Of a stretch of 39,501 bases of DNA, positions 1-39,501 are shown one piece after another; position 1 is the stretch's first letter, and every line of letters begins with the position of its first letter. The translations under genes and the position numbers were made by a program. The stretch comes from a virus. Under the pieces are notes generated by a model, which had not been told where the DNA came from, did not search any database, and saw only the letters and a list, made by a program, of their open reading frames with translations. Location of the stretch: IMG/VR virus record IMGVR_UViG_3300044825_002005, positions 1-39,501 of that record. One strand, given 5' to 3'.

Positions 1-127
1 TCCCGACAGGTCAGCGTATGCGCCCGAGGTCGCGACCGTTGCGAGCGAGGGAGCACCAGACAGGTCAGCGTATGCGCCCGAGGTCGCGACCGTTGAGAGG
101 TTGAGATCAGCGGCGGTCAGCGTGACG
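1..127. repeat. 127-bp terminal direct repeat (assembly overlap), identical to 39375-39501
   Basis: Bases 1-127 and 39375-39501 match at every position. The length 127 is a common largest k-mer of de Bruijn assemblers, so this is most simply the overlap of a circular contig. It may reflect circular or circularly permuted DNA rather than a biological terminal repeat. The overlap lies inside repeated fibre sequence, so the repeat copy number at the join is uncertain. Confidence 0.9.
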
Positions 128-1824
128 TTGCCCCCCACAGGGAGCACATCGTTGACCGAGTTGACCAAGCCCACGCCCAACTGAGCGTCGATCCCTGCAA
201 GATGCGCCTCCACATCGGCAGAGGCGGCGGTGTAGTTGATGGCGGTGTGAGCCACCGACACATCATCCGCAGATCCCGATGTTGCCACGGTGGCGAGCGA
301 GGGAGTCCCCGACAGGTCAGCGTATGCGCCCGAGGTCGCGACCGTTGCGAAGCCACTGATGTCGGTGGCGGTCAGCGTGACGTCGCCCTCCACCGGTGCG
401 ATGCCGTTGACGCTCGACACGATCTGAGTGCCAAGAAGATCCACCTGATCACTCACAGCCTTGAGCGCCCCATCGAGGAGCGTGTCGGCGCTGTACAAGC
501 TCGTTGAGCTGTCGAGGTAGTTCGACCCAGAGCGCGCTGTGTAAGCACCTGTGGCAGAGAGGCCAGCGCCCGTCTGCGTGGTGTTCAACTCGTTCTGCAA
601 GGAGGTATCAGCAGAGGCGCGCGTTGAAGCCTCAGTGTTGATATTGCTCTGAAGCGTCGAGTCAGCGGAGGCGCGCGTCGACGCCTCGCTGTTGATGTTG
701 CTCTGAAGCGTTGAGTCGGCAGAGGCGCGCGTGGTGGCCTCGCTCTTGAGGGCGCTGTCGAGGAGCGTGTCAGCGCTGTAGAGGCTCGTTGAGCTGTCGA
801 GGTAGTTCGACCCTGTGCGCTCTGTGTAGGTGCCATCAGAGCCGAGACCTGCCCCCGCCTGTGTGGCGTTCAACTCTGCCTGGAGGTTGTTGATCTCGCC
901 CTGTGAAGCTACGCCCTGCACGTCATAGGCGTTGATGTAGCCGTTGGTCCAATCAGCAGAGCCGATGCGCGTGAGTGACTGACGAGGAGAGATCGCCGCC
1001 TGAGAGACAGACCAAGTGACCACGCCCTCACGCAAGAGTCCTGTCAAGGTCGCGCGCGTGGTGGCTGTGATGGTGATGGGGGTTGTGCTTGGAGCTCCTG
1101 CGACCCAGAACACAGCCGAGCCCGAGACGCGCAGCTCGACCTCACCTGCACCGATGTTGCTGACGAGGAGCAGGTTATCGGTGGAGAGGGAGGTGGGGAT
1201 CGTGCGGATCGCAGTCTGCTCGGCTGTGATCTCGGTGATGTGGTCGCGCAGGTTGACGAGCGCAGCGCTCGTTGTGCTGTTGCTGTAGCTCGTGCTCGTC
1301 AGCGCGTTCAGCGCTACATCGCTCAGATCATCAATGCCCTCCACGATGGCGCTATTGACCCACTGAGAAGAGCTGGCGTTGTAGACCAAGCCCTGCCCAT
1401 CTGAGGGATCGGTCAGCGTCACATCGGTCAGCGAGCCGAGGGTCGAGATGCTCTCGGTGCTGTCGATCTTATCCAGCTTGTTCCCATCGATGGTGCCGCC
1501 CATGTTGGCATTGACCACCAAGTGATCCCCCACCGCCCACTCCTTGCCATAGCGCGTTCCCGCTGCGCTGATGTAGTAGAAGTCGCCCTGCTTGGCGTTC
1601 GAGAGGTCAGGCACTGCGTTGATCGCATCCCAGAAGCCCTTATAGGTCATCCCCCCCACGATACCACTGAGCGCAGCAGAGAGCCCAGCAGGAGTCACCG
1701 CGATGTCGGTGGCTGTGCCTGTGGTCGTCTCGACGTTAGTGGCGAGCCGAACCTTGCCAGCTGTCGAAGTAGAGGCAGCAGGGATCGATGCCGCGCCACC
1801 GCCAATCTTGATCGAGATGCCCAT
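1..1824 (-). CDS. Tail fibre protein, N-terminal 608 codons (continues at the other end of the window)
   Basis: The minus frame is open from the ATG at 1824 to base 1 with no stop. The start follows an AAGGAG Shine-Dalgarno that overlaps the end of the preceding gene. Because bases 1-127 equal 39375-39501, the frame continues at 39374 and stops at 36624, giving about 1524 residues. This part begins MGISIKIGGG and contains typical fibre linker motifs (LVYNASSSQWVN, DDLSDVALNA), a helical stretch with three 13-codon repeats around ASADSTLQSNIN, and 18-residue repeats around ATSGAYADLSG at its end. The repeats and the position after the tail tip genes fit a trimeric fibre. Host binding is inferred from the family. 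The N-terminus presumably docks on the tail tip. Confidence 0.85.
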   Translation of the reverse strand, partial: MGISIKIGGGAASIPAASTSTAGKVRLATNVETTTGTATDIAVTPAGLSAALSGIVGGMTYKGFWDAINAVPDLSNAKQGDFYYISAAGTRYGKEWAVGDHLVVNANMGGTIDGNKLDKIDSTESISTLGSLTDVTLTDPSDGQGLVYNASSSQWVNSAIVEGIDDLSDVALNALTSTSYSNSTTSAALVNLRDHITEITAEQTAIRTIPTSLSTDNLLLVSNIGAGEVELRVSGSAVFWVAGAPSTTPITITATTRATLTGLLREGVVTWSVSQAAISPRQSLTRIGSADWTNGYINAYDVQGVASQGEINNLQAELNATQAGAGLGSDGTYTERTGSNYLDSSTSLYSADTLLDSALKSEATTRASADSTLQSNINSEASTRASADSTLQSNINTEASTRASADTSLQNELNTTQTGAGLSATGAYTARSGSNYLDSSTSLYSADTLLDGALKAVSDQVDLLGTQIVSSVNGIAPVEGDVTLTATDISGFATVATSGAYADLSGTPSLATVATSGSADDVSVAHTAINYTAASADVEAHLAGIDAQLGVGLVNSVNDVLPVGGNVTLTAADLNLSTVATSGAYADLSGAPSLATVATSGAYADLSG

Positions 1825-1826
1825 GT

Positions 1827-2204
1827 TTACTCCTTGTCGAAGCCAGCGAGGATGATGAAGGTGTCAGCTGCGTCAGCCTTCTTGACCGCCACAGTGAGGA
1901 TCGTGTCGCGCAGGGTTGCGAGATCGTCAGCATGGATCGAGTAGGGGAACACGGGGATCTCATGAGTGGTAGGGTCATCGACCGCATCTGCTGCGCGATA
2001 CTTCACATACGCCAAGCTGTCTAGGCTGAGATTGATCACGCCCAACCACGCGAAGCGCAGGCCTGAAGCACAAGCCTCTCCTGTCACGCTGTCGAAGAAG
2101 TCAGCTGAGGTGAGAGAGACCCAATCGGTGCCCTCGCTGGTGAGGTTCAGAGCGGCCCTGATGGAGCCCGCCTTGATGGGATAGGTGATGTTTAGACCGC
2201 TCAT
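1827..2204 (-). CDS. Unknown virion-region protein, 125 aa
   Basis: Not recognised. The ATG at 2204 immediately follows the TGA of the CHAP gene (TGAATG), so translation is probably coupled. The stop at 1827-1829 lies two bases before the fibre start, and its last codons carry the fibre's AAGGAG. The protein is rich in short beta-type segments (NITYPIKAGSIRAALNL, GLRFAWLGVINLSLDSLAYVKY) with no signal peptide or membrane segment. Its place between the lysin and the fibre suggests a minor tail or fibre-attachment protein, but that rests on position only. Confidence 0.75.
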   Translation of the reverse strand: MSGLNITYPIKAGSIRAALNLTSEGTDWVSLTSADFFDSVTGEACASGLRFAWLGVINLSLDSLAYVKYRAADAVDDPTTHEIPVFPYSIHADDLATLRDTILTVAVKKADAADTFIILAGFDKE

Positions 2205-2921
2205 TCAACGCTCCTCAAAGTCCTCGGGAAGTAGACGATAGATGTGGGCGATGGAGTTCACATCGCGCTGACGCTTGATCACGCCCTCGATGCGCCCCTT
2301 GGGTCCCTCGCCTCGGGCGTTCCCCTCGATGGTCGAGAACAGGCCGAGGTCGTTGGGCGCTTCAACGCAGAGCGTGATGTGGTTGCCCTGCACATCGCTC
2401 TTGTCGTTGATGTTGTTGAATATGACCACGATGTCACCAGGCTGAGGCGCCTCGCCATCACGACAGCGCGCGGTCTTGCCCCATGCGTTCCACAAGCGGA
2501 GACATGAGGGCAGGATCTTCTGACGGATGGGGAAGGTGAGCTGGTCACCATAGGCGAACGCCACGAAGGCACCACACCAAGCGAACTGTCCGTTCTTGGT
2601 GTAGTCCTCCTGCCATGTCCAGCCAAGCGCCTCTCGGCTCTTGATGTATGTGTTGATGCGCTGCCATGCGCCCCCCTTGTACTCGGGCTCTGTGACATTC
2701 GCCTCCCACTCTGCCTCAGCGCGCTCGATGGCCTTGAGCCCCTGCGGTGATGGGTACACGCGACGCTCGATGACCATCGGGGTCTCAAGCGCTGCCTTCA
2801 TGTCGAGGCGCATCTGACCAAGCGCACGGTTGGCGCGGCGCAGCTCCTCCTCTAGTGAGGCGATCTTGTCGCGCTCTGCCTTCAGTTGGTCTGTGATCTG
2901 GCTCTTAGTAGTGCTCGCCAT
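2205..2921 (-). CDS. CHAP-type peptidoglycan hydrolase with N-terminal coiled coil, 238 aa
   Basis: Residues about 5-45 form a charged helix likely to be a coiled coil (LKAERDKIASLEEELRRANRA). The remainder resembles the CHAP/NlpC cysteine peptidase-amidase fold: nucleophile Cys116 in AWCGAFVAF, His181 in GNHITLCVE, and a polar position in STIEGN (Glu199/Asn201). The motif PQPGDIVVIF between them is typical of CHAP domains. Such enzymes cut peptide or amide bonds of peptidoglycan. The ATG at 2921 follows AAAGGGGG. There is no signal peptide, so it either needs a holin or acts from the virion; its place among tail genes makes a tail-associated lysin plausible. A second lytic enzyme is encoded at 24018-24467. 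Confidence 0.85.
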   Translation of the reverse strand: MASTTKSQITDQLKAERDKIASLEEELRRANRALGQMRLDMKAALETPMVIERRVYPSPQGLKAIERAEAEWEANVTEPEYKGGAWQRINTYIKSREALGWTWQEDYTKNGQFAWCGAFVAFAYGDQLTFPIRQKILPSCLRLWNAWGKTARCRDGEAPQPGDIVVIFNNINDKSDVQGNHITLCVEAPNDLGLFSTIEGNARGEGPKGRIEGVIKRQRDVNSIAHIYRLLPEDFEER

Positions 2922-2932
2922 CTTGTCCCCCT

Positions 2933-5923
2933 TTAAGCATAGAGCTGCGCTGAGTCTGAACCTAGCACAGGCACGGCATCATTAGAAGCCAGATAAGCGT
3001 CAGCCCTATGCGTGGTGCTTGCGTTGGTGTAGGTGGTTGGCTCAATCGTGCCATCGGGCGCGCTGATGCCGTGGCTTGTGGTGAAGGTGATGACCGCCCC
3101 CACGACAGAGGCGATGACCAAGCCCACAATGGCGCTGTCCTCGTTATCGTCGGGGAGGTAGTCAACCACATCACCAGCTTTGAAGAAGCTCGCGTCATCG
3201 TCGCTGAACACGGCGGGCGAGATGGTCACGCTTGTCGATGAGCTCACCGCCGTGACAAGCGCGCTCGCGTTCCATGTCACGGGCGAGAGCCCCATCGAGA
3301 TCATCTCAAGCTGGCACCCCTCACCCATCAGCTCCTGATTGATGGAGCGCACGAAGCCGACCGCATTGGTCACGCCGTAGCTGTCAGAGTAGCCCTTGAG
3401 GTGACTGCTCGTGACGCTCACATAGGCCCCCACATCAAGCGTCATCGAGCGCCCTGTTCCGATGGAGCCCGCCCACTCTCGCGCTGGGTTGGAGAGTAGG
3501 CTGAATATGCGCGCCGTGGGGGGCAGGAAGAAGCCGAAGCTGTCACCCGCACCATCACCAATGTCCTCGATCGTCAGCCCTCTGACCTCGATGTCCACCT
3601 TCTTCATCTCTCCGCCGTAGCGATTGACCGCTTCTTGGTTCACGAAGGTGCGCTCTGCTAGATACTTCTGCTGTTGCTCATCCCATCCGAACCGATAGGT
3701 GATCTGCGTGACGATGTCCTCATAGGTGGACCACCGAGGCGGGGGCGATACATGCCAATCGCCCTCATCAATGGTTTGGTCGAGGAGGCGCGAGCTCTCC
3801 GCGCCGAGGGGCTGAAGCGTCAAGCGTGACAGCCCAGATGAGGCGTCGCGTCGCATGATCAGCGCGCACCCCATCATCTTGAGGATGCCCTCGATGATGG
3901 CGTTCAACGCTCCATCGTCACCGCTGATGGTGCCACTGAGGGAGAAGTTGGTGGTGCCATCGTAGGCGAGGAAGCTCGCCTCATCGATCTCGCTCGATGG
4001 CACCCCTAAGCCGATTGGATAGATGTCGTAGGTGCCGTTGACCTGTGCGCCACCTGCGCTCTCAAGGAGGTTCAATAGCAACACGCCTGGGCGCTTGCTG
4101 TAGTAGCGCGAGGAGCGGAACAACACGGCGCGCTCCTGCCCCTGCCACTCACCGAAGCTCACATTGTCGAGGATCGATGAGCCCCCCTTGAGGTGAATAT
4201 AGGTGCCGATGGCTGAACCACTGAATATCGCTGTCGTCTCGTGCGTGGCGATGAACCACTGACGGCGCGTCTCCCCTGCCACTCGGTCGTAGTACTTGAC
4301 CTCGATGTCATAGTCGTTCCCATCGGGGGAGGAGGGCAGGCCGAGGCTGTTCTCGCAGAGTATCAGGGGCTCACGCAGTTGATACCAAGCGCGCGCCACT
4401 CCTCCAAGCTGAAAGCTCGTGGAGTTGGTGCGACCGTTGACCGCAGGCGAGCGCCGATAGAAGCGCTGTGGGGTACCTGGGCGAGGGTCAGCGATGGCGG
4501 CGTCATCAACCTGTATGGGATAGCGGAGGCGCGCGCTGTCGGTGAGCGCCTCGGTGGGCGTGTCTGCCCAATACAGGGCATCGGGCAGGGCTTGCATGAG
4601 CTGTTGTCTGCTCGACCACCAACACCACTCAAGCCGATAAGGTTGCACAGCGGCGAGCGGTCTCACCACAAGCTGATCCTCGACAAGCCCCCACCGCCCC
4701 CATGAACCATCCTCGCCTTGTGTGGAGTTCGAGAGCTGAAGCGTGGCGAGGCGCGCGTTGAGGGCGGAGGGCCACTCAACCAGCTCATCCTCAAAGCCCA
4801 CGCGCTTGATCTCCGCATATGGGTTGAGCGTCAGATCCTGACCCACACTGACCAAGCCCACATCCGTTGTGTCGTACTGAAACTGCGTCGGTGACAAGAC
4901 CGCCGTGGGCTGTATCTCCCCGCCTGACCCGTTGAGGTACAGCGAGGGGAAGCGAGGATGTGAGCGCGGCAGGTTGTCCTCTGACTTGGGGAGGCTTGGG
5001 TCGAACAGGTCCTCCATCTCGGGCATCGCATTGAGGAGCGTCACGGTGGCGATACTGCCGACCGTGGTCACACTGCCGATGATGGCGATGCGTGGCTGTC
5101 CCTCTAGGTTCCACGCCCACTCGACTTGATTGGCGACGGTGCCGAAATAGTGGAAGCCTTGGCGCAGGTTGCTTTGAAGCCCGACCGCAGCGCTCGCAGT
5201 GGAGACCAACGCAGCCAACGGCAGGAGGGAGAAGCTCACCTCCCCTGCCTCCTCGACCTGCGGCGTGTTGTCGATGAAGCCGTTGACCACCTCCACGAAA
5301 TCACTGAGCGCTCCATCGGGGAACTGATGCGCCATGTAGAGCTTGGCGCGCCTGCCTCTGAAGGTGGTGATCTCAAGCGTCACCTCTGGAACCGAGGTGC
5401 CCCCCATCGTGATTGTGTGCGCCTGTCTCTGTGAGCCACCGACAGCGCGCTCACCGCTGATGAGCGTGTTGACCGTGACGCTCGACACGCGAAATGTCTC
5501 AGCCCCTATGTGGACCAAGGCAGGCGTGGTGAACAGCCCTCGCAGGTCTCGGTCGACATTGATCAAGGTCGGTGGGCTGTCGGTGTAGTCAACGCTCTGA
5601 GTCAGCTTCGCCTTGATGACCTGTGAGCGCGCGCCACAGCGACCGAACACCACATGAGGGTCAGACACCGCGCCTCGTGCTCCTCGTGAAGCCAGTGTGA
5701 GGCTGACGCCTTGATAGCTCGCAACCCCCCCCGCTGGGTCGATGGAGCCCGAGAGCGCGCCCACCGAGACGAGCCCTGTCACATTCTGATAGGCGATGCC
5801 TGTGGCGATGTTGGCGTCGAGGTTGGAGCTGCTGAGGTCGAGGTCATGGCTCATGTATCGATAGCGGAGGCCCGCCACCTGTAAGACAAAGACGCGCCGC
5901 CCGTTGTCGCTTGAGATAATCAT
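2933..5923 (-). CDS. Large tail tip / baseplate hub protein, 996 aa
   Basis: The frame is open up to 6082, but I take the ATG at 5923. It overlaps the upstream stop by one base (TGATG) and follows AGGAGG, while the 53 residues upstream are cysteine-rich and antisense-like. The protein starts MIISSDNGRRVFVLQV and is mostly beta-rich. Its size and its place as the last large gene of the tail module, before the lysin and fibre, match central tail hub or tip proteins, which end the tube and hold the fibres. Residues around 780-900 (WDEQQQKYLAERTFVN, GVTNAVGFVRSINQEL) look like a conserved hub core. I see no peptidase motif. The exact family is not identified. Confidence 0.75.
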   Translation of the reverse strand: MIISSDNGRRVFVLQVAGLRYRYMSHDLDLSSSNLDANIATGIAYQNVTGLVSVGALSGSIDPAGGVASYQGVSLTLASRGARGAVSDPHVVFGRCGARSQVIKAKLTQSVDYTDSPPTLINVDRDLRGLFTTPALVHIGAETFRVSSVTVNTLISGERAVGGSQRQAHTITMGGTSVPEVTLEITTFRGRRAKLYMAHQFPDGALSDFVEVVNGFIDNTPQVEEAGEVSFSLLPLAALVSTASAAVGLQSNLRQGFHYFGTVANQVEWAWNLEGQPRIAIIGSVTTVGSIATVTLLNAMPEMEDLFDPSLPKSEDNLPRSHPRFPSLYLNGSGGEIQPTAVLSPTQFQYDTTDVGLVSVGQDLTLNPYAEIKRVGFEDELVEWPSALNARLATLQLSNSTQGEDGSWGRWGLVEDQLVVRPLAAVQPYRLEWCWWSSRQQLMQALPDALYWADTPTEALTDSARLRYPIQVDDAAIADPRPGTPQRFYRRSPAVNGRTNSTSFQLGGVARAWYQLREPLILCENSLGLPSSPDGNDYDIEVKYYDRVAGETRRQWFIATHETTAIFSGSAIGTYIHLKGGSSILDNVSFGEWQGQERAVLFRSSRYYSKRPGVLLLNLLESAGGAQVNGTYDIYPIGLGVPSSEIDEASFLAYDGTTNFSLSGTISGDDGALNAIIEGILKMMGCALIMRRDASSGLSRLTLQPLGAESSRLLDQTIDEGDWHVSPPPRWSTYEDIVTQITYRFGWDEQQQKYLAERTFVNQEAVNRYGGEMKKVDIEVRGLTIEDIGDGAGDSFGFFLPPTARIFSLLSNPAREWAGSIGTGRSMTLDVGAYVSVTSSHLKGYSDSYGVTNAVGFVRSINQELMGEGCQLEMISMGLSPVTWNASALVTAVSSSTSVTISPAVFSDDDASFFKAGDVVDYLPDDNEDSAIVGLVIASVVGAVITFTTSHGISAPDGTIEPTTYTNASTTHRADAYLASNDAVPVLGSDSAQLYA

Positions 5924-6525
5924 CACGCCTCCTGATAGACATCGAGCAGGTGAACGGCAAGGACAGACGCCGCGAGCGTGGCAACACGCACACACACCAC
6001 CTGTCCACGATATGCCGCAGGGACATAGAGCGGTCGAGGCACAGTGGAGGCAGAGCCCGAGGGGACAAGCTCCGCAGTCCACCCAGACGCTATGCGACCT
6101 GGCGCTGTGCGCGCTTGATCATGAACAGTCAGGTAGTCATCGAGGACTGCGCCTGCGTCGATGGTCCCATCGATGGCGCCACCCACCACCGACTTGAGAG
6201 AGACCTGCATGGTGGGCGCGTCATCATAGAAGGTGGTCGCGCTGTACAGCACCTCAAAGCTAATCCACTTGGTCAGCGGTGTAGTGGCATAGAGGAGCTG
6301 ATGCGCCTCCTCATAGCCCTTCTCGAACGGCGCAGGGATCTGATAGGGAATGACGGTCGTGTAGCCCTGTTGCTGTATGTGATAGTGCGCCTCACCGAGG
6401 AGCTTCACCGAGGTCGCTTGAAGCGCACCGATGGCGATCTGTGCCATCGTCGCACCTGCCACCAAGCGCCCCGCGTCGCAGGTCGCCACGCTTGGCAAGG
6501 GTTGAGGAGAGGTTGGTGTAAGCAT
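5923..6525 (-). CDS. Minor tail protein, 200 aa, unknown family
   Basis: I start it at the ATG at 6525, which overlaps the preceding stop (TGATG); a GTG at 6537 is possible. It begins MLTPTSPQPLPSVATCDAGR and is a mixed globular protein with aromatic-rich beta segments (ISFEVLYSATTFYDDAPTM). It ends by overlapping the large hub gene by one base. No motif gives a function. Its place between two beta-rich tail genes and the hub suggests a distal tail component. Confidence 0.7.
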   Translation of the reverse strand: MLTPTSPQPLPSVATCDAGRLVAGATMAQIAIGALQATSVKLLGEAHYHIQQQGYTTVIPYQIPAPFEKGYEEAHQLLYATTPLTKWISFEVLYSATTFYDDAPTMQVSLKSVVGGAIDGTIDAGAVLDDYLTVHDQARTAPGRIASGWTAELVPSGSASTVPRPLYVPAAYRGQVVCVRVATLAASVLAVHLLDVYQEA

Positions 6526-7544
6526 CAGGGCCCCCACATGCAGACAGCGGTGATGACGGGATCAGAGATACCCCTCGACCCATTCCACCCAGAGCCGATG
6601 AGGTTGTACTCCGAGGCGTCAAGCCCGACACGGAATATCGGCAGCTTGAAGGCGTTGACGCGCTCTGAGTCGATGTCGAGTTCGACTGAAATCACATTCC
6701 ACCCATCGCTCATGGTGTATCGCCGCCCCATGATGTCCACATCAAGCGGTGAGTTCTCCACCCTCAGCGCGCAGTAGATGATCTGAGGCAAGGTCTCAGA
6801 CCACTGAATATGCGTGGGCGTGATCAAGCGCTCAATGTCACCACCGCCCAGCCACTCCACCGGTCGGTCGCCTGCTGGGTTGTCTCGGTCAGCGTTGAGC
6901 ACGGCAGACCATGAGAGCCAGGTACGATAGCGCCCACGCAACGCCTCGATGTTCTGAAGCATGCGATGACCCACGCGCGCGCTCAATGGCTGATTAGTGC
7001 CAAGCCGCCCAATCCCCATCGGTCGAAATGTCACACCCGAGATCGAGGCGCTCGATGTTGGGAGCGGTGAGCTGAGAGGAGCCCACCGCGCCATGATTGA
7101 GTCCACCTTCACCTGACCGCTTGTTGCCTTCACCTCCATCGTCAATGTGCCGAAGGTGGCGACGAACGAGGCGAGGCTCAAGGTGGCTGTGTACAAGTGA
7201 GCAGACCCACCAGTCAGCGCGATGACGGCGGAGGCGGTCACACCGAAATCGAGCGTCAGCCTAATCGACCCTGTCCCATGAGCGATGATGTACACCTCAA
7301 GGTCATCGTGCAGTGTGGAGGCGCTTGGTAGATACCACTCACACATCTCTTGATAGGTCGTGAGGCTCTGGGAGCATGTGCCGTGTCGCCACGCCTGGCT
7401 GATGACGTTGGTGATACCACCTTGGGCGAAGGCATAGTTGAGCGTCTCACCGATGCGCGCCACTGGCCCCGAGGCGATAGGCTGACCTGCCACCACCGCC
7501 TGTGGGTCGGTGAAGGTGGGAGGCGATGTAAAGCTGTTGCTCAT
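6525..7544 (-). CDS. Minor tail protein, 339 aa, unknown family
   Basis: The ATG at 7544 overlaps the TGA of the upstream gene (ATGA). The protein is beta-rich. Residues about 80-180 (HDDLEVYIIAHGTGSIRL, TATLSLASFVATFGTLTMEV) resemble a jelly-roll or carbohydrate-binding fold, but this is a visual impression. The C-terminal half, from SGVTFRPMGIGR onward, seems a separate domain. It belongs to the co-transcribed tail tip cluster 8737-2933. Function beyond a structural role is unknown. Confidence 0.7.
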   Translation of the reverse strand: MSNSFTSPPTFTDPQAVVAGQPIASGPVARIGETLNYAFAQGGITNVISQAWRHGTCSQSLTTYQEMCEWYLPSASTLHDDLEVYIIAHGTGSIRLTLDFGVTASAVIALTGGSAHLYTATLSLASFVATFGTLTMEVKATSGQVKVDSIMARWAPLSSPLPTSSASISGVTFRPMGIGRLGTNQPLSARVGHRMLQNIEALRGRYRTWLSWSAVLNADRDNPAGDRPVEWLGGGDIERLITPTHIQWSETLPQIIYCALRVENSPLDVDIMGRRYTMSDGWNVISVELDIDSERVNAFKLPIFRVGLDASEYNLIGSGWNGSRGISDPVITAVCMWGP

Positions 7545-8737
7545 AGGTGCTCCAAGCTGATCGTCACAGGTACGCGCTTTTGGAGGTCGCCATAGCTCAG
7601 GTTGAAATCCTTAGACACCATCGAACAGCGCAGACGCCCTAGAGCGCCGTTGTTCTCGGTGGTGTATAGGATGTCATAGGCTGGCTGAGAAGATGTCACC
7701 AAGCCCTCTCTAAGTGCGCGTCGCGAGTCGCCCCACCCTTGATAGAAGTTGATGCGCTCCCCCTCTCCGCAGTAGGGCAGGAAGCCCTCAGTGAAGTGAC
7801 GATAGAGGTCCTTCTGATCAAGGAGCGCGTCGAGGTCAAAGGTGAGGTTGCTCGTCACATACGAGCCCAAGAAGTTTGATGTGTACCCACCGCCGAGGAG
7901 CCTCCGCGCGGTGCTCATCGTCTCGGTCGAGTAGAAGTGCGCCTGATAGGGGCGCGAGGGGAACAGCGCACCTGGGAGCGGTCGGTCTGCTGTGATCTTG
8001 CGATAGTCGGTGGAGGTGGTCTCCGCCACCTCCGAGCCACTGAAGCCTAGACGATCTCGGAACGAGGTCGAGAGCCAAGTGATCGCACCGTTGAGCGCGG
8101 GGTAGTACGCCTCAACATGGCCATCAGCGTTGACGACCCAGAACACCGTTGATGAGGTGGAGCCCAACGCGGCTTCGTGGAGCGCCTCAAGGCATGTTGT
8201 TGAGTAGAGCTCATCGGCATCACTCGTCACACCACGGGCGCGCAGGAGCGTGAGCACATCTTGCCGTGGGCGATAGCTGGTCGCGGAGTATGGAGCGTTG
8301 AACGAGGTCGCTCCGCTCGTCAGCGTGAAGCGCGCGCCGTTGTAGATACCCCTCTCCCAATCGAGGGAGGCGGTGACGCGATGACGACCGCTCACGAGGG
8401 TCGAGGACTGCGAGCCCCAACCGAACAGATCATCACCGATGGGCGCGATGGTGAACGCGCTCGAGGCGTTGCTGATGACAAGCAGGTCATCAGCGTTGAG
8501 CGACACCTGCCAATCGCTCCCGAAGTTGGCGAGCGCCCCGACGAGCGTGGACAGTGTCACCTTGCTCGACCTGCCATTGAGGAAGAACAGCGCATCCTCA
8601 TAGACGCCTTGGCCCGCTTGGAAGGTGGGCATGGTGACAGGGTAGCCCAGCTGCTCAAAGACGGTCACATTGCTCCACTGACGCGCATCGAACGAGGTCA
8701 GCAGAGCGAAGTTGGGGGAGGGGTCATGAACAGGCAT
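7541..8737 (-). CDS. Tail tip protein following the tape measure, 398 aa
   Basis: This is the first gene after the tape measure. Its ATG at 8737 overlaps that gene's TGA, and it ends overlapping the next gene by four bases. In siphoviruses the gene after the tape measure usually encodes the distal tail protein or a tip component. The sequence (LLTSFDARQWSNVTVFEQLGYP, LNADDLLVISNASSAFTI) is beta-rich and soluble. I cannot assign it to a named family. The distal tail role is inferred from gene order. Confidence 0.7.
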   Translation of the reverse strand: MPVHDPSPNFALLTSFDARQWSNVTVFEQLGYPVTMPTFQAGQGVYEDALFFLNGRSSKVTLSTLVGALANFGSDWQVSLNADDLLVISNASSAFTIAPIGDDLFGWGSQSSTLVSGRHRVTASLDWERGIYNGARFTLTSGATSFNAPYSATSYRPRQDVLTLLRARGVTSDADELYSTTCLEALHEAALGSTSSTVFWVVNADGHVEAYYPALNGAITWLSTSFRDRLGFSGSEVAETTSTDYRKITADRPLPGALFPSRPYQAHFYSTETMSTARRLLGGGYTSNFLGSYVTSNLTFDLDALLDQKDLYRHFTEGFLPYCGEGERINFYQGWGDSRRALREGLVTSSQPAYDILYTTENNGALGRLRCSMVSKDFNLSYGDLQKRVPVTISLEHL

Positions 8738-10866
8738 CAGCGCGCTCCTCTCATCTCACCGCGACGGCGGTCTATGCGTTGAGTCAAAGCCATCTCTGCG
8801 GCGCGCTTGGTGTCATAGACCACAGCCCCACCGAAGTTTACGTTATAGGTGATCTGCGATGACTGCGCTGTCTCGCGCGCCGGTGCAGAGGATGTCTGAG
8901 GGAGACCGCTGGGCGAGGTGTTCTGAGCCCGATTGGTGCCTCCTCCCCCTCCCTTGGGGATCGAGGCTGACAGACCACCAGCGACAGCAGCAGCTCCACC
9001 GAAGATGGCGGCAGCCTTGAAGTGAGTCGCGGCGGCGGCTGGGTTGAGGAACAGCGCGGCGGTCCCCTTGGCTGTCTCCATCAGCGCCTCGACCGTTGCC
9101 TCCATCGCCAAGCCATCGAGGACAGCCTTGAACGCCTCACCCATGCTCTTGCTTGTGAGGAGCGCCGCCGCCGCCGCTTGAGCGAAGCCCTTGCCATATT
9201 GATCAAGAGCGCTGTTGACCATCTCTGCGCGCTTGACGACCTGGGCGCGCTCAATCTCTGTGCGCTCGATGTTCGCCCTGCGCGTCAACTCGGTGATGCG
9301 CTCCTGATTGCCCTCGGCCATGATGATCTCTTGGGCGTAGCGCAGACCCAACGCGTCAAGCTGCTTCTGCGTCTCAGCGGCGAGGTCGCCCTCTCTGATC
9401 TGTCGGTGCTCGATGTCGAACTGCTGACGCTCAATCTCCGCGTCGATGATTGCCCTCTGCGCCTCGCGCTCCTTGCGGATGCGCTCCTCTGCCTGCTGTG
9501 CCTCGCGCGTGGCGCGCTCCTCACCCAGCTTCTTGACCTCAAGCTGATATGCCTTCTCGACCACTGCGCGCTTCATCGCATCGTCTTTAGCAAGCTCGAG
9601 CCCGAGGCGATAGCGCTCCTGCGCCATCTTAATCTTCTGCTCGTCTCCCTGCGTGGTGAGCTGAAGGTCGAGGAGGTTGATCTGGCTCTGAAGCGCGAGA
9701 CGCTGTGTGGCTTCAGCGGCGGCGGCCTTGGCCTCTGCCTCACGCCTCAGCTTTGCCTCTTGTGCCGCCTTGGCGCGCTCCTCTCTGAGGCGCTTGAGGT
9801 TGTCTGCTTCTAGCTTGGCTTGACGCGCTGCGCTCGCCTCCCTCAGCGCCTCCTCCTCCCTGAGCGCCTCCACTGCGTCGGTCTGTCCCTTCAGAAGCTC
9901 GATGAGCTCCGCGCGCGTCTTGTCCTCAATGCCCAACAGCTTGATTGAGTGCTCTGTCTCAATGTTGTCCTTCACCTGGGCGTCAAGCAGTTCATCAAGC
10001 CCCATCGCCTCCAAGCGTAGAAGCTCCACCGTCTTGAGGCGCTCTGCGTTCTCTTTGAACTTGGCGCGCAGGTTATCGGTGGTCTGCTCCTCAAGCGCCT
10101 GCTCCTGTTCGGCTGCTTCAGCGATGCCCGCTAAGTTTTGGGCTGTTTGTTGAGCTAGTTCGGCTGTTTTCTTGGCGCGCTCCGCCTGCACCTGCGATAG
10201 CTCAAACTCAGCTCTGTACTGCACCCTCAGCGCGTTGCTGAGTTCATCTGAGCCCTTGCCATACTCGGCCTGACTCTTGACGACCTGGGCTTGTGCCTCT
10301 GCAAGCGAAGCGGCGGCGGTGCGCTCCTTCTCAAGCAGGGGAAACAGCTTCTCGGTTTTCTTGATGAGCAGCTCCTTGGCTACCTGCGTCTCAAGTGTGA
10401 TCCTCGCAAAGCGCTCAAGCTGTTTGACCGTGGGGACCACCCCACCCTCAGACAGCGCCTCCAGCTTGCTCGACAGGTCAGAGGCGGCGGCGGCCATCGC
10501 TTCCTGCCGATCCTCGGCTGCCTTAGCTGCTCCACTCAGCTGTCGATAGGTCTCATACAGCGCGCCCAACGCAGTGATGACCAGGCTCACAGGTCCCAAT
10601 AACGAGGTGAAGCTCATCGCTCCACCGGTGCCGAGTGTGCTGAACGCCTCTTTGACTCCGCCCACGGCGTTCATCGTCTCACCGAGGGCGTCACTCACAC
10701 TCGATAGTCCCTCGCCAAGCTGTTGATTGGTCTTGCCCACCACATCACCGACGCTCTTGAAGGTGTTCCCAACCCCCTCGGCGCCCTTGGTGATCTTCTC
10801 AAGCCCCTGCCCGACCTCCTTTTGACCTACTAGCTCGACCTCTATCTGTACTTGGTTCTCAGCCAT
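8737..10866 (-). CDS. Tail tape measure protein, 709 aa
   Basis: This is the longest helical protein here. It has an N-terminal segment (MAENQVQIEVELVGQKEVGQGL) typical of tape measures, a hydrophobic stretch at about 85-110 (SFTSLLGPVSLVITALGALY), then long charged coiled coil from about 110 to 600 rich in Ala, Glu, Lys and Arg. A second hydrophobic, Gly/Ala-rich region lies at about 600-650, followed by a low-complexity tail. Such proteins set tail length and help DNA delivery. At roughly 1.5 Angstrom per residue, 709 residues predict a tail near 100 nm. The ATG at 10866 overlaps the end of the frameshifted chaperone by eight bases, the usual order in this family. Confidence 0.9.
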   Translation of the reverse strand: MAENQVQIEVELVGQKEVGQGLEKITKGAEGVGNTFKSVGDVVGKTNQQLGEGLSSVSDALGETMNAVGGVKEAFSTLGTGGAMSFTSLLGPVSLVITALGALYETYRQLSGAAKAAEDRQEAMAAAASDLSSKLEALSEGGVVPTVKQLERFARITLETQVAKELLIKKTEKLFPLLEKERTAAASLAEAQAQVVKSQAEYGKGSDELSNALRVQYRAEFELSQVQAERAKKTAELAQQTAQNLAGIAEAAEQEQALEEQTTDNLRAKFKENAERLKTVELLRLEAMGLDELLDAQVKDNIETEHSIKLLGIEDKTRAELIELLKGQTDAVEALREEEALREASAARQAKLEADNLKRLREERAKAAQEAKLRREAEAKAAAAEATQRLALQSQINLLDLQLTTQGDEQKIKMAQERYRLGLELAKDDAMKRAVVEKAYQLEVKKLGEERATREAQQAEERIRKEREAQRAIIDAEIERQQFDIEHRQIREGDLAAETQKQLDALGLRYAQEIIMAEGNQERITELTRRANIERTEIERAQVVKRAEMVNSALDQYGKGFAQAAAAALLTSKSMGEAFKAVLDGLAMEATVEALMETAKGTAALFLNPAAAATHFKAAAIFGGAAAVAGGLSASIPKGGGGGTNRAQNTSPSGLPQTSSAPARETAQSSQITYNVNFGGAVVYDTKRAAEMALTQRIDRRRGEMRGAR

Positions 10867-11284
10867 GTTGACTCTCCTTGAGCGCTTGCTCTCGCTGTCG
10901 AGCGATCATGTCCTCTGTGGCGGAGTGTAGCACATCAAACGCTTCTACAATCGCGCAGGAGGGGCTTGGGAATGCGTCTGATAGTGAAGCGATCCCTGCC
11001 CTATGTCGAGAGTAAGCATGCACCACAGACGCTAATCTGTTCGCGTCTGCGACAGGGCAGGTGCGGATCTGCAAGTCGCTGAACGAGGCACCGCTATCAG
11101 GTGCCACGCGATAGCCAGGCACGAACAGACCAAGCTCATCGCGCTGTGCTTGTGGCAACCCCTCTCTGAAGGCTCCGCCACAGTTGCCACGCAGGCGCCG
11201 AAGCGCAGGCTTGGCCTCACACTGAGCACAGCTCCAAGCCCTGCCGCCGCTATGTGAGAGCCACACAGCGGCGGCAAGTGCTAT
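10859..11284 (-). CDS. Tail assembly chaperone gpT-like extension, made by -1 frameshift
   Basis: This frame has no convincing start of its own. It becomes part of a 314-residue fusion if ribosomes slip back one base at GGGAAAA (11290-11284) and continue with ATA GCA CTT. The added 141 residues contain SCAQCEAKPALRRLRGNC, a possible small metal site, then a helical region. This layout, a short chaperone gene with a -1 frameshifted extension ending at the tape measure start, is the lambda G/GT arrangement. In lambda the fusion recruits tube protein to the tape measure. Function here follows from that analogy and the clear frameshift signal. A GTG at 11266 could be mistaken for an independent start. 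Confidence 0.85.
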   Translation of the reverse strand: MALAAAVWLSHSGGRAWSCAQCEAKPALRRLRGNCGGAFREGLPQAQRDELGLFVPGYRVAPDSGASFSDLQIRTCPVADANRLASVVHAYSRHRAGIASLSDAFPSPSCAIVEAFDVLHSATEDMIARQREQALKESQHG

Positions 11285-11290
11285 TTTCCC
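11242..11290 (-). promoter_or_regulatory. Programmed -1 ribosomal frameshift element (slippery site plus stem-loop)
   Basis: Read on the minus strand, the heptamer G GGA AAA (11290-11284) is in the correct zero-frame phase (X XXY YYZ) and is followed at once by TAG. After a 7-base spacer, 11276-11262 pairs with 11256-11242: 15 consecutive pairs including one G-U, closing the five-base loop GCTCT. Slippery site, spacer and stem are all textbook. Confidence 0.9.
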
Positions 11291-11802
11291 GACGGGCTCA
11301 ACAGACTCATGCGCTGAACATGACGCACCAGTTCAGCGATGACCTGCACCCGATGAGACTCGGGGCGGATGAGCTCAAGAGGATGAGATCCACTCTGGGC
11401 AGACACGCCCACACCGTCAACGGCTGTCAGAGCAGACTTCACCATCTCTACAAAGACCCGATTGAGATACGCCTTGTACTCCCCAAGCGCCTCGCGCTCA
11501 TCGAGGGCGAGGGCGTGGTGCCACTGCGCGCGCGCCTCGGGGGTCATAGGCTCCTTGATCCACAGATGACGCCCAAGCTCAGAGCGAGTGTAGGCACCTG
11601 CGCGCACCTCAGCCTCCTCGCGCTCGATGGCGCTCAGAGCTTTGAGTGTGAAGATGGTTGCTCCTGCATGCGGATCCAAGACCTTGATGTCACCCGTGTC
11701 GAGGTAGCGCTCGGCCTGCTCTGGCGTTGCGTTGACCGCAGGGTCACAGGTCACGACGACATCGAGCGTCATCGAGGAGGAGGGCATGAAGGAGAGCGCC
11801 AT
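11281..11802 (-). CDS. Tail assembly chaperone gpG-like, 173 aa
   Basis: This is the unshifted product, ending at TAG 11283-11281 directly after the slippery heptamer. It begins MALSFMPSSSMTLDVVV and is acidic and helical after residue 50 (AIEREEAEVRAGAYTRSELG). It sits between the tube protein gene and the tape measure, exactly where gpG-like chaperones lie. These proteins coat the tape measure during tail assembly and are absent from the finished virion. The ATG at 11802 lies three bases after the upstream stop with GGAG upstream. The sequence itself does not resemble a named family I can quote, so the call rests on position and frameshift. Confidence 0.85.
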   Translation of the reverse strand: MALSFMPSSSMTLDVVVTCDPAVNATPEQAERYLDTGDIKVLDPHAGATIFTLKALSAIEREEAEVRAGAYTRSELGRHLWIKEPMTPEARAQWHHALALDEREALGEYKAYLNRVFVEMVKSALTAVDGVGVSAQSGSHPLELIRPESHRVQVIAELVRHVQRMSLLSPSGK

Positions 11803-11805
11803 AGG

Positions 11806-13098
11806 TTAGACTCCGAGAGCGATGCGAACGGGAGAGTTGCCTGCGCCACTGTTGCTGACATCACCTGCGAAGCGCCCCGCCGCATAGGTCAGGGTCTGAC
11901 GAGTGATGTCGTTCCCGCTCACATCGTACTTCGAGGGGTCAGCGGTGAGGTAAGCCGCAGGCAACATGAACGCGGCGCCAAGACCATCACCGATAGGACC
12001 ACAGCCCACTAACACCTGACGCGAGGTTCTGTTGAAGAAGTCGCTGTTGATGGTGGTGTTGGGGTCGCTCACAGTGAGGGAGAGCTCCACCGCCACATCG
12101 CTGATCTCCATGTCCTTCATCGCGAGGATGGAGTTGGAGTGACCGACGGGCGTGAGCGTGTTGGTGATGGTCAGGCTGAAGCCCTCCACATCGAGCGCGG
12201 TGCGCGCCAGCGTGTCACCCGTGGTCGCGGTCCCTGCGGTCTGAGGCGCAGTGGAGCTCACCACCACATACGAGCCTCTGAAGGAGGCGGGCGCTCCGCT
12301 GTTGTAGGTGGGCTCGATAGGCCCAACAGCGTTGCCGTGATCGTCTTGGATGAGCGCGGACTGATAGGTCATGTCAGCCATGACGCGCCCGTTGTCGAGA
12401 CTCAGCGCGATGCTCTCCAACACGCAGCCATAGGCGAACGAGCGGAAGCCCACGCCATCGACGCGGAAGGTCAGAGAGTGAGTGCGGTCGCCCGTCAGCG
12501 TGCGCGAGCCTGGGAACCAGGTCTGCATGCCACGGATGGTTGGTGTGCCCGTGAACGCTGACGAGAACGCAGGGCTTACGGTGACATCGCCTGACACATC
12601 GCTATCGGTCACGGCGCTGTACTCTGCGCGACCGCTCAACGAGGCACCGATGAGACCTCCCACGGAGTAGTTGGTGGAGGTCGTGGTGGGCGTGAAGGTG
12701 TTGACATTGGTGATGGCGCTCACCGTGTCAGACTTCATCGTCGAGACATTGGTGAGGAAGCCCGCCCCGAGGAGGTAGCCGAGGTAGTTGGCAGCATAGG
12801 TGTCAGCCGCCGCGCCGATGGTGGTCAGGTCAACGCGAAGCTGAACCTGCCCTGTGCGGCGACGCACACGCGCGCCTGCGCTCCACACGGTGTCGGGCTC
12901 GGGAGCGATGCCGAAGGAGCCATCACGCGCGTCATTGCGCTCGCTGACCACCACATCGCCATAGATGACAATGGGGTCACGCTCGCAGGGGATCGAGACA
13001 TAAGTGAGACCCGACACATCGGGCAGACCTGTCGAGGAGGAGAGCGAGCCGAAGGAGCTCTCGACCGCGACTGAGAGGGAGCGATGAGTGACGCCCAT
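11806..13098 (-). CDS. Major tail tube protein, 430 aa
   Basis: The protein is beta-rich with many Thr, Ser and Gly residues (TGQVQLRVDLTTIGAAADTY, HSLTFRVDGVGFRSFAYG, DVEGFSLTITNTLTPVG). It is preceded by GGAGG seven bases before the ATG at 13098. It sits between the tail terminator/neck genes and the chaperone-tape measure pair, the fixed place of the tube gene in siphoviruses. At 430 residues it is longer than lambda-type tube proteins, so it may carry an extra surface domain. It should be among the most abundant virion proteins. There is no sheath gene beside it, which argues against a contractile tail. Confidence 0.85.
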   Translation of the reverse strand: MGVTHRSLSVAVESSFGSLSSSTGLPDVSGLTYVSIPCERDPIVIYGDVVVSERNDARDGSFGIAPEPDTVWSAGARVRRRTGQVQLRVDLTTIGAAADTYAANYLGYLLGAGFLTNVSTMKSDTVSAITNVNTFTPTTTSTNYSVGGLIGASLSGRAEYSAVTDSDVSGDVTVSPAFSSAFTGTPTIRGMQTWFPGSRTLTGDRTHSLTFRVDGVGFRSFAYGCVLESIALSLDNGRVMADMTYQSALIQDDHGNAVGPIEPTYNSGAPASFRGSYVVVSSTAPQTAGTATTGDTLARTALDVEGFSLTITNTLTPVGHSNSILAMKDMEISDVAVELSLTVSDPNTTINSDFFNRTSRQVLVGCGPIGDGLGAAFMLPAAYLTADPSKYDVSGNDITRQTLTYAAGRFAGDVSNSGAGNSPVRIALGV

Positions 13099-13100
13099 GT

Positions 13101-13568
13101 TTAAGCCTCCAGATAGAGAAGATCGAAGGGGAAGGACAAGATGATGAAGGTCGCCTCGGTGGTGGGGTCGACCATCGGTTCAGCGGTGGGCGCACCTGGG
13201 ATCAACGAAATGATGCCGCTCGTGGCTAGGTCATAGTTGGGACCCTTCAGCGCGAGCAGGAGAAGCGCTGCATCCTCGTTGATGAGGCGCTCAAGGTAGT
13301 GCTCCTCGGCTGGCACCTCATACTTGACGCGCAGGATCATCGGCGCGCGTCTGCGACCTGAGAGAGCGGCGGCGCCGTCATCGATGGAGAAGCCGTTGAA
13401 GCGGAACTCGAAGGAGCGATTGGTGTGCTGTCGTGCTTCGAGGGGCGCGACACGCCCACCGGTGCGGGCGTTGATAGCGGTGAAGCCGTGGTGAATGTCG
13501 GTCTTGGGAGTGATGGCCTCCACCATCGTCTCCAGCTTGGCGCAGGCGGCGAAGATACCTTGGCTCAC
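13101..13568 (-). CDS. Probable tail terminator / completion protein, 155 aa
   Basis: It starts at a GTG at 13568 that overlaps the preceding TGA (GTGA), with AGGAGGGG just upstream. The sequence (MSQGIFAACAKLETMVEAI, APMILRVKYEVPAEEHYLERLINEDAALLLLAL) has the small alpha/beta make-up of tail terminators, with strands and a helix before a hydrophobic segment. Tail terminators cap the tube and are usually encoded just before the tube gene, as here. The family is assigned by position and size. Confidence 0.65.
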   Translation of the reverse strand: MSQGIFAACAKLETMVEAITPKTDIHHGFTAINARTGGRVAPLEARQHTNRSFEFRFNGFSIDDGAAALSGRRRAPMILRVKYEVPAEEHYLERLINEDAALLLLALKGPNYDLATSGIISLIPGAPTAEPMVDPTTEATFIILSFPFDLLYLEA

Positions 13569-14083
13569 TTGCCCCTCCTCATGTTGGCGATCAGGTCATA
13601 CTCGACAGCCTTGACCACGATGTCCACCTGTCGAGCCGAGAGCCCGAGGTAGGGGCGCGCTTGATTGACGGCGTAGCCATAGTTGCGGACATGCTGAGTG
13701 AGACCGATGACGAAGCGCTGAGCATCAGCATGCAACACCACTAGGTTGTTCATGAGGATGCCCGAGGCAACCAGGTCAACGAGAGCAGAGGAGCCCGCGC
13801 CACGCTTGCGCGACTTCTCCTTGTACTCGTGGTAGCCCCCCGCGAAGTACATCGAGCGCCCTGTGCGTGAGACTCTGCCCCCCTTGGGCTTGAGGCGCGC
13901 ACCTTGAAAGGCGATGTAGATGGGGCGCTTGCTGTAGTTTTGGAAGGGCTTGTCGTCGGTGTCCAAGCCCTCACTCGTTCTCATCTTGATCGAGGCGACC
14001 GTGTTGAGGGCGAGTGCTGCGCTCTGCTTGGCAGTCCACAGCGCTTGAGGCAGGTTGAGGTTAATCTTGGCTCTGATGGGCAT
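13565..14083 (-). CDS. Virion morphogenesis / tail completion protein (HK97 gp10 or Mu gpG-like), 172 aa
   Basis: The N-terminus is helical and basic, with a Lys/Arg-rich middle (KGGRVSRTGRSMYFAGGYHEYKE). The end, RPYLGLSARQVDIVVKAVEY, resembles the conserved finish of phage virion morphogenesis proteins, where a proline-phenylalanine or tyrosine-leucine-glycine-leucine-serine stretch precedes a helix. These proteins act at the neck joining head and tail. The ATG at 14083 follows TAGGAGGCGACC-type spacing from the previous gene. It overlaps the terminator gene by four bases. Confidence 0.7.
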   Translation of the reverse strand: MPIRAKINLNLPQALWTAKQSAALALNTVASIKMRTSEGLDTDDKPFQNYSKRPIYIAFQGARLKPKGGRVSRTGRSMYFAGGYHEYKEKSRKRGAGSSALVDLVASGILMNNLVVLHADAQRFVIGLTQHVRNYGYAVNQARPYLGLSARQVDIVVKAVEYDLIANMRRGK

Positions 14084-14092
14084 GGTCGCCTC

Positions 14093-15052
14093 CTAGTGCC
14101 TCATCCCTCGGGAGGGAGTGAAGAAGGTGTCGTTGGCGGTGCGAGAGTAGGTTGACCAAGAGGCGCGCAGGTCACGCGCTGAGCCACCTGTTTGAGCGTT
14201 GTCTAGGTCGCCCTCGTCAACGATACCATCACCGTCTTTGTCTATCGCCACGAGGCGCAGGGCGAGAGTCATGAGCTCCTGATAGCGCTCGCGCATGGCT
14301 GAGGCTGTGTCTAGCTGAAGTGCTGACTCATAGACGCGCGCGGCGGTGGCGTAGGCGTGGGCGTTCTTGAACGCATGCCCATTGAACACCTCATCCTCGG
14401 TGAGATCCACATCCTGGAGATGATCACGCAGAGCGAGAACAACCTCATCGAGCGCGGCGCTTATCTGCGGTGATAAGTCGCTTTGACGGCGCGGGACCAT
14501 ATCGGCGAGTTGGGGAAACATCCCAACGAGAGCCTCATGATCGAGAGTCGTTGAGAATGGGCGCGGAGTGACTTTGAACAGATCTCGCTCAACGCGATTC
14601 TCGGCGCCCTGTCCTTTATCAATGGAGTAATGAACTTCGAGCGCATAAGTCGCGCTCGTCGCTGTCACCCATGAGGGAACAGTTCCAAACCACAGCGCGA
14701 ACTCAAGTGAGGCCTCAGTCCCGAGATCAATCTCACGGGGGAGGGGCTCCGCGAGAATCGCAGTTGTCCCGATGAGGCGCGTGAGCTGCACAGGATAAAG
14801 CGAGTCGCCCGCTGTGATAATAAAGGCGCGTGTCTGATCTGCCTGGAGCCCTGTTGCTTGATTCTCGATTGTGAGAGTGCGCCGATCCGCCGCTATCGCA
14901 GAGACGCTCACAGAGGCGCGCGTCTGCGAGAGATAGATGATGGAGGTCTGCCCCTCCTCCTTGAAGTGGACAGAGGGCGCGGTGGTCAGCGGACCAGGAG
15001 CCATCCAATCAAGCCGATGAGTCTCACCTGTGACTGCTTTTCTCATGCTCAT
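14093..15052 (-). CDS. Head-tail connector-region protein with an EF-hand-like loop, 319 aa
   Basis: The ATG at 15052 overlaps the upstream stop (ATGA). Residues 1-165 are beta-rich (TSIIYLSQTRASVSVSAI, LEFALWFGTVPSW). From about 185 to 268 the protein is helical (QISAALDEVVLALRDHLQDV, YATAARVYESALQLDTASAM), resembling adaptor proteins of the head-tail connector. Residues 271-282 read DKDGDGIVDEGD, a textbook EF-hand calcium-binding loop with Asp at positions 1, 3, 5, 9 and 12. Placed between the minor head protein and neck genes, it is probably a connector component. The calcium loop is inferred from the motif and has only a short helix after it. Confidence 0.7.
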   Translation of the reverse strand: MSMRKAVTGETHRLDWMAPGPLTTAPSVHFKEEGQTSIIYLSQTRASVSVSAIAADRRTLTIENQATGLQADQTRAFIITAGDSLYPVQLTRLIGTTAILAEPLPREIDLGTEASLEFALWFGTVPSWVTATSATYALEVHYSIDKGQGAENRVERDLFKVTPRPFSTTLDHEALVGMFPQLADMVPRRQSDLSPQISAALDEVVLALRDHLQDVDLTEDEVFNGHAFKNAHAYATAARVYESALQLDTASAMRERYQELMTLALRLVAIDKDGDGIVDEGDLDNAQTGGSARDLRASWSTYSRTANDTFFTPSRGMRH

Positions 15053-15957
15053 GCTCCTGAGTTGGCTTTGGCGATGTCGGCGGCGTCAGCCATCGTCAGC
15101 CCCGCCGCGTCGACGAAGCCCTGCGACACAGGGCTCCATGAATGGCGGCAGTTGTAGCCACCACCAGATAGTTTCACAGGCAGCCCCTGCCCGTTGTCGA
15201 GGCGCGCCATCTGCGCCTCGGTCACCACCTTGTTGATGAGAGGCTTGCAGAACCTGCGCGTGATGCCATCGCGTGGGCCTGTGTACAGGTACAGGTCGAG
15301 CCCTGCCGACTCACCGACCGCCGCTGTGACCTGTCGACCATAGCTGGCGATCTTGGTCTTGACCTCGGTCAGTTGACGCCCCTCAGAGCGCTCTAGTTGA
15401 GCCGACAGCGCGCTCATTGACGCCTTGAGGGGTACGCCTAGGGACATACCTTGAAGCGCCTCTCTGATGGCTTTGGTGGTGTCGGGAATGATGACATCTT
15501 GAAACACGGAGTCGACCGCCGCCACGCGAAAGCTATCGAGCTGTGCTTGGACTGATGCGGTGGTTGCGGTTGGTTCCAAGACTTGGATCGCTTCAAGCGC
15601 GGCGGCGGCCACTCGGTCAGACTGCTCGATGAAATCATCGATGGTCAAGCCGAAGCCTGCTTGAAGCACAAAGTCCGCGAGGGTGTCTCTCGGCATCGCG
15701 AGAAGCGCCTCGGGTGAGGTCATTGACAGAGCGGTCTCCAACACATCGAGGAGGCTCTGCCTGCTTTGTCCCAGTGCGCGCGCCATCACATCCGCTGCCG
15801 TTATCTCTGCGCGCAGCTCCTTCACCTTCGCCTTGGTCAGTTCTGCGCGTGGCCCACTCTGCTCTTTTGCTTGTGCGCTCAGATCAGCGACTGCCACCTT
15901 GTCGGCGCTGTCACCTTCTGCAAGCAGATGAACGGAGGAGCCACACGCGCAGGTCAT
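15049..15957 (-). CDS. Minor head protein, Mu gpF / SPP1 gp7-like, 302 aa
   Basis: The frame extends upstream to 16278, but that part is antisense-like and overlaps the capsid gene. The ATG at 15957, one base after the capsid stop, gives MTCACGSSVHLLAEGDSADK. The C-terminal part carries the head morphogenesis signature: YTGPRDGITRRFCKPL, then a hydrophobic-basic spacer, then GGGYNCRHSWSPVS. In this family the cysteines of these two motifs may hold a metal. Such proteins sit inside the capsid near the portal and may be ejected with DNA. The CxC at the very N-terminus is unusual. It lies downstream of the capsid gene, whereas Mu-like genomes usually place it next to the portal. Confidence 0.85.
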   Translation of the reverse strand: MTCACGSSVHLLAEGDSADKVAVADLSAQAKEQSGPRAELTKAKVKELRAEITAADVMARALGQSRQSLLDVLETALSMTSPEALLAMPRDTLADFVLQAGFGLTIDDFIEQSDRVAAAALEAIQVLEPTATTASVQAQLDSFRVAAVDSVFQDVIIPDTTKAIREALQGMSLGVPLKASMSALSAQLERSEGRQLTEVKTKIASYGRQVTAAVGESAGLDLYLYTGPRDGITRRFCKPLINKVVTEAQMARLDNGQGLPVKLSGGGYNCRHSWSPVSQGFVDAAGLTMADAADIAKANSGA

Positions 15958-15958
15958 C

Positions 15959-16960
15959 TTACAGGCAGTCGGTGAGGATGTAGCCGAGGGTGCTGTCGAT
16001 GCCCTTAAAGAGGTGGCACTCCTCAGCGTAGACATAACGGCGGATCTTGCCGAGGTCGTCATACTGACCAGCCACCATGCCACCGAACTCGAAGTTGAGC
16101 GCGGCCACGGGCATGCCCTTGACATTGCCGCCCTTCTGAACGATGGCGTCTGAGCCCTTGAGGATACCCATGAACAGGCTGTCACCGGTCCAGATGTAGC
16201 CCTCAGAGGAGGAGGCACCAGGCACAGCGGAGTCAACGCGCGCCTCGCCGACATGGATGTTGGGGATGCCGAGCACATCAGCGAGGACCTGCTTCACAGC
16301 GGCGTCGCTGAGGATCAGGTTGCCCGAGGCGATACCTGCGGAAGCGGTGCCGACATAGCCACGGACCTCGGGGTTGCGAGCGAGGGCGCGGAACAGGTCC
16401 CGACCCATCACAAGCGTGTCGGGGTTGATGCCATGAGCGGCGGCGAACACCGTGTCCTTGAGCTGATGCAGATAGCTCAGAGGCTCCGCACCGCTCGCGT
16501 TGAACTTGCCACCGAACGCAGAGGTGGAGGTGTTGTTGCTGAAGTTGGAGGTGCCGAACAGGAGGTCAGCGGCGCGCTTCTCCTTGGCGAGCTTCATCAC
16601 GCGGGCGACCTTCTTGGCGATGCGCTGCTCCTCGCTCCCAGGATACTGAGAGTCGATGATGTCCTCCATCGCGATGGAGTCCTTGGCGCTGTAGATGAGC
16701 GCCTTGAAGGTCGTCGAGGAGCGGTCGAAACCACCGATGGAGACACGGTCAGCGCCAGGAGCGCGCTCGAGGTCGAGACCTGCGCCTGCGCCCATGAAGT
16801 TGCGCGTCTGCTCGATGAGGAGAGTGCCTGAGCGCTCAGGGATCTTGACCGACTCAAAGAGCTTGTCAGCGATGAGCTGGCTGTCTGAGGGCACCGCCTC
16901 GACGACAAGCGAGCTGAGGATCTGGTCTACGGGATGGAGATTGCTATATGAGCTGGCCAT
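15959..16960 (-). CDS. Major capsid protein, 333 aa
   Basis: The sequence (SGTLLIEQTRNFMGAGAGLDLERAPG, AKDSIAMEDIIDSQYPG, RAADLLFGTSNFSNNTSTSAFGG) matches the style of HK97-fold major capsid proteins found beside Mu-like head proteases: an N-terminal arm, an E-loop-like stretch, and a C-terminal domain with DAIVQKGGNVKGMPVAALNFEFGG. A strong AAGGAG precedes the ATG at 16960. It follows the decoration and protease/scaffold genes, the normal order. There is no long N-terminal delta domain, which agrees with a separate scaffold made from the internal start at 18019. Confidence 0.9.
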   Translation of the reverse strand: MASSYSNLHPVDQILSSLVVEAVPSDSQLIADKLFESVKIPERSGTLLIEQTRNFMGAGAGLDLERAPGADRVSIGGFDRSSTTFKALIYSAKDSIAMEDIIDSQYPGSEEQRIAKKVARVMKLAKEKRAADLLFGTSNFSNNTSTSAFGGKFNASGAEPLSYLHQLKDTVFAAAHGINPDTLVMGRDLFRALARNPEVRGYVGTASAGIASGNLILSDAAVKQVLADVLGIPNIHVGEARVDSAVPGASSSEGYIWTGDSLFMGILKGSDAIVQKGGNVKGMPVAALNFEFGGMVAGQYDDLGKIRRYVYAEECHLFKGIDSTLGYILTDCL

Positions 16961-16970
16961 CTAGGACTCC

Positions 16971-17357
16971 TTAGGCGTTGACGGTCACGGGACCGAAGAA
17001 GAAGGCGAGGAGCTGCGCGTTGGCGGCGGCGCTCGTCTGATTGATGTTGGGGAGCACGCGCGCCACGGCATAGTCGCCAGCGGTCAGACCGCTCTTGACC
17101 TTGCCTGCGGTGGTGACCGCGAGGAGAGGCGTGGTGACGAAGGTCAGCGAGCCACCAGCGATGACGCGAGTGAGACCGAACACGCACACCTCAACGGTGT
17201 CACCAGCAGACGCCGCACGCTGGGCCACGCCCACGACAGCAGGAGAGGTTGCGTCGGTGGCCACAGCGATCTTGCCGTTGGAGTCGATGGCGACGATGGC
17301 GAACTCGGTCACAGCCGAGGCACAGACGAAGGACTTGACGATGTTCTGAAGCTCCAT
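16971..17357 (-). CDS. Head decoration / capsid-stabilising protein, 128 aa
   Basis: This is a small beta-rich protein (TEFAIVAIDSNGKIAVATDATSPAVVGVAQ, LTRVIAGGSLTFV) with strands separated by Gly/Asp turns and a hydrophobic end (AQLLAFFFGPVTVNA). It resembles the DUF2190-type proteins found immediately upstream of capsid genes, thought to stabilise or decorate the shell. The ATG at 17357 lies directly after the protease gene. Function is inferred from this likeness and position. Confidence 0.75.
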   Translation of the reverse strand: MELQNIVKSFVCASAVTEFAIVAIDSNGKIAVATDATSPAVVGVAQRAASAGDTVEVCVFGLTRVIAGGSLTFVTTPLLAVTTAGKVKSGLTAGDYAVARVLPNINQTSAAANAQLLAFFFGPVTVNA

Positions 17358-17359
17358 GG

Positions 17360-18019
17360 TTAGGCTCCGTAGACTGCGAGGTATTGATCGGGGTTGGTGG
17401 TGCGGAAGAGGTTGAGCGCCTCGCTGAAGCTGATGTGCTTCTCAGCGGCGAGCGCCTTGACCTGCTCTGCGAGAGACGCGCGCGTGAGCTCCTGACCAGA
17501 CGCGCCATGACCCACCTCGTTGAGGGGGACCGCGCTGTTGGCAGGGCGCTCGCTGAACATCTTCCAGAAGATGGGCTGAGTGGCCTTGGCATCGAACGCT
17601 GCCTCGACCGCCGCCTGCTCTGCGGGACTGACCTTGCCCTCACGCAGGAGAGCGGTCACAGCCTCACGACGCTCGATGGCGCGCTTCTCCGCATCGATGG
17701 CGGCGAGCTTCTCAGAGAGTTGCTTGTTGGCGGCGCGGAGAGTGTTGATCTCAGAGAGCAGGGTCGCCTCGCTCATCATCTTGGCCTTGGGCTTCTCGCC
17801 ATCGACCACGATCACAGCAGGCTTCTCCTCCTCCTCGGGCATCTCGGCCTCAGGCATCTCGCCCTCAGCCATCTTCTCCTCGGGCATCTCTGCCTTGAGG
17901 GAGGCCTCAGCAGCGGTCTGCATGTCGGCGATCTTCTGCTCAAGCTCTTTGACCATCGCGTCTTTGGCGACGAGCGCGGCCTTGAGCTCCTCGGGCGACA
18001 TCTCGGCGATGTTGTCCAT
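17360..18019 (-). CDS. Internal in-frame scaffold protein (gpZ-like), 219 aa
   Basis: Within the protease/scaffold gene, AAGGAG (18034-18029) stands nine bases before an in-frame ATG (18019). It would start MDNIAEMSPEELKAALVAKD exactly where the protease domain ends and the coiled coil begins. Phage Mu makes its scaffold Z from such a start inside gene I. The product is acidic and helical, and ends in FSEALNLFRTTNPDQYLAVYGA, a plausible capsid-binding helix. Translation from this site is predicted, not shown. Confidence 0.75.
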   Translation of the reverse strand: MDNIAEMSPEELKAALVAKDAMVKELEQKIADMQTAAEASLKAEMPEEKMAEGEMPEAEMPEEEEKPAVIVVDGEKPKAKMMSEATLLSEINTLRAANKQLSEKLAAIDAEKRAIERREAVTALLREGKVSPAEQAAVEAAFDAKATQPIFWKMFSERPANSAVPLNEVGHGASGQELTRASLAEQVKALAAEKHISFSEALNLFRTTNPDQYLAVYGA

Positions 18020-18955
18020 TGGTAGCGTCTCCTTGAGTGTGACCCTGTCGATCGAGGCGTTGCTCTGCGCAGGGCGAGGGGTGAGAGTGATTGCGAGGAG
18101 CTGGGCGTCCCCGACCTTCTTGCCGCCGTCGCGGCTGAAGATGTTTCCGGTGACGTACTCGGGCGAGGACCACAGGACACCGCCTGCATCCTGCACCACC
18201 TTGAGCCCGCGCTCGTTGTAGGCAGGGGTCGCGTAGAGACCATCGGCGCGCATCTCAAGGTCCACCACGAGACCGAGAGCGCCACCAACATCAGGAGGAG
18301 CAGGTGTACCAGGATTGAACGGTGATGAGGCATGTTGCCAATCGATGATCACAGGGTCCTCAAGACGCCTCTCACGATAGACGCGCAGGAGCTCCGCGCA
18401 GAGGGAGGCGTCAACCTCCCCTAGCGTCTCACCGCTGAGGCGCGCGCTGACCTGCCCGATGGCGAGCGTCTTAAATGGCTTGCCGAGGGTCAGCCCCTCG
18501 GGAATGTCATAGGTGGCAGTTGACGCCATCTGCACCGCCTCACCGTAGGCGCGTAGGGTCGTCACCTTCTCATCAGCAGCGTTCATCTGACCGACCACCT
18601 TTCGAGCCCAAGCGAAGCCTGCATCACCTCCCCAACCATCCCAAGCCTGTCGACCGGGGCCATAGTCGTCCCAGGTCGAGCCCTGCTTGTCGATCTCGTG
18701 GCGCGTGAAGTAGGCAAGCATGCGGCGCAGAGTATCAGGGGAGAGCTTGCGACCTGCCGACAGGTCACGAGCGCGAGCCAAGCCTACAGGCGTCATCCCA
18801 CGCTGTGAGGGGGGCGCCTCGGCACGCTTGCGGAGAGCGCGAGCGGCGGCTTCTTGTGCGCCCTTGGGGGGCGTGAAGTCGATGTGTGCGTACTTCTCAG
18901 GCACTGCCCAAGTGTAGCCGACGAGGAGCGCGCGCTGTTTAGCCTTGGCTACCAT
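17360..18955 (-). CDS. Prohead protease fused to scaffold, Mu gpI-like, 531 aa
   Basis: I use the ATG at 18955, four bases after AGGAGG; a GTG at 18958 is adjacent. Residues about 50-125 form a small domain (VGLARARDLSAGRKLSPDTL, WDGWGGDAGFAWARKVVGQM) that I recall from other phage head proteins. Residues about 135-310 are the Mu gpI-type serine protease: PVIIDWQHASSPF, GLVVDLEMRADGLYATPAYN, VLWSSPEYV and an ending like LLAITLTPRP. The rest is a charged coiled coil with a Met/Glu/Pro-rich repeat (AEMPEEKMAEGEMPEAEMPE), typical of scaffolds. The protease should release scaffold after head assembly. It overlaps the portal gene by 17 bases. Confidence 0.85.
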   Translation of the reverse strand: MVAKAKQRALLVGYTWAVPEKYAHIDFTPPKGAQEAAARALRKRAEAPPSQRGMTPVGLARARDLSAGRKLSPDTLRRMLAYFTRHEIDKQGSTWDDYGPGRQAWDGWGGDAGFAWARKVVGQMNAADEKVTTLRAYGEAVQMASTATYDIPEGLTLGKPFKTLAIGQVSARLSGETLGEVDASLCAELLRVYRERRLEDPVIIDWQHASSPFNPGTPAPPDVGGALGLVVDLEMRADGLYATPAYNERGLKVVQDAGGVLWSSPEYVTGNIFSRDGGKKVGDAQLLAITLTPRPAQSNASIDRVTLKETLPMDNIAEMSPEELKAALVAKDAMVKELEQKIADMQTAAEASLKAEMPEEKMAEGEMPEAEMPEEEEKPAVIVVDGEKPKAKMMSEATLLSEINTLRAANKQLSEKLAAIDAEKRAIERREAVTALLREGKVSPAEQAAVEAAFDAKATQPIFWKMFSERPANSAVPLNEVGHGASGQELTRASLAEQVKALAAEKHISFSEALNLFRTTNPDQYLAVYGA

Positions 18956-20348
18956 CACGCCTCCTCTTGATCAGATGCTCAGCGAGTGCCGCCACAGGGG
19001 AGGGCGCGGTGCGCTGAATGGGCGCGCGCTCGACTCCCTCTGGCAGATCACCTGCACCGAGGCGCTCACGGATGGCGCGCTCGAGGTTGTCATCGGGCGT
19101 GAGGAGCCCTGCCTGCACGAGCTGCGGAAGCATGCCCAATGACTCAGCGAGGTCATCTGTGTCGAGCCCCGTGTGCTGAAGGCGAGGGAGCTTAGAGGGA
19201 TCCACAGGCCCATAGTTGAACTGAACGAGGCGCCCGATAGTGCCTGCGCCTCGGCGGTCGACACCATTGACCGCAGACGCCACCAGGTCGCAGAGGTTGA
19301 TCGCCGCGCGTCGGAACACCGAGAGGTGAACCTCACCGACCGACCTCGAGCCTGTGTCGCTGATGCCTAGGTTGGCGAACTGCGCCAAGAAGGCTTGACT
19401 GATCTGGTTGTCGCACTCGCGGATTATGTCCAAAGGACCTTGAGCATATAGGTTCGGCGCGGCGGCGTAGTTGTCGAAGCTGACTACATTGTTCTCAATG
19501 AGATAGCTCTGCTCTGCCGACAAGAACGCCTGCGCTTGGCTCTCTGCCTCGTCAACCATCGTGTTGATGTCGGCATCTGAGAGCCCTGCAAGCTCTGCCG
19601 CCGCGCGGTCAACCTTGACCTTGGGCGCAGGTATCGCCCACCGGTCAACGCCAACACACATGAGGTTTGCCACGCGCTGTTTGGTCCTCCACCACCACCA
19701 CACAGGGCGAAGCATGCCAGCGCCCTCGAAGTTTGAGCCTGTCCGGTTCAGCGTGAGCAGGAGGAGCTTGTTGGCAGGTATCGGCTCAGGGGTCTTGCCG
19801 ATGCCGACCATGTTCTGCAAGACGCCATCGAGGTTCTGATTATCACGAGACAGCCACCGCATATGAGCTGATGGCTCTCGGTCGGCGTAGTGGTCGAGCC
19901 ACACCTTGACCTTGCCGTTCTCATCTGGGCCTACGCGATACACCTCCTCGGCGTAGCGATAGCCGACAGGCACGAACTCAAACAGATAGCTGAGTTGCGC
20001 CTCCCACGAGAGCGACATCTGCCCTGCATAGCCATCGAGCCCGAACGCCTCGTTGGCGAAGCGTGCAAGCTCAAGACACACAGGGTCCTCCTCATCGGCA
20101 GGCATGAAGCGCCATGTAGCAGAGAGGAGGGTCTGACGGAGCATGTGCCATGAGCGCCTGACAACGGGGTCAGTCCGCAGCATGTCCTCTGCCTCAGTGA
20201 CCCAGTTGAGCCCTGTGAGCTGAACGTTGCGCTCATACCCAGAGATGACACCGCCTGAGAGCTGAGTGCCACTGATCCCGCGCGTGACAAAGCGCGGATG
20301 CAAGGCGCGCATGTGCCTCGGGGTATCGTCTATCTCTGAATAGTCCAT
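18939..20348 (-). CDS. Portal protein, Mu gp29 / DUF935-like, 469 aa
   Basis: The N-terminal half shows the pattern of this portal family: WVTEAEDMLRTDPVVRRSWHMLRQTLLSATWRF (here interrupted only by normal residues), then a helix around SWEAQLSYLFEFVPVGYRYAEEVY, then PIPANKLLLLTLNRTGSNFEG. The middle holds KQRVANLMCVGVDRWAIP, and the end has the QAGLLTPDD motif and a basic tail. Twelve copies should form the DNA channel at one capsid vertex. The ATG at 20348 has GAGG four bases upstream, and this lies in the arm of a hairpin (20353-20391). The downstream protease gene overlaps it. Confidence 0.85.
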   Translation of the reverse strand: MDYSEIDDTPRHMRALHPRFVTRGISGTQLSGGVISGYERNVQLTGLNWVTEAEDMLRTDPVVRRSWHMLRQTLLSATWRFMPADEEDPVCLELARFANEAFGLDGYAGQMSLSWEAQLSYLFEFVPVGYRYAEEVYRVGPDENGKVKVWLDHYADREPSAHMRWLSRDNQNLDGVLQNMVGIGKTPEPIPANKLLLLTLNRTGSNFEGAGMLRPVWWWWRTKQRVANLMCVGVDRWAIPAPKVKVDRAAAELAGLSDADINTMVDEAESQAQAFLSAEQSYLIENNVVSFDNYAAAPNLYAQGPLDIIRECDNQISQAFLAQFANLGISDTGSRSVGEVHLSVFRRAAINLCDLVASAVNGVDRRGAGTIGRLVQFNYGPVDPSKLPRLQHTGLDTDDLAESLGMLPQLVQAGLLTPDDNLERAIRERLGAGDLPEGVERAPIQRTAPSPVAALAEHLIKRRRDGSQG

Positions 20349-20352
20349 AGCG

Positions 20353-20391
20353 CCTCGACGGTGAGGTGGTGCTGATGATGTGCCGTCGAGG
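20353..20391 (-). promoter_or_regulatory. Hairpin covering the portal ribosome binding site
   Basis: On the minus strand CCTCGACGG (20391-20383) pairs perfectly with CCGTCGAGG (20361-20353) across a 21-base loop. The 3' arm contains the GAGG that serves the portal ATG at 20348. The fold could lower or regulate initiation of head gene translation, or stabilise a processed 5' end. The regulatory reading is inference. Confidence 0.55.
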
Positions 20392-20414
20392 AGTCCAATG
20401 AGTTCTAGCTTGCA

Positions 20415-20636
20415 CTATTGATGAGTGCTCTCAACCTTGTCAACAGTCTTGATACTTCCCGCCTCATCGAGGTCAACCACTCGCTCCACCACAAAGCCTT
20501 GAGGCACATCGAGGAAGCCAGATGGGAGGGTGATGTCGTGGACCCAGTCACCTGCCTTGTCGAGACCGAACAAGAACAGGAAGCCCGAGATGGGATGGCT
20601 GATGGTGTTGTGGATGAACCACATGAGCTTATTCAT
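20415..20636 (-). CDS. Small conserved-looking phage protein, 73 aa
   Basis: The ATG at 20636 overlaps the end of the upstream gene. It starts MNKLMWFIHNTISHPISGFL, continues with FLFGLDKAGDWVHDITLPSG, and has an amphipathic or membrane-associated first half containing HN and HP motifs. I have seen similar short proteins in other phages, but know no function. The longer open frame to 20783 is antisense-like upstream of this start. It is the last small gene before the portal, so it may be expressed with the packaging genes. Confidence 0.65.
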   Translation of the reverse strand: MNKLMWFIHNTISHPISGFLFLFGLDKAGDWVHDITLPSGFLDVPQGFVVERVVDLDEAGSIKTVDKVESTHQ

Positions 20637-20805
20637 TAGCTGTCTCCTTGTTGGTGGTCTTGGCTTTCTCGTCAGCCTCATCGAGGGCCGCCTCGATCTC
20701 AGCGAGGAGGGCGAGGCTCTGCGCGTGGAGCTCATGCTCAGGCTCAAGAGGCACATGCTCACGCAGTCGAGCGCGCAGGTCATGGGTCTTGTGTGTCGGC
20801 TTCAT
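20629..20805 (-). CDS. Small charged helical protein, 58 aa
   Basis: Several ATGs lie in a row at 20811-20803. I prefer 20805, with AAGG six bases upstream. The product (MKPTHKTHDLRARLREHV, LLAEIEAALDEADEKAKTTN) is probably a single helix or helical hairpin, acidic toward the end. It overlaps both neighbours. No function can be assigned. Confidence 0.6.
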   Translation of the reverse strand: MKPTHKTHDLRARLREHVPLEPEHELHAQSLALLAEIEAALDEADEKAKTTNKETANE

Positions 20806-20989
20806 CATCATCCTTCCATTTGCCTTGCGCGTCGAAGTCGCCTGGCTTGTAGTGCGTGACCTTGGTCGATGTGCCTGTGCAGTAGCCTCGCGTCATGCCC
20901 GACAGGTGAGGCACGATGCGCTCGTTCTTGACCGCTGTGAGCTGTCCACAGACGGGGCAGTAGATGGGGCGCGGATCATCGACCAGCAC
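20780..20989 (-). CDS. Small zinc-ribbon-like protein, 69 aa
   Basis: A strong SD (AGGAGG) stands six bases before a GTG at 20989, which I prefer to the ATG at 21013. The product begins MLVDDPRPIYCPVCGQLTAV and has a further Cys in RGYCTG, so a three-cysteine or C-C-H type metal site is possible (CPVCG, then His and Cys). It overlaps the DUF3310 gene by 14 bases. Function unknown; such small zinc proteins are common in phage accessory clusters. Confidence 0.6.
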   Translation of the reverse strand: MLVDDPRPIYCPVCGQLTAVKNERIVPHLSGMTRGYCTGTSTKVTHYKPGDFDAQGKWKDDDEADTQDP

Positions 20990-21203
20990 GGCGGGCCTCC
21001 TCCTTGCGCGCATACTCCACCTCGCGCGTCAGATACCAAAGCGCCTTCTCAAGGTCCTCAAGGCGGTCGAGCTTGTGACCTGCGCGCGCCACATACTTGA
21101 CCACGTTTCCGAGGTTGAAGTTGAGATCCCACGCCTCGATAGCGGCAATGACCTCGACGCCACTCTGGGCGTGATAGTGAGGGGGATGATTAACGCTGCT
21201 CAT
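20976..21203 (-). CDS. DUF3310 family protein, 75 aa
   Basis: The ATG at 21203 follows AGGAG with seven bases between. The sequence reads VNHPPHYHAQSGVEVIAAIE, then NLGNVVKYVARAGHK, then LEDLEKALWYLTREVEYA, which is the DUF3310 signature: an N-terminal NHPPHY motif and a helix with KYxxRAGHK. The family occurs widely in phages and has been suggested to relate to nucleotide metabolism, but its role is not settled. The open frame extends upstream to 21386 only in antisense-like sequence. Confidence 0.85.
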   Translation of the reverse strand: MSSVNHPPHYHAQSGVEVIAAIEAWDLNFNLGNVVKYVARAGHKLDRLEDLEKALWYLTREVEYARKEEARRAGR

Positions 21204-21552
21204 CGTCTGTCTCCTCGGGCTTCTTGCTTGGCTTGGTGGGAGGTGGTGTCTTGTCGAGGGTGACATGAAGGCGCTCCTCCACCTTCTTCTTGAGCACGGC
21301 GACGAGCCAAGCGTTGAGCGTGCCTGCGCCCGCCCCGAACCAGATATCGACCCACTTGGGGCCGAGGGTGTAGCCGACCACCGCACCGCTCACGATGGCG
21401 AGCAGACGCACGATGGCGCGGCGGCGCTCACGGTCGTCTGCCAAGATGGAGACGAACGGCTTGATGACCTCGGTGGCACCGAAGCTGATCACCGACGCCA
21501 AGATGATGAGCACTACATGCTCCTCGATGGTGGTCACGGTCAGGTCGCTCAT
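21190..21552 (-). CDS. Holin-like membrane protein, 120 aa
   Basis: AAGGAGG stands just before the ATG at 21552; the frame extends to 21597 but lacks an SD there. Three hydrophobic stretches are visible: VVLIILASVISFGATEVI (about 10-28), AIVRLLAIVSGAVVGYTL (about 47-64) and a weaker WFGAGAGTLNAWLVAVL. A charged Pro/Lys/Glu-rich tail follows (TPPPTKPSKKPEETDDE). Length, two to three membrane segments and charged end fit a holin, which forms the timed hole in the inner membrane. It lies directly after the terminase large subunit, away from the CHAP gene but in the same operon as the transglycosylase. The call is by topology. Confidence 0.65.
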   Translation of the reverse strand: MSDLTVTTIEEHVVLIILASVISFGATEVIKPFVSILADDRERRRAIVRLLAIVSGAVVGYTLGPKWVDIWFGAGAGTLNAWLVAVLKKKVEERLHVTLDKTPPPTKPSKKPEETDDEQR

Positions 21553-21568
21553 GTTGCCCTCCTTGGTG

Positions 21569-22933
21569 TTAGAACACGGCTGAGGAGGGTCGCGCATTTC
21601 GACGGCTCTTGTCTAGTGTCGTGGCGCGTGACTGATACCTGCCGACCACATCAGCCCAGTAGTGGAAGATGCAGTCGTACCTCAGCGCGTCGAGAGGGTC
21701 CTCGCGCCCATCCTTCTTCGGCTGCTCAGTCGTGTCCCAAGCATAGGAGAGCAGCGCCTTCCTCAGCGAGTTGCCCAGAGCGCGCTCACCTGCCTCCCAC
21801 GCCTCTCGGGTCATGAGGTACTGCTTGCGAGCGAGGGCGCGCTTGAGCTTCTGCACACCGTTGAGGATGTCCACGCGAACGGGGTCAGTAGTCGAGCGGA
21901 GGGGTAAACCTATACCCCCCTCATCGATGGGGCGAGAGAGGACAGCGAAGGCGCTCCTGCCTGTTTGGTCGTTGCGGGCGTGACCTGCCTTGTCGGCGAC
22001 CCCCGTGTCGAGCCAGATGCGCGGACCAGGTGCCGAGGCTTGGTGAGCTCGTGGCCATGCCACCGCCAAGATGAGGCGCGCGAGCTGATCGACCGTCACC
22101 TCTTGAGGGTTGATCTCCTTGATGACAACAGTCGCGTCAAGCGCCTCGTCATACGCCATGATGACGACCGCTGGCTTGCGGAAGCCCCAATCGATGGCGA
22201 TGCGCCCTGTCATCTCAGGGCGATACGACCAACCGCTGATGAGATGCGTGTCCTCGCTCCACTCGTTATAGACCAAGCCCGAGGGAGGGCGCGGTCGGTT
22301 CATCACCATCGCCTCGCGCTCGTCAGGTGGGAGGAGCTTGGTCGCCTCGAACCACTCCGCCGAGAGGTTGTCTTGGTTGACATACGAGCTGAACAGGAGA
22401 GGGAGGTGGCCCGCCTGCTCTGCCATCTTGCACCACCACGCATCGACCACGGGGAGCCCGACCAAGACGAGCGTGGGAGATGGACCTGAGCGCAGACGCC
22501 CTAGCGCCTTGTGCGCCACCTCGGGACCAAGCGTCTGACACTCGTCGATGAACGCCACACCGCTTGTCACATTGATCCCCTCTAGGGGGTTGTGGCTCGC
22601 GTCACGAGTGCCTGGGCGATAGTACGACCGACAGATGACCGATGAGCCCGAGTGCGTGTCAGTCCACTTGTGGAGCGTGTGGTTGTAGGTCCATCCACGA
22701 GGCGCGAGCCACTTCTCGATCTCGGGCATGAGCACGCTGTTATAGCGTGGCGTCGTGTCGGTGATGAGGAGGGAGGTGGTGCCAGGTCTTGTCTTGGCGA
22801 TGAACCACAGCGCGAAGATGAGAGATGTAGTCTTGCCTGACCCCCAACCACAGCGCGCCGCGATGATGGTGTCTCGGCGGCGGAGACCACCGATGACGGC
22901 GCGCTGTAAGTCATTGAGGGTGAAGTCGGTCAC
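21569..22933 (-). CDS. terL: Terminase large subunit, 454 aa
   Basis: The packaging motor has Walker A GWGSGKTT (residues 29-36), Walker B VAFIDE (126-131) and a coupling-like motif near SPTLVLVGLP. The nuclease domain has Asp248 in RIAIDWG and a late acidic cluster in DPLDALRY. It drives DNA into the prohead and cuts it. The start is a GTG at 22933, two bases after the upstream stop; no ATG nearby fits better. The terminase small subunit is not adjacent: a transglycosylase and a PD-(D/E)XK-like protein lie between the two. Packaging type (cos or headful) cannot be read from the sequence. Confidence 0.93.
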   Translation of the reverse strand: MTDFTLNDLQRAVIGGLRRRDTIIAARCGWGSGKTTSLIFALWFIAKTRPGTTSLLITDTTPRYNSVLMPEIEKWLAPRGWTYNHTLHKWTDTHSGSSVICRSYYRPGTRDASHNPLEGINVTSGVAFIDECQTLGPEVAHKALGRLRSGPSPTLVLVGLPVVDAWWCKMAEQAGHLPLLFSSYVNQDNLSAEWFEATKLLPPDEREAMVMNRPRPPSGLVYNEWSEDTHLISGWSYRPEMTGRIAIDWGFRKPAVVIMAYDEALDATVVIKEINPQEVTVDQLARLILAVAWPRAHQASAPGPRIWLDTGVADKAGHARNDQTGRSAFAVLSRPIDEGGIGLPLRSTTDPVRVDILNGVQKLKRALARKQYLMTREAWEAGERALGNSLRKALLSYAWDTTEQPKKDGREDPLDALRYDCIFHYWADVVGRYQSRATTLDKSRRNARPSSAVF

Positions 22934-22935
22934 CT

Positions 22936-24021
22936 CTAAAGGACCTTGCTGATCGCTGCGATGAGGTTGTGATAGTGCTTTTTTGAGCCGAACCTATAGA
23001 ACAAGGTCGGCAGCCCTCTGAGGAGTATTCTTGATCGCGTAGTCCCATGTTGCGTGGCCATTTTCCAAGCGAGCACGAGCAGACCTGGCATCGTCAGATA
23101 TAGCTTTCTTGTGACGAAGAAGCTGTGTGGTTTCAGTAGTGCCATGGAGCGTTGCTCTTCGCTCATCGCGTTGAGGATGTGGAACTCTCGAACCACCTCG
23201 ACGGGCAACTGATCCAACACGGCCTCGACGCCGCCGAGGAGCGTCAACTCTCGCTCAAGCGTCTCGAACATCAGTGGCATGCTCTCGTTCGGCAGGTAGC
23301 GGTCCAGCTCTGCGACAGGCGCAGGCTCAATCTCTGCGACAGGCGCAGGCTCAATCTCTGCGACAGGCGCAGGTACAGGCGCGACAGTCGGCATGCGGAG
23401 GGGCTGATCCATCGTCACCACAGGCACATCATCAACAGGCATGAGCGCGAGCTGAGTCTCGGTGCGCGTGACTGAGATGTCGGGCAGGATCTCATAGACC
23501 TTGTTGAGCAGGAGTCCAAAGCGCTCAAAGCCTGTCACCTCTTGGGGGCGCGTGTCGCCTCGATGACCTTCGATGAGCACAGCGGGACAGTCGAGGAGCG
23601 CCAACTCATGCTCCTCGTGCGTCTTGGCGGTGAGCTTGGAGGTGTTGACGATGACATACCACCAGAGGGGCGCAGCGTGAGCGAGGCGCCCAAGCTGAGT
23701 CATGTTGCGGTCGCTGTTGGTGACCTCGTTGAACAAGGCGAGGTTGCCACGCGCCTGCTTGGTGGTGGTCTTGACCTCGATGAGGAGACCGTACTTGAAC
23801 GAGCCATCGAACGACACAGCGAGGTCAGCAGCGCCCCGCAGGTCTGAGAGCATGTCGGTCATCGTGACGAATGGGCGAGCGGCATCATCAGTGCGGATGA
23901 TGCGCAGGGCAGGGTCACAGATAATCGCGCCGAGGAGCTTTGAGACGATGAGCTGATGAGGGATCGTCTGGTCGATGGTGCGATGTGACTCGATGAGTCG
24001 CGTGGGTCGGTTCAAGGTCAT
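22936..24021 (-). CDS. PD-(D/E)XK nuclease-like protein in the packaging operon, 361 aa
   Basis: The ATG at 24021 overlaps the previous stop (ATGA), and the gene ends two bases before terL. Residues about 60-90 read DLRGAADLAVSFDG then YGLLIEVKTTT: an Asp (66) about 16 residues before Glu-Val-Lys (82-84), followed by Thr. This is the core of PD-(D/E)XK nucleases and Holliday-junction or restriction-like folds. Residues about 215-245 are a Pro/Ala/Glu repeat (APVAEIEP repeated) that links to a distinct helical C-terminal domain rich in Leu and basic residues. I do not recognise the family. A role in DNA processing during packaging or recombination is inferred from fold and position. Confidence 0.65.
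   Translation of the reverse strand: MTLNRPTRLIESHRTIDQTIPHQLIVSKLLGAIICDPALRIIRTDDAARPFVTMTDMLSDLRGAADLAVSFDGSFKYGLLIEVKTTTKQARGNLALFNEVTNSDRNMTQLGRLAHAAPLWWYVIVNTSKLTAKTHEEHELALLDCPAVLIEGHRGDTRPQEVTGFERFGLLLNKVYEILPDISVTRTETQLALMPVDDVPVVTMDQPLRMPTVAPVPAPVAEIEPAPVAEIEPAPVAELDRYLPNESMPLMFETLERELTLLGGVEAVLDQLPVEVVREFHILNAMSEEQRSMALLKPHSFFVTRKLYLTMPGLLVLAWKMATQHGTTRSRILLRGLPTLFYRFGSKKHYHNLIAAISKVL
23308..23373. repeat. 24-bp tandem repeat, about 2.75 copies
   Basis: Copies start at 23308, 23332 and 23356 (the last partial, 18 bases). They encode the eight-residue unit PAPVAEIE in the linker of the PD-(D/E)XK-like protein. The first two units are identical at the DNA level, suggesting recent expansion. 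Confidence 0.85.
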
Positions 24022-24467
24022 TCTCCGTCAATGTGTCCAATGGCTGTCGCTAGTGATAACACGCGATCAGCGTAGGTGCGTGTGCCACCATAGGCGATGA
24101 GCGCTCCACCGACAGGGCGCCGCGCGAGGTGATAGGCGAGCGCCCTGACGCCAGCTTCAACGAGGTCACAGCCCTCGACGATGTGCTCACCGTTGACCTC
24201 CCACTGCCCTCGGCGGTCAGCGCACCAATAACGAGCGATGACCTGCATCGGGCCTGTGGCGCCGCAGGGCGAGGTGAGACCGAACTGTAGACGGCTCTCA
24301 TGCCACGCGAGCGCGACAGCCAGGGCGGGCTCCACATCGGCGCGGTCTGCGCTGTCCACCACCATCTGACACACCTCGACTGCGCGGTCGAGCGCCTGAC
24401 CTGTCGGTGGCTCCTCTCCCATCGTCTGAGCGAGAGCGAGGATCCACAAGGAGCAGAGCGCGCTCAC
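24018..24467 (-). CDS. Lytic transglycosylase-like lysin with N-terminal hydrophobic segment, 149 aa
   Basis: The start is a GTG at 24467 overlapping the stop of terS. The first 14 residues (MSALCSLWILALAQ) are hydrophobic and may be a short signal peptide, or a signal-anchor as in SAR endolysins. Residues 52-80 match the goose-type/SLT lysozyme core: catalytic Glu57 in ALAWHESRL, then GATGPMQVIARYWC (the GxMQV motif at 72-76), later AGVRALAYHLAR and ALIAYGGT. Such enzymes cleave the glycan strands of peptidoglycan. Its location between the two terminase genes is odd. If exported, it would not need a large holin hole. It could also act from the virion. Confidence 0.85.
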   Translation of the reverse strand: MSALCSLWILALAQTMGEEPPTGQALDRAVEVCQMVVDSADRADVEPALAVALAWHESRLQFGLTSPCGATGPMQVIARYWCADRRGQWEVNGEHIVEGCDLVEAGVRALAYHLARRPVGGALIAYGGTRTYADRVLSLATAIGHIDGE

Positions 24468-24928
24468 TCGTCGACCTCGGGCTTCACGCTGTCGTTGGTC
24501 TGCTCAATCATGGCGATGACCTCAGCGATGCCGTTGCTCTGGGTGGCTGTCACCTGCAGCTCCTTCTTGGCGCCGAACTCGTCAGGGCGCAGACGCTCAA
24601 GACGCCACGCCGCCGCCTTCCAGTCGGTGTCACTCGCACGGTCCACCTTGGCAGTGAGGACTGCGATCTGAAACTCAAGGGCATCCTCCACCGCCTCCTT
24701 GAACTCCTCATCCTCCTCCCTCCACCTGTGCACCGTCGCAGGGTTCAGACCTGCGAGCCTCGCCGCTCGCGTGATGGGCTGTCCATCTCTGATGTTATCG
24801 ATGACAGCCTGCATGCGCTCAGGCGTTTTCTTGGTGCGGAGGTCGCGCGCGCGCGCCGTTGCTTCTTGCACATTATCAAGGGGTTGGGACTCTCTAGCTG
24901 CCAGTCCGTTCCAATCGCTTTTGGTCAT
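24464..24928 (-). CDS. terS: Terminase small subunit, 154 aa
   Basis: An SD (AGGAG, eight bases before) precedes the ATG at 24928. Residues about 35-75 hold the small-subunit DNA-binding domain: RMQAVIDNIRDGQPITRAAR, AGLNPATVHRWREEDEEFKEAV, a helix-turn-helix followed by a charged helix. A long helix (FQIAVLTAKVDRASDTDWKA) then AAWRLERLRPDEFG follows, the pattern of terminase small subunits that form rings. It should recognise the packaging start on phage DNA. It overlaps the sigma factor gene by 35 bases and the transglycosylase by four. Confidence 0.85.
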   Translation of the reverse strand: MTKSDWNGLAARESQPLDNVQEATARARDLRTKKTPERMQAVIDNIRDGQPITRAARLAGLNPATVHRWREEDEEFKEAVEDALEFQIAVLTAKVDRASDTDWKAAAWRLERLRPDEFGAKKELQVTATQSNGIAEVIAMIEQTNDSVKPEVDE

Positions 24929-25505
24929 CGATCATACTCCTGATGGCTTTGATGCAACCGTGCACCGTGTTGGGGTTGACCCCATGCGCGCGAGCGTACT
25001 CGCTCCCACTGAGTCCGCCTTGCGCCATGCACTCCCAGACAGCCATGCGCCGATCGCGGTCGAGTGGTCCCCCGATGTACTCGTCACATGAGCGTTGCAC
25101 GATGGCGCGCCACTCTTGCTCCTGCATGTGAGCCAAGACAATGTCCTCTGGGCTGTGGTCGAGAGCGCGCACCTCGATGCGCTGTTGCTCCCCTCCTGCC
25201 TCGCGCAGGTCAGCGAGGCGGTCACAGTCCGCATACTCTCGGCGGCGGTCACGCAGGCGATTGATGGCCAAGCGGCGCGCAGAGCGAACGAGGAAGTGAG
25301 GGAGCCCCTTCTCATCGCCATCCCACAGGTCGGGGTTGCGCGTCAGCTTCTCGCCCAGGTGAGAGATGATGTCGTCTGCTTGAGTGCCGATCCAATGCTC
25401 TAGGCACCGAGTCAACATGGGGTAGTGGGTCTTGTAGAGGCCTGTCATCAGGCGCTCGATCTTGGTCGGTTTGCGCTTCATCGTCGTTGTCACCAATGAG
25501 GTCAC
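24894..25505 (-). CDS. ECF-like sigma factor, 203 aa
   Basis: The GTG at 25505 has GAGGAG seven bases upstream; an in-frame TAG lies just beyond it. Residues about 25-90 look like sigma region 2: ADDIISHLGEKLTRNPDLWD, then LPHFLVRSARRLAINRLRDR followed by more Arg. Residues about 150-190 look like region 4, a helix-turn-helix: GLSGSEYARAHGVNPNTVHG, CIKAIRSMIDD. The spacing and overall length fit group 4 (ECF) sigma factors. It lies near the head of the late operon, just after ssb and before terS, so it may redirect host RNA polymerase to late promoters. No anti-sigma gene is evident. Confidence 0.75.
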   Translation of the reverse strand: MTSLVTTTMKRKPTKIERLMTGLYKTHYPMLTRCLEHWIGTQADDIISHLGEKLTRNPDLWDGDEKGLPHFLVRSARRLAINRLRDRRREYADCDRLADLREAGGEQQRIEVRALDHSPEDIVLAHMQEQEWRAIVQRSCDEYIGGPLDRDRRMAVWECMAQGGLSGSEYARAHGVNPNTVHGCIKAIRSMIDDQKRLERTGS

Positions 25506-25563
25506 GGAAGAGCTCCTCTAGCTCCTCGTCGGTGGGGATACTAGACCAAGGCAAGCGACACAT
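25312..25563 (-). CDS. Possible short ORF overlapping the sigma gene (doubtful)
   Basis: Between ssb and the sigma start lies an ATG-initiated frame whose first 28 residues look protein-like (SIPTDEELEELFRDLIGDN, acidic). The remainder overlaps the sigma gene in another frame and looks like shadow sequence. No SD precedes the ATG. It could be a leader peptide or the trace of a frameshifted N-terminus; it may also be nothing. Confidence 0.2.
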   Translation of the reverse strand: MCRLPWSSIPTDEELEELFRDLIGDNDDEAQTDQDRAPDDRPLQDPLPHVDSVPRALDRHSSRRHHLSPGREADAQPRPVGWR

Positions 25564-25572
25564 CAAGGAGAC

Positions 25573-25974
25573 TCAGCGCCAGATGTCGTGAGGGGCGCGC
25601 GCTTGAGCGTCATGGGCATAAGCGCTTGGACTGCCATCGGTCGCGGAGGTATCAGGTCGAGGGTCGCGGGGGTCGATGAACTGAAAGTGATCGACGATGA
25701 CCTCCATGTCAGTCTTTTCAACGCCCTGACTGTCCGTGAAGGTGCGACGCTTGAACTTGCCCTCGATGAGGACTCGGGTGCCCTTCTTGGGGAGCACACC
25801 TGCGAGGAACTTGGCGAGCGTGTTGAACGCCGAGCAGGAGAACCACTGGGTGTCGGTCTCCCCGTTGGGCATCGGTGAGTTGACCGCGAGGGTGAAGGCG
25901 ACGATGGGTCGATCTGAGGAGCCTCGAACCTGCGCGTCTTTGCCAAGCCTGCCGATGAATATCACTTTGTTCAT
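25573..25974 (-). CDS. ssb: Single-stranded DNA-binding protein, 133 aa
   Basis: The OB-fold of bacterial-type SSB is clear: MNKVIFIGRLGKDAQVRG at the start, then IVAFTLAVN, TQWFSCSAFNTLAKFLAGVL, KKGTRVLIEGKFKRRTF and EVIVDHFQFID. It coats single strands in replication and recombination, and the RecT-like protein is an obvious partner. The tail after residue 105 is short and ends in PHDIWR. The acidic DDDIPF-type tip that binds host partner proteins is absent. AAGGAG precedes the ATG at 25974. It heads the long minus-strand transcript and is divergent from thyX. Confidence 0.92.
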   Translation of the reverse strand: MNKVIFIGRLGKDAQVRGSSDRPIVAFTLAVNSPMPNGETDTQWFSCSAFNTLAKFLAGVLPKKGTRVLIEGKFKRRTFTDSQGVEKTDMEVIVDHFQFIDPRDPRPDTSATDGSPSAYAHDAQARAPHDIWR

Positions 25975-26046
25975 GTGGACTCCTTGTAGATGTGTTCACT
26001 GCTAACACGCGACAAGGCGTTTCACATTAGAGACGAGGTGTTTCAC
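25975..26046. promoter_or_regulatory. Divergent ssb/thyX control region with two GTTTCACAT repeats
   Basis: The 72-base gap separates two divergent genes and should hold promoters for both. GTTTCACAT occurs at 26019-26027 and 26040-26048, spaced 21 bases (two helical turns) on one face of the DNA, with the second copy covering the thyX start. They may bind a regulator. I see no convincing -35/-10 pair. Confidence 0.5.
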
Positions 26047-26730
26047 ATGGGCGACAGCGACAACGGCAGATTGATCAAGGTGGGTGGTGGAGCGGTGGAG
26101 CTCATCGATGTGATGGGCGATGCGCGCACGGTGGTGAACGCGGCGAGGGTCAGCATGGGAAAGCATGTGACCGAGATGAGTGAGGCTGATGCGCGCTTGA
26201 TTAGATACCTCTGGGAGCACGAGCACACATCGCCCTTCCGTCATGTGACGCTTCAGTTCCGCATCAAGGCGCCTGTGTTTGTCTTGCGTCAGTGGATGAA
26301 GCACCAGGTGGGGTGTGCATGGAACGAGATCAGCGGGCGCTATGTGACCTTCAACGATGAGGTGTGGTTGCCTCAGAGGTGGCGCGCGCAGTCGGCCAAG
26401 CTGAAGCAGGGGAGCGAGGGACCGCTCGATGATGTTGACGCGCTGTCCGCCTCACTCATCTATCAGGAGGCGGTCACTCAATCCCTCATGGCGTATCACC
26501 ACCTCCTGCGCCTGGGTGTGGCGAAGGAGCAGGCGCGCATGATCTTGCCTCTGTCGCTGATGAGTGAGTGCTACTGGAGCGCCTCGCTTCATGCGGTCAT
26601 CCACTTCCTCAAGCTGCGCCTCGACCTCCACGCCCAGGAGGAGATCCGCGACTTCGCGCGCGCTGTCAGGTCGTTGGTCGAGCAGGTGGAAGGCTTGGAG
26701 TATGTGTTGAGCGTGGCTCTAAAAGACTGA
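26047..26730 (+). CDS. thyX: Flavin-dependent thymidylate synthase, 227 aa
   Basis: It makes dTMP from dUMP using methylene-tetrahydrofolate, FAD and NADPH. Family features: an N-terminal VVNAARVSMGKH stretch, HTSPFRHVTLQFRIKAPVFV, RQWMKHQVGCAWNEISGRY, and a C-terminal arrangement with LGVAKEQARMILPLSL then ECYWSASLHAVIHFLKLRLD. The usual RHRxxSxNExSxRY motif appears here as KHQVGCAWNEISGRY (residues 85-99), with Lys-His-Gln in place of Arg-His-Arg. The ATG at 26047 gives the normal family start; the frame extends 19 codons further upstream. The dCMP deaminase downstream supplies its substrate. Confidence 0.93.
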   Translation: MGDSDNGRLIKVGGGAVELIDVMGDARTVVNAARVSMGKHVTEMSEADARLIRYLWEHEHTSPFRHVTLQFRIKAPVFVLRQWMKHQVGCAWNEISGRYVTFNDEVWLPQRWRAQSAKLKQGSEGPLDDVDALSASLIYQEAVTQSLMAYHHLLRLGVAKEQARMILPLSLMSECYWSASLHAVIHFLKLRLDLHAQEEIRDFARAVRSLVEQVEGLEYVLSVALKD

Positions 26731-26849
26731 GCCCCCACCTCAGCTACACGACCACGCAGACCCACACTGCGAGGACATGAAGGGAGTTCTGAGGTGAGGG
26801 CGCAGGGCTCTAGCTACACATCGAGACAACACTCGTGAGGAGGCATATC
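26731..26849 (+). other. Intergenic region with nested inverted repeats between thyX and the deaminase gene
   Basis: CACCTCAG (26736-26743) pairs with CTGAGGTG (26789-26796), enclosing a smaller hairpin CGCAG/CTGCG (26755-26759 with 26767-26771). AGCTACAC occurs twice, at about 26742 and 26812. It could be a structured 3' or 5' untranslated element. There is no T-run of an intrinsic terminator and no credible gene. Confidence 0.4.
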
Positions 26850-27311
26850 GTGAACGACAAGTGGAAAAAAATGTGGATGGACTTGGCTTGTGTCCTGTCG
26901 CAGGCGTCGAGCTGTCCTCGAGGGCGCGTCGGTGCGTTCATCATTGACCCTCGCAACAACCCTGTGAGCGCTGCCTACAATGGAGGACCACGAGGGGCCA
27001 TCGGCTCGCTGTGCGGGGGGGAGTTCTGCGAGCGGTCAGCCAGATGTATTGCATCGGGGACACAGACCGAGATCGGTTGTCACCATGCGGAGACAAACGC
27101 CATCGCGAACGCGGCGGCGCGAGGCATCGCGACTGAGGGCTGTGTGATGGTGACGAGCTGCTCCCCCTGCCTTGCGTGTGCGCGCCTCATCCACCACGCA
27201 GGGATCAAGGAGGTGGTGACGATAGTCGGGTACGATGAGCGCGGTGCAACCTACCTGCGGAATGTGGGCGTGGAGGTTAGCGTCACTCGTCTCTTTGAGC
27301 CCTCGCCTTGA
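26850..27311 (+). CDS. dCMP deaminase, 153 aa
   Basis: I start it at a GTG at 26850, six bases after AGGAGG; another GTG at 26835 lies upstream of the SD. The zinc-dependent deaminase motif is complete: HAE at residues 79-81 (CHHAETNAIANAAARG) and SPCLAC at 105-110, with Cys107 and Cys110 as zinc ligands. Extra cysteines around GSLCGGEFCERSARC match those in phage-type dCMP deaminases. It converts dCMP to dUMP, the substrate of ThyX encoded upstream. Its 3' end overlaps the convergent HTH gene by 29 bases. Confidence 0.9.
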   Translation: MNDKWKKMWMDLACVLSQASSCPRGRVGAFIIDPRNNPVSAAYNGGPRGAIGSLCGGEFCERSARCIASGTQTEIGCHHAETNAIANAAARGIATEGCVMVTSCSPCLACARLIHHAGIKEVVTIVGYDERGATYLRNVGVEVSVTRLFEPSP

Positions 27312-27747
27312 GGCGTCGGACTGCTCGCCCGATGGTGGTCTCATGCACCTTGAGCTCTTGGGCGATCTGTGCATATGTGAGCCCTTGAGCAGTCATCTCC
27401 TCGATGCGCTGAAGTTGTGCCTGCCTCTCCTCGGGTGTCGGCTGACAGAGCAGCTCAGGTGCCTTCTCACGAACGATGTCACGGAGGCGCTCTGGGTCAA
27501 CCTTGAGGCTTTGAGCGATGACCTTCCATGACTGCCCCTGCTCTCGCAGGTGGGTGACGACTGTGAGGTCGATGATGCCCGCCATCCTGCCACGGCGAGC
27601 GATGGCGCCATCGGTGAGGATGGCTTGGGTCTGACCGCAGATCCTCACCGCTCTGTCGAAGTCGCTGATGGGGTCTTGGTTGAGGAGGTACTGACGCTGA
27701 ACGATGCGGTCCACCAGTCGCTCAAGCGTTGTCTCATAGGTCATCAT
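27283..27747 (-). CDS. Helix-turn-helix protein with two HTH-like segments, about 154 aa
   Basis: Successive ATGs at 27756, 27747 and 27744 overlap the end of the helicase loader gene. I choose 27747 (TGATG). Two segments resemble HTH motifs: GQSWKVIAQSLKVDPERLRD in the middle and GLTYAQIAQELKVHETTIGR near the end, followed by a basic AVRRLKARAQ tail. Two such units suggest it binds DNA, perhaps as a regulator of early genes or a replication accessory protein. It is the last gene of the minus-strand replication operon. No named family is evident. Confidence 0.75.
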   Translation of the reverse strand: MMTYETTLERLVDRIVQRQYLLNQDPISDFDRAVRICGQTQAILTDGAIARRGRMAGIIDLTVVTHLREQGQSWKVIAQSLKVDPERLRDIVREKAPELLCQPTPEERQAQLQRIEEMTAQGLTYAQIAQELKVHETTIGRAVRRLKARAQRDE

Positions 27748-28628
27748 CAGCTCCATGCTGCCAAGCGGCGGTCGTGACCTGTCATGTGGATTGGGGCGCG
27801 CACCATCTCTGCGAGGCGTGAGGCGGCGGCTGGGCTGTCGAACATGCTGAGGACCTGCTTGGGCTCAAGGTTGGTGGTCGTGACGATGAGGAGCTTGCGC
27901 GCTCGCCATCGCTCGTACATGGCGCCCAACATCTCTCGGCTGCGCTCCTTCCACCATGCTGTCCACTGCGCTTGACCACCGAGGCCACCAAGCTCATCGA
28001 GGAGGAGGAGGTCAACGCCGTTGAGCCAGGTCTTGAAGGGGGAGTCGCTGTCTCCCTTCCAGCTGTCCTTCTCCTCATCGAAGAGGCGCGTCTGCGTGGT
28101 GTACCTGACCTTGAGCCCGACCTCGAGGGCGGCGAAGGCGAGAGCATAGAGGAGGGTGGTCTTGCCGTTGCCTGGTTGACCATGCAGGAGCGTGTTGGGC
28201 GCAGTCGTGGAGCGCTCACCGGTGAGCCATGTTTTAGCGCTTTGGATAGCCCTCTGTTGCGTTTCTGAGTCCCACTCATAGTCAGACAGCCGAGCGCCCT
28301 TCGCATCGAGCGGGAGCGAGGCGTGGCGAACGCGAGCGAATAGGCGGCGAGGGATCTCGCAGTGAGGGCAGGGGAGAGCCTCGGGAGGAGACATCGACAG
28401 CCCTCTGTCTCTCTGGATGAAGCCACCTGCACATCGCCCGCAGTCGGGGAGGCGCTTGATAGTGAGGTAGCCGTTGCTCTCGCTCCACCACTCATCGCCT
28501 AGAGCGGCGAGGGTCAGCTTGGAGTAGTCGGTGAACGGCTTGGGCTCGCGGAGGGCGGCGGTCGCCTTGAGCTCAAGGAGCAGGTTGATCTGCTCTTGGA
28601 TGGCTTCAGAGTTGATCAGTCGTTGCAT
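27747..28628 (-). CDS. DnaC-like AAA+ helicase loader, 293 aa
   Basis: The ATG at 28628 is preferred over a TTG at 28643. The protein has an N-terminal helical part, a CxxC...CxxC zinc site (CGRCAGG and CPHC), then an AAA+ core: Walker A in LLHGQPGNGKTTLLYALA, Walker B in GVDLLLLDELGG, and sensor-1-like KLLIVTTTNLEP. This is the DnaC/IstB-type architecture with a zinc finger. It loads the host replicative helicase, as no phage helicase is visible. It follows the initiator gene, as lambda P follows O. There is no clear Shine-Dalgarno; the leader instead carries CTCATTGGAC. Confidence 0.88.
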   Translation of the reverse strand: MQRLINSEAIQEQINLLLELKATAALREPKPFTDYSKLTLAALGDEWWSESNGYLTIKRLPDCGRCAGGFIQRDRGLSMSPPEALPCPHCEIPRRLFARVRHASLPLDAKGARLSDYEWDSETQQRAIQSAKTWLTGERSTTAPNTLLHGQPGNGKTTLLYALAFAALEVGLKVRYTTQTRLFDEEKDSWKGDSDSPFKTWLNGVDLLLLDELGGLGGQAQWTAWWKERSREMLGAMYERWRARKLLIVTTTNLEPKQVLSMFDSPAAASRLAEMVRAPIHMTGHDRRLAAWS

Positions 28629-28655
28629 GGTCAGTGAGTCCAATGAGGTCGAGTG

Positions 28656-29396
28656 TCAGTGCTCGTAGGTGAGCAGGAAGGCCTGAATGTCTTGTTGGTC
28701 GGGATAGATGAGAGCGTCTTGCAGTACATTCCTCAAGTGGAGGATCTGCTTCGGTGCATACCCCAACCCATCCAAGAGCTTGTAGTAGATGACCTGGTGA
28801 CTGTAGCGCTGCGCTTGAGGGATGGTGCGCCATCGAGGAGCGGCGGCGGTCTCCGCGCGTGGAGTCTCTGAAGGCGGTGGCGTCATCACCACAGGTCTCT
28901 CAACAGGTTTATCAACAGATTGATGAACAGGAGAGACAGAACTAACAACAGGTAATACAGATAAAGGTGGCTCACCATGAGCCATCGAGGTATCACCATG
29001 AGCTAGGGTAGGCTCACTATGAGCCATCGAGGTATCACCATGAGCTAGGGTAGGCTCACCATGAGCTAGGGTAGGCTCACTATGAGCTAGGGTAGGCTCA
29101 TCATGAGCCACCGCGAAATCATTGAGGTTTTCAACATTGACGATTGTGACGGCGCTCGCCTCTCCATAGCGCGTCGTGTGCCTCTCACGGCCGATGAGCT
29201 GCTTCTCAGTCAAGCTGGCGAGCGCTCTCTTGGTGCTCGCGGTTGAGACCTTGCTCATGCCCGAGAGCTGCTTGATGCTGACCTGTCCACGCCAGGTCTC
29301 CCAGTCGATCGAGTGAATGATGGCCATCAGCGTTAGCTTGTCAGCAGGGCTGAGGTCGAGGCCGAGGACTACCCTCAGCGCTTCTATCGCGCGCAT
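28656..29396 (-). CDS. Replication initiator-like winged HTH protein, 246 aa
   Basis: AGGAGG stands five bases before the ATG at 29396; a GTG at 29402 is too close to it. Residues 1-100 look like the winged helix of phage replication initiators: SPADKLTLMAIIHSIDWETW, VSIKQLSGMSKVSTASTKRA, LASLTEKQLIGRERHTTRYG. Residues about 100-140 are seven-residue repeats (EPTLAHG, DTSMAHG) encoded by iterons. The C-terminal part, after a Pro-rich linker, has a DnaD-like helical segment with YYKLLDGLGYAPKQILHLRN. It should bind its own iterons and recruit the loader encoded next. The arrangement mirrors lambda O and P. Confidence 0.8.
   Translation of the reverse strand: MRAIEALRVVLGLDLSPADKLTLMAIIHSIDWETWRGQVSIKQLSGMSKVSTASTKRALASLTEKQLIGRERHTTRYGEASAVTIVNVENLNDFAVAHDEPTLAHSEPTLAHGEPTLAHGDTSMAHSEPTLAHGDTSMAHGEPPLSVLPVVSSVSPVHQSVDKPVERPVVMTPPPSETPRAETAAAPRWRTIPQAQRYSHQVIYYKLLDGLGYAPKQILHLRNVLQDALIYPDQQDIQAFLLTYEH
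28969..29115. repeat. Seven 21-bp iterons, probable replication origin
   Basis: Units start at 28969, 28990, 29011, 29032, 29053, 29074 and 29095, each variants of GGCTCACCATGAGCTAGGGTA. Some hold the inverted arms GGCTCA...TGAGCC. On the initiator gene's downstream side, about 28890-28968, the sequence is unusually AT-rich for this genome and includes TTATCAACA, one base off a DnaA box. Tandem iterons inside an initiator gene beside an AT-rich stretch match the lambda origin. Confidence 0.75.
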
Positions 29397-29402
29397 GTGC
29401 AC

Positions 29403-29527
29403 CTCCTTTCGGTGTGTCGTCTTGATACCACATCCCCCCCTCAGTCCTCAACATTGTTTTGATGAGGCGTAAAATATCTCTTGACCTATCGTGAGAGAGG
29501 TTGTAGAACAGACGACACCGAAAGGAG
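29403..29527. repeat. Inverted leader repeat of the divergent early genes
   Basis: The leaders of the two divergent early transcripts are nearly the same sequence pointing outward: AGACGACACACCGAAAGGAG on the minus strand (29422-29403) and AGACGACACCGAAAGGAG on the plus strand (29510-29527). Each ends in the Shine-Dalgarno of its gene. This could be a shared operator or a conserved mRNA leader. Confidence 0.65.
29481..29509 (+). promoter_or_regulatory. Sigma70-type promoter for the plus-strand early genes
   Basis: TTGACC (29481-29486), a 17-base spacer and TAGAAC (29504-29509) form a good -35/-10 pair, 26 bases before the HTH gene start at 29535. The surrounding AT-rich stretch (GTAAAATATCTC) supports it. 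A weaker minus-strand candidate, TTGAGG with TATCAA 18 bases on, lies in the same gap and would serve the replication genes. Confidence 0.65.
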
Positions 29528-29534
29528 ACAAGAC

Positions 29535-29774
29535 ATGACCAAAGACGCCATCACTCAGCTCAAGATCAGGCTTGAGTTCTACGAGCGCAGAAAGCTCAAG
29601 CACCTCGCGGAGGCAGTCGGCATCTCACAGGCCCACCTCTCTCGCATCCTCAACAACCATGACAACCCTAGCCGCCCAGTGGCTCTCGCCCTCGCTGAGA
29701 AGGCGACGCAGTTCACAGGCATCACCTACACCGCAGACGACTTCATCCCCACCAAGGAGACCGCCCATGACTGA
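29535..29774 (+). CDS. Small Cro/repressor-like HTH protein, 79 aa
   Basis: The ATG at 29535 has AAGGAG seven bases upstream. The core LKHLAEAVGISQAHLSRILN is a typical lambda-repressor-type helix-turn-helix, followed by ALALAEKATQFTGITYTADD, the pattern of small Cro-like or XRE regulators. As first gene of the plus-strand early operon beside a divergent promoter, it is well placed to control both directions. No separate large repressor or integrase is seen, so a lysogenic switch cannot be claimed. It overlaps the next gene by eight bases. Confidence 0.8.
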   Translation: MTKDAITQLKIRLEFYERRKLKHLAEAVGISQAHLSRILNNHDNPSRPVALALAEKATQFTGITYTADDFIPTKETAHD

Positions 29775-30159
29775 TCTCATCCTCCTCGCCACTCTCGCCC
29801 TCATCGTGTGGGCCACCTTCTACTTCGGAGACATCTACGACGCCCAGGTCGCCCTCAAGCACAAGGCGTCTCGTGACGCGATCACGCCTGAGTTGGTTGA
29901 CGCCCTCATCGATGCCATCTATGTCGAGCGCGAGCATCAAGCGCGTCGCTCGTTGATGTCCATCATCGAGGATCGCGAGGAGGTTCTCGCAGATGTCGAC
30001 TCGATCCTGTTCGAGCGTGGCGAGTTCCCTGGCTCATCCACCGTCATCAACGAGGCGGACTTCTCTCGACTCGTGCGCGTCATCGCTCGCGTCTATGAGG
30101 ACTGCCACTATGACATCACCTGCACCAAGACCTACATGCGCGCCTCGCTCGCAGTCTAA
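29767..30159 (+). CDS. Single-pass membrane protein, 130 aa
   Basis: The ATG at 29767 overlaps the upstream stop (ATGACTGA). Residues 3-21 (DLILLATLALIVWATFYFG) are one membrane segment, followed by a soluble, helical, acidic domain (PELVDALIDAIYVEREHQAR, DREEVLADVDSILFERGEFP). Two cysteines lie near the end (DCHYDITCTK). This topology is common for early phage accessory proteins, such as superinfection exclusion or host-takeover factors, but no motif supports a specific role. Confidence 0.7.
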   Translation: MTDLILLATLALIVWATFYFGDIYDAQVALKHKASRDAITPELVDALIDAIYVEREHQARRSLMSIIEDREEVLADVDSILFERGEFPGSSTVINEADFSRLVRVIARVYEDCHYDITCTKTYMRASLAV

Positions 30160-30198
30160 CCCCTCACTCATCACCACATTGACCCCATAGGACACACC

Positions 30199-30873
30199 AT
30201 GAAGAACCTCAACACCACCAGCATCTACTGCCCTCAGACCCTCGATCAGGCTAAGGAGCTCGCGCAGCTCCTCACGCTCAAGGGCAACCCCCGCGAGAGC
30301 CTCGTCGCTCACGCCACCTTCGGCCATCACTTCGGCGGCAACATGGCGGTCACCCTCGCCAACAGCTTCGTCTTGCAGGGCAAGCCCTCCCTCGGCGCTG
30401 ACGCCATGTCGGGCATCGTGCGCGCCTCGGGCCTCTGTCGCTTCATGCGGATCACCGAGTGGAATGACAGCGTCTGCGTGATGGAGTTCGCCCGCACCGA
30501 CGAGCCCAGCGAGATCACCCACACCCACGCCTTCACGATGGACATGGCGGTCAAGCAGGGGCTGACCAACAACCGCAACTGGAAGCAGATGCCTCGTCAG
30601 ATGCTTCGCGCGCGCGTGCTCACGATGGGCTTGCGCGCTGTCTACCCTGACGCCATCTCGGGCATCTACAGCCCCGATGAGCTTGCCGACAACATGAGCA
30701 TGAGCGATGACGAGCGCTACGCCATCAGCGCCCAGAGCCTCGGTGAGGAGGTGGTTCACAGCCCCTCGCGCGGTCCTGTCAGCTACACCGATGACGACTA
30801 CTCCACCGGCGCCGATGCCGAGACCATGACCAAGCGCGACGCTGATCGCCCCTTCACCAACATCCCCTTCTGA
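30199..30873 (+). CDS. RecT-like single-strand annealing protein, 224 aa
   Basis: The sequence matches the RecT-type pattern seen in many phages: FGGNMAVTLANSFVLQGKPS, LGADAMSGIVRASGLCRFMR, then NWKQMPRQMLRARVLTMGLR and AVYPDAISGIYSPDELAD. These proteins anneal complementary single strands during recombination and replication. The end (DADRPFTNIPF) is an acidic/aromatic tip resembling the SSB C-terminal motif. No partner exonuclease is seen in the window. AGGA is six bases before the ATG at 30199. It lies in the plus-strand early operon with the HTH genes. Confidence 0.75.
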   Translation: MKNLNTTSIYCPQTLDQAKELAQLLTLKGNPRESLVAHATFGHHFGGNMAVTLANSFVLQGKPSLGADAMSGIVRASGLCRFMRITEWNDSVCVMEFARTDEPSEITHTHAFTMDMAVKQGLTNNRNWKQMPRQMLRARVLTMGLRAVYPDAISGIYSPDELADNMSMSDDERYAISAQSLGEEVVHSPSRGPVSYTDDDYSTGADAETMTKRDADRPFTNIPF

Positions 30874-30874
30874 T

Positions 30875-30898
30875 CCACTTCACACTCCACTTCACACT
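30875..30898. repeat. 12-bp tandem duplication after the RecT-like gene
   Basis: CCACTTCACACT occurs twice in tandem (30875-30886, 30887-30898) in the short gap before the next gene. This is a small duplication of no evident function. Confidence 0.8.
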
Positions 30899-30916
30899 CT
30901 GACCTCATTGGACACC

Positions 30917-31183
30917 ATGAAGCACATCATGCACTTCAAGCATAACATCGAGCGCCTTGAGGAGTACGCCGACATCAACGGCTGGCTCCCTGAGTCCTTG
31001 GCCGACTTCAGCGCGCCCTACTTCACCAACGCCACCAACCTTGACCCTCACTGTGAGGATGACTACGACGCGCTGATGTTGCTCGTGAGCTGCATCCGTC
31101 AAGAGATGGCGCGCGCCGATGGCACCGCGCAGAAGCTCGTCGCCTCCCTCGCCCTCAACGCTTGGAAGCACATCGAGGACTGA
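30917..31183 (+). CDS. Small acidic helical protein, 88 aa
   Basis: I choose the ATG at 30917; a TTG at 30908 lies in frame upstream. The protein begins MKHIMHFKHNIERLEEYADI and has helical, acidic character (DDYDALMLLVSCIRQEMARA). Its leader, CTCATTGGAC, is the same ten bases found before the helicase loader gene, and there is no strong Shine-Dalgarno. It overlaps the next gene by one base (TGATG). Function unknown. Confidence 0.7.
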   Translation: MKHIMHFKHNIERLEEYADINGWLPESLADFSAPYFTNATNLDPHCEDDYDALMLLVSCIRQEMARADGTAQKLVASLALNAWKHIED

Positions 31184-31803
31184 TGACCAGCTACGCCGAG
31201 GACCTCAATCGAGTCGTCACGGCGGTTCTCAAAGCTCGACAAGCAGAGGTCAAAACCTATCGGATGTCATCGGCGATACGACTGCGCACCGGGAAGTCCA
31301 TCAGAGAGCGCTTTGACACCCCCCTAGATCACCTCTGCGACGCTGTCCTAGATGGCGTCGAGCCGTTTGTACTACCTGACGATGCCCCACCTGACACAGA
31401 CGAGATTGACATGACCGAACTCACACCTCGCCAGCGCTTTCATCAGCTCCGCGCCTCTGGCGTCCCACGCTATCAAGCAGCCAAGGCCCTCGGCATTGCT
31501 CCCTCCTCTGTCTATGCTTGGGAGGACAAGGATGGGAATCCCATTGAGGCCAAGCGCAGCTACACCAAGCGCGCGACCGCTGAGCCTGAGCCTGCGCCTG
31601 CCCCTGCCCCTGCCCCTGTAGACACACCACCTCCCCAACAGATACCCACCGCCTCCCCAACACATACACACCACCCTGTCAGCGACACAGCCACCATGAT
31701 CGCCCAGATGAGCGCTCTGCGCGCCTCTCTCATCGCCAAGCGTGACGCGCTGTTGGCGCAGGTGGCTGAGATCAACGAGGCTCTGGGAGAGCCGCGAAGA
31801 TAA
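31183..31803 (+). CDS. HTH protein with Pro/Ala linker and C-terminal coiled coil, 206 aa
   Basis: The ATG at 31183 overlaps the upstream stop. Residues about 85-120 hold a helix-turn-helix, SGVPRYQAAKALGIAPSSVY then AWEDKDG. A Pro/Ala-rich linker (PEPAPAPAPAPVDTPPPQ) follows, then a helix at the end (MSALRASLIAKRDALLAQVA) likely to be a dimerising coiled coil. This suggests a DNA-binding dimer, perhaps a regulator. Its stop lies four bases from the stop of the convergent unknown gene, and its last codons contain one copy of the 18-bp repeat. Confidence 0.75.
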   Translation: MTSYAEDLNRVVTAVLKARQAEVKTYRMSSAIRLRTGKSIRERFDTPLDHLCDAVLDGVEPFVLPDDAPPDTDEIDMTELTPRQRFHQLRASGVPRYQAAKALGIAPSSVYAWEDKDGNPIEAKRSYTKRATAEPEPAPAPAPAPVDTPPPQQIPTASPTHTHHPVSDTATMIAQMSALRASLIAKRDALLAQVAEINEALGEPRR

Positions 31804-31808
31804 TCATC
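31791..31808. repeat. 18-bp direct repeat, copy 1 (copy 2 at 32495-32512)
   Basis: GCCGCGAAGATAATCATC occurs exactly at 31791-31808 and 32495-32512, flanking the unknown gene at 31808-32413. Flanking bases differ. Copy 1 covers the end of the HTH gene; copy 2 lies in the 41-residue membrane protein gene. The pair may mark a past insertion or recombination of the gene between them. Confidence 0.8.
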
Positions 31809-32413
31809 TAGTAGTCATCAGCCAAGACACACTGCAGATAATCCCACCCATCGCTCGCGCGCGTCAGTTCGGACAGTGTCTCTGCCTCCGCCTCTCCCAC
31901 CGCCTCCCGACAAGCGTAGTAGCGCGACGCGCCCTTGTAGCCGCTGATCTGACGGAGAATGTTAGTATCCTTTTGGAGCGCTTGCGCGCTCTCATACATA
32001 TCGCGCAGCGCCCCCGACGCCCGCATCAGCGCCTGCGCCTCCCCTAACGCCTCCCTCCGCACCTCGCCCCCAACCTCACTCACCGCATACCAGACGCCCT
32101 CACACCGCACCAACGCGCGCCCTTGTCCTTCAGGCAGCACTAACGCTCCATCAAAAAAACATGCGCGCGTGTGACCGTTATAATGCGCAAAGGTGAGCCA
32201 TATCAGAGGGAGCATCGCCGCGCGCTCGACCTCATCAAGCGCTCTCCAACACACGGACTCAGATAAAGTGCGAGATGTGCCCTCACACTGCACACCCTCA
32301 CCGCCTGCACCTCGCGCGACCAAGCGCACAGCATCGGCATACTCCGCCGCTGTCAGCTCCACCGCATCAGCGCGCCCCTTCATCCAGTTATAAATCATCG
32401 CAGTCGAAATCAT
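31808..32413 (-). CDS. Unknown protein between 18-bp direct repeats, 201 aa
   Basis: I start it at the ATG at 32413, with AGGAG five bases upstream; the frame extends to 32443. It begins MISTAMIYNWMKGRADAVEL and is mostly helical with several cysteines and Trp (RTLSESVCWRALDEVERAAM, GYKGASRYYACREAVGEAEA). The middle has a small beta segment (GALVLPEGQGRALVRCEGVW). I recognise no family. It is the last gene of the minus strand run and convergent with the HTH gene. Direct repeats at its edges suggest an acquired gene (moron-like), possibly with its own control. Confidence 0.65.
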   Translation of the reverse strand: MISTAMIYNWMKGRADAVELTAAEYADAVRLVARGAGGEGVQCEGTSRTLSESVCWRALDEVERAAMLPLIWLTFAHYNGHTRACFFDGALVLPEGQGRALVRCEGVWYAVSEVGGEVRREALGEAQALMRASGALRDMYESAQALQKDTNILRQISGYKGASRYYACREAVGEAEAETLSELTRASDGWDYLQCVLADDY

Positions 32414-32478
32414 CTGTACTCCTAAGTAATCAGTCAATCGCAAAACACATCAGAGCGCGCGCTGTGGACAGCTCACGA

Positions 32479-32604
32479 CTAACAATCCGCTATCGCCGCG
32501 AAGATAATCATCAGGATCACCGCCACAAACACGGTCAACTCGTTGTCAGTCATGAGCGCGTACCACAGCAGACCGAGGGAAGCGATGAGTCCTAGATGAG
32601 GCAT
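32479..32604 (-). CDS. 41-residue membrane peptide overlapping the reductase gene
   Basis: The ATG at 32604 lies 13 bases inside the end of the reductase gene; upstream the frame is antisense-like. The product has two hydrophobic stretches (HLGLIASLGLLWYAL and LTVFVAVILMIIFAAIA) separated by a polar turn (MTDNE), a helical hairpin typical of small holin-like or antiholin-like peptides. AGGTGG lies close upstream of the start. Because the peptide is short, the call is moderate. Its last codons contain copy 2 of the 18-bp repeat. Confidence 0.5.
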   Translation of the reverse strand: MPHLGLIASLGLLWYALMTDNELTVFVAVILMIIFAAIADC

Positions 32605-34592
32605 GTTCCACCTGCACAGGCGGCATCGAGCGTGGGGTTCTCGATGGGACCCGCAACGCCTGAGAGGTTGACCTGCGACCAATCGATGGAGGCGAGGCGC
32701 TGCCACTCCTTCTCAACGGGCTCGCCCTCGATGACGGTCTGATAGGGCGCGTTGGCGTATGCGCTATCCCCAAAGTAACCGAGCAACGCAACGCCTCTGA
32801 GATGATCTCGATGCTCCCAGATGTAGTCTGAGACGCTCCTCCATTCATCTGGCTTTACTGTGCAAGTGTTGCTGACGTTGTGTGTCAGCCCCTCTACGCG
32901 AGAGTCACGCGAGCCCGGCGCGACCCAGTGACGATATGTGAGGGAGACGCGCTCGAGATGAGCGCGCGCGGAGTCTGTCTCGCGCGTGAGGGCGCCGTCT
33001 CGCGAAGCACAAGCGAAGCTGATGATCCCTGTGTGCTCGTCTAGCTCTTCACAGGCCCCCGGCACTTTCGCGCGCAGCTCATCCCAAACGGGATTCACAG
33101 TTGCGATCCTCATCCGCCGGATGAATCGGCGGGCGTGGGCTGTGTGGACGCCCGCAGAGATGGCGCCCGCCACTGTGGAAGTATTCCCGCTCGGCTTGAT
33201 CGTCGTCACGCGAGAGGCCCGATTGATTCCGATTCGCTCTGCTGTGCGGATGTTCTCGCTGATGGCGGCGCGGGCGCCCGCCTCGAGCGTCTCTGGATCG
33301 AAGAGGAGAACGGGATTCTCACACATCCCCGTTATCGATACGCCTAGCAGCGCCTCGCCCTCGATGATCTCTTGTGTGAGCTTCGTGAGATATCCGACAT
33401 CTGTATAAGACGCCTGGAGAGTCCCGATGAAGGAGGCCACGCGCGAAGCCTCCTCGAAGTGCGCGCGATCTCGCATGAGCGCGCCGTTGATTTCGGTTAA
33501 GTTACAGACCGCCCAGCCGCTCTCAAACTTATATCCTGCCTCGCTGAGTCGCTCGCGCTCTCTCATGATCGCCAGCGTCGGATGTGTGACGCGCTCTCCG
33601 CGCCGTGTGATGCGGTAAGGATAAAGCCCGATCTCGGCACATGGATTTGTTCCAATATCCTCACAGGGAAAGAACGCCACTCCAGGCTCTCCCCACTGCT
33701 TCGACATCTCCACAACGGCGTCAACGCTCGCGCGCGTCTCATGACCGTCTGTGATGATCCCCGCGCTGATGTTTGCATAAGCCCGTTGAGCATTGTTCCT
33801 CCACCACTCCCCGGTCTTTGAAGTGAGCATGAGCTGATCATCCTCATCAAAGATCGCGATAGAGGCGGATCGGCGCACTCCTCCCGAGAGAACGGCCTCG
33901 CTGAGGAACATCACGATATCAAAAGCATCGATCGAGCGAAGTCGCGAAAGACCGTCCTCGATACGCGAGCGCAGCAGATGATCAATCTTCTGGAGCGCCA
34001 CTCGCAGAGGCTCCGCGCCGGGCGCCCTCCCTCCTGAGGAGATGCGCGCTCCCTTCGGGCGAATGCGCGAGAAGTCATACTGAAGCTCAGCATAGTCGGC
34101 GTAGTATCCCCGATGAAGATATTGATCGATAAGGGCATTCGCGGCGTTCGCCCATCCTTCAATCGAGTCCTCCACGACATAGGCGCGCGGGCGCCTCTCC
34201 TTTAGTTCTCGGGGCGTGAGAAGTCGCGGGAGCTGCTTGATGTGCGTTTGACGCACAGAGAATCCCGTCCCGCAGCCCGACAGCAGGAGCCAAAAGGCCT
34301 CCGCGAAGAAGCGGCTCCGATCCACCGGAGAGAAGCTGCAGTTATAGATCCTCATGTTGTTTCTGCGGATCGCCGCGCCGCCGAACTGCATTGATCGTTG
34401 AGAAGGAAAAACTTCTTTGCGCCTCACGAAGTCAAACGCCGCGCGGATCTCGTCCTTGAGCCAGGGAAAGCGCCTCTCGTGCATCGCCTCAACGCGAGAC
34501 ACAGCCTCCTCCCATGTTTCACGCCCGTTCTCTGTCTCATGTGCATATTGCGCCGTGAACGCCACAGCGCCCAGAATCTCGTTCTGAGCCAT
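32592..34592 (-). CDS. Adenosylcobalamin-dependent class II ribonucleotide reductase, monomeric type, 666 aa
   Basis: It reduces ribonucleotides to deoxyribonucleotides. Key family motifs are present: NCSF (84-87), GCGTGFSV (106-113), SGGVRRSASIAIFD, NPCAEIGLYP (316-325; catalytic Cys318 and Glu320), WAVCNLTEING (Cys363), KPSGNTSTVAGAISAGVHTAH and the C-terminal redox pair CAGGTC (659, 664). The class II assignment rests on the absence of a radical-generating subunit gene and of the C-terminal tyrosines of class I, and on overall likeness to NrdJ-type monomers. No thioredoxin gene or cobalamin riboswitch is seen. It supplies dNTPs alongside ThyX and dCMP deaminase but lies in the late-direction cluster. 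Confidence 0.88.
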   Translation of the reverse strand: MAQNEILGAVAFTAQYAHETENGRETWEEAVSRVEAMHERRFPWLKDEIRAAFDFVRRKEVFPSQRSMQFGGAAIRRNNMRIYNCSFSPVDRSRFFAEAFWLLLSGCGTGFSVRQTHIKQLPRLLTPRELKERRPRAYVVEDSIEGWANAANALIDQYLHRGYYADYAELQYDFSRIRPKGARISSGGRAPGAEPLRVALQKIDHLLRSRIEDGLSRLRSIDAFDIVMFLSEAVLSGGVRRSASIAIFDEDDQLMLTSKTGEWWRNNAQRAYANISAGIITDGHETRASVDAVVEMSKQWGEPGVAFFPCEDIGTNPCAEIGLYPYRITRRGERVTHPTLAIMRERERLSEAGYKFESGWAVCNLTEINGALMRDRAHFEEASRVASFIGTLQASYTDVGYLTKLTQEIIEGEALLGVSITGMCENPVLLFDPETLEAGARAAISENIRTAERIGINRASRVTTIKPSGNTSTVAGAISAGVHTAHARRFIRRMRIATVNPVWDELRAKVPGACEELDEHTGIISFACASRDGALTRETDSARAHLERVSLTYRHWVAPGSRDSRVEGLTHNVSNTCTVKPDEWRSVSDYIWEHRDHLRGVALLGYFGDSAYANAPYQTVIEGEPVEKEWQRLASIDWSQVNLSGVAGPIENPTLDAACAGGTCLI

Positions 34593-34613
34593 CCCTCATC
34601 CTCCTGAGTAAGT

Positions 34614-35024
34614 TTAGCGTGTCGCGATGACTATCAGCGCGACACCGCCCAACATTAACACGCCGACAGCCGACGCGCGCCAAAGCCGCATATCAAAGCG
34701 GGCCTCCTCGAGCGCGCGCGTTAGCTCCTCGCGTCGCTCATGCAGGTCCTGCACCTCTGCGGTCAGTCTGTCTATCGTCACCTGGGAGTCAGCGCGCGCC
34801 TCCTCGACTCGCCTCTGACAGTGAGCCCGCTCGCCCTCGAGCGCGGTCACTGCCTCGGCCATGTCCAGCTTGACCAACACGAAGTCCTCGAGCGTGAGGC
34901 AGAGGCTATCGATGGGGGCGCTGTAGGTCGCGTTGACCTCGACCCCCGATGTCAGCCTCAACGGCTCAACGAAGGTGAGGTCGGCTGGCTGAAGCGTCAG
35001 CGCGAGGGCGAGGAGGGAGATCAA
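34614..35024 (-). CDS. Signal peptide, coiled coil and C-terminal membrane anchor protein, 136 aa (spanin-like?)
   Basis: It starts at a TTG at 35024 overlapping the upstream stop (TTGA), which implies coupling. Residues 1-12 (MISLLALALTLQ) look like a short signal sequence. Residues about 58-110 form a strong coiled coil (EGERAHCQRRVEEARADSQV, LTAEVQDLHERREELTRALE). Residues about 113-134 (WRASAVGVLMLGGVALIVIA) are a membrane segment. Together with the preceding 97-residue protein, it resembles a two-component lysis or tail-associated membrane system. No lipobox for an outer-membrane spanin is visible, so the call is tentative. Confidence 0.6.
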   Translation of the reverse strand: MISLLALALTLQPADLTFVEPLRLTSGVEVNATYSAPIDSLCLTLEDFVLVKLDMAEAVTALEGERAHCQRRVEEARADSQVTIDRLTAEVQDLHERREELTRALEEARFDMRLWRASAVGVLMLGGVALIVIATR

Positions 35025-35314
35025 GGCACCACCCCCGCCTCACACAGACGACAGCGGATGCGCTTGTACTCCTCCAATCGAGCCTTGCACTTGACCGCCT
35101 CGGCTTGCACTGACGCCACCCGTGCCTCCTCGATGTCATCTCGGCACTCGTGGAGCTGCGCGCGCACCTCCTCCACCTGCCGAAGCTCCTCGGTGCAGGT
35201 CGCGCTCGCTCGCCCATGCTGACGCCCTAGCAGGTAGAACGCAGACCCCGACAACACGAACCACACGCCGAGGAGCCAGGAGAACACCTTGACCTGCCTA
35301 GTGGTCAGCGTCAT
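35021..35314 (-). CDS. N-terminal membrane anchor with periplasmic coiled coil, 97 aa (Rz-like?)
   Basis: The ATG at 35314 overlaps the upstream TGA. Residues about 8-28 (VKVFSWLLGVWFVLSGSAFY) are a membrane segment and the rest is coiled coil (EELRQVEEVRAQLHECRDDI, VQAEAVKCKARLEEYKRI). This is the layout of inner-membrane spanins such as lambda Rz, which join the two membranes at lysis. Four to five cysteines, including a CRLCE motif near the end, could form intermolecular disulfides. The gene next to it would be the partner. Confidence 0.6.
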   Translation of the reverse strand: MTLTTRQVKVFSWLLGVWFVLSGSAFYLLGRQHGRASATCTEELRQVEEVRAQLHECRDDIEEARVASVQAEAVKCKARLEEYKRIRCRLCEAGVVP

Positions 35315-35784
35315 GTGTACCTCGTCACTGAGAACCATCCTCGCCCGTGATAGGTCGAGGGATAAGTGCCTGTGAATGACACAGCCCCACCGCTGGTCGC
35401 GCTCAAACGACACTCGATGGTGGTTTGCACCGAAGGCTTTATGACTGCGCGTGCAAGAGGAGACCTTAAATACGACCCATACGAGGAGTGAAGGACATTT
35501 CTGCTAGTGCAACCCACATACGCGGCGCCTGTCACATTATACCAAGTAGCCGAGGCGGAGTATGTGTTGCCATCGTTGCGCTCCATCAAGAGAGCAAGCT
35601 GAACCATCACACATACGCCAGCGTCTATGACGAGTTGACCGCTCCCATTGATCGAGACGCCAGGCATTGAAAAGCCTGTGGCAGATAGTGGGAGTCGTTG
35701 TCCGACTGCATTAGACGCGGGCTGATTATAATAGCCGAAATGGTGCACGAACGGTGAGTCGTCAGCTTCAGGTATATAGCTCAT
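35311..35784 (-). CDS. Small fibre-tip/receptor-binding candidate, 157 aa
   Basis: The ATG at 35784 overlaps the upstream stop by four bases. The protein is beta-rich (SMPGVSINGSGQLVIDAGVC, VMVQLALLMERNDGNTYSAS) and ends in HGRGWFSVTRYT. Strands spaced by Gly/Ser turns suggest a small jelly-roll like its neighbours, though likeness is weaker than for the protein at 36182-36613. Three such short genes follow the long fibre gene, so they may form the distal knob or alternative receptor-binding heads. Family unknown. Confidence 0.6.
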   Translation of the reverse strand: MSYIPEADDSPFVHHFGYYNQPASNAVGQRLPLSATGFSMPGVSINGSGQLVIDAGVCVMVQLALLMERNDGNTYSASATWYNVTGAAYVGCTSRNVLHSSYGSYLRSPLARAVIKPSVQTTIECRLSATSGGAVSFTGTYPSTYHGRGWFSVTRYT

Positions 35785-36182
35785 AGTGATAGCACCCACG
35801 ACTCAGTCTGCATGGCGGAAGCTGGGATGTATCCACCACCGACATTTACCTTGGGAACATACGATGCAGGAGCGAGTGCCGCCCCAATCTCAGAGCCAAT
35901 CGCAGACGCGGGCGCGGAGGCTCGAAACTCAGAGCCTGAGCAGTTGGCTTGTAGTGTTTCCTTGGGGTCAAAGTTGAAGTAGGCGTTTCCGACGCTTGTT
36001 GCAGTAGTCCGAATGTTGCACACCAAAAGCTGACCGAGCGTACTTGTGACCGCCGAAGTGCTATTGATGGCGAGTGCTGTTGAGTGTGCGTTCATGGTGA
36101 CTGAAGAGCCTGTGTCTATATTTACGACACCGGAGATACTACTGAGCTTGAAGGGCGAGAAACGCGAGACTAGAAAACTCAT
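35781..36182 (-). CDS. Small fibre-region protein, 133 aa
   Basis: The ATG at 36182 overlaps the upstream TAA (TAATG). It begins MSFLVSRFSPFKLSSISGVV, and has Ser/Ala/Thr-rich beta segments (NIDTGSSVTMNAHSTALAIN, LGQLLVCNIRTTATSVGNAY). It is soluble, with no signal or membrane segment. It is the middle of three short genes after the fibre. Structural role inferred from position; no fold can be named. Confidence 0.6.
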   Translation of the reverse strand: MSFLVSRFSPFKLSSISGVVNIDTGSSVTMNAHSTALAINSTSAVTSTLGQLLVCNIRTTATSVGNAYFNFDPKETLQANCSGSEFRASAPASAIGSEIGAALAPASYVPKVNVGGGYIPASAMQTESWVLSL

Positions 36183-36613
36183 TATGCTGCTCCTGTCTTG
36201 AGGATGGTGAGGTCGCAGTCTGAGCCATAGCAAGTGCTCGAACCTCCTGTGGCAGTCACCAATCGCGCGGTCAAGCTGTCCCCCTCGTTTGCGCGGAACA
36301 CTGCCACCATCGTTTGATTATTGGAGGATAGGGATAGTGAGGGATAAGTTGCGGCAGGCTCTGATCGCTCGAACGGGATGGCCACATCGTTTAAATAGAG
36401 CCGAGATGTGGTCTCCTCCACATCAAAGAGCACTTGGCACATGACAGCATAGAGCCCCGAAGTCAGCGTCAGCGTTCCCGCGTTGACAGACAATCCAGCG
36501 TCACCGCTCAAGGTTGTAAACGGAATGACGGCTCCGTTGACGAGGGTAGAACTGCCGCTAAATGTGGCTTGATACATCCTCGGCGTGTCGAACTTGTCTA
36601 TCAAGTAGGTCAT
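36182..36613 (-). CDS. C1q/TNF-like small fibre-tip protein, 143 aa
   Basis: AAGGA stands before the ATG at 36613, which lies 10 bases after the fibre stop. The sequence has the order of a C1q/TNF jelly roll: ...TFSGSSTLVNGAVIPFTTL, then AGTLTLTSGLYAVMCQVLFD, RLYLNDVAIPFERS, SLSLSSNNQTMVAVFRANEGDSLTARL. The LTSGLYAV and NEGDSL elements match the gly-x-tyr and gly-asp turns of that fold. These domains trimerise and often cap fibres as receptor-binding heads. It likely sits on the tip of the long fibre encoded just upstream. Confidence 0.7.
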   Translation of the reverse strand: MTYLIDKFDTPRMYQATFSGSSTLVNGAVIPFTTLSGDAGLSVNAGTLTLTSGLYAVMCQVLFDVEETTSRLYLNDVAIPFERSEPAATYPSLSLSSNNQTMVAVFRANEGDSLTARLVTATGGSSTCYGSDCDLTILKTGAA

Positions 36614-36623
36614 GTTGCAGTCC

Positions 36624-39501
36624 TTAGATAATGAACCAGTTGGTCCCATCGCTGACCAGAGAGATCGCCGCGTACTGCACCGAGGATGCGAACGACGCGG
36701 ACCCATCAATCGTGCCACTGCTGGGAGTGATCGTCATGGTGAATGAGGACATATTCTTGATGACATACACATATCCTGCCCCAGGGCCTGACGCGCTAGG
36801 AATAGTGACCGTTGTGTTGGCACCTAGAGTCAGCAAGTACACCTCCTGAACGCCAGCTTGAGATGTGATCGTGTAGGTTCCGCTCGGGGAAGCACTAGTC
36901 ACATCAATCAGGTCCCCTGTCGTGGAGCCGTTGACCCATTGGCTCGTGGCGTTGTTGTACACAAGCGCCTGACCGTTGACAGGTGAGGTGATGACCACAT
37001 CAGTCAAGTCATCGAGCGCGGCAGATGTCGCAGGGAGATTGGTCAACTGCGAGCCATCGAGGGCAGGGAGCTTGACCGTTCCACCAACATCCTCAAGCAC
37101 CACCACATCGCCTGCGCCTGTGCCTGTGTCTACGAGAGCAGCTGTGCCGAGTCCGAGGTTGGTGCGCGCTGTGGCGACGTCTGCCAGGTCGCTCAGGTCG
37201 TTCGCACTGAGGAGCACATCAGCGGTCGCCGCCTTGAGCCCAAGCGCGGTGTCGATCCCTGCGAAGTGCGAGTCGAACTTGGCATCAGCGATGGTGTAGT
37301 TGGTCGGCGTGTAGGCGCTCGCGAAGTCACCTGCGTCACCGCCCTCGAGCTTGCCTGTCGTCGCGTTATAGACGATGGCCTGACCCGAGGTCGTAAGCCC
37401 CTTGGTGTTGATCTCGATGGAGCTGATGAAGTAGACGCCCCACGCTGGGAGGAGGTCTGCCGGTGCATAGTCGAAGCCCACGAGGTCGACAGTGCACTTG
37501 CTCTCAACGAATACCTCACCTGCAGTCTCACCACCGACCACATCTAGACCGCTCAAGAGGAAGGTGGTGTTGCTTCCACCGGTGGTCAGCTTGAGGCGAC
37601 CGAGCCCCCAGTTGGTGATGCGGATGATGTCGCCGCCGTTGGCGCTGTCAGGAACAGTCAAGACCTTCAGCGTGTCGGTGGCGTTGGCCATGATGTAGTG
37701 GACACCAGCGGTCAGCGTCAGAGGGTTCTGATCGGTGATGTACTGCAATGAGCTGATGAAGCTCGTTGGCACGTTGGTGAGGTTGGTGTAGTCGAGGCCT
37801 GTGACCTGGGAGGCATCGATCGCAGGGAGCGAGGGAGAGCCATCCACATCAACGATCTCAAGCACGTTGCCGATGGCTGACCCTGCGGTCTTGGTGGCGG
37901 CGCTCCCGAGTCCGAGGTTGGTGCGAGCTGTCGCCACGTCTGCGAGACCGCTGAGGTTGCCTGCCTTGAGGAGCGTGGCCGTGGTCAAGGGGCGCAGACC
38001 GACAGCGGTGTCGATACCTGCGACATGCTCAGTGACCGAGGCTCCTGCGGCGGTGTAGTTGACTGCGGTGTGGCTCGTGTCCACATCCTGCGCGGTCACG
38101 GTCACATCCCCTGCCACAGGCGCGATTCCGTTGACGCTGACCACGGTGGACCCACCGAGCGTACCAAGCACCGTGTCAATCCCACTCAGGTGCGAGTTCA
38201 GAGCGCTTGTGGCTGCGGTATAGTTGACCGGTGTGTTGGAGCTTGTGAGGTTCGCACCGTTGAGGGTGACTGACCCTGTCAGCGTATTGACCGACTGCAC
38301 AGGAGCCTGTGCAGAGGTGATGAAGTTCGCATCGTTGGTCAACTCGCTCGTGCTACCCGTGAACAAGAGCGCGTTGGGCAAGGTTGCGGTGTTCAAGAAG
38401 GTGCGGAACGAGCCATCAGCGAAGCCGCTCTGCCCTGCGATAGTCGCTGAACTCAGAGCGGTCAAGGGAACAGCAGAGCAGTTGGCGATGATCAGCTGTG
38501 AGGCTGCAGCGCTGTTGCTGATCGTGAGACCTGTGAGGTTGCACTGCACCAGGTAGATCGTCGCGGTCACATCTGCGCCGATGGTCAGAGTGCCTGTGAG
38601 GTCGCAGTCTCTGATCGTGATGAAGTTCGCTGTGCCGTTGGTGATCGTCAGGCCACCGAGCAGTTGACAGTCGATGAGCGCGTGGCGACCGAGAGTGCCG
38701 TTGATGGTGGTCAGCCCCTCGACTTGGAAGCCCTGCACCAGGTTGCGTGTGGAGGTTGCACCGCTGATGGTCAGCCCTCGCGACACAAGCTCGACGATCC
38801 CGAACGCACCTGTGCCACAGCCCTCGGCGCGCACCTTGATCAAGTCCTTGTCGGTGATGAGGACAGTGCTACCCCCATAAGACCCAGGAGAGACCCACAC
38901 GAGCTTGTTGGCGCTCGTCACCTCGTCGATACCTGCCTGCACATCAGACACGCCATCGTTGACGAAGAAGGCGTTGGAGTAGATGCGATTGCCGAGGGCG
39001 TCTGCTGAGTCAGTCAAGAGATCGCCCAAGACTGAGTCGATGCCTGCGACATGCTCAGTGACCGAGGCACCTGTGGCGGTGTAGTTGACTGCGGTGTGGT
39101 TGGTGTCGATGTCCTGCGCGGTCACGGTCACATCACCCACGACAGGCGCGATGCCGTTGACGGATGAGACAATGTCACCGCCAAGAGTGCCGAGGACTGT
39201 GTCGATCCCTGCGAGATGTGCCTCTACATCTGGAGTCGCTGCGGTGTAGTTGGAGGGAGACGCGGCCACACTCACGTCAGCCGCCTCGCCCGAGGTCGCG
39301 ACCGTTGCGAGCGAGGGAGCACCAGACAGGTCAGCGTATGCGCCCGAGGTCGCGACCGTGGCAAGAGTGGGAGTTCCCGACAGGTCAGCGTATGCGCCCG
39401 AGGTCGCGACCGTTGCGAGCGAGGGAGCACCAGACAGGTCAGCGTATGCGCCCGAGGTCGCGACCGTTGAGAGGTTGAGATCAGCGGCGGTCAGCGTGAC
39501 G
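36624..39501 (-). CDS. Tail fibre protein, C-terminal part (joined to the gene at 1-1824 on the circle)
   Basis: This frame enters from 39501 and stops at TAA 36624-36626. An internal GTG at 39275 could look like a start, but the frame is open upstream and in phase with the gene at 1-1824. It holds 18-residue repeats (ATVATSGAYADLSG), then modules of about 60 residues around VNGIAPVVGDVTVTAQD and AGIDTVLG. A stretch encoded near 38400-38900 has short, regularly spaced strands (TISG, TTING, TITNG, TGTLTIG) that look like a right-handed beta-helix. The last part (LVYNNATSQWVNG, then a small beta domain ending VSDGTNWFII) is the distal end. Three small proteins follow directly. A role in adsorption is inferred; I see no enzymatic motif I can assign. 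Confidence 0.85.
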   Translation of the reverse strand, partial: VTLTAADLNLSTVATSGAYADLSGAPSLATVATSGAYADLSGTPTLATVATSGAYADLSGAPSLATVATSGEAADVSVAASPSNYTAATPDVEAHLAGIDTVLGTLGGDIVSSVNGIAPVVGDVTVTAQDIDTNHTAVNYTATGASVTEHVAGIDSVLGDLLTDSADALGNRIYSNAFFVNDGVSDVQAGIDEVTSANKLVWVSPGSYGGSTVLITDKDLIKVRAEGCGTGAFGIVELVSRGLTISGATSTRNLVQGFQVEGLTTINGTLGRHALIDCQLLGGLTITNGTANFITIRDCDLTGTLTIGADVTATIYLVQCNLTGLTISNSAAASQLIIANCSAVPLTALSSATIAGQSGFADGSFRTFLNTATLPNALLFTGSTSELTNDANFITSAQAPVQSVNTLTGSVTLNGANLTSSNTPVNYTAATSALNSHLSGIDTVLGTLGGSTVVSVNGIAPVAGDVTVTAQDVDTSHTAVNYTAAGASVTEHVAGIDTAVGLRPLTTATLLKAGNLSGLADVATARTNLGLGSAATKTAGSAIGNVLEIVDVDGSPSLPAIDASQVTGLDYTNLTNVPTSFISSLQYITDQNPLTLTAGVHYIMANATDTLKVLTVPDSANGGDIIRITNWGLGRLKLTTGGSNTTFLLSGLDVVGGETAGEVFVESKCTVDLVGFDYAPADLLPAWGVYFISSIEINTKGLTTSGQAIVYNATTGKLEGGDAGDFASAYTPTNYTIADAKFDSHFAGIDTALGLKAATADVLLSANDLSDLADVATARTNLGLGTAALVDTGTGAGDVVVLEDVGGTVKLPALDGSQLTNLPATSAALDDLTDVVITSPVNGQALVYNNATSQWVNGSTTGDLIDVTSASPSGTYTITSQAGVQEVYLLTLGANTTVTIPSASGPGAGYVYVIKNMSSFTMTITPSSGTIDGSASFASSVQYAAISLVSDGTNWFII
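39327..39501. repeat. 54-bp coding repeats in the tail fibre gene
   Basis: Near-identical units begin at 39327, 39381 and 39435 (spacing 54 bases, 18 codons) and encode variants of ATVATSGAYADLSGAPSL. The last two units recur at 7 and 61 because of the terminal overlap. A related copy lies near 313. This is a known style of fibre shaft repeat and a likely place for recombination or assembly collapse. Confidence 0.8.

Follow-up and report, generated by a model that had tools for sequence, protein, structure and literature searches.

A putative lambda-type replication origin inside the initiator gene of an uncultivated phage, with iterons that vary together with the predicted DNA-binding domain

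Introduction

Replication origins located within the gene of the initiator have been described in a few model phages. The DNA considered here, a stretch of 39,501 nucleotides (IMG/VR virus record IMGVR_UViG_3300044825_002005, positions 1 to 39,501; hereafter, the window), carries an array of 21-bp repeats inside a gene, and the question is what such an array is for. The repeats might be iterons from which replication starts, operators, the by-product of a repeated peptide, or hairpins that act in RNA. We favor the first reading, with a probability of about 0.88: judged from sequence, the array would be a phage replication origin of the lambda O/ori/P kind, placed inside the gene of its own initiator. 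The features on which the argument is built are the following:

28656..29396, minus strand: putative initiator gene, 246 aa from ATG 29396 or 248 aa from GTG 29402
28963..29109, minus strand: iteron array, seven contiguous 21-bp units, each opened by a 15-bp dyad, GGCTCA-N3-TGAGCC
28891..28980: AT-rich stretch, presumed unwinding element, just downstream of the iterons in gene direction
28889..28930, minus strand: three 12-bp direct repeats of type CTGTTnAnnnAC, within the AT-rich stretch
29207..29245, minus strand: coding sequence of the recognition helix region (VSTASTKRALASL), residues 54-66 predicted helical
Initiator residues 1-99: winged-helix DNA-binding domain (AlphaFold model)
Initiator residues about 100-195: disordered linker, iteron-encoded (AlphaFold model)
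Initiator residues about 196-247: small helical C-terminal domain (AlphaFold model)
27747..28643, minus strand: gene for a DnaC-like helicase loader, next gene downstream of the initiator
29397..29535: divergent control region that separates the initiator gene from a Cro/CI-like HTH gene

The initiator gene and its product

The ORF tool places the start of the gene at GTG 29402, while the sequence-only reading of this DNA that preceded our analysis chose ATG 29396. The latter fits the AGGAGG ribosome-binding site better because GTG 29402 overlaps it. In the AlphaFold model, pLDDT values are 84-96 at residues 1-90 and below 41 at residues 101-190, and a short C-terminal end of three helices has moderate to low confidence. 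The unstructured middle (101-194) is the part encoded by the iterons and the AT-rich DNA.

Foldseek found generic winged-helix proteins and MarR-type regulators as the nearest folds, and Pfam gave a weak MarR match. Matches to PHROGs 391, 270 and 678 (replication initiation, O-like) were weak for the window protein (E 8e-4 to 0.018) and firmer for the initiators of four related loci, L004, L157, L158 and L161 (1e-6 to 1e-9). The window protein did not match Phage_rep_O (Pfam PF04492) at E values up to 0.1; the protein of locus L018, by contrast, matches that family at 3.8e-17. A search for relatives in named phages returned none for the initiator, nor for L027 and L034, and only distant ones for the loader.

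The iteron array

Seven contiguous 21-bp units coding for seven-residue repeats, with dyads in the DNA itself, had been described by the sequence-only reading, and both are present. In gene direction (29109 to 28963) the units encode AHDEPTL, AHSEPTL, AHGEPTL, AHGDTSM, AHSEPTL, AHGDTSM and AHGEPPL, and each is closed by a 6-bp linker, TACCCT or CTCGAT. Five of the dyads are good copies, with 5 or 6 of 6 pairs formed, and two, in units 4 and 6, are degenerate (3 of 6 pairs). When up to two mismatches are allowed, GGCTCA-N3-TGAGCC occurs 12 times in the window against 4.3 expected, a number reached by none of 100 shuffles; with zero or one mismatch, the five good array sites are the only matches and no second cluster appears. 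As a control, 80 other ORFs of at least 200 aa from the window and related loci were examined, and none contained a four-copy dyad array. A perfect 24-bp tandem repeat of 2.8 copies (23308-23373), found in gene 22936-24021, codes for PVAEIEPA repeats and has no dyad that we could see. Tandem repeats of 54 bp lie close to both window ends (608-749, 2.6 copies; 39287-39473, 3.5 copies).

All seven units share one codon frame, so the window alone cannot tell a peptide repeat from DNA iterons. The repeat could have been selected as a flexible or binding linker, the dyads being a by-product of the peptide AHxEP. Such a peptide is indeed prone to encode a palindrome: upon synonymous recoding with phage codon usage, the observed dyad count was reached in 71 of 5000 trials for the window and in 3 of 5000 for the array of the sister contig L004. 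The relatives described below make this explanation very improbable, as their dyads are read in two or three frames and encode unrelated peptides; the peptide changes completely from one allele to another while the dyad arrays persist, and the segment is predicted to be disordered.

The AT-rich flank and the neighboring genes

An AT-richer flank toward 28890 and a DnaC-like loader as the next gene had both been proposed, and both hold. Positions 28891-28980 have a GC content of 0.41, the lowest for any 90 bp of the window, whose mean is 0.61; for 60 bp the minimum is 0.35, at 28908-28967. Of the 12-bp direct repeat within this stretch, L004 holds 3.3 copies. In the 11 related loci inspected, AT-rich DNA always follows the array, strongly in eight and weakly in L157 and L163/L164. 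The loader matches PHROG_50 (DnaC-like helicase loader, E 3.9e-28) and IstB/AAA domain profiles, and it is conserved directly after the initiator in the relatives whose locus extends that far.

Two further lines of evidence were discarded. The near DnaA box that had been pointed out (TTATCAACA at 28909) is at chance level in the window (three one-mismatch matches, 3.25 expected) and is absent from L004. Cumulative GC skew has its maximum near 29 kb and was left unused because that maximum falls where the gene orientation diverges and its sign is opposite to that of a bidirectional origin.

The resemblance to MarR-type folds deserves consideration at this point. As a rule, winged-helix and MarR-like proteins act as repressors, and dyads repeated in an array could be an operator by which the protein regulates its own operon or copy number, with replication starting elsewhere. 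We deem this improbable: the array is placed about 290 bp into the gene, away from the promoter; the most AT-rich DNA of the window follows it; and a helicase loader comes next, as in lambda and SPP1. An extra regulatory role of the dyads, beside their putative role as an origin, may nevertheless exist.

Upstream, the divergent control region contains a 13-bp perfect inverted repeat, CTCCTTTCGGTGT / ACACCGAAAGGAG (29403-29415 and 29515-29527), which overlies the ribosome-binding sites of both divergent genes. This region seems to be exchanged separately, since locus L003 has an initiator gene about 99% identical to that of the window, yet its upstream sequence differs. Nucleotide-supply genes are found at 25990-27311 and 32592-34592, near SSB and RecT genes; they include ThyX (E 1.2e-47), a dCMP deaminase (5e-20) and a class II (B12-dependent) ribonucleotide reductase-like protein (1.8e-8).

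A natural swap of DNA-binding domain and iterons

On either side of a cassette of roughly 440 bp (window 29380-28941), which comprises the DNA-binding domain and the iteron array, the sister contig L004/L011 and the window share about 97% identity. Between L004 and the window, identity is 35% in the DNA-binding domain, 95% in the C-terminal half and 99% in the loader. The L004 dyad is TAGTCA-N3-TGACTA, still arranged in 21-bp units. At the three outer positions of the half-sites, identity is 75-81% among the units of each phage but 6% between the two phages; the inner TCA/TGA is 100% conserved. The 6-bp linkers keep the same order with 78% identity, which is above the agreement between linkers of a single array. 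A third state with the same linkers, GGCTCC-N3-GGAGCC, occurs in L157, where several units are degenerate. Because the half-sites have changed in nearly all copies and the linkers have been left unchanged, the three arrays look homologous.

Nine alleles and nine half-sites

For a sample selected without regard to the repeats, relatives were fetched through RecT, whose gene lies about 0.8 kb beyond the initiator gene. Besides the contig of L003, nine of ten contigs reach the initiator position, and in all nine hmmsearch detected an initiator of this family in the corresponding position. The dyad array is found at the same point of the protein, at about residues 92-169, and AT-rich DNA then follows. 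The search for iterons that persist when the encoded repeat changes, which had been suggested as a check, was thus clearly positive in L004 and in the RecT-fetched loci. The relevant observations are as follows:

(i). The nine alleles (window, L004 and the RecT-fetched relatives) have nine half-sites: GGCTCA, TAGTCA, GGCTCC, GGTGAC, AGTGTC, ACTGTC, TGACCAC, ACCCA and GTGCAA. With their spacers, the dyads of the RecT-fetched loci are GGCTCC-N3, GGTGAC-N5, AGTGTC-N6, ACTGTC-N6, TGACCAC-N5, ACCCA-N3 and GTGCAA-N3.

(ii). Copies of a single dyad fall in two or three different codon frames within L158, L159, L161, L162/L165 and L163/L164; mixed frames were also seen in L160, where they were judged by eye from the peptide. 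In L162 and L165, seven ACCCA-N3-TGGGT dyads occupy about residues 98-139 of the initiator, and because their spacing shifts from 15 to 22 bp along the array, all three frames are in use. Since dyads are read in more than one frame in six of the nine alleles, it is the DNA that is conserved and not the peptide, a pattern accounted for only by a function of the DNA itself.

(iii). The swap pattern recurs in L158/L159 (DNA-binding domain 41%, C-terminal part 79%) and in L163/L165 (22% and 50%). The reverse is found in L159/L160, where the DNA-binding domains are 72% identical, the C-terminal parts 48%, and the half-sites are alike.

(iv). The similarity of half-sites appears to be more closely correlated with that of the DNA-binding domain (Mantel r 0.57, p 0.0008) than with that of the C-terminal part (r 0.37, p 0.027). 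As the half-sites were defined by us and the set is small, we consider this result supportive rather than conclusive.

A simple residue code was also considered, in which K, T or V before R would specify GGCTCA, and Q before R would specify TAGTCA. It fits the first sets only: L128 (Q-R, with GTCGCA) and the K-R alleles L158 and L159 break the rule, and one residue position is therefore insufficient for a code.

Dyad arrays in a wider scan

IMG/VR was also scanned as plain DNA for two adjacent GGCTCA-N3-TGAGCC dyads. Eleven loci were found, and every one of them has its array within, or immediately next to, a gene for a winged-helix-like domain; the domain was assigned by Pfam (E<0.01) in nine of them and from sequence only in L026 and L028. 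More than one frame is used by the dyads of L008, L023, L024 and L027, and all three frames by the four dyads of L029, which are 22 bp apart. The distance from one dyad to the next tends to be close to an integral number of helical turns of about 11 bp (R 0.70-0.72; reached by none of 20,000 jittered sets). Two thirds of the spacings are multiples of three, as expected if DNA sites are squeezed into a reading frame.

In L013, L014 and L026, the array is outside the gene, just behind it. The TAGTCA dyads of L013 (8048-8152) and L014 (3184-3350) come just after a small gene of the winged-helix type and continue into ATAAATATATAA repeats; by its sequence, this is the same putative origin layout placed outside the coding sequence. 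Such loci bear on the possibility that the dyads act in RNA as hairpins, in attenuation or translational control. Each dyad could form a hairpin with a stem of 6 bp and a loop of 3 bases, and a terminator-like score was obtained for one of them. Nonetheless, the spacing follows the DNA helix, the half-sites change together with the DNA-binding domain, and the array is located behind the gene in these three loci, all of which makes RNA hairpins a very unlikely explanation.

Other dyads were found in different surroundings. Four TAGTCA-N3-TGACTA-like dyads, 22 bp apart, occur in L009 (3747-3828), L010 (8072-8153), L012, L016 and L019; AT-rich repeats follow, the array adjoins a large terminase-like gene, and it lies in no recognizable initiator gene. 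It is possibly the origin or a control site of another phage. In two Anaeromyxobacter loci (L031 1904-1944 and L036 29-69), GGCTCA-type dyads occur in pairs, 26 bp apart, immediately ahead of an ndk-like gene; these loci were rejected as initiators, and so was an Actinomadura match, a repeat within a gene. Among random HTH_36 genes from bacterial genomes arrays are rare, and most of these genes are presumably not phage initiators.

A model for the origin and its specificity

Our interpretation of the locus is an origin used by its own product, and from the arrangement described above we infer iteron binding, dimerization, DNA opening, helicase loading and initiation. Dimers of the winged-helix initiator would bind the 15-bp dyads within the initiator's own gene. 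As the sites are about two helical turns apart, bound initiators would stack on one face of the DNA, and the stack may open the adjoining AT-rich DNA. Recruitment of the DnaC-like loader, and through it loading of the host helicase, would presumably fall to the C-terminal domain, which is tied to the rest of the protein by the disordered, iteron-encoded linker. The DNA-binding domain and the iterons would form a matched specificity cassette, able to change independently of the C-terminal domain and the loader.

On this basis the locus can be read as a lambda-type origin that belongs to another initiator family and whose specificity cassette is exchangeable and diversifies fast. A stronger version, to which we give about even odds, is that the winged-helix domain and the array make up a hyper-diversifying cassette at a fixed locus, repeatedly exchanged against constant C-terminal and loader genes, with half-sites rewritten in nearly all copies and 6-bp linkers kept in the window, L157 and L004.

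One uncultivated phage family thus offers a natural mutational series in which place and architecture are the same, and the DNA word and the recognition helix differ. The series makes a joint change of specificity in initiator and origin testable by simple binding swaps. If the interpretation is correct, it would permit reading a residue-by-base recognition code for phage initiators, and the cassettes would define replication-compatibility types. It also provides a practical way of locating origins in phage contigs, by seeking winged-helix genes that contain a dyad array and precede a loader gene.

Comparison with known systems

As a positive control, the annotated origin of lambda was run through the same analysis. 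The record has four annotated iterons inside O, sites of 18 bp that lie 20-24 bp apart and in frames 0, 2, 2 and 1, followed by DNA of GC 0.30. Other O genes have dyads of their own, and O is likewise modular, as some matches span its N-terminal half only and others its C-terminal half only. The proposal that the window mirrors lambda O/ori/P with a different protein and iteron agrees with this control in layout, in module exchange and in the order of DNA-binding domain, iterons, AT-rich stretch, C-terminal part and loader, and replication would probably initiate at this site.

In lambda, O dimers bind near-perfect inverted repeats and the adjoining AT-rich DNA is opened (PMC5043065); Stx phages differ in iteron number (PMC7466680). 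Lambda O shares with the window an N-terminal DNA-binding domain and in-gene inverted-repeat iterons, and so do its lambdoid counterparts in P22, Stx phages and PhiR12. Lambda O/ori/P also has the AT-rich stretch after the iterons, on the side of the C-terminal codons, with a helicase-loading gene next. Mixed-frame iterons and an exchangeable N-terminal domain plus iterons are shared with the phage family described here (PMC5043065, PMC7466680). In contrast to lambda, the window initiator is unrecognized by Pfam Phage_rep_O, the loader is DnaC-like, and seven 21-bp units stand in frame; the site is a 15-bp dyad with a 3-bp spacer, whereas that of lambda is an imperfect inverted repeat of 18-19 bp.

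In the Bacillus phage SPP1 (gp38/oriL/gp39), repeats and an AT-rich stretch also lie inside the initiator gene and the loader gene comes next. SPP1 differs by an additional origin and by repeats that have been described as direct ones; the likeness considered here is one of layout (PMC6316719). The RepA_N plasmid initiator pSK41 Rep resembles the window protein in its winged-helix N-terminal domain, mid-gene repeats and separate C-terminal recruiting domain; it binds repeats in the center of its own gene, and the linker they encode is dispensable. It differs in belonging to a plasmid and in a C-terminal domain that contacts the primase DnaG, without a DnaC-like loader (PMC5703833). Set against these systems, the novelty lies in the initiator family, in the short dyad and most of all in a series of putative origins naturally re-specified at one locus.
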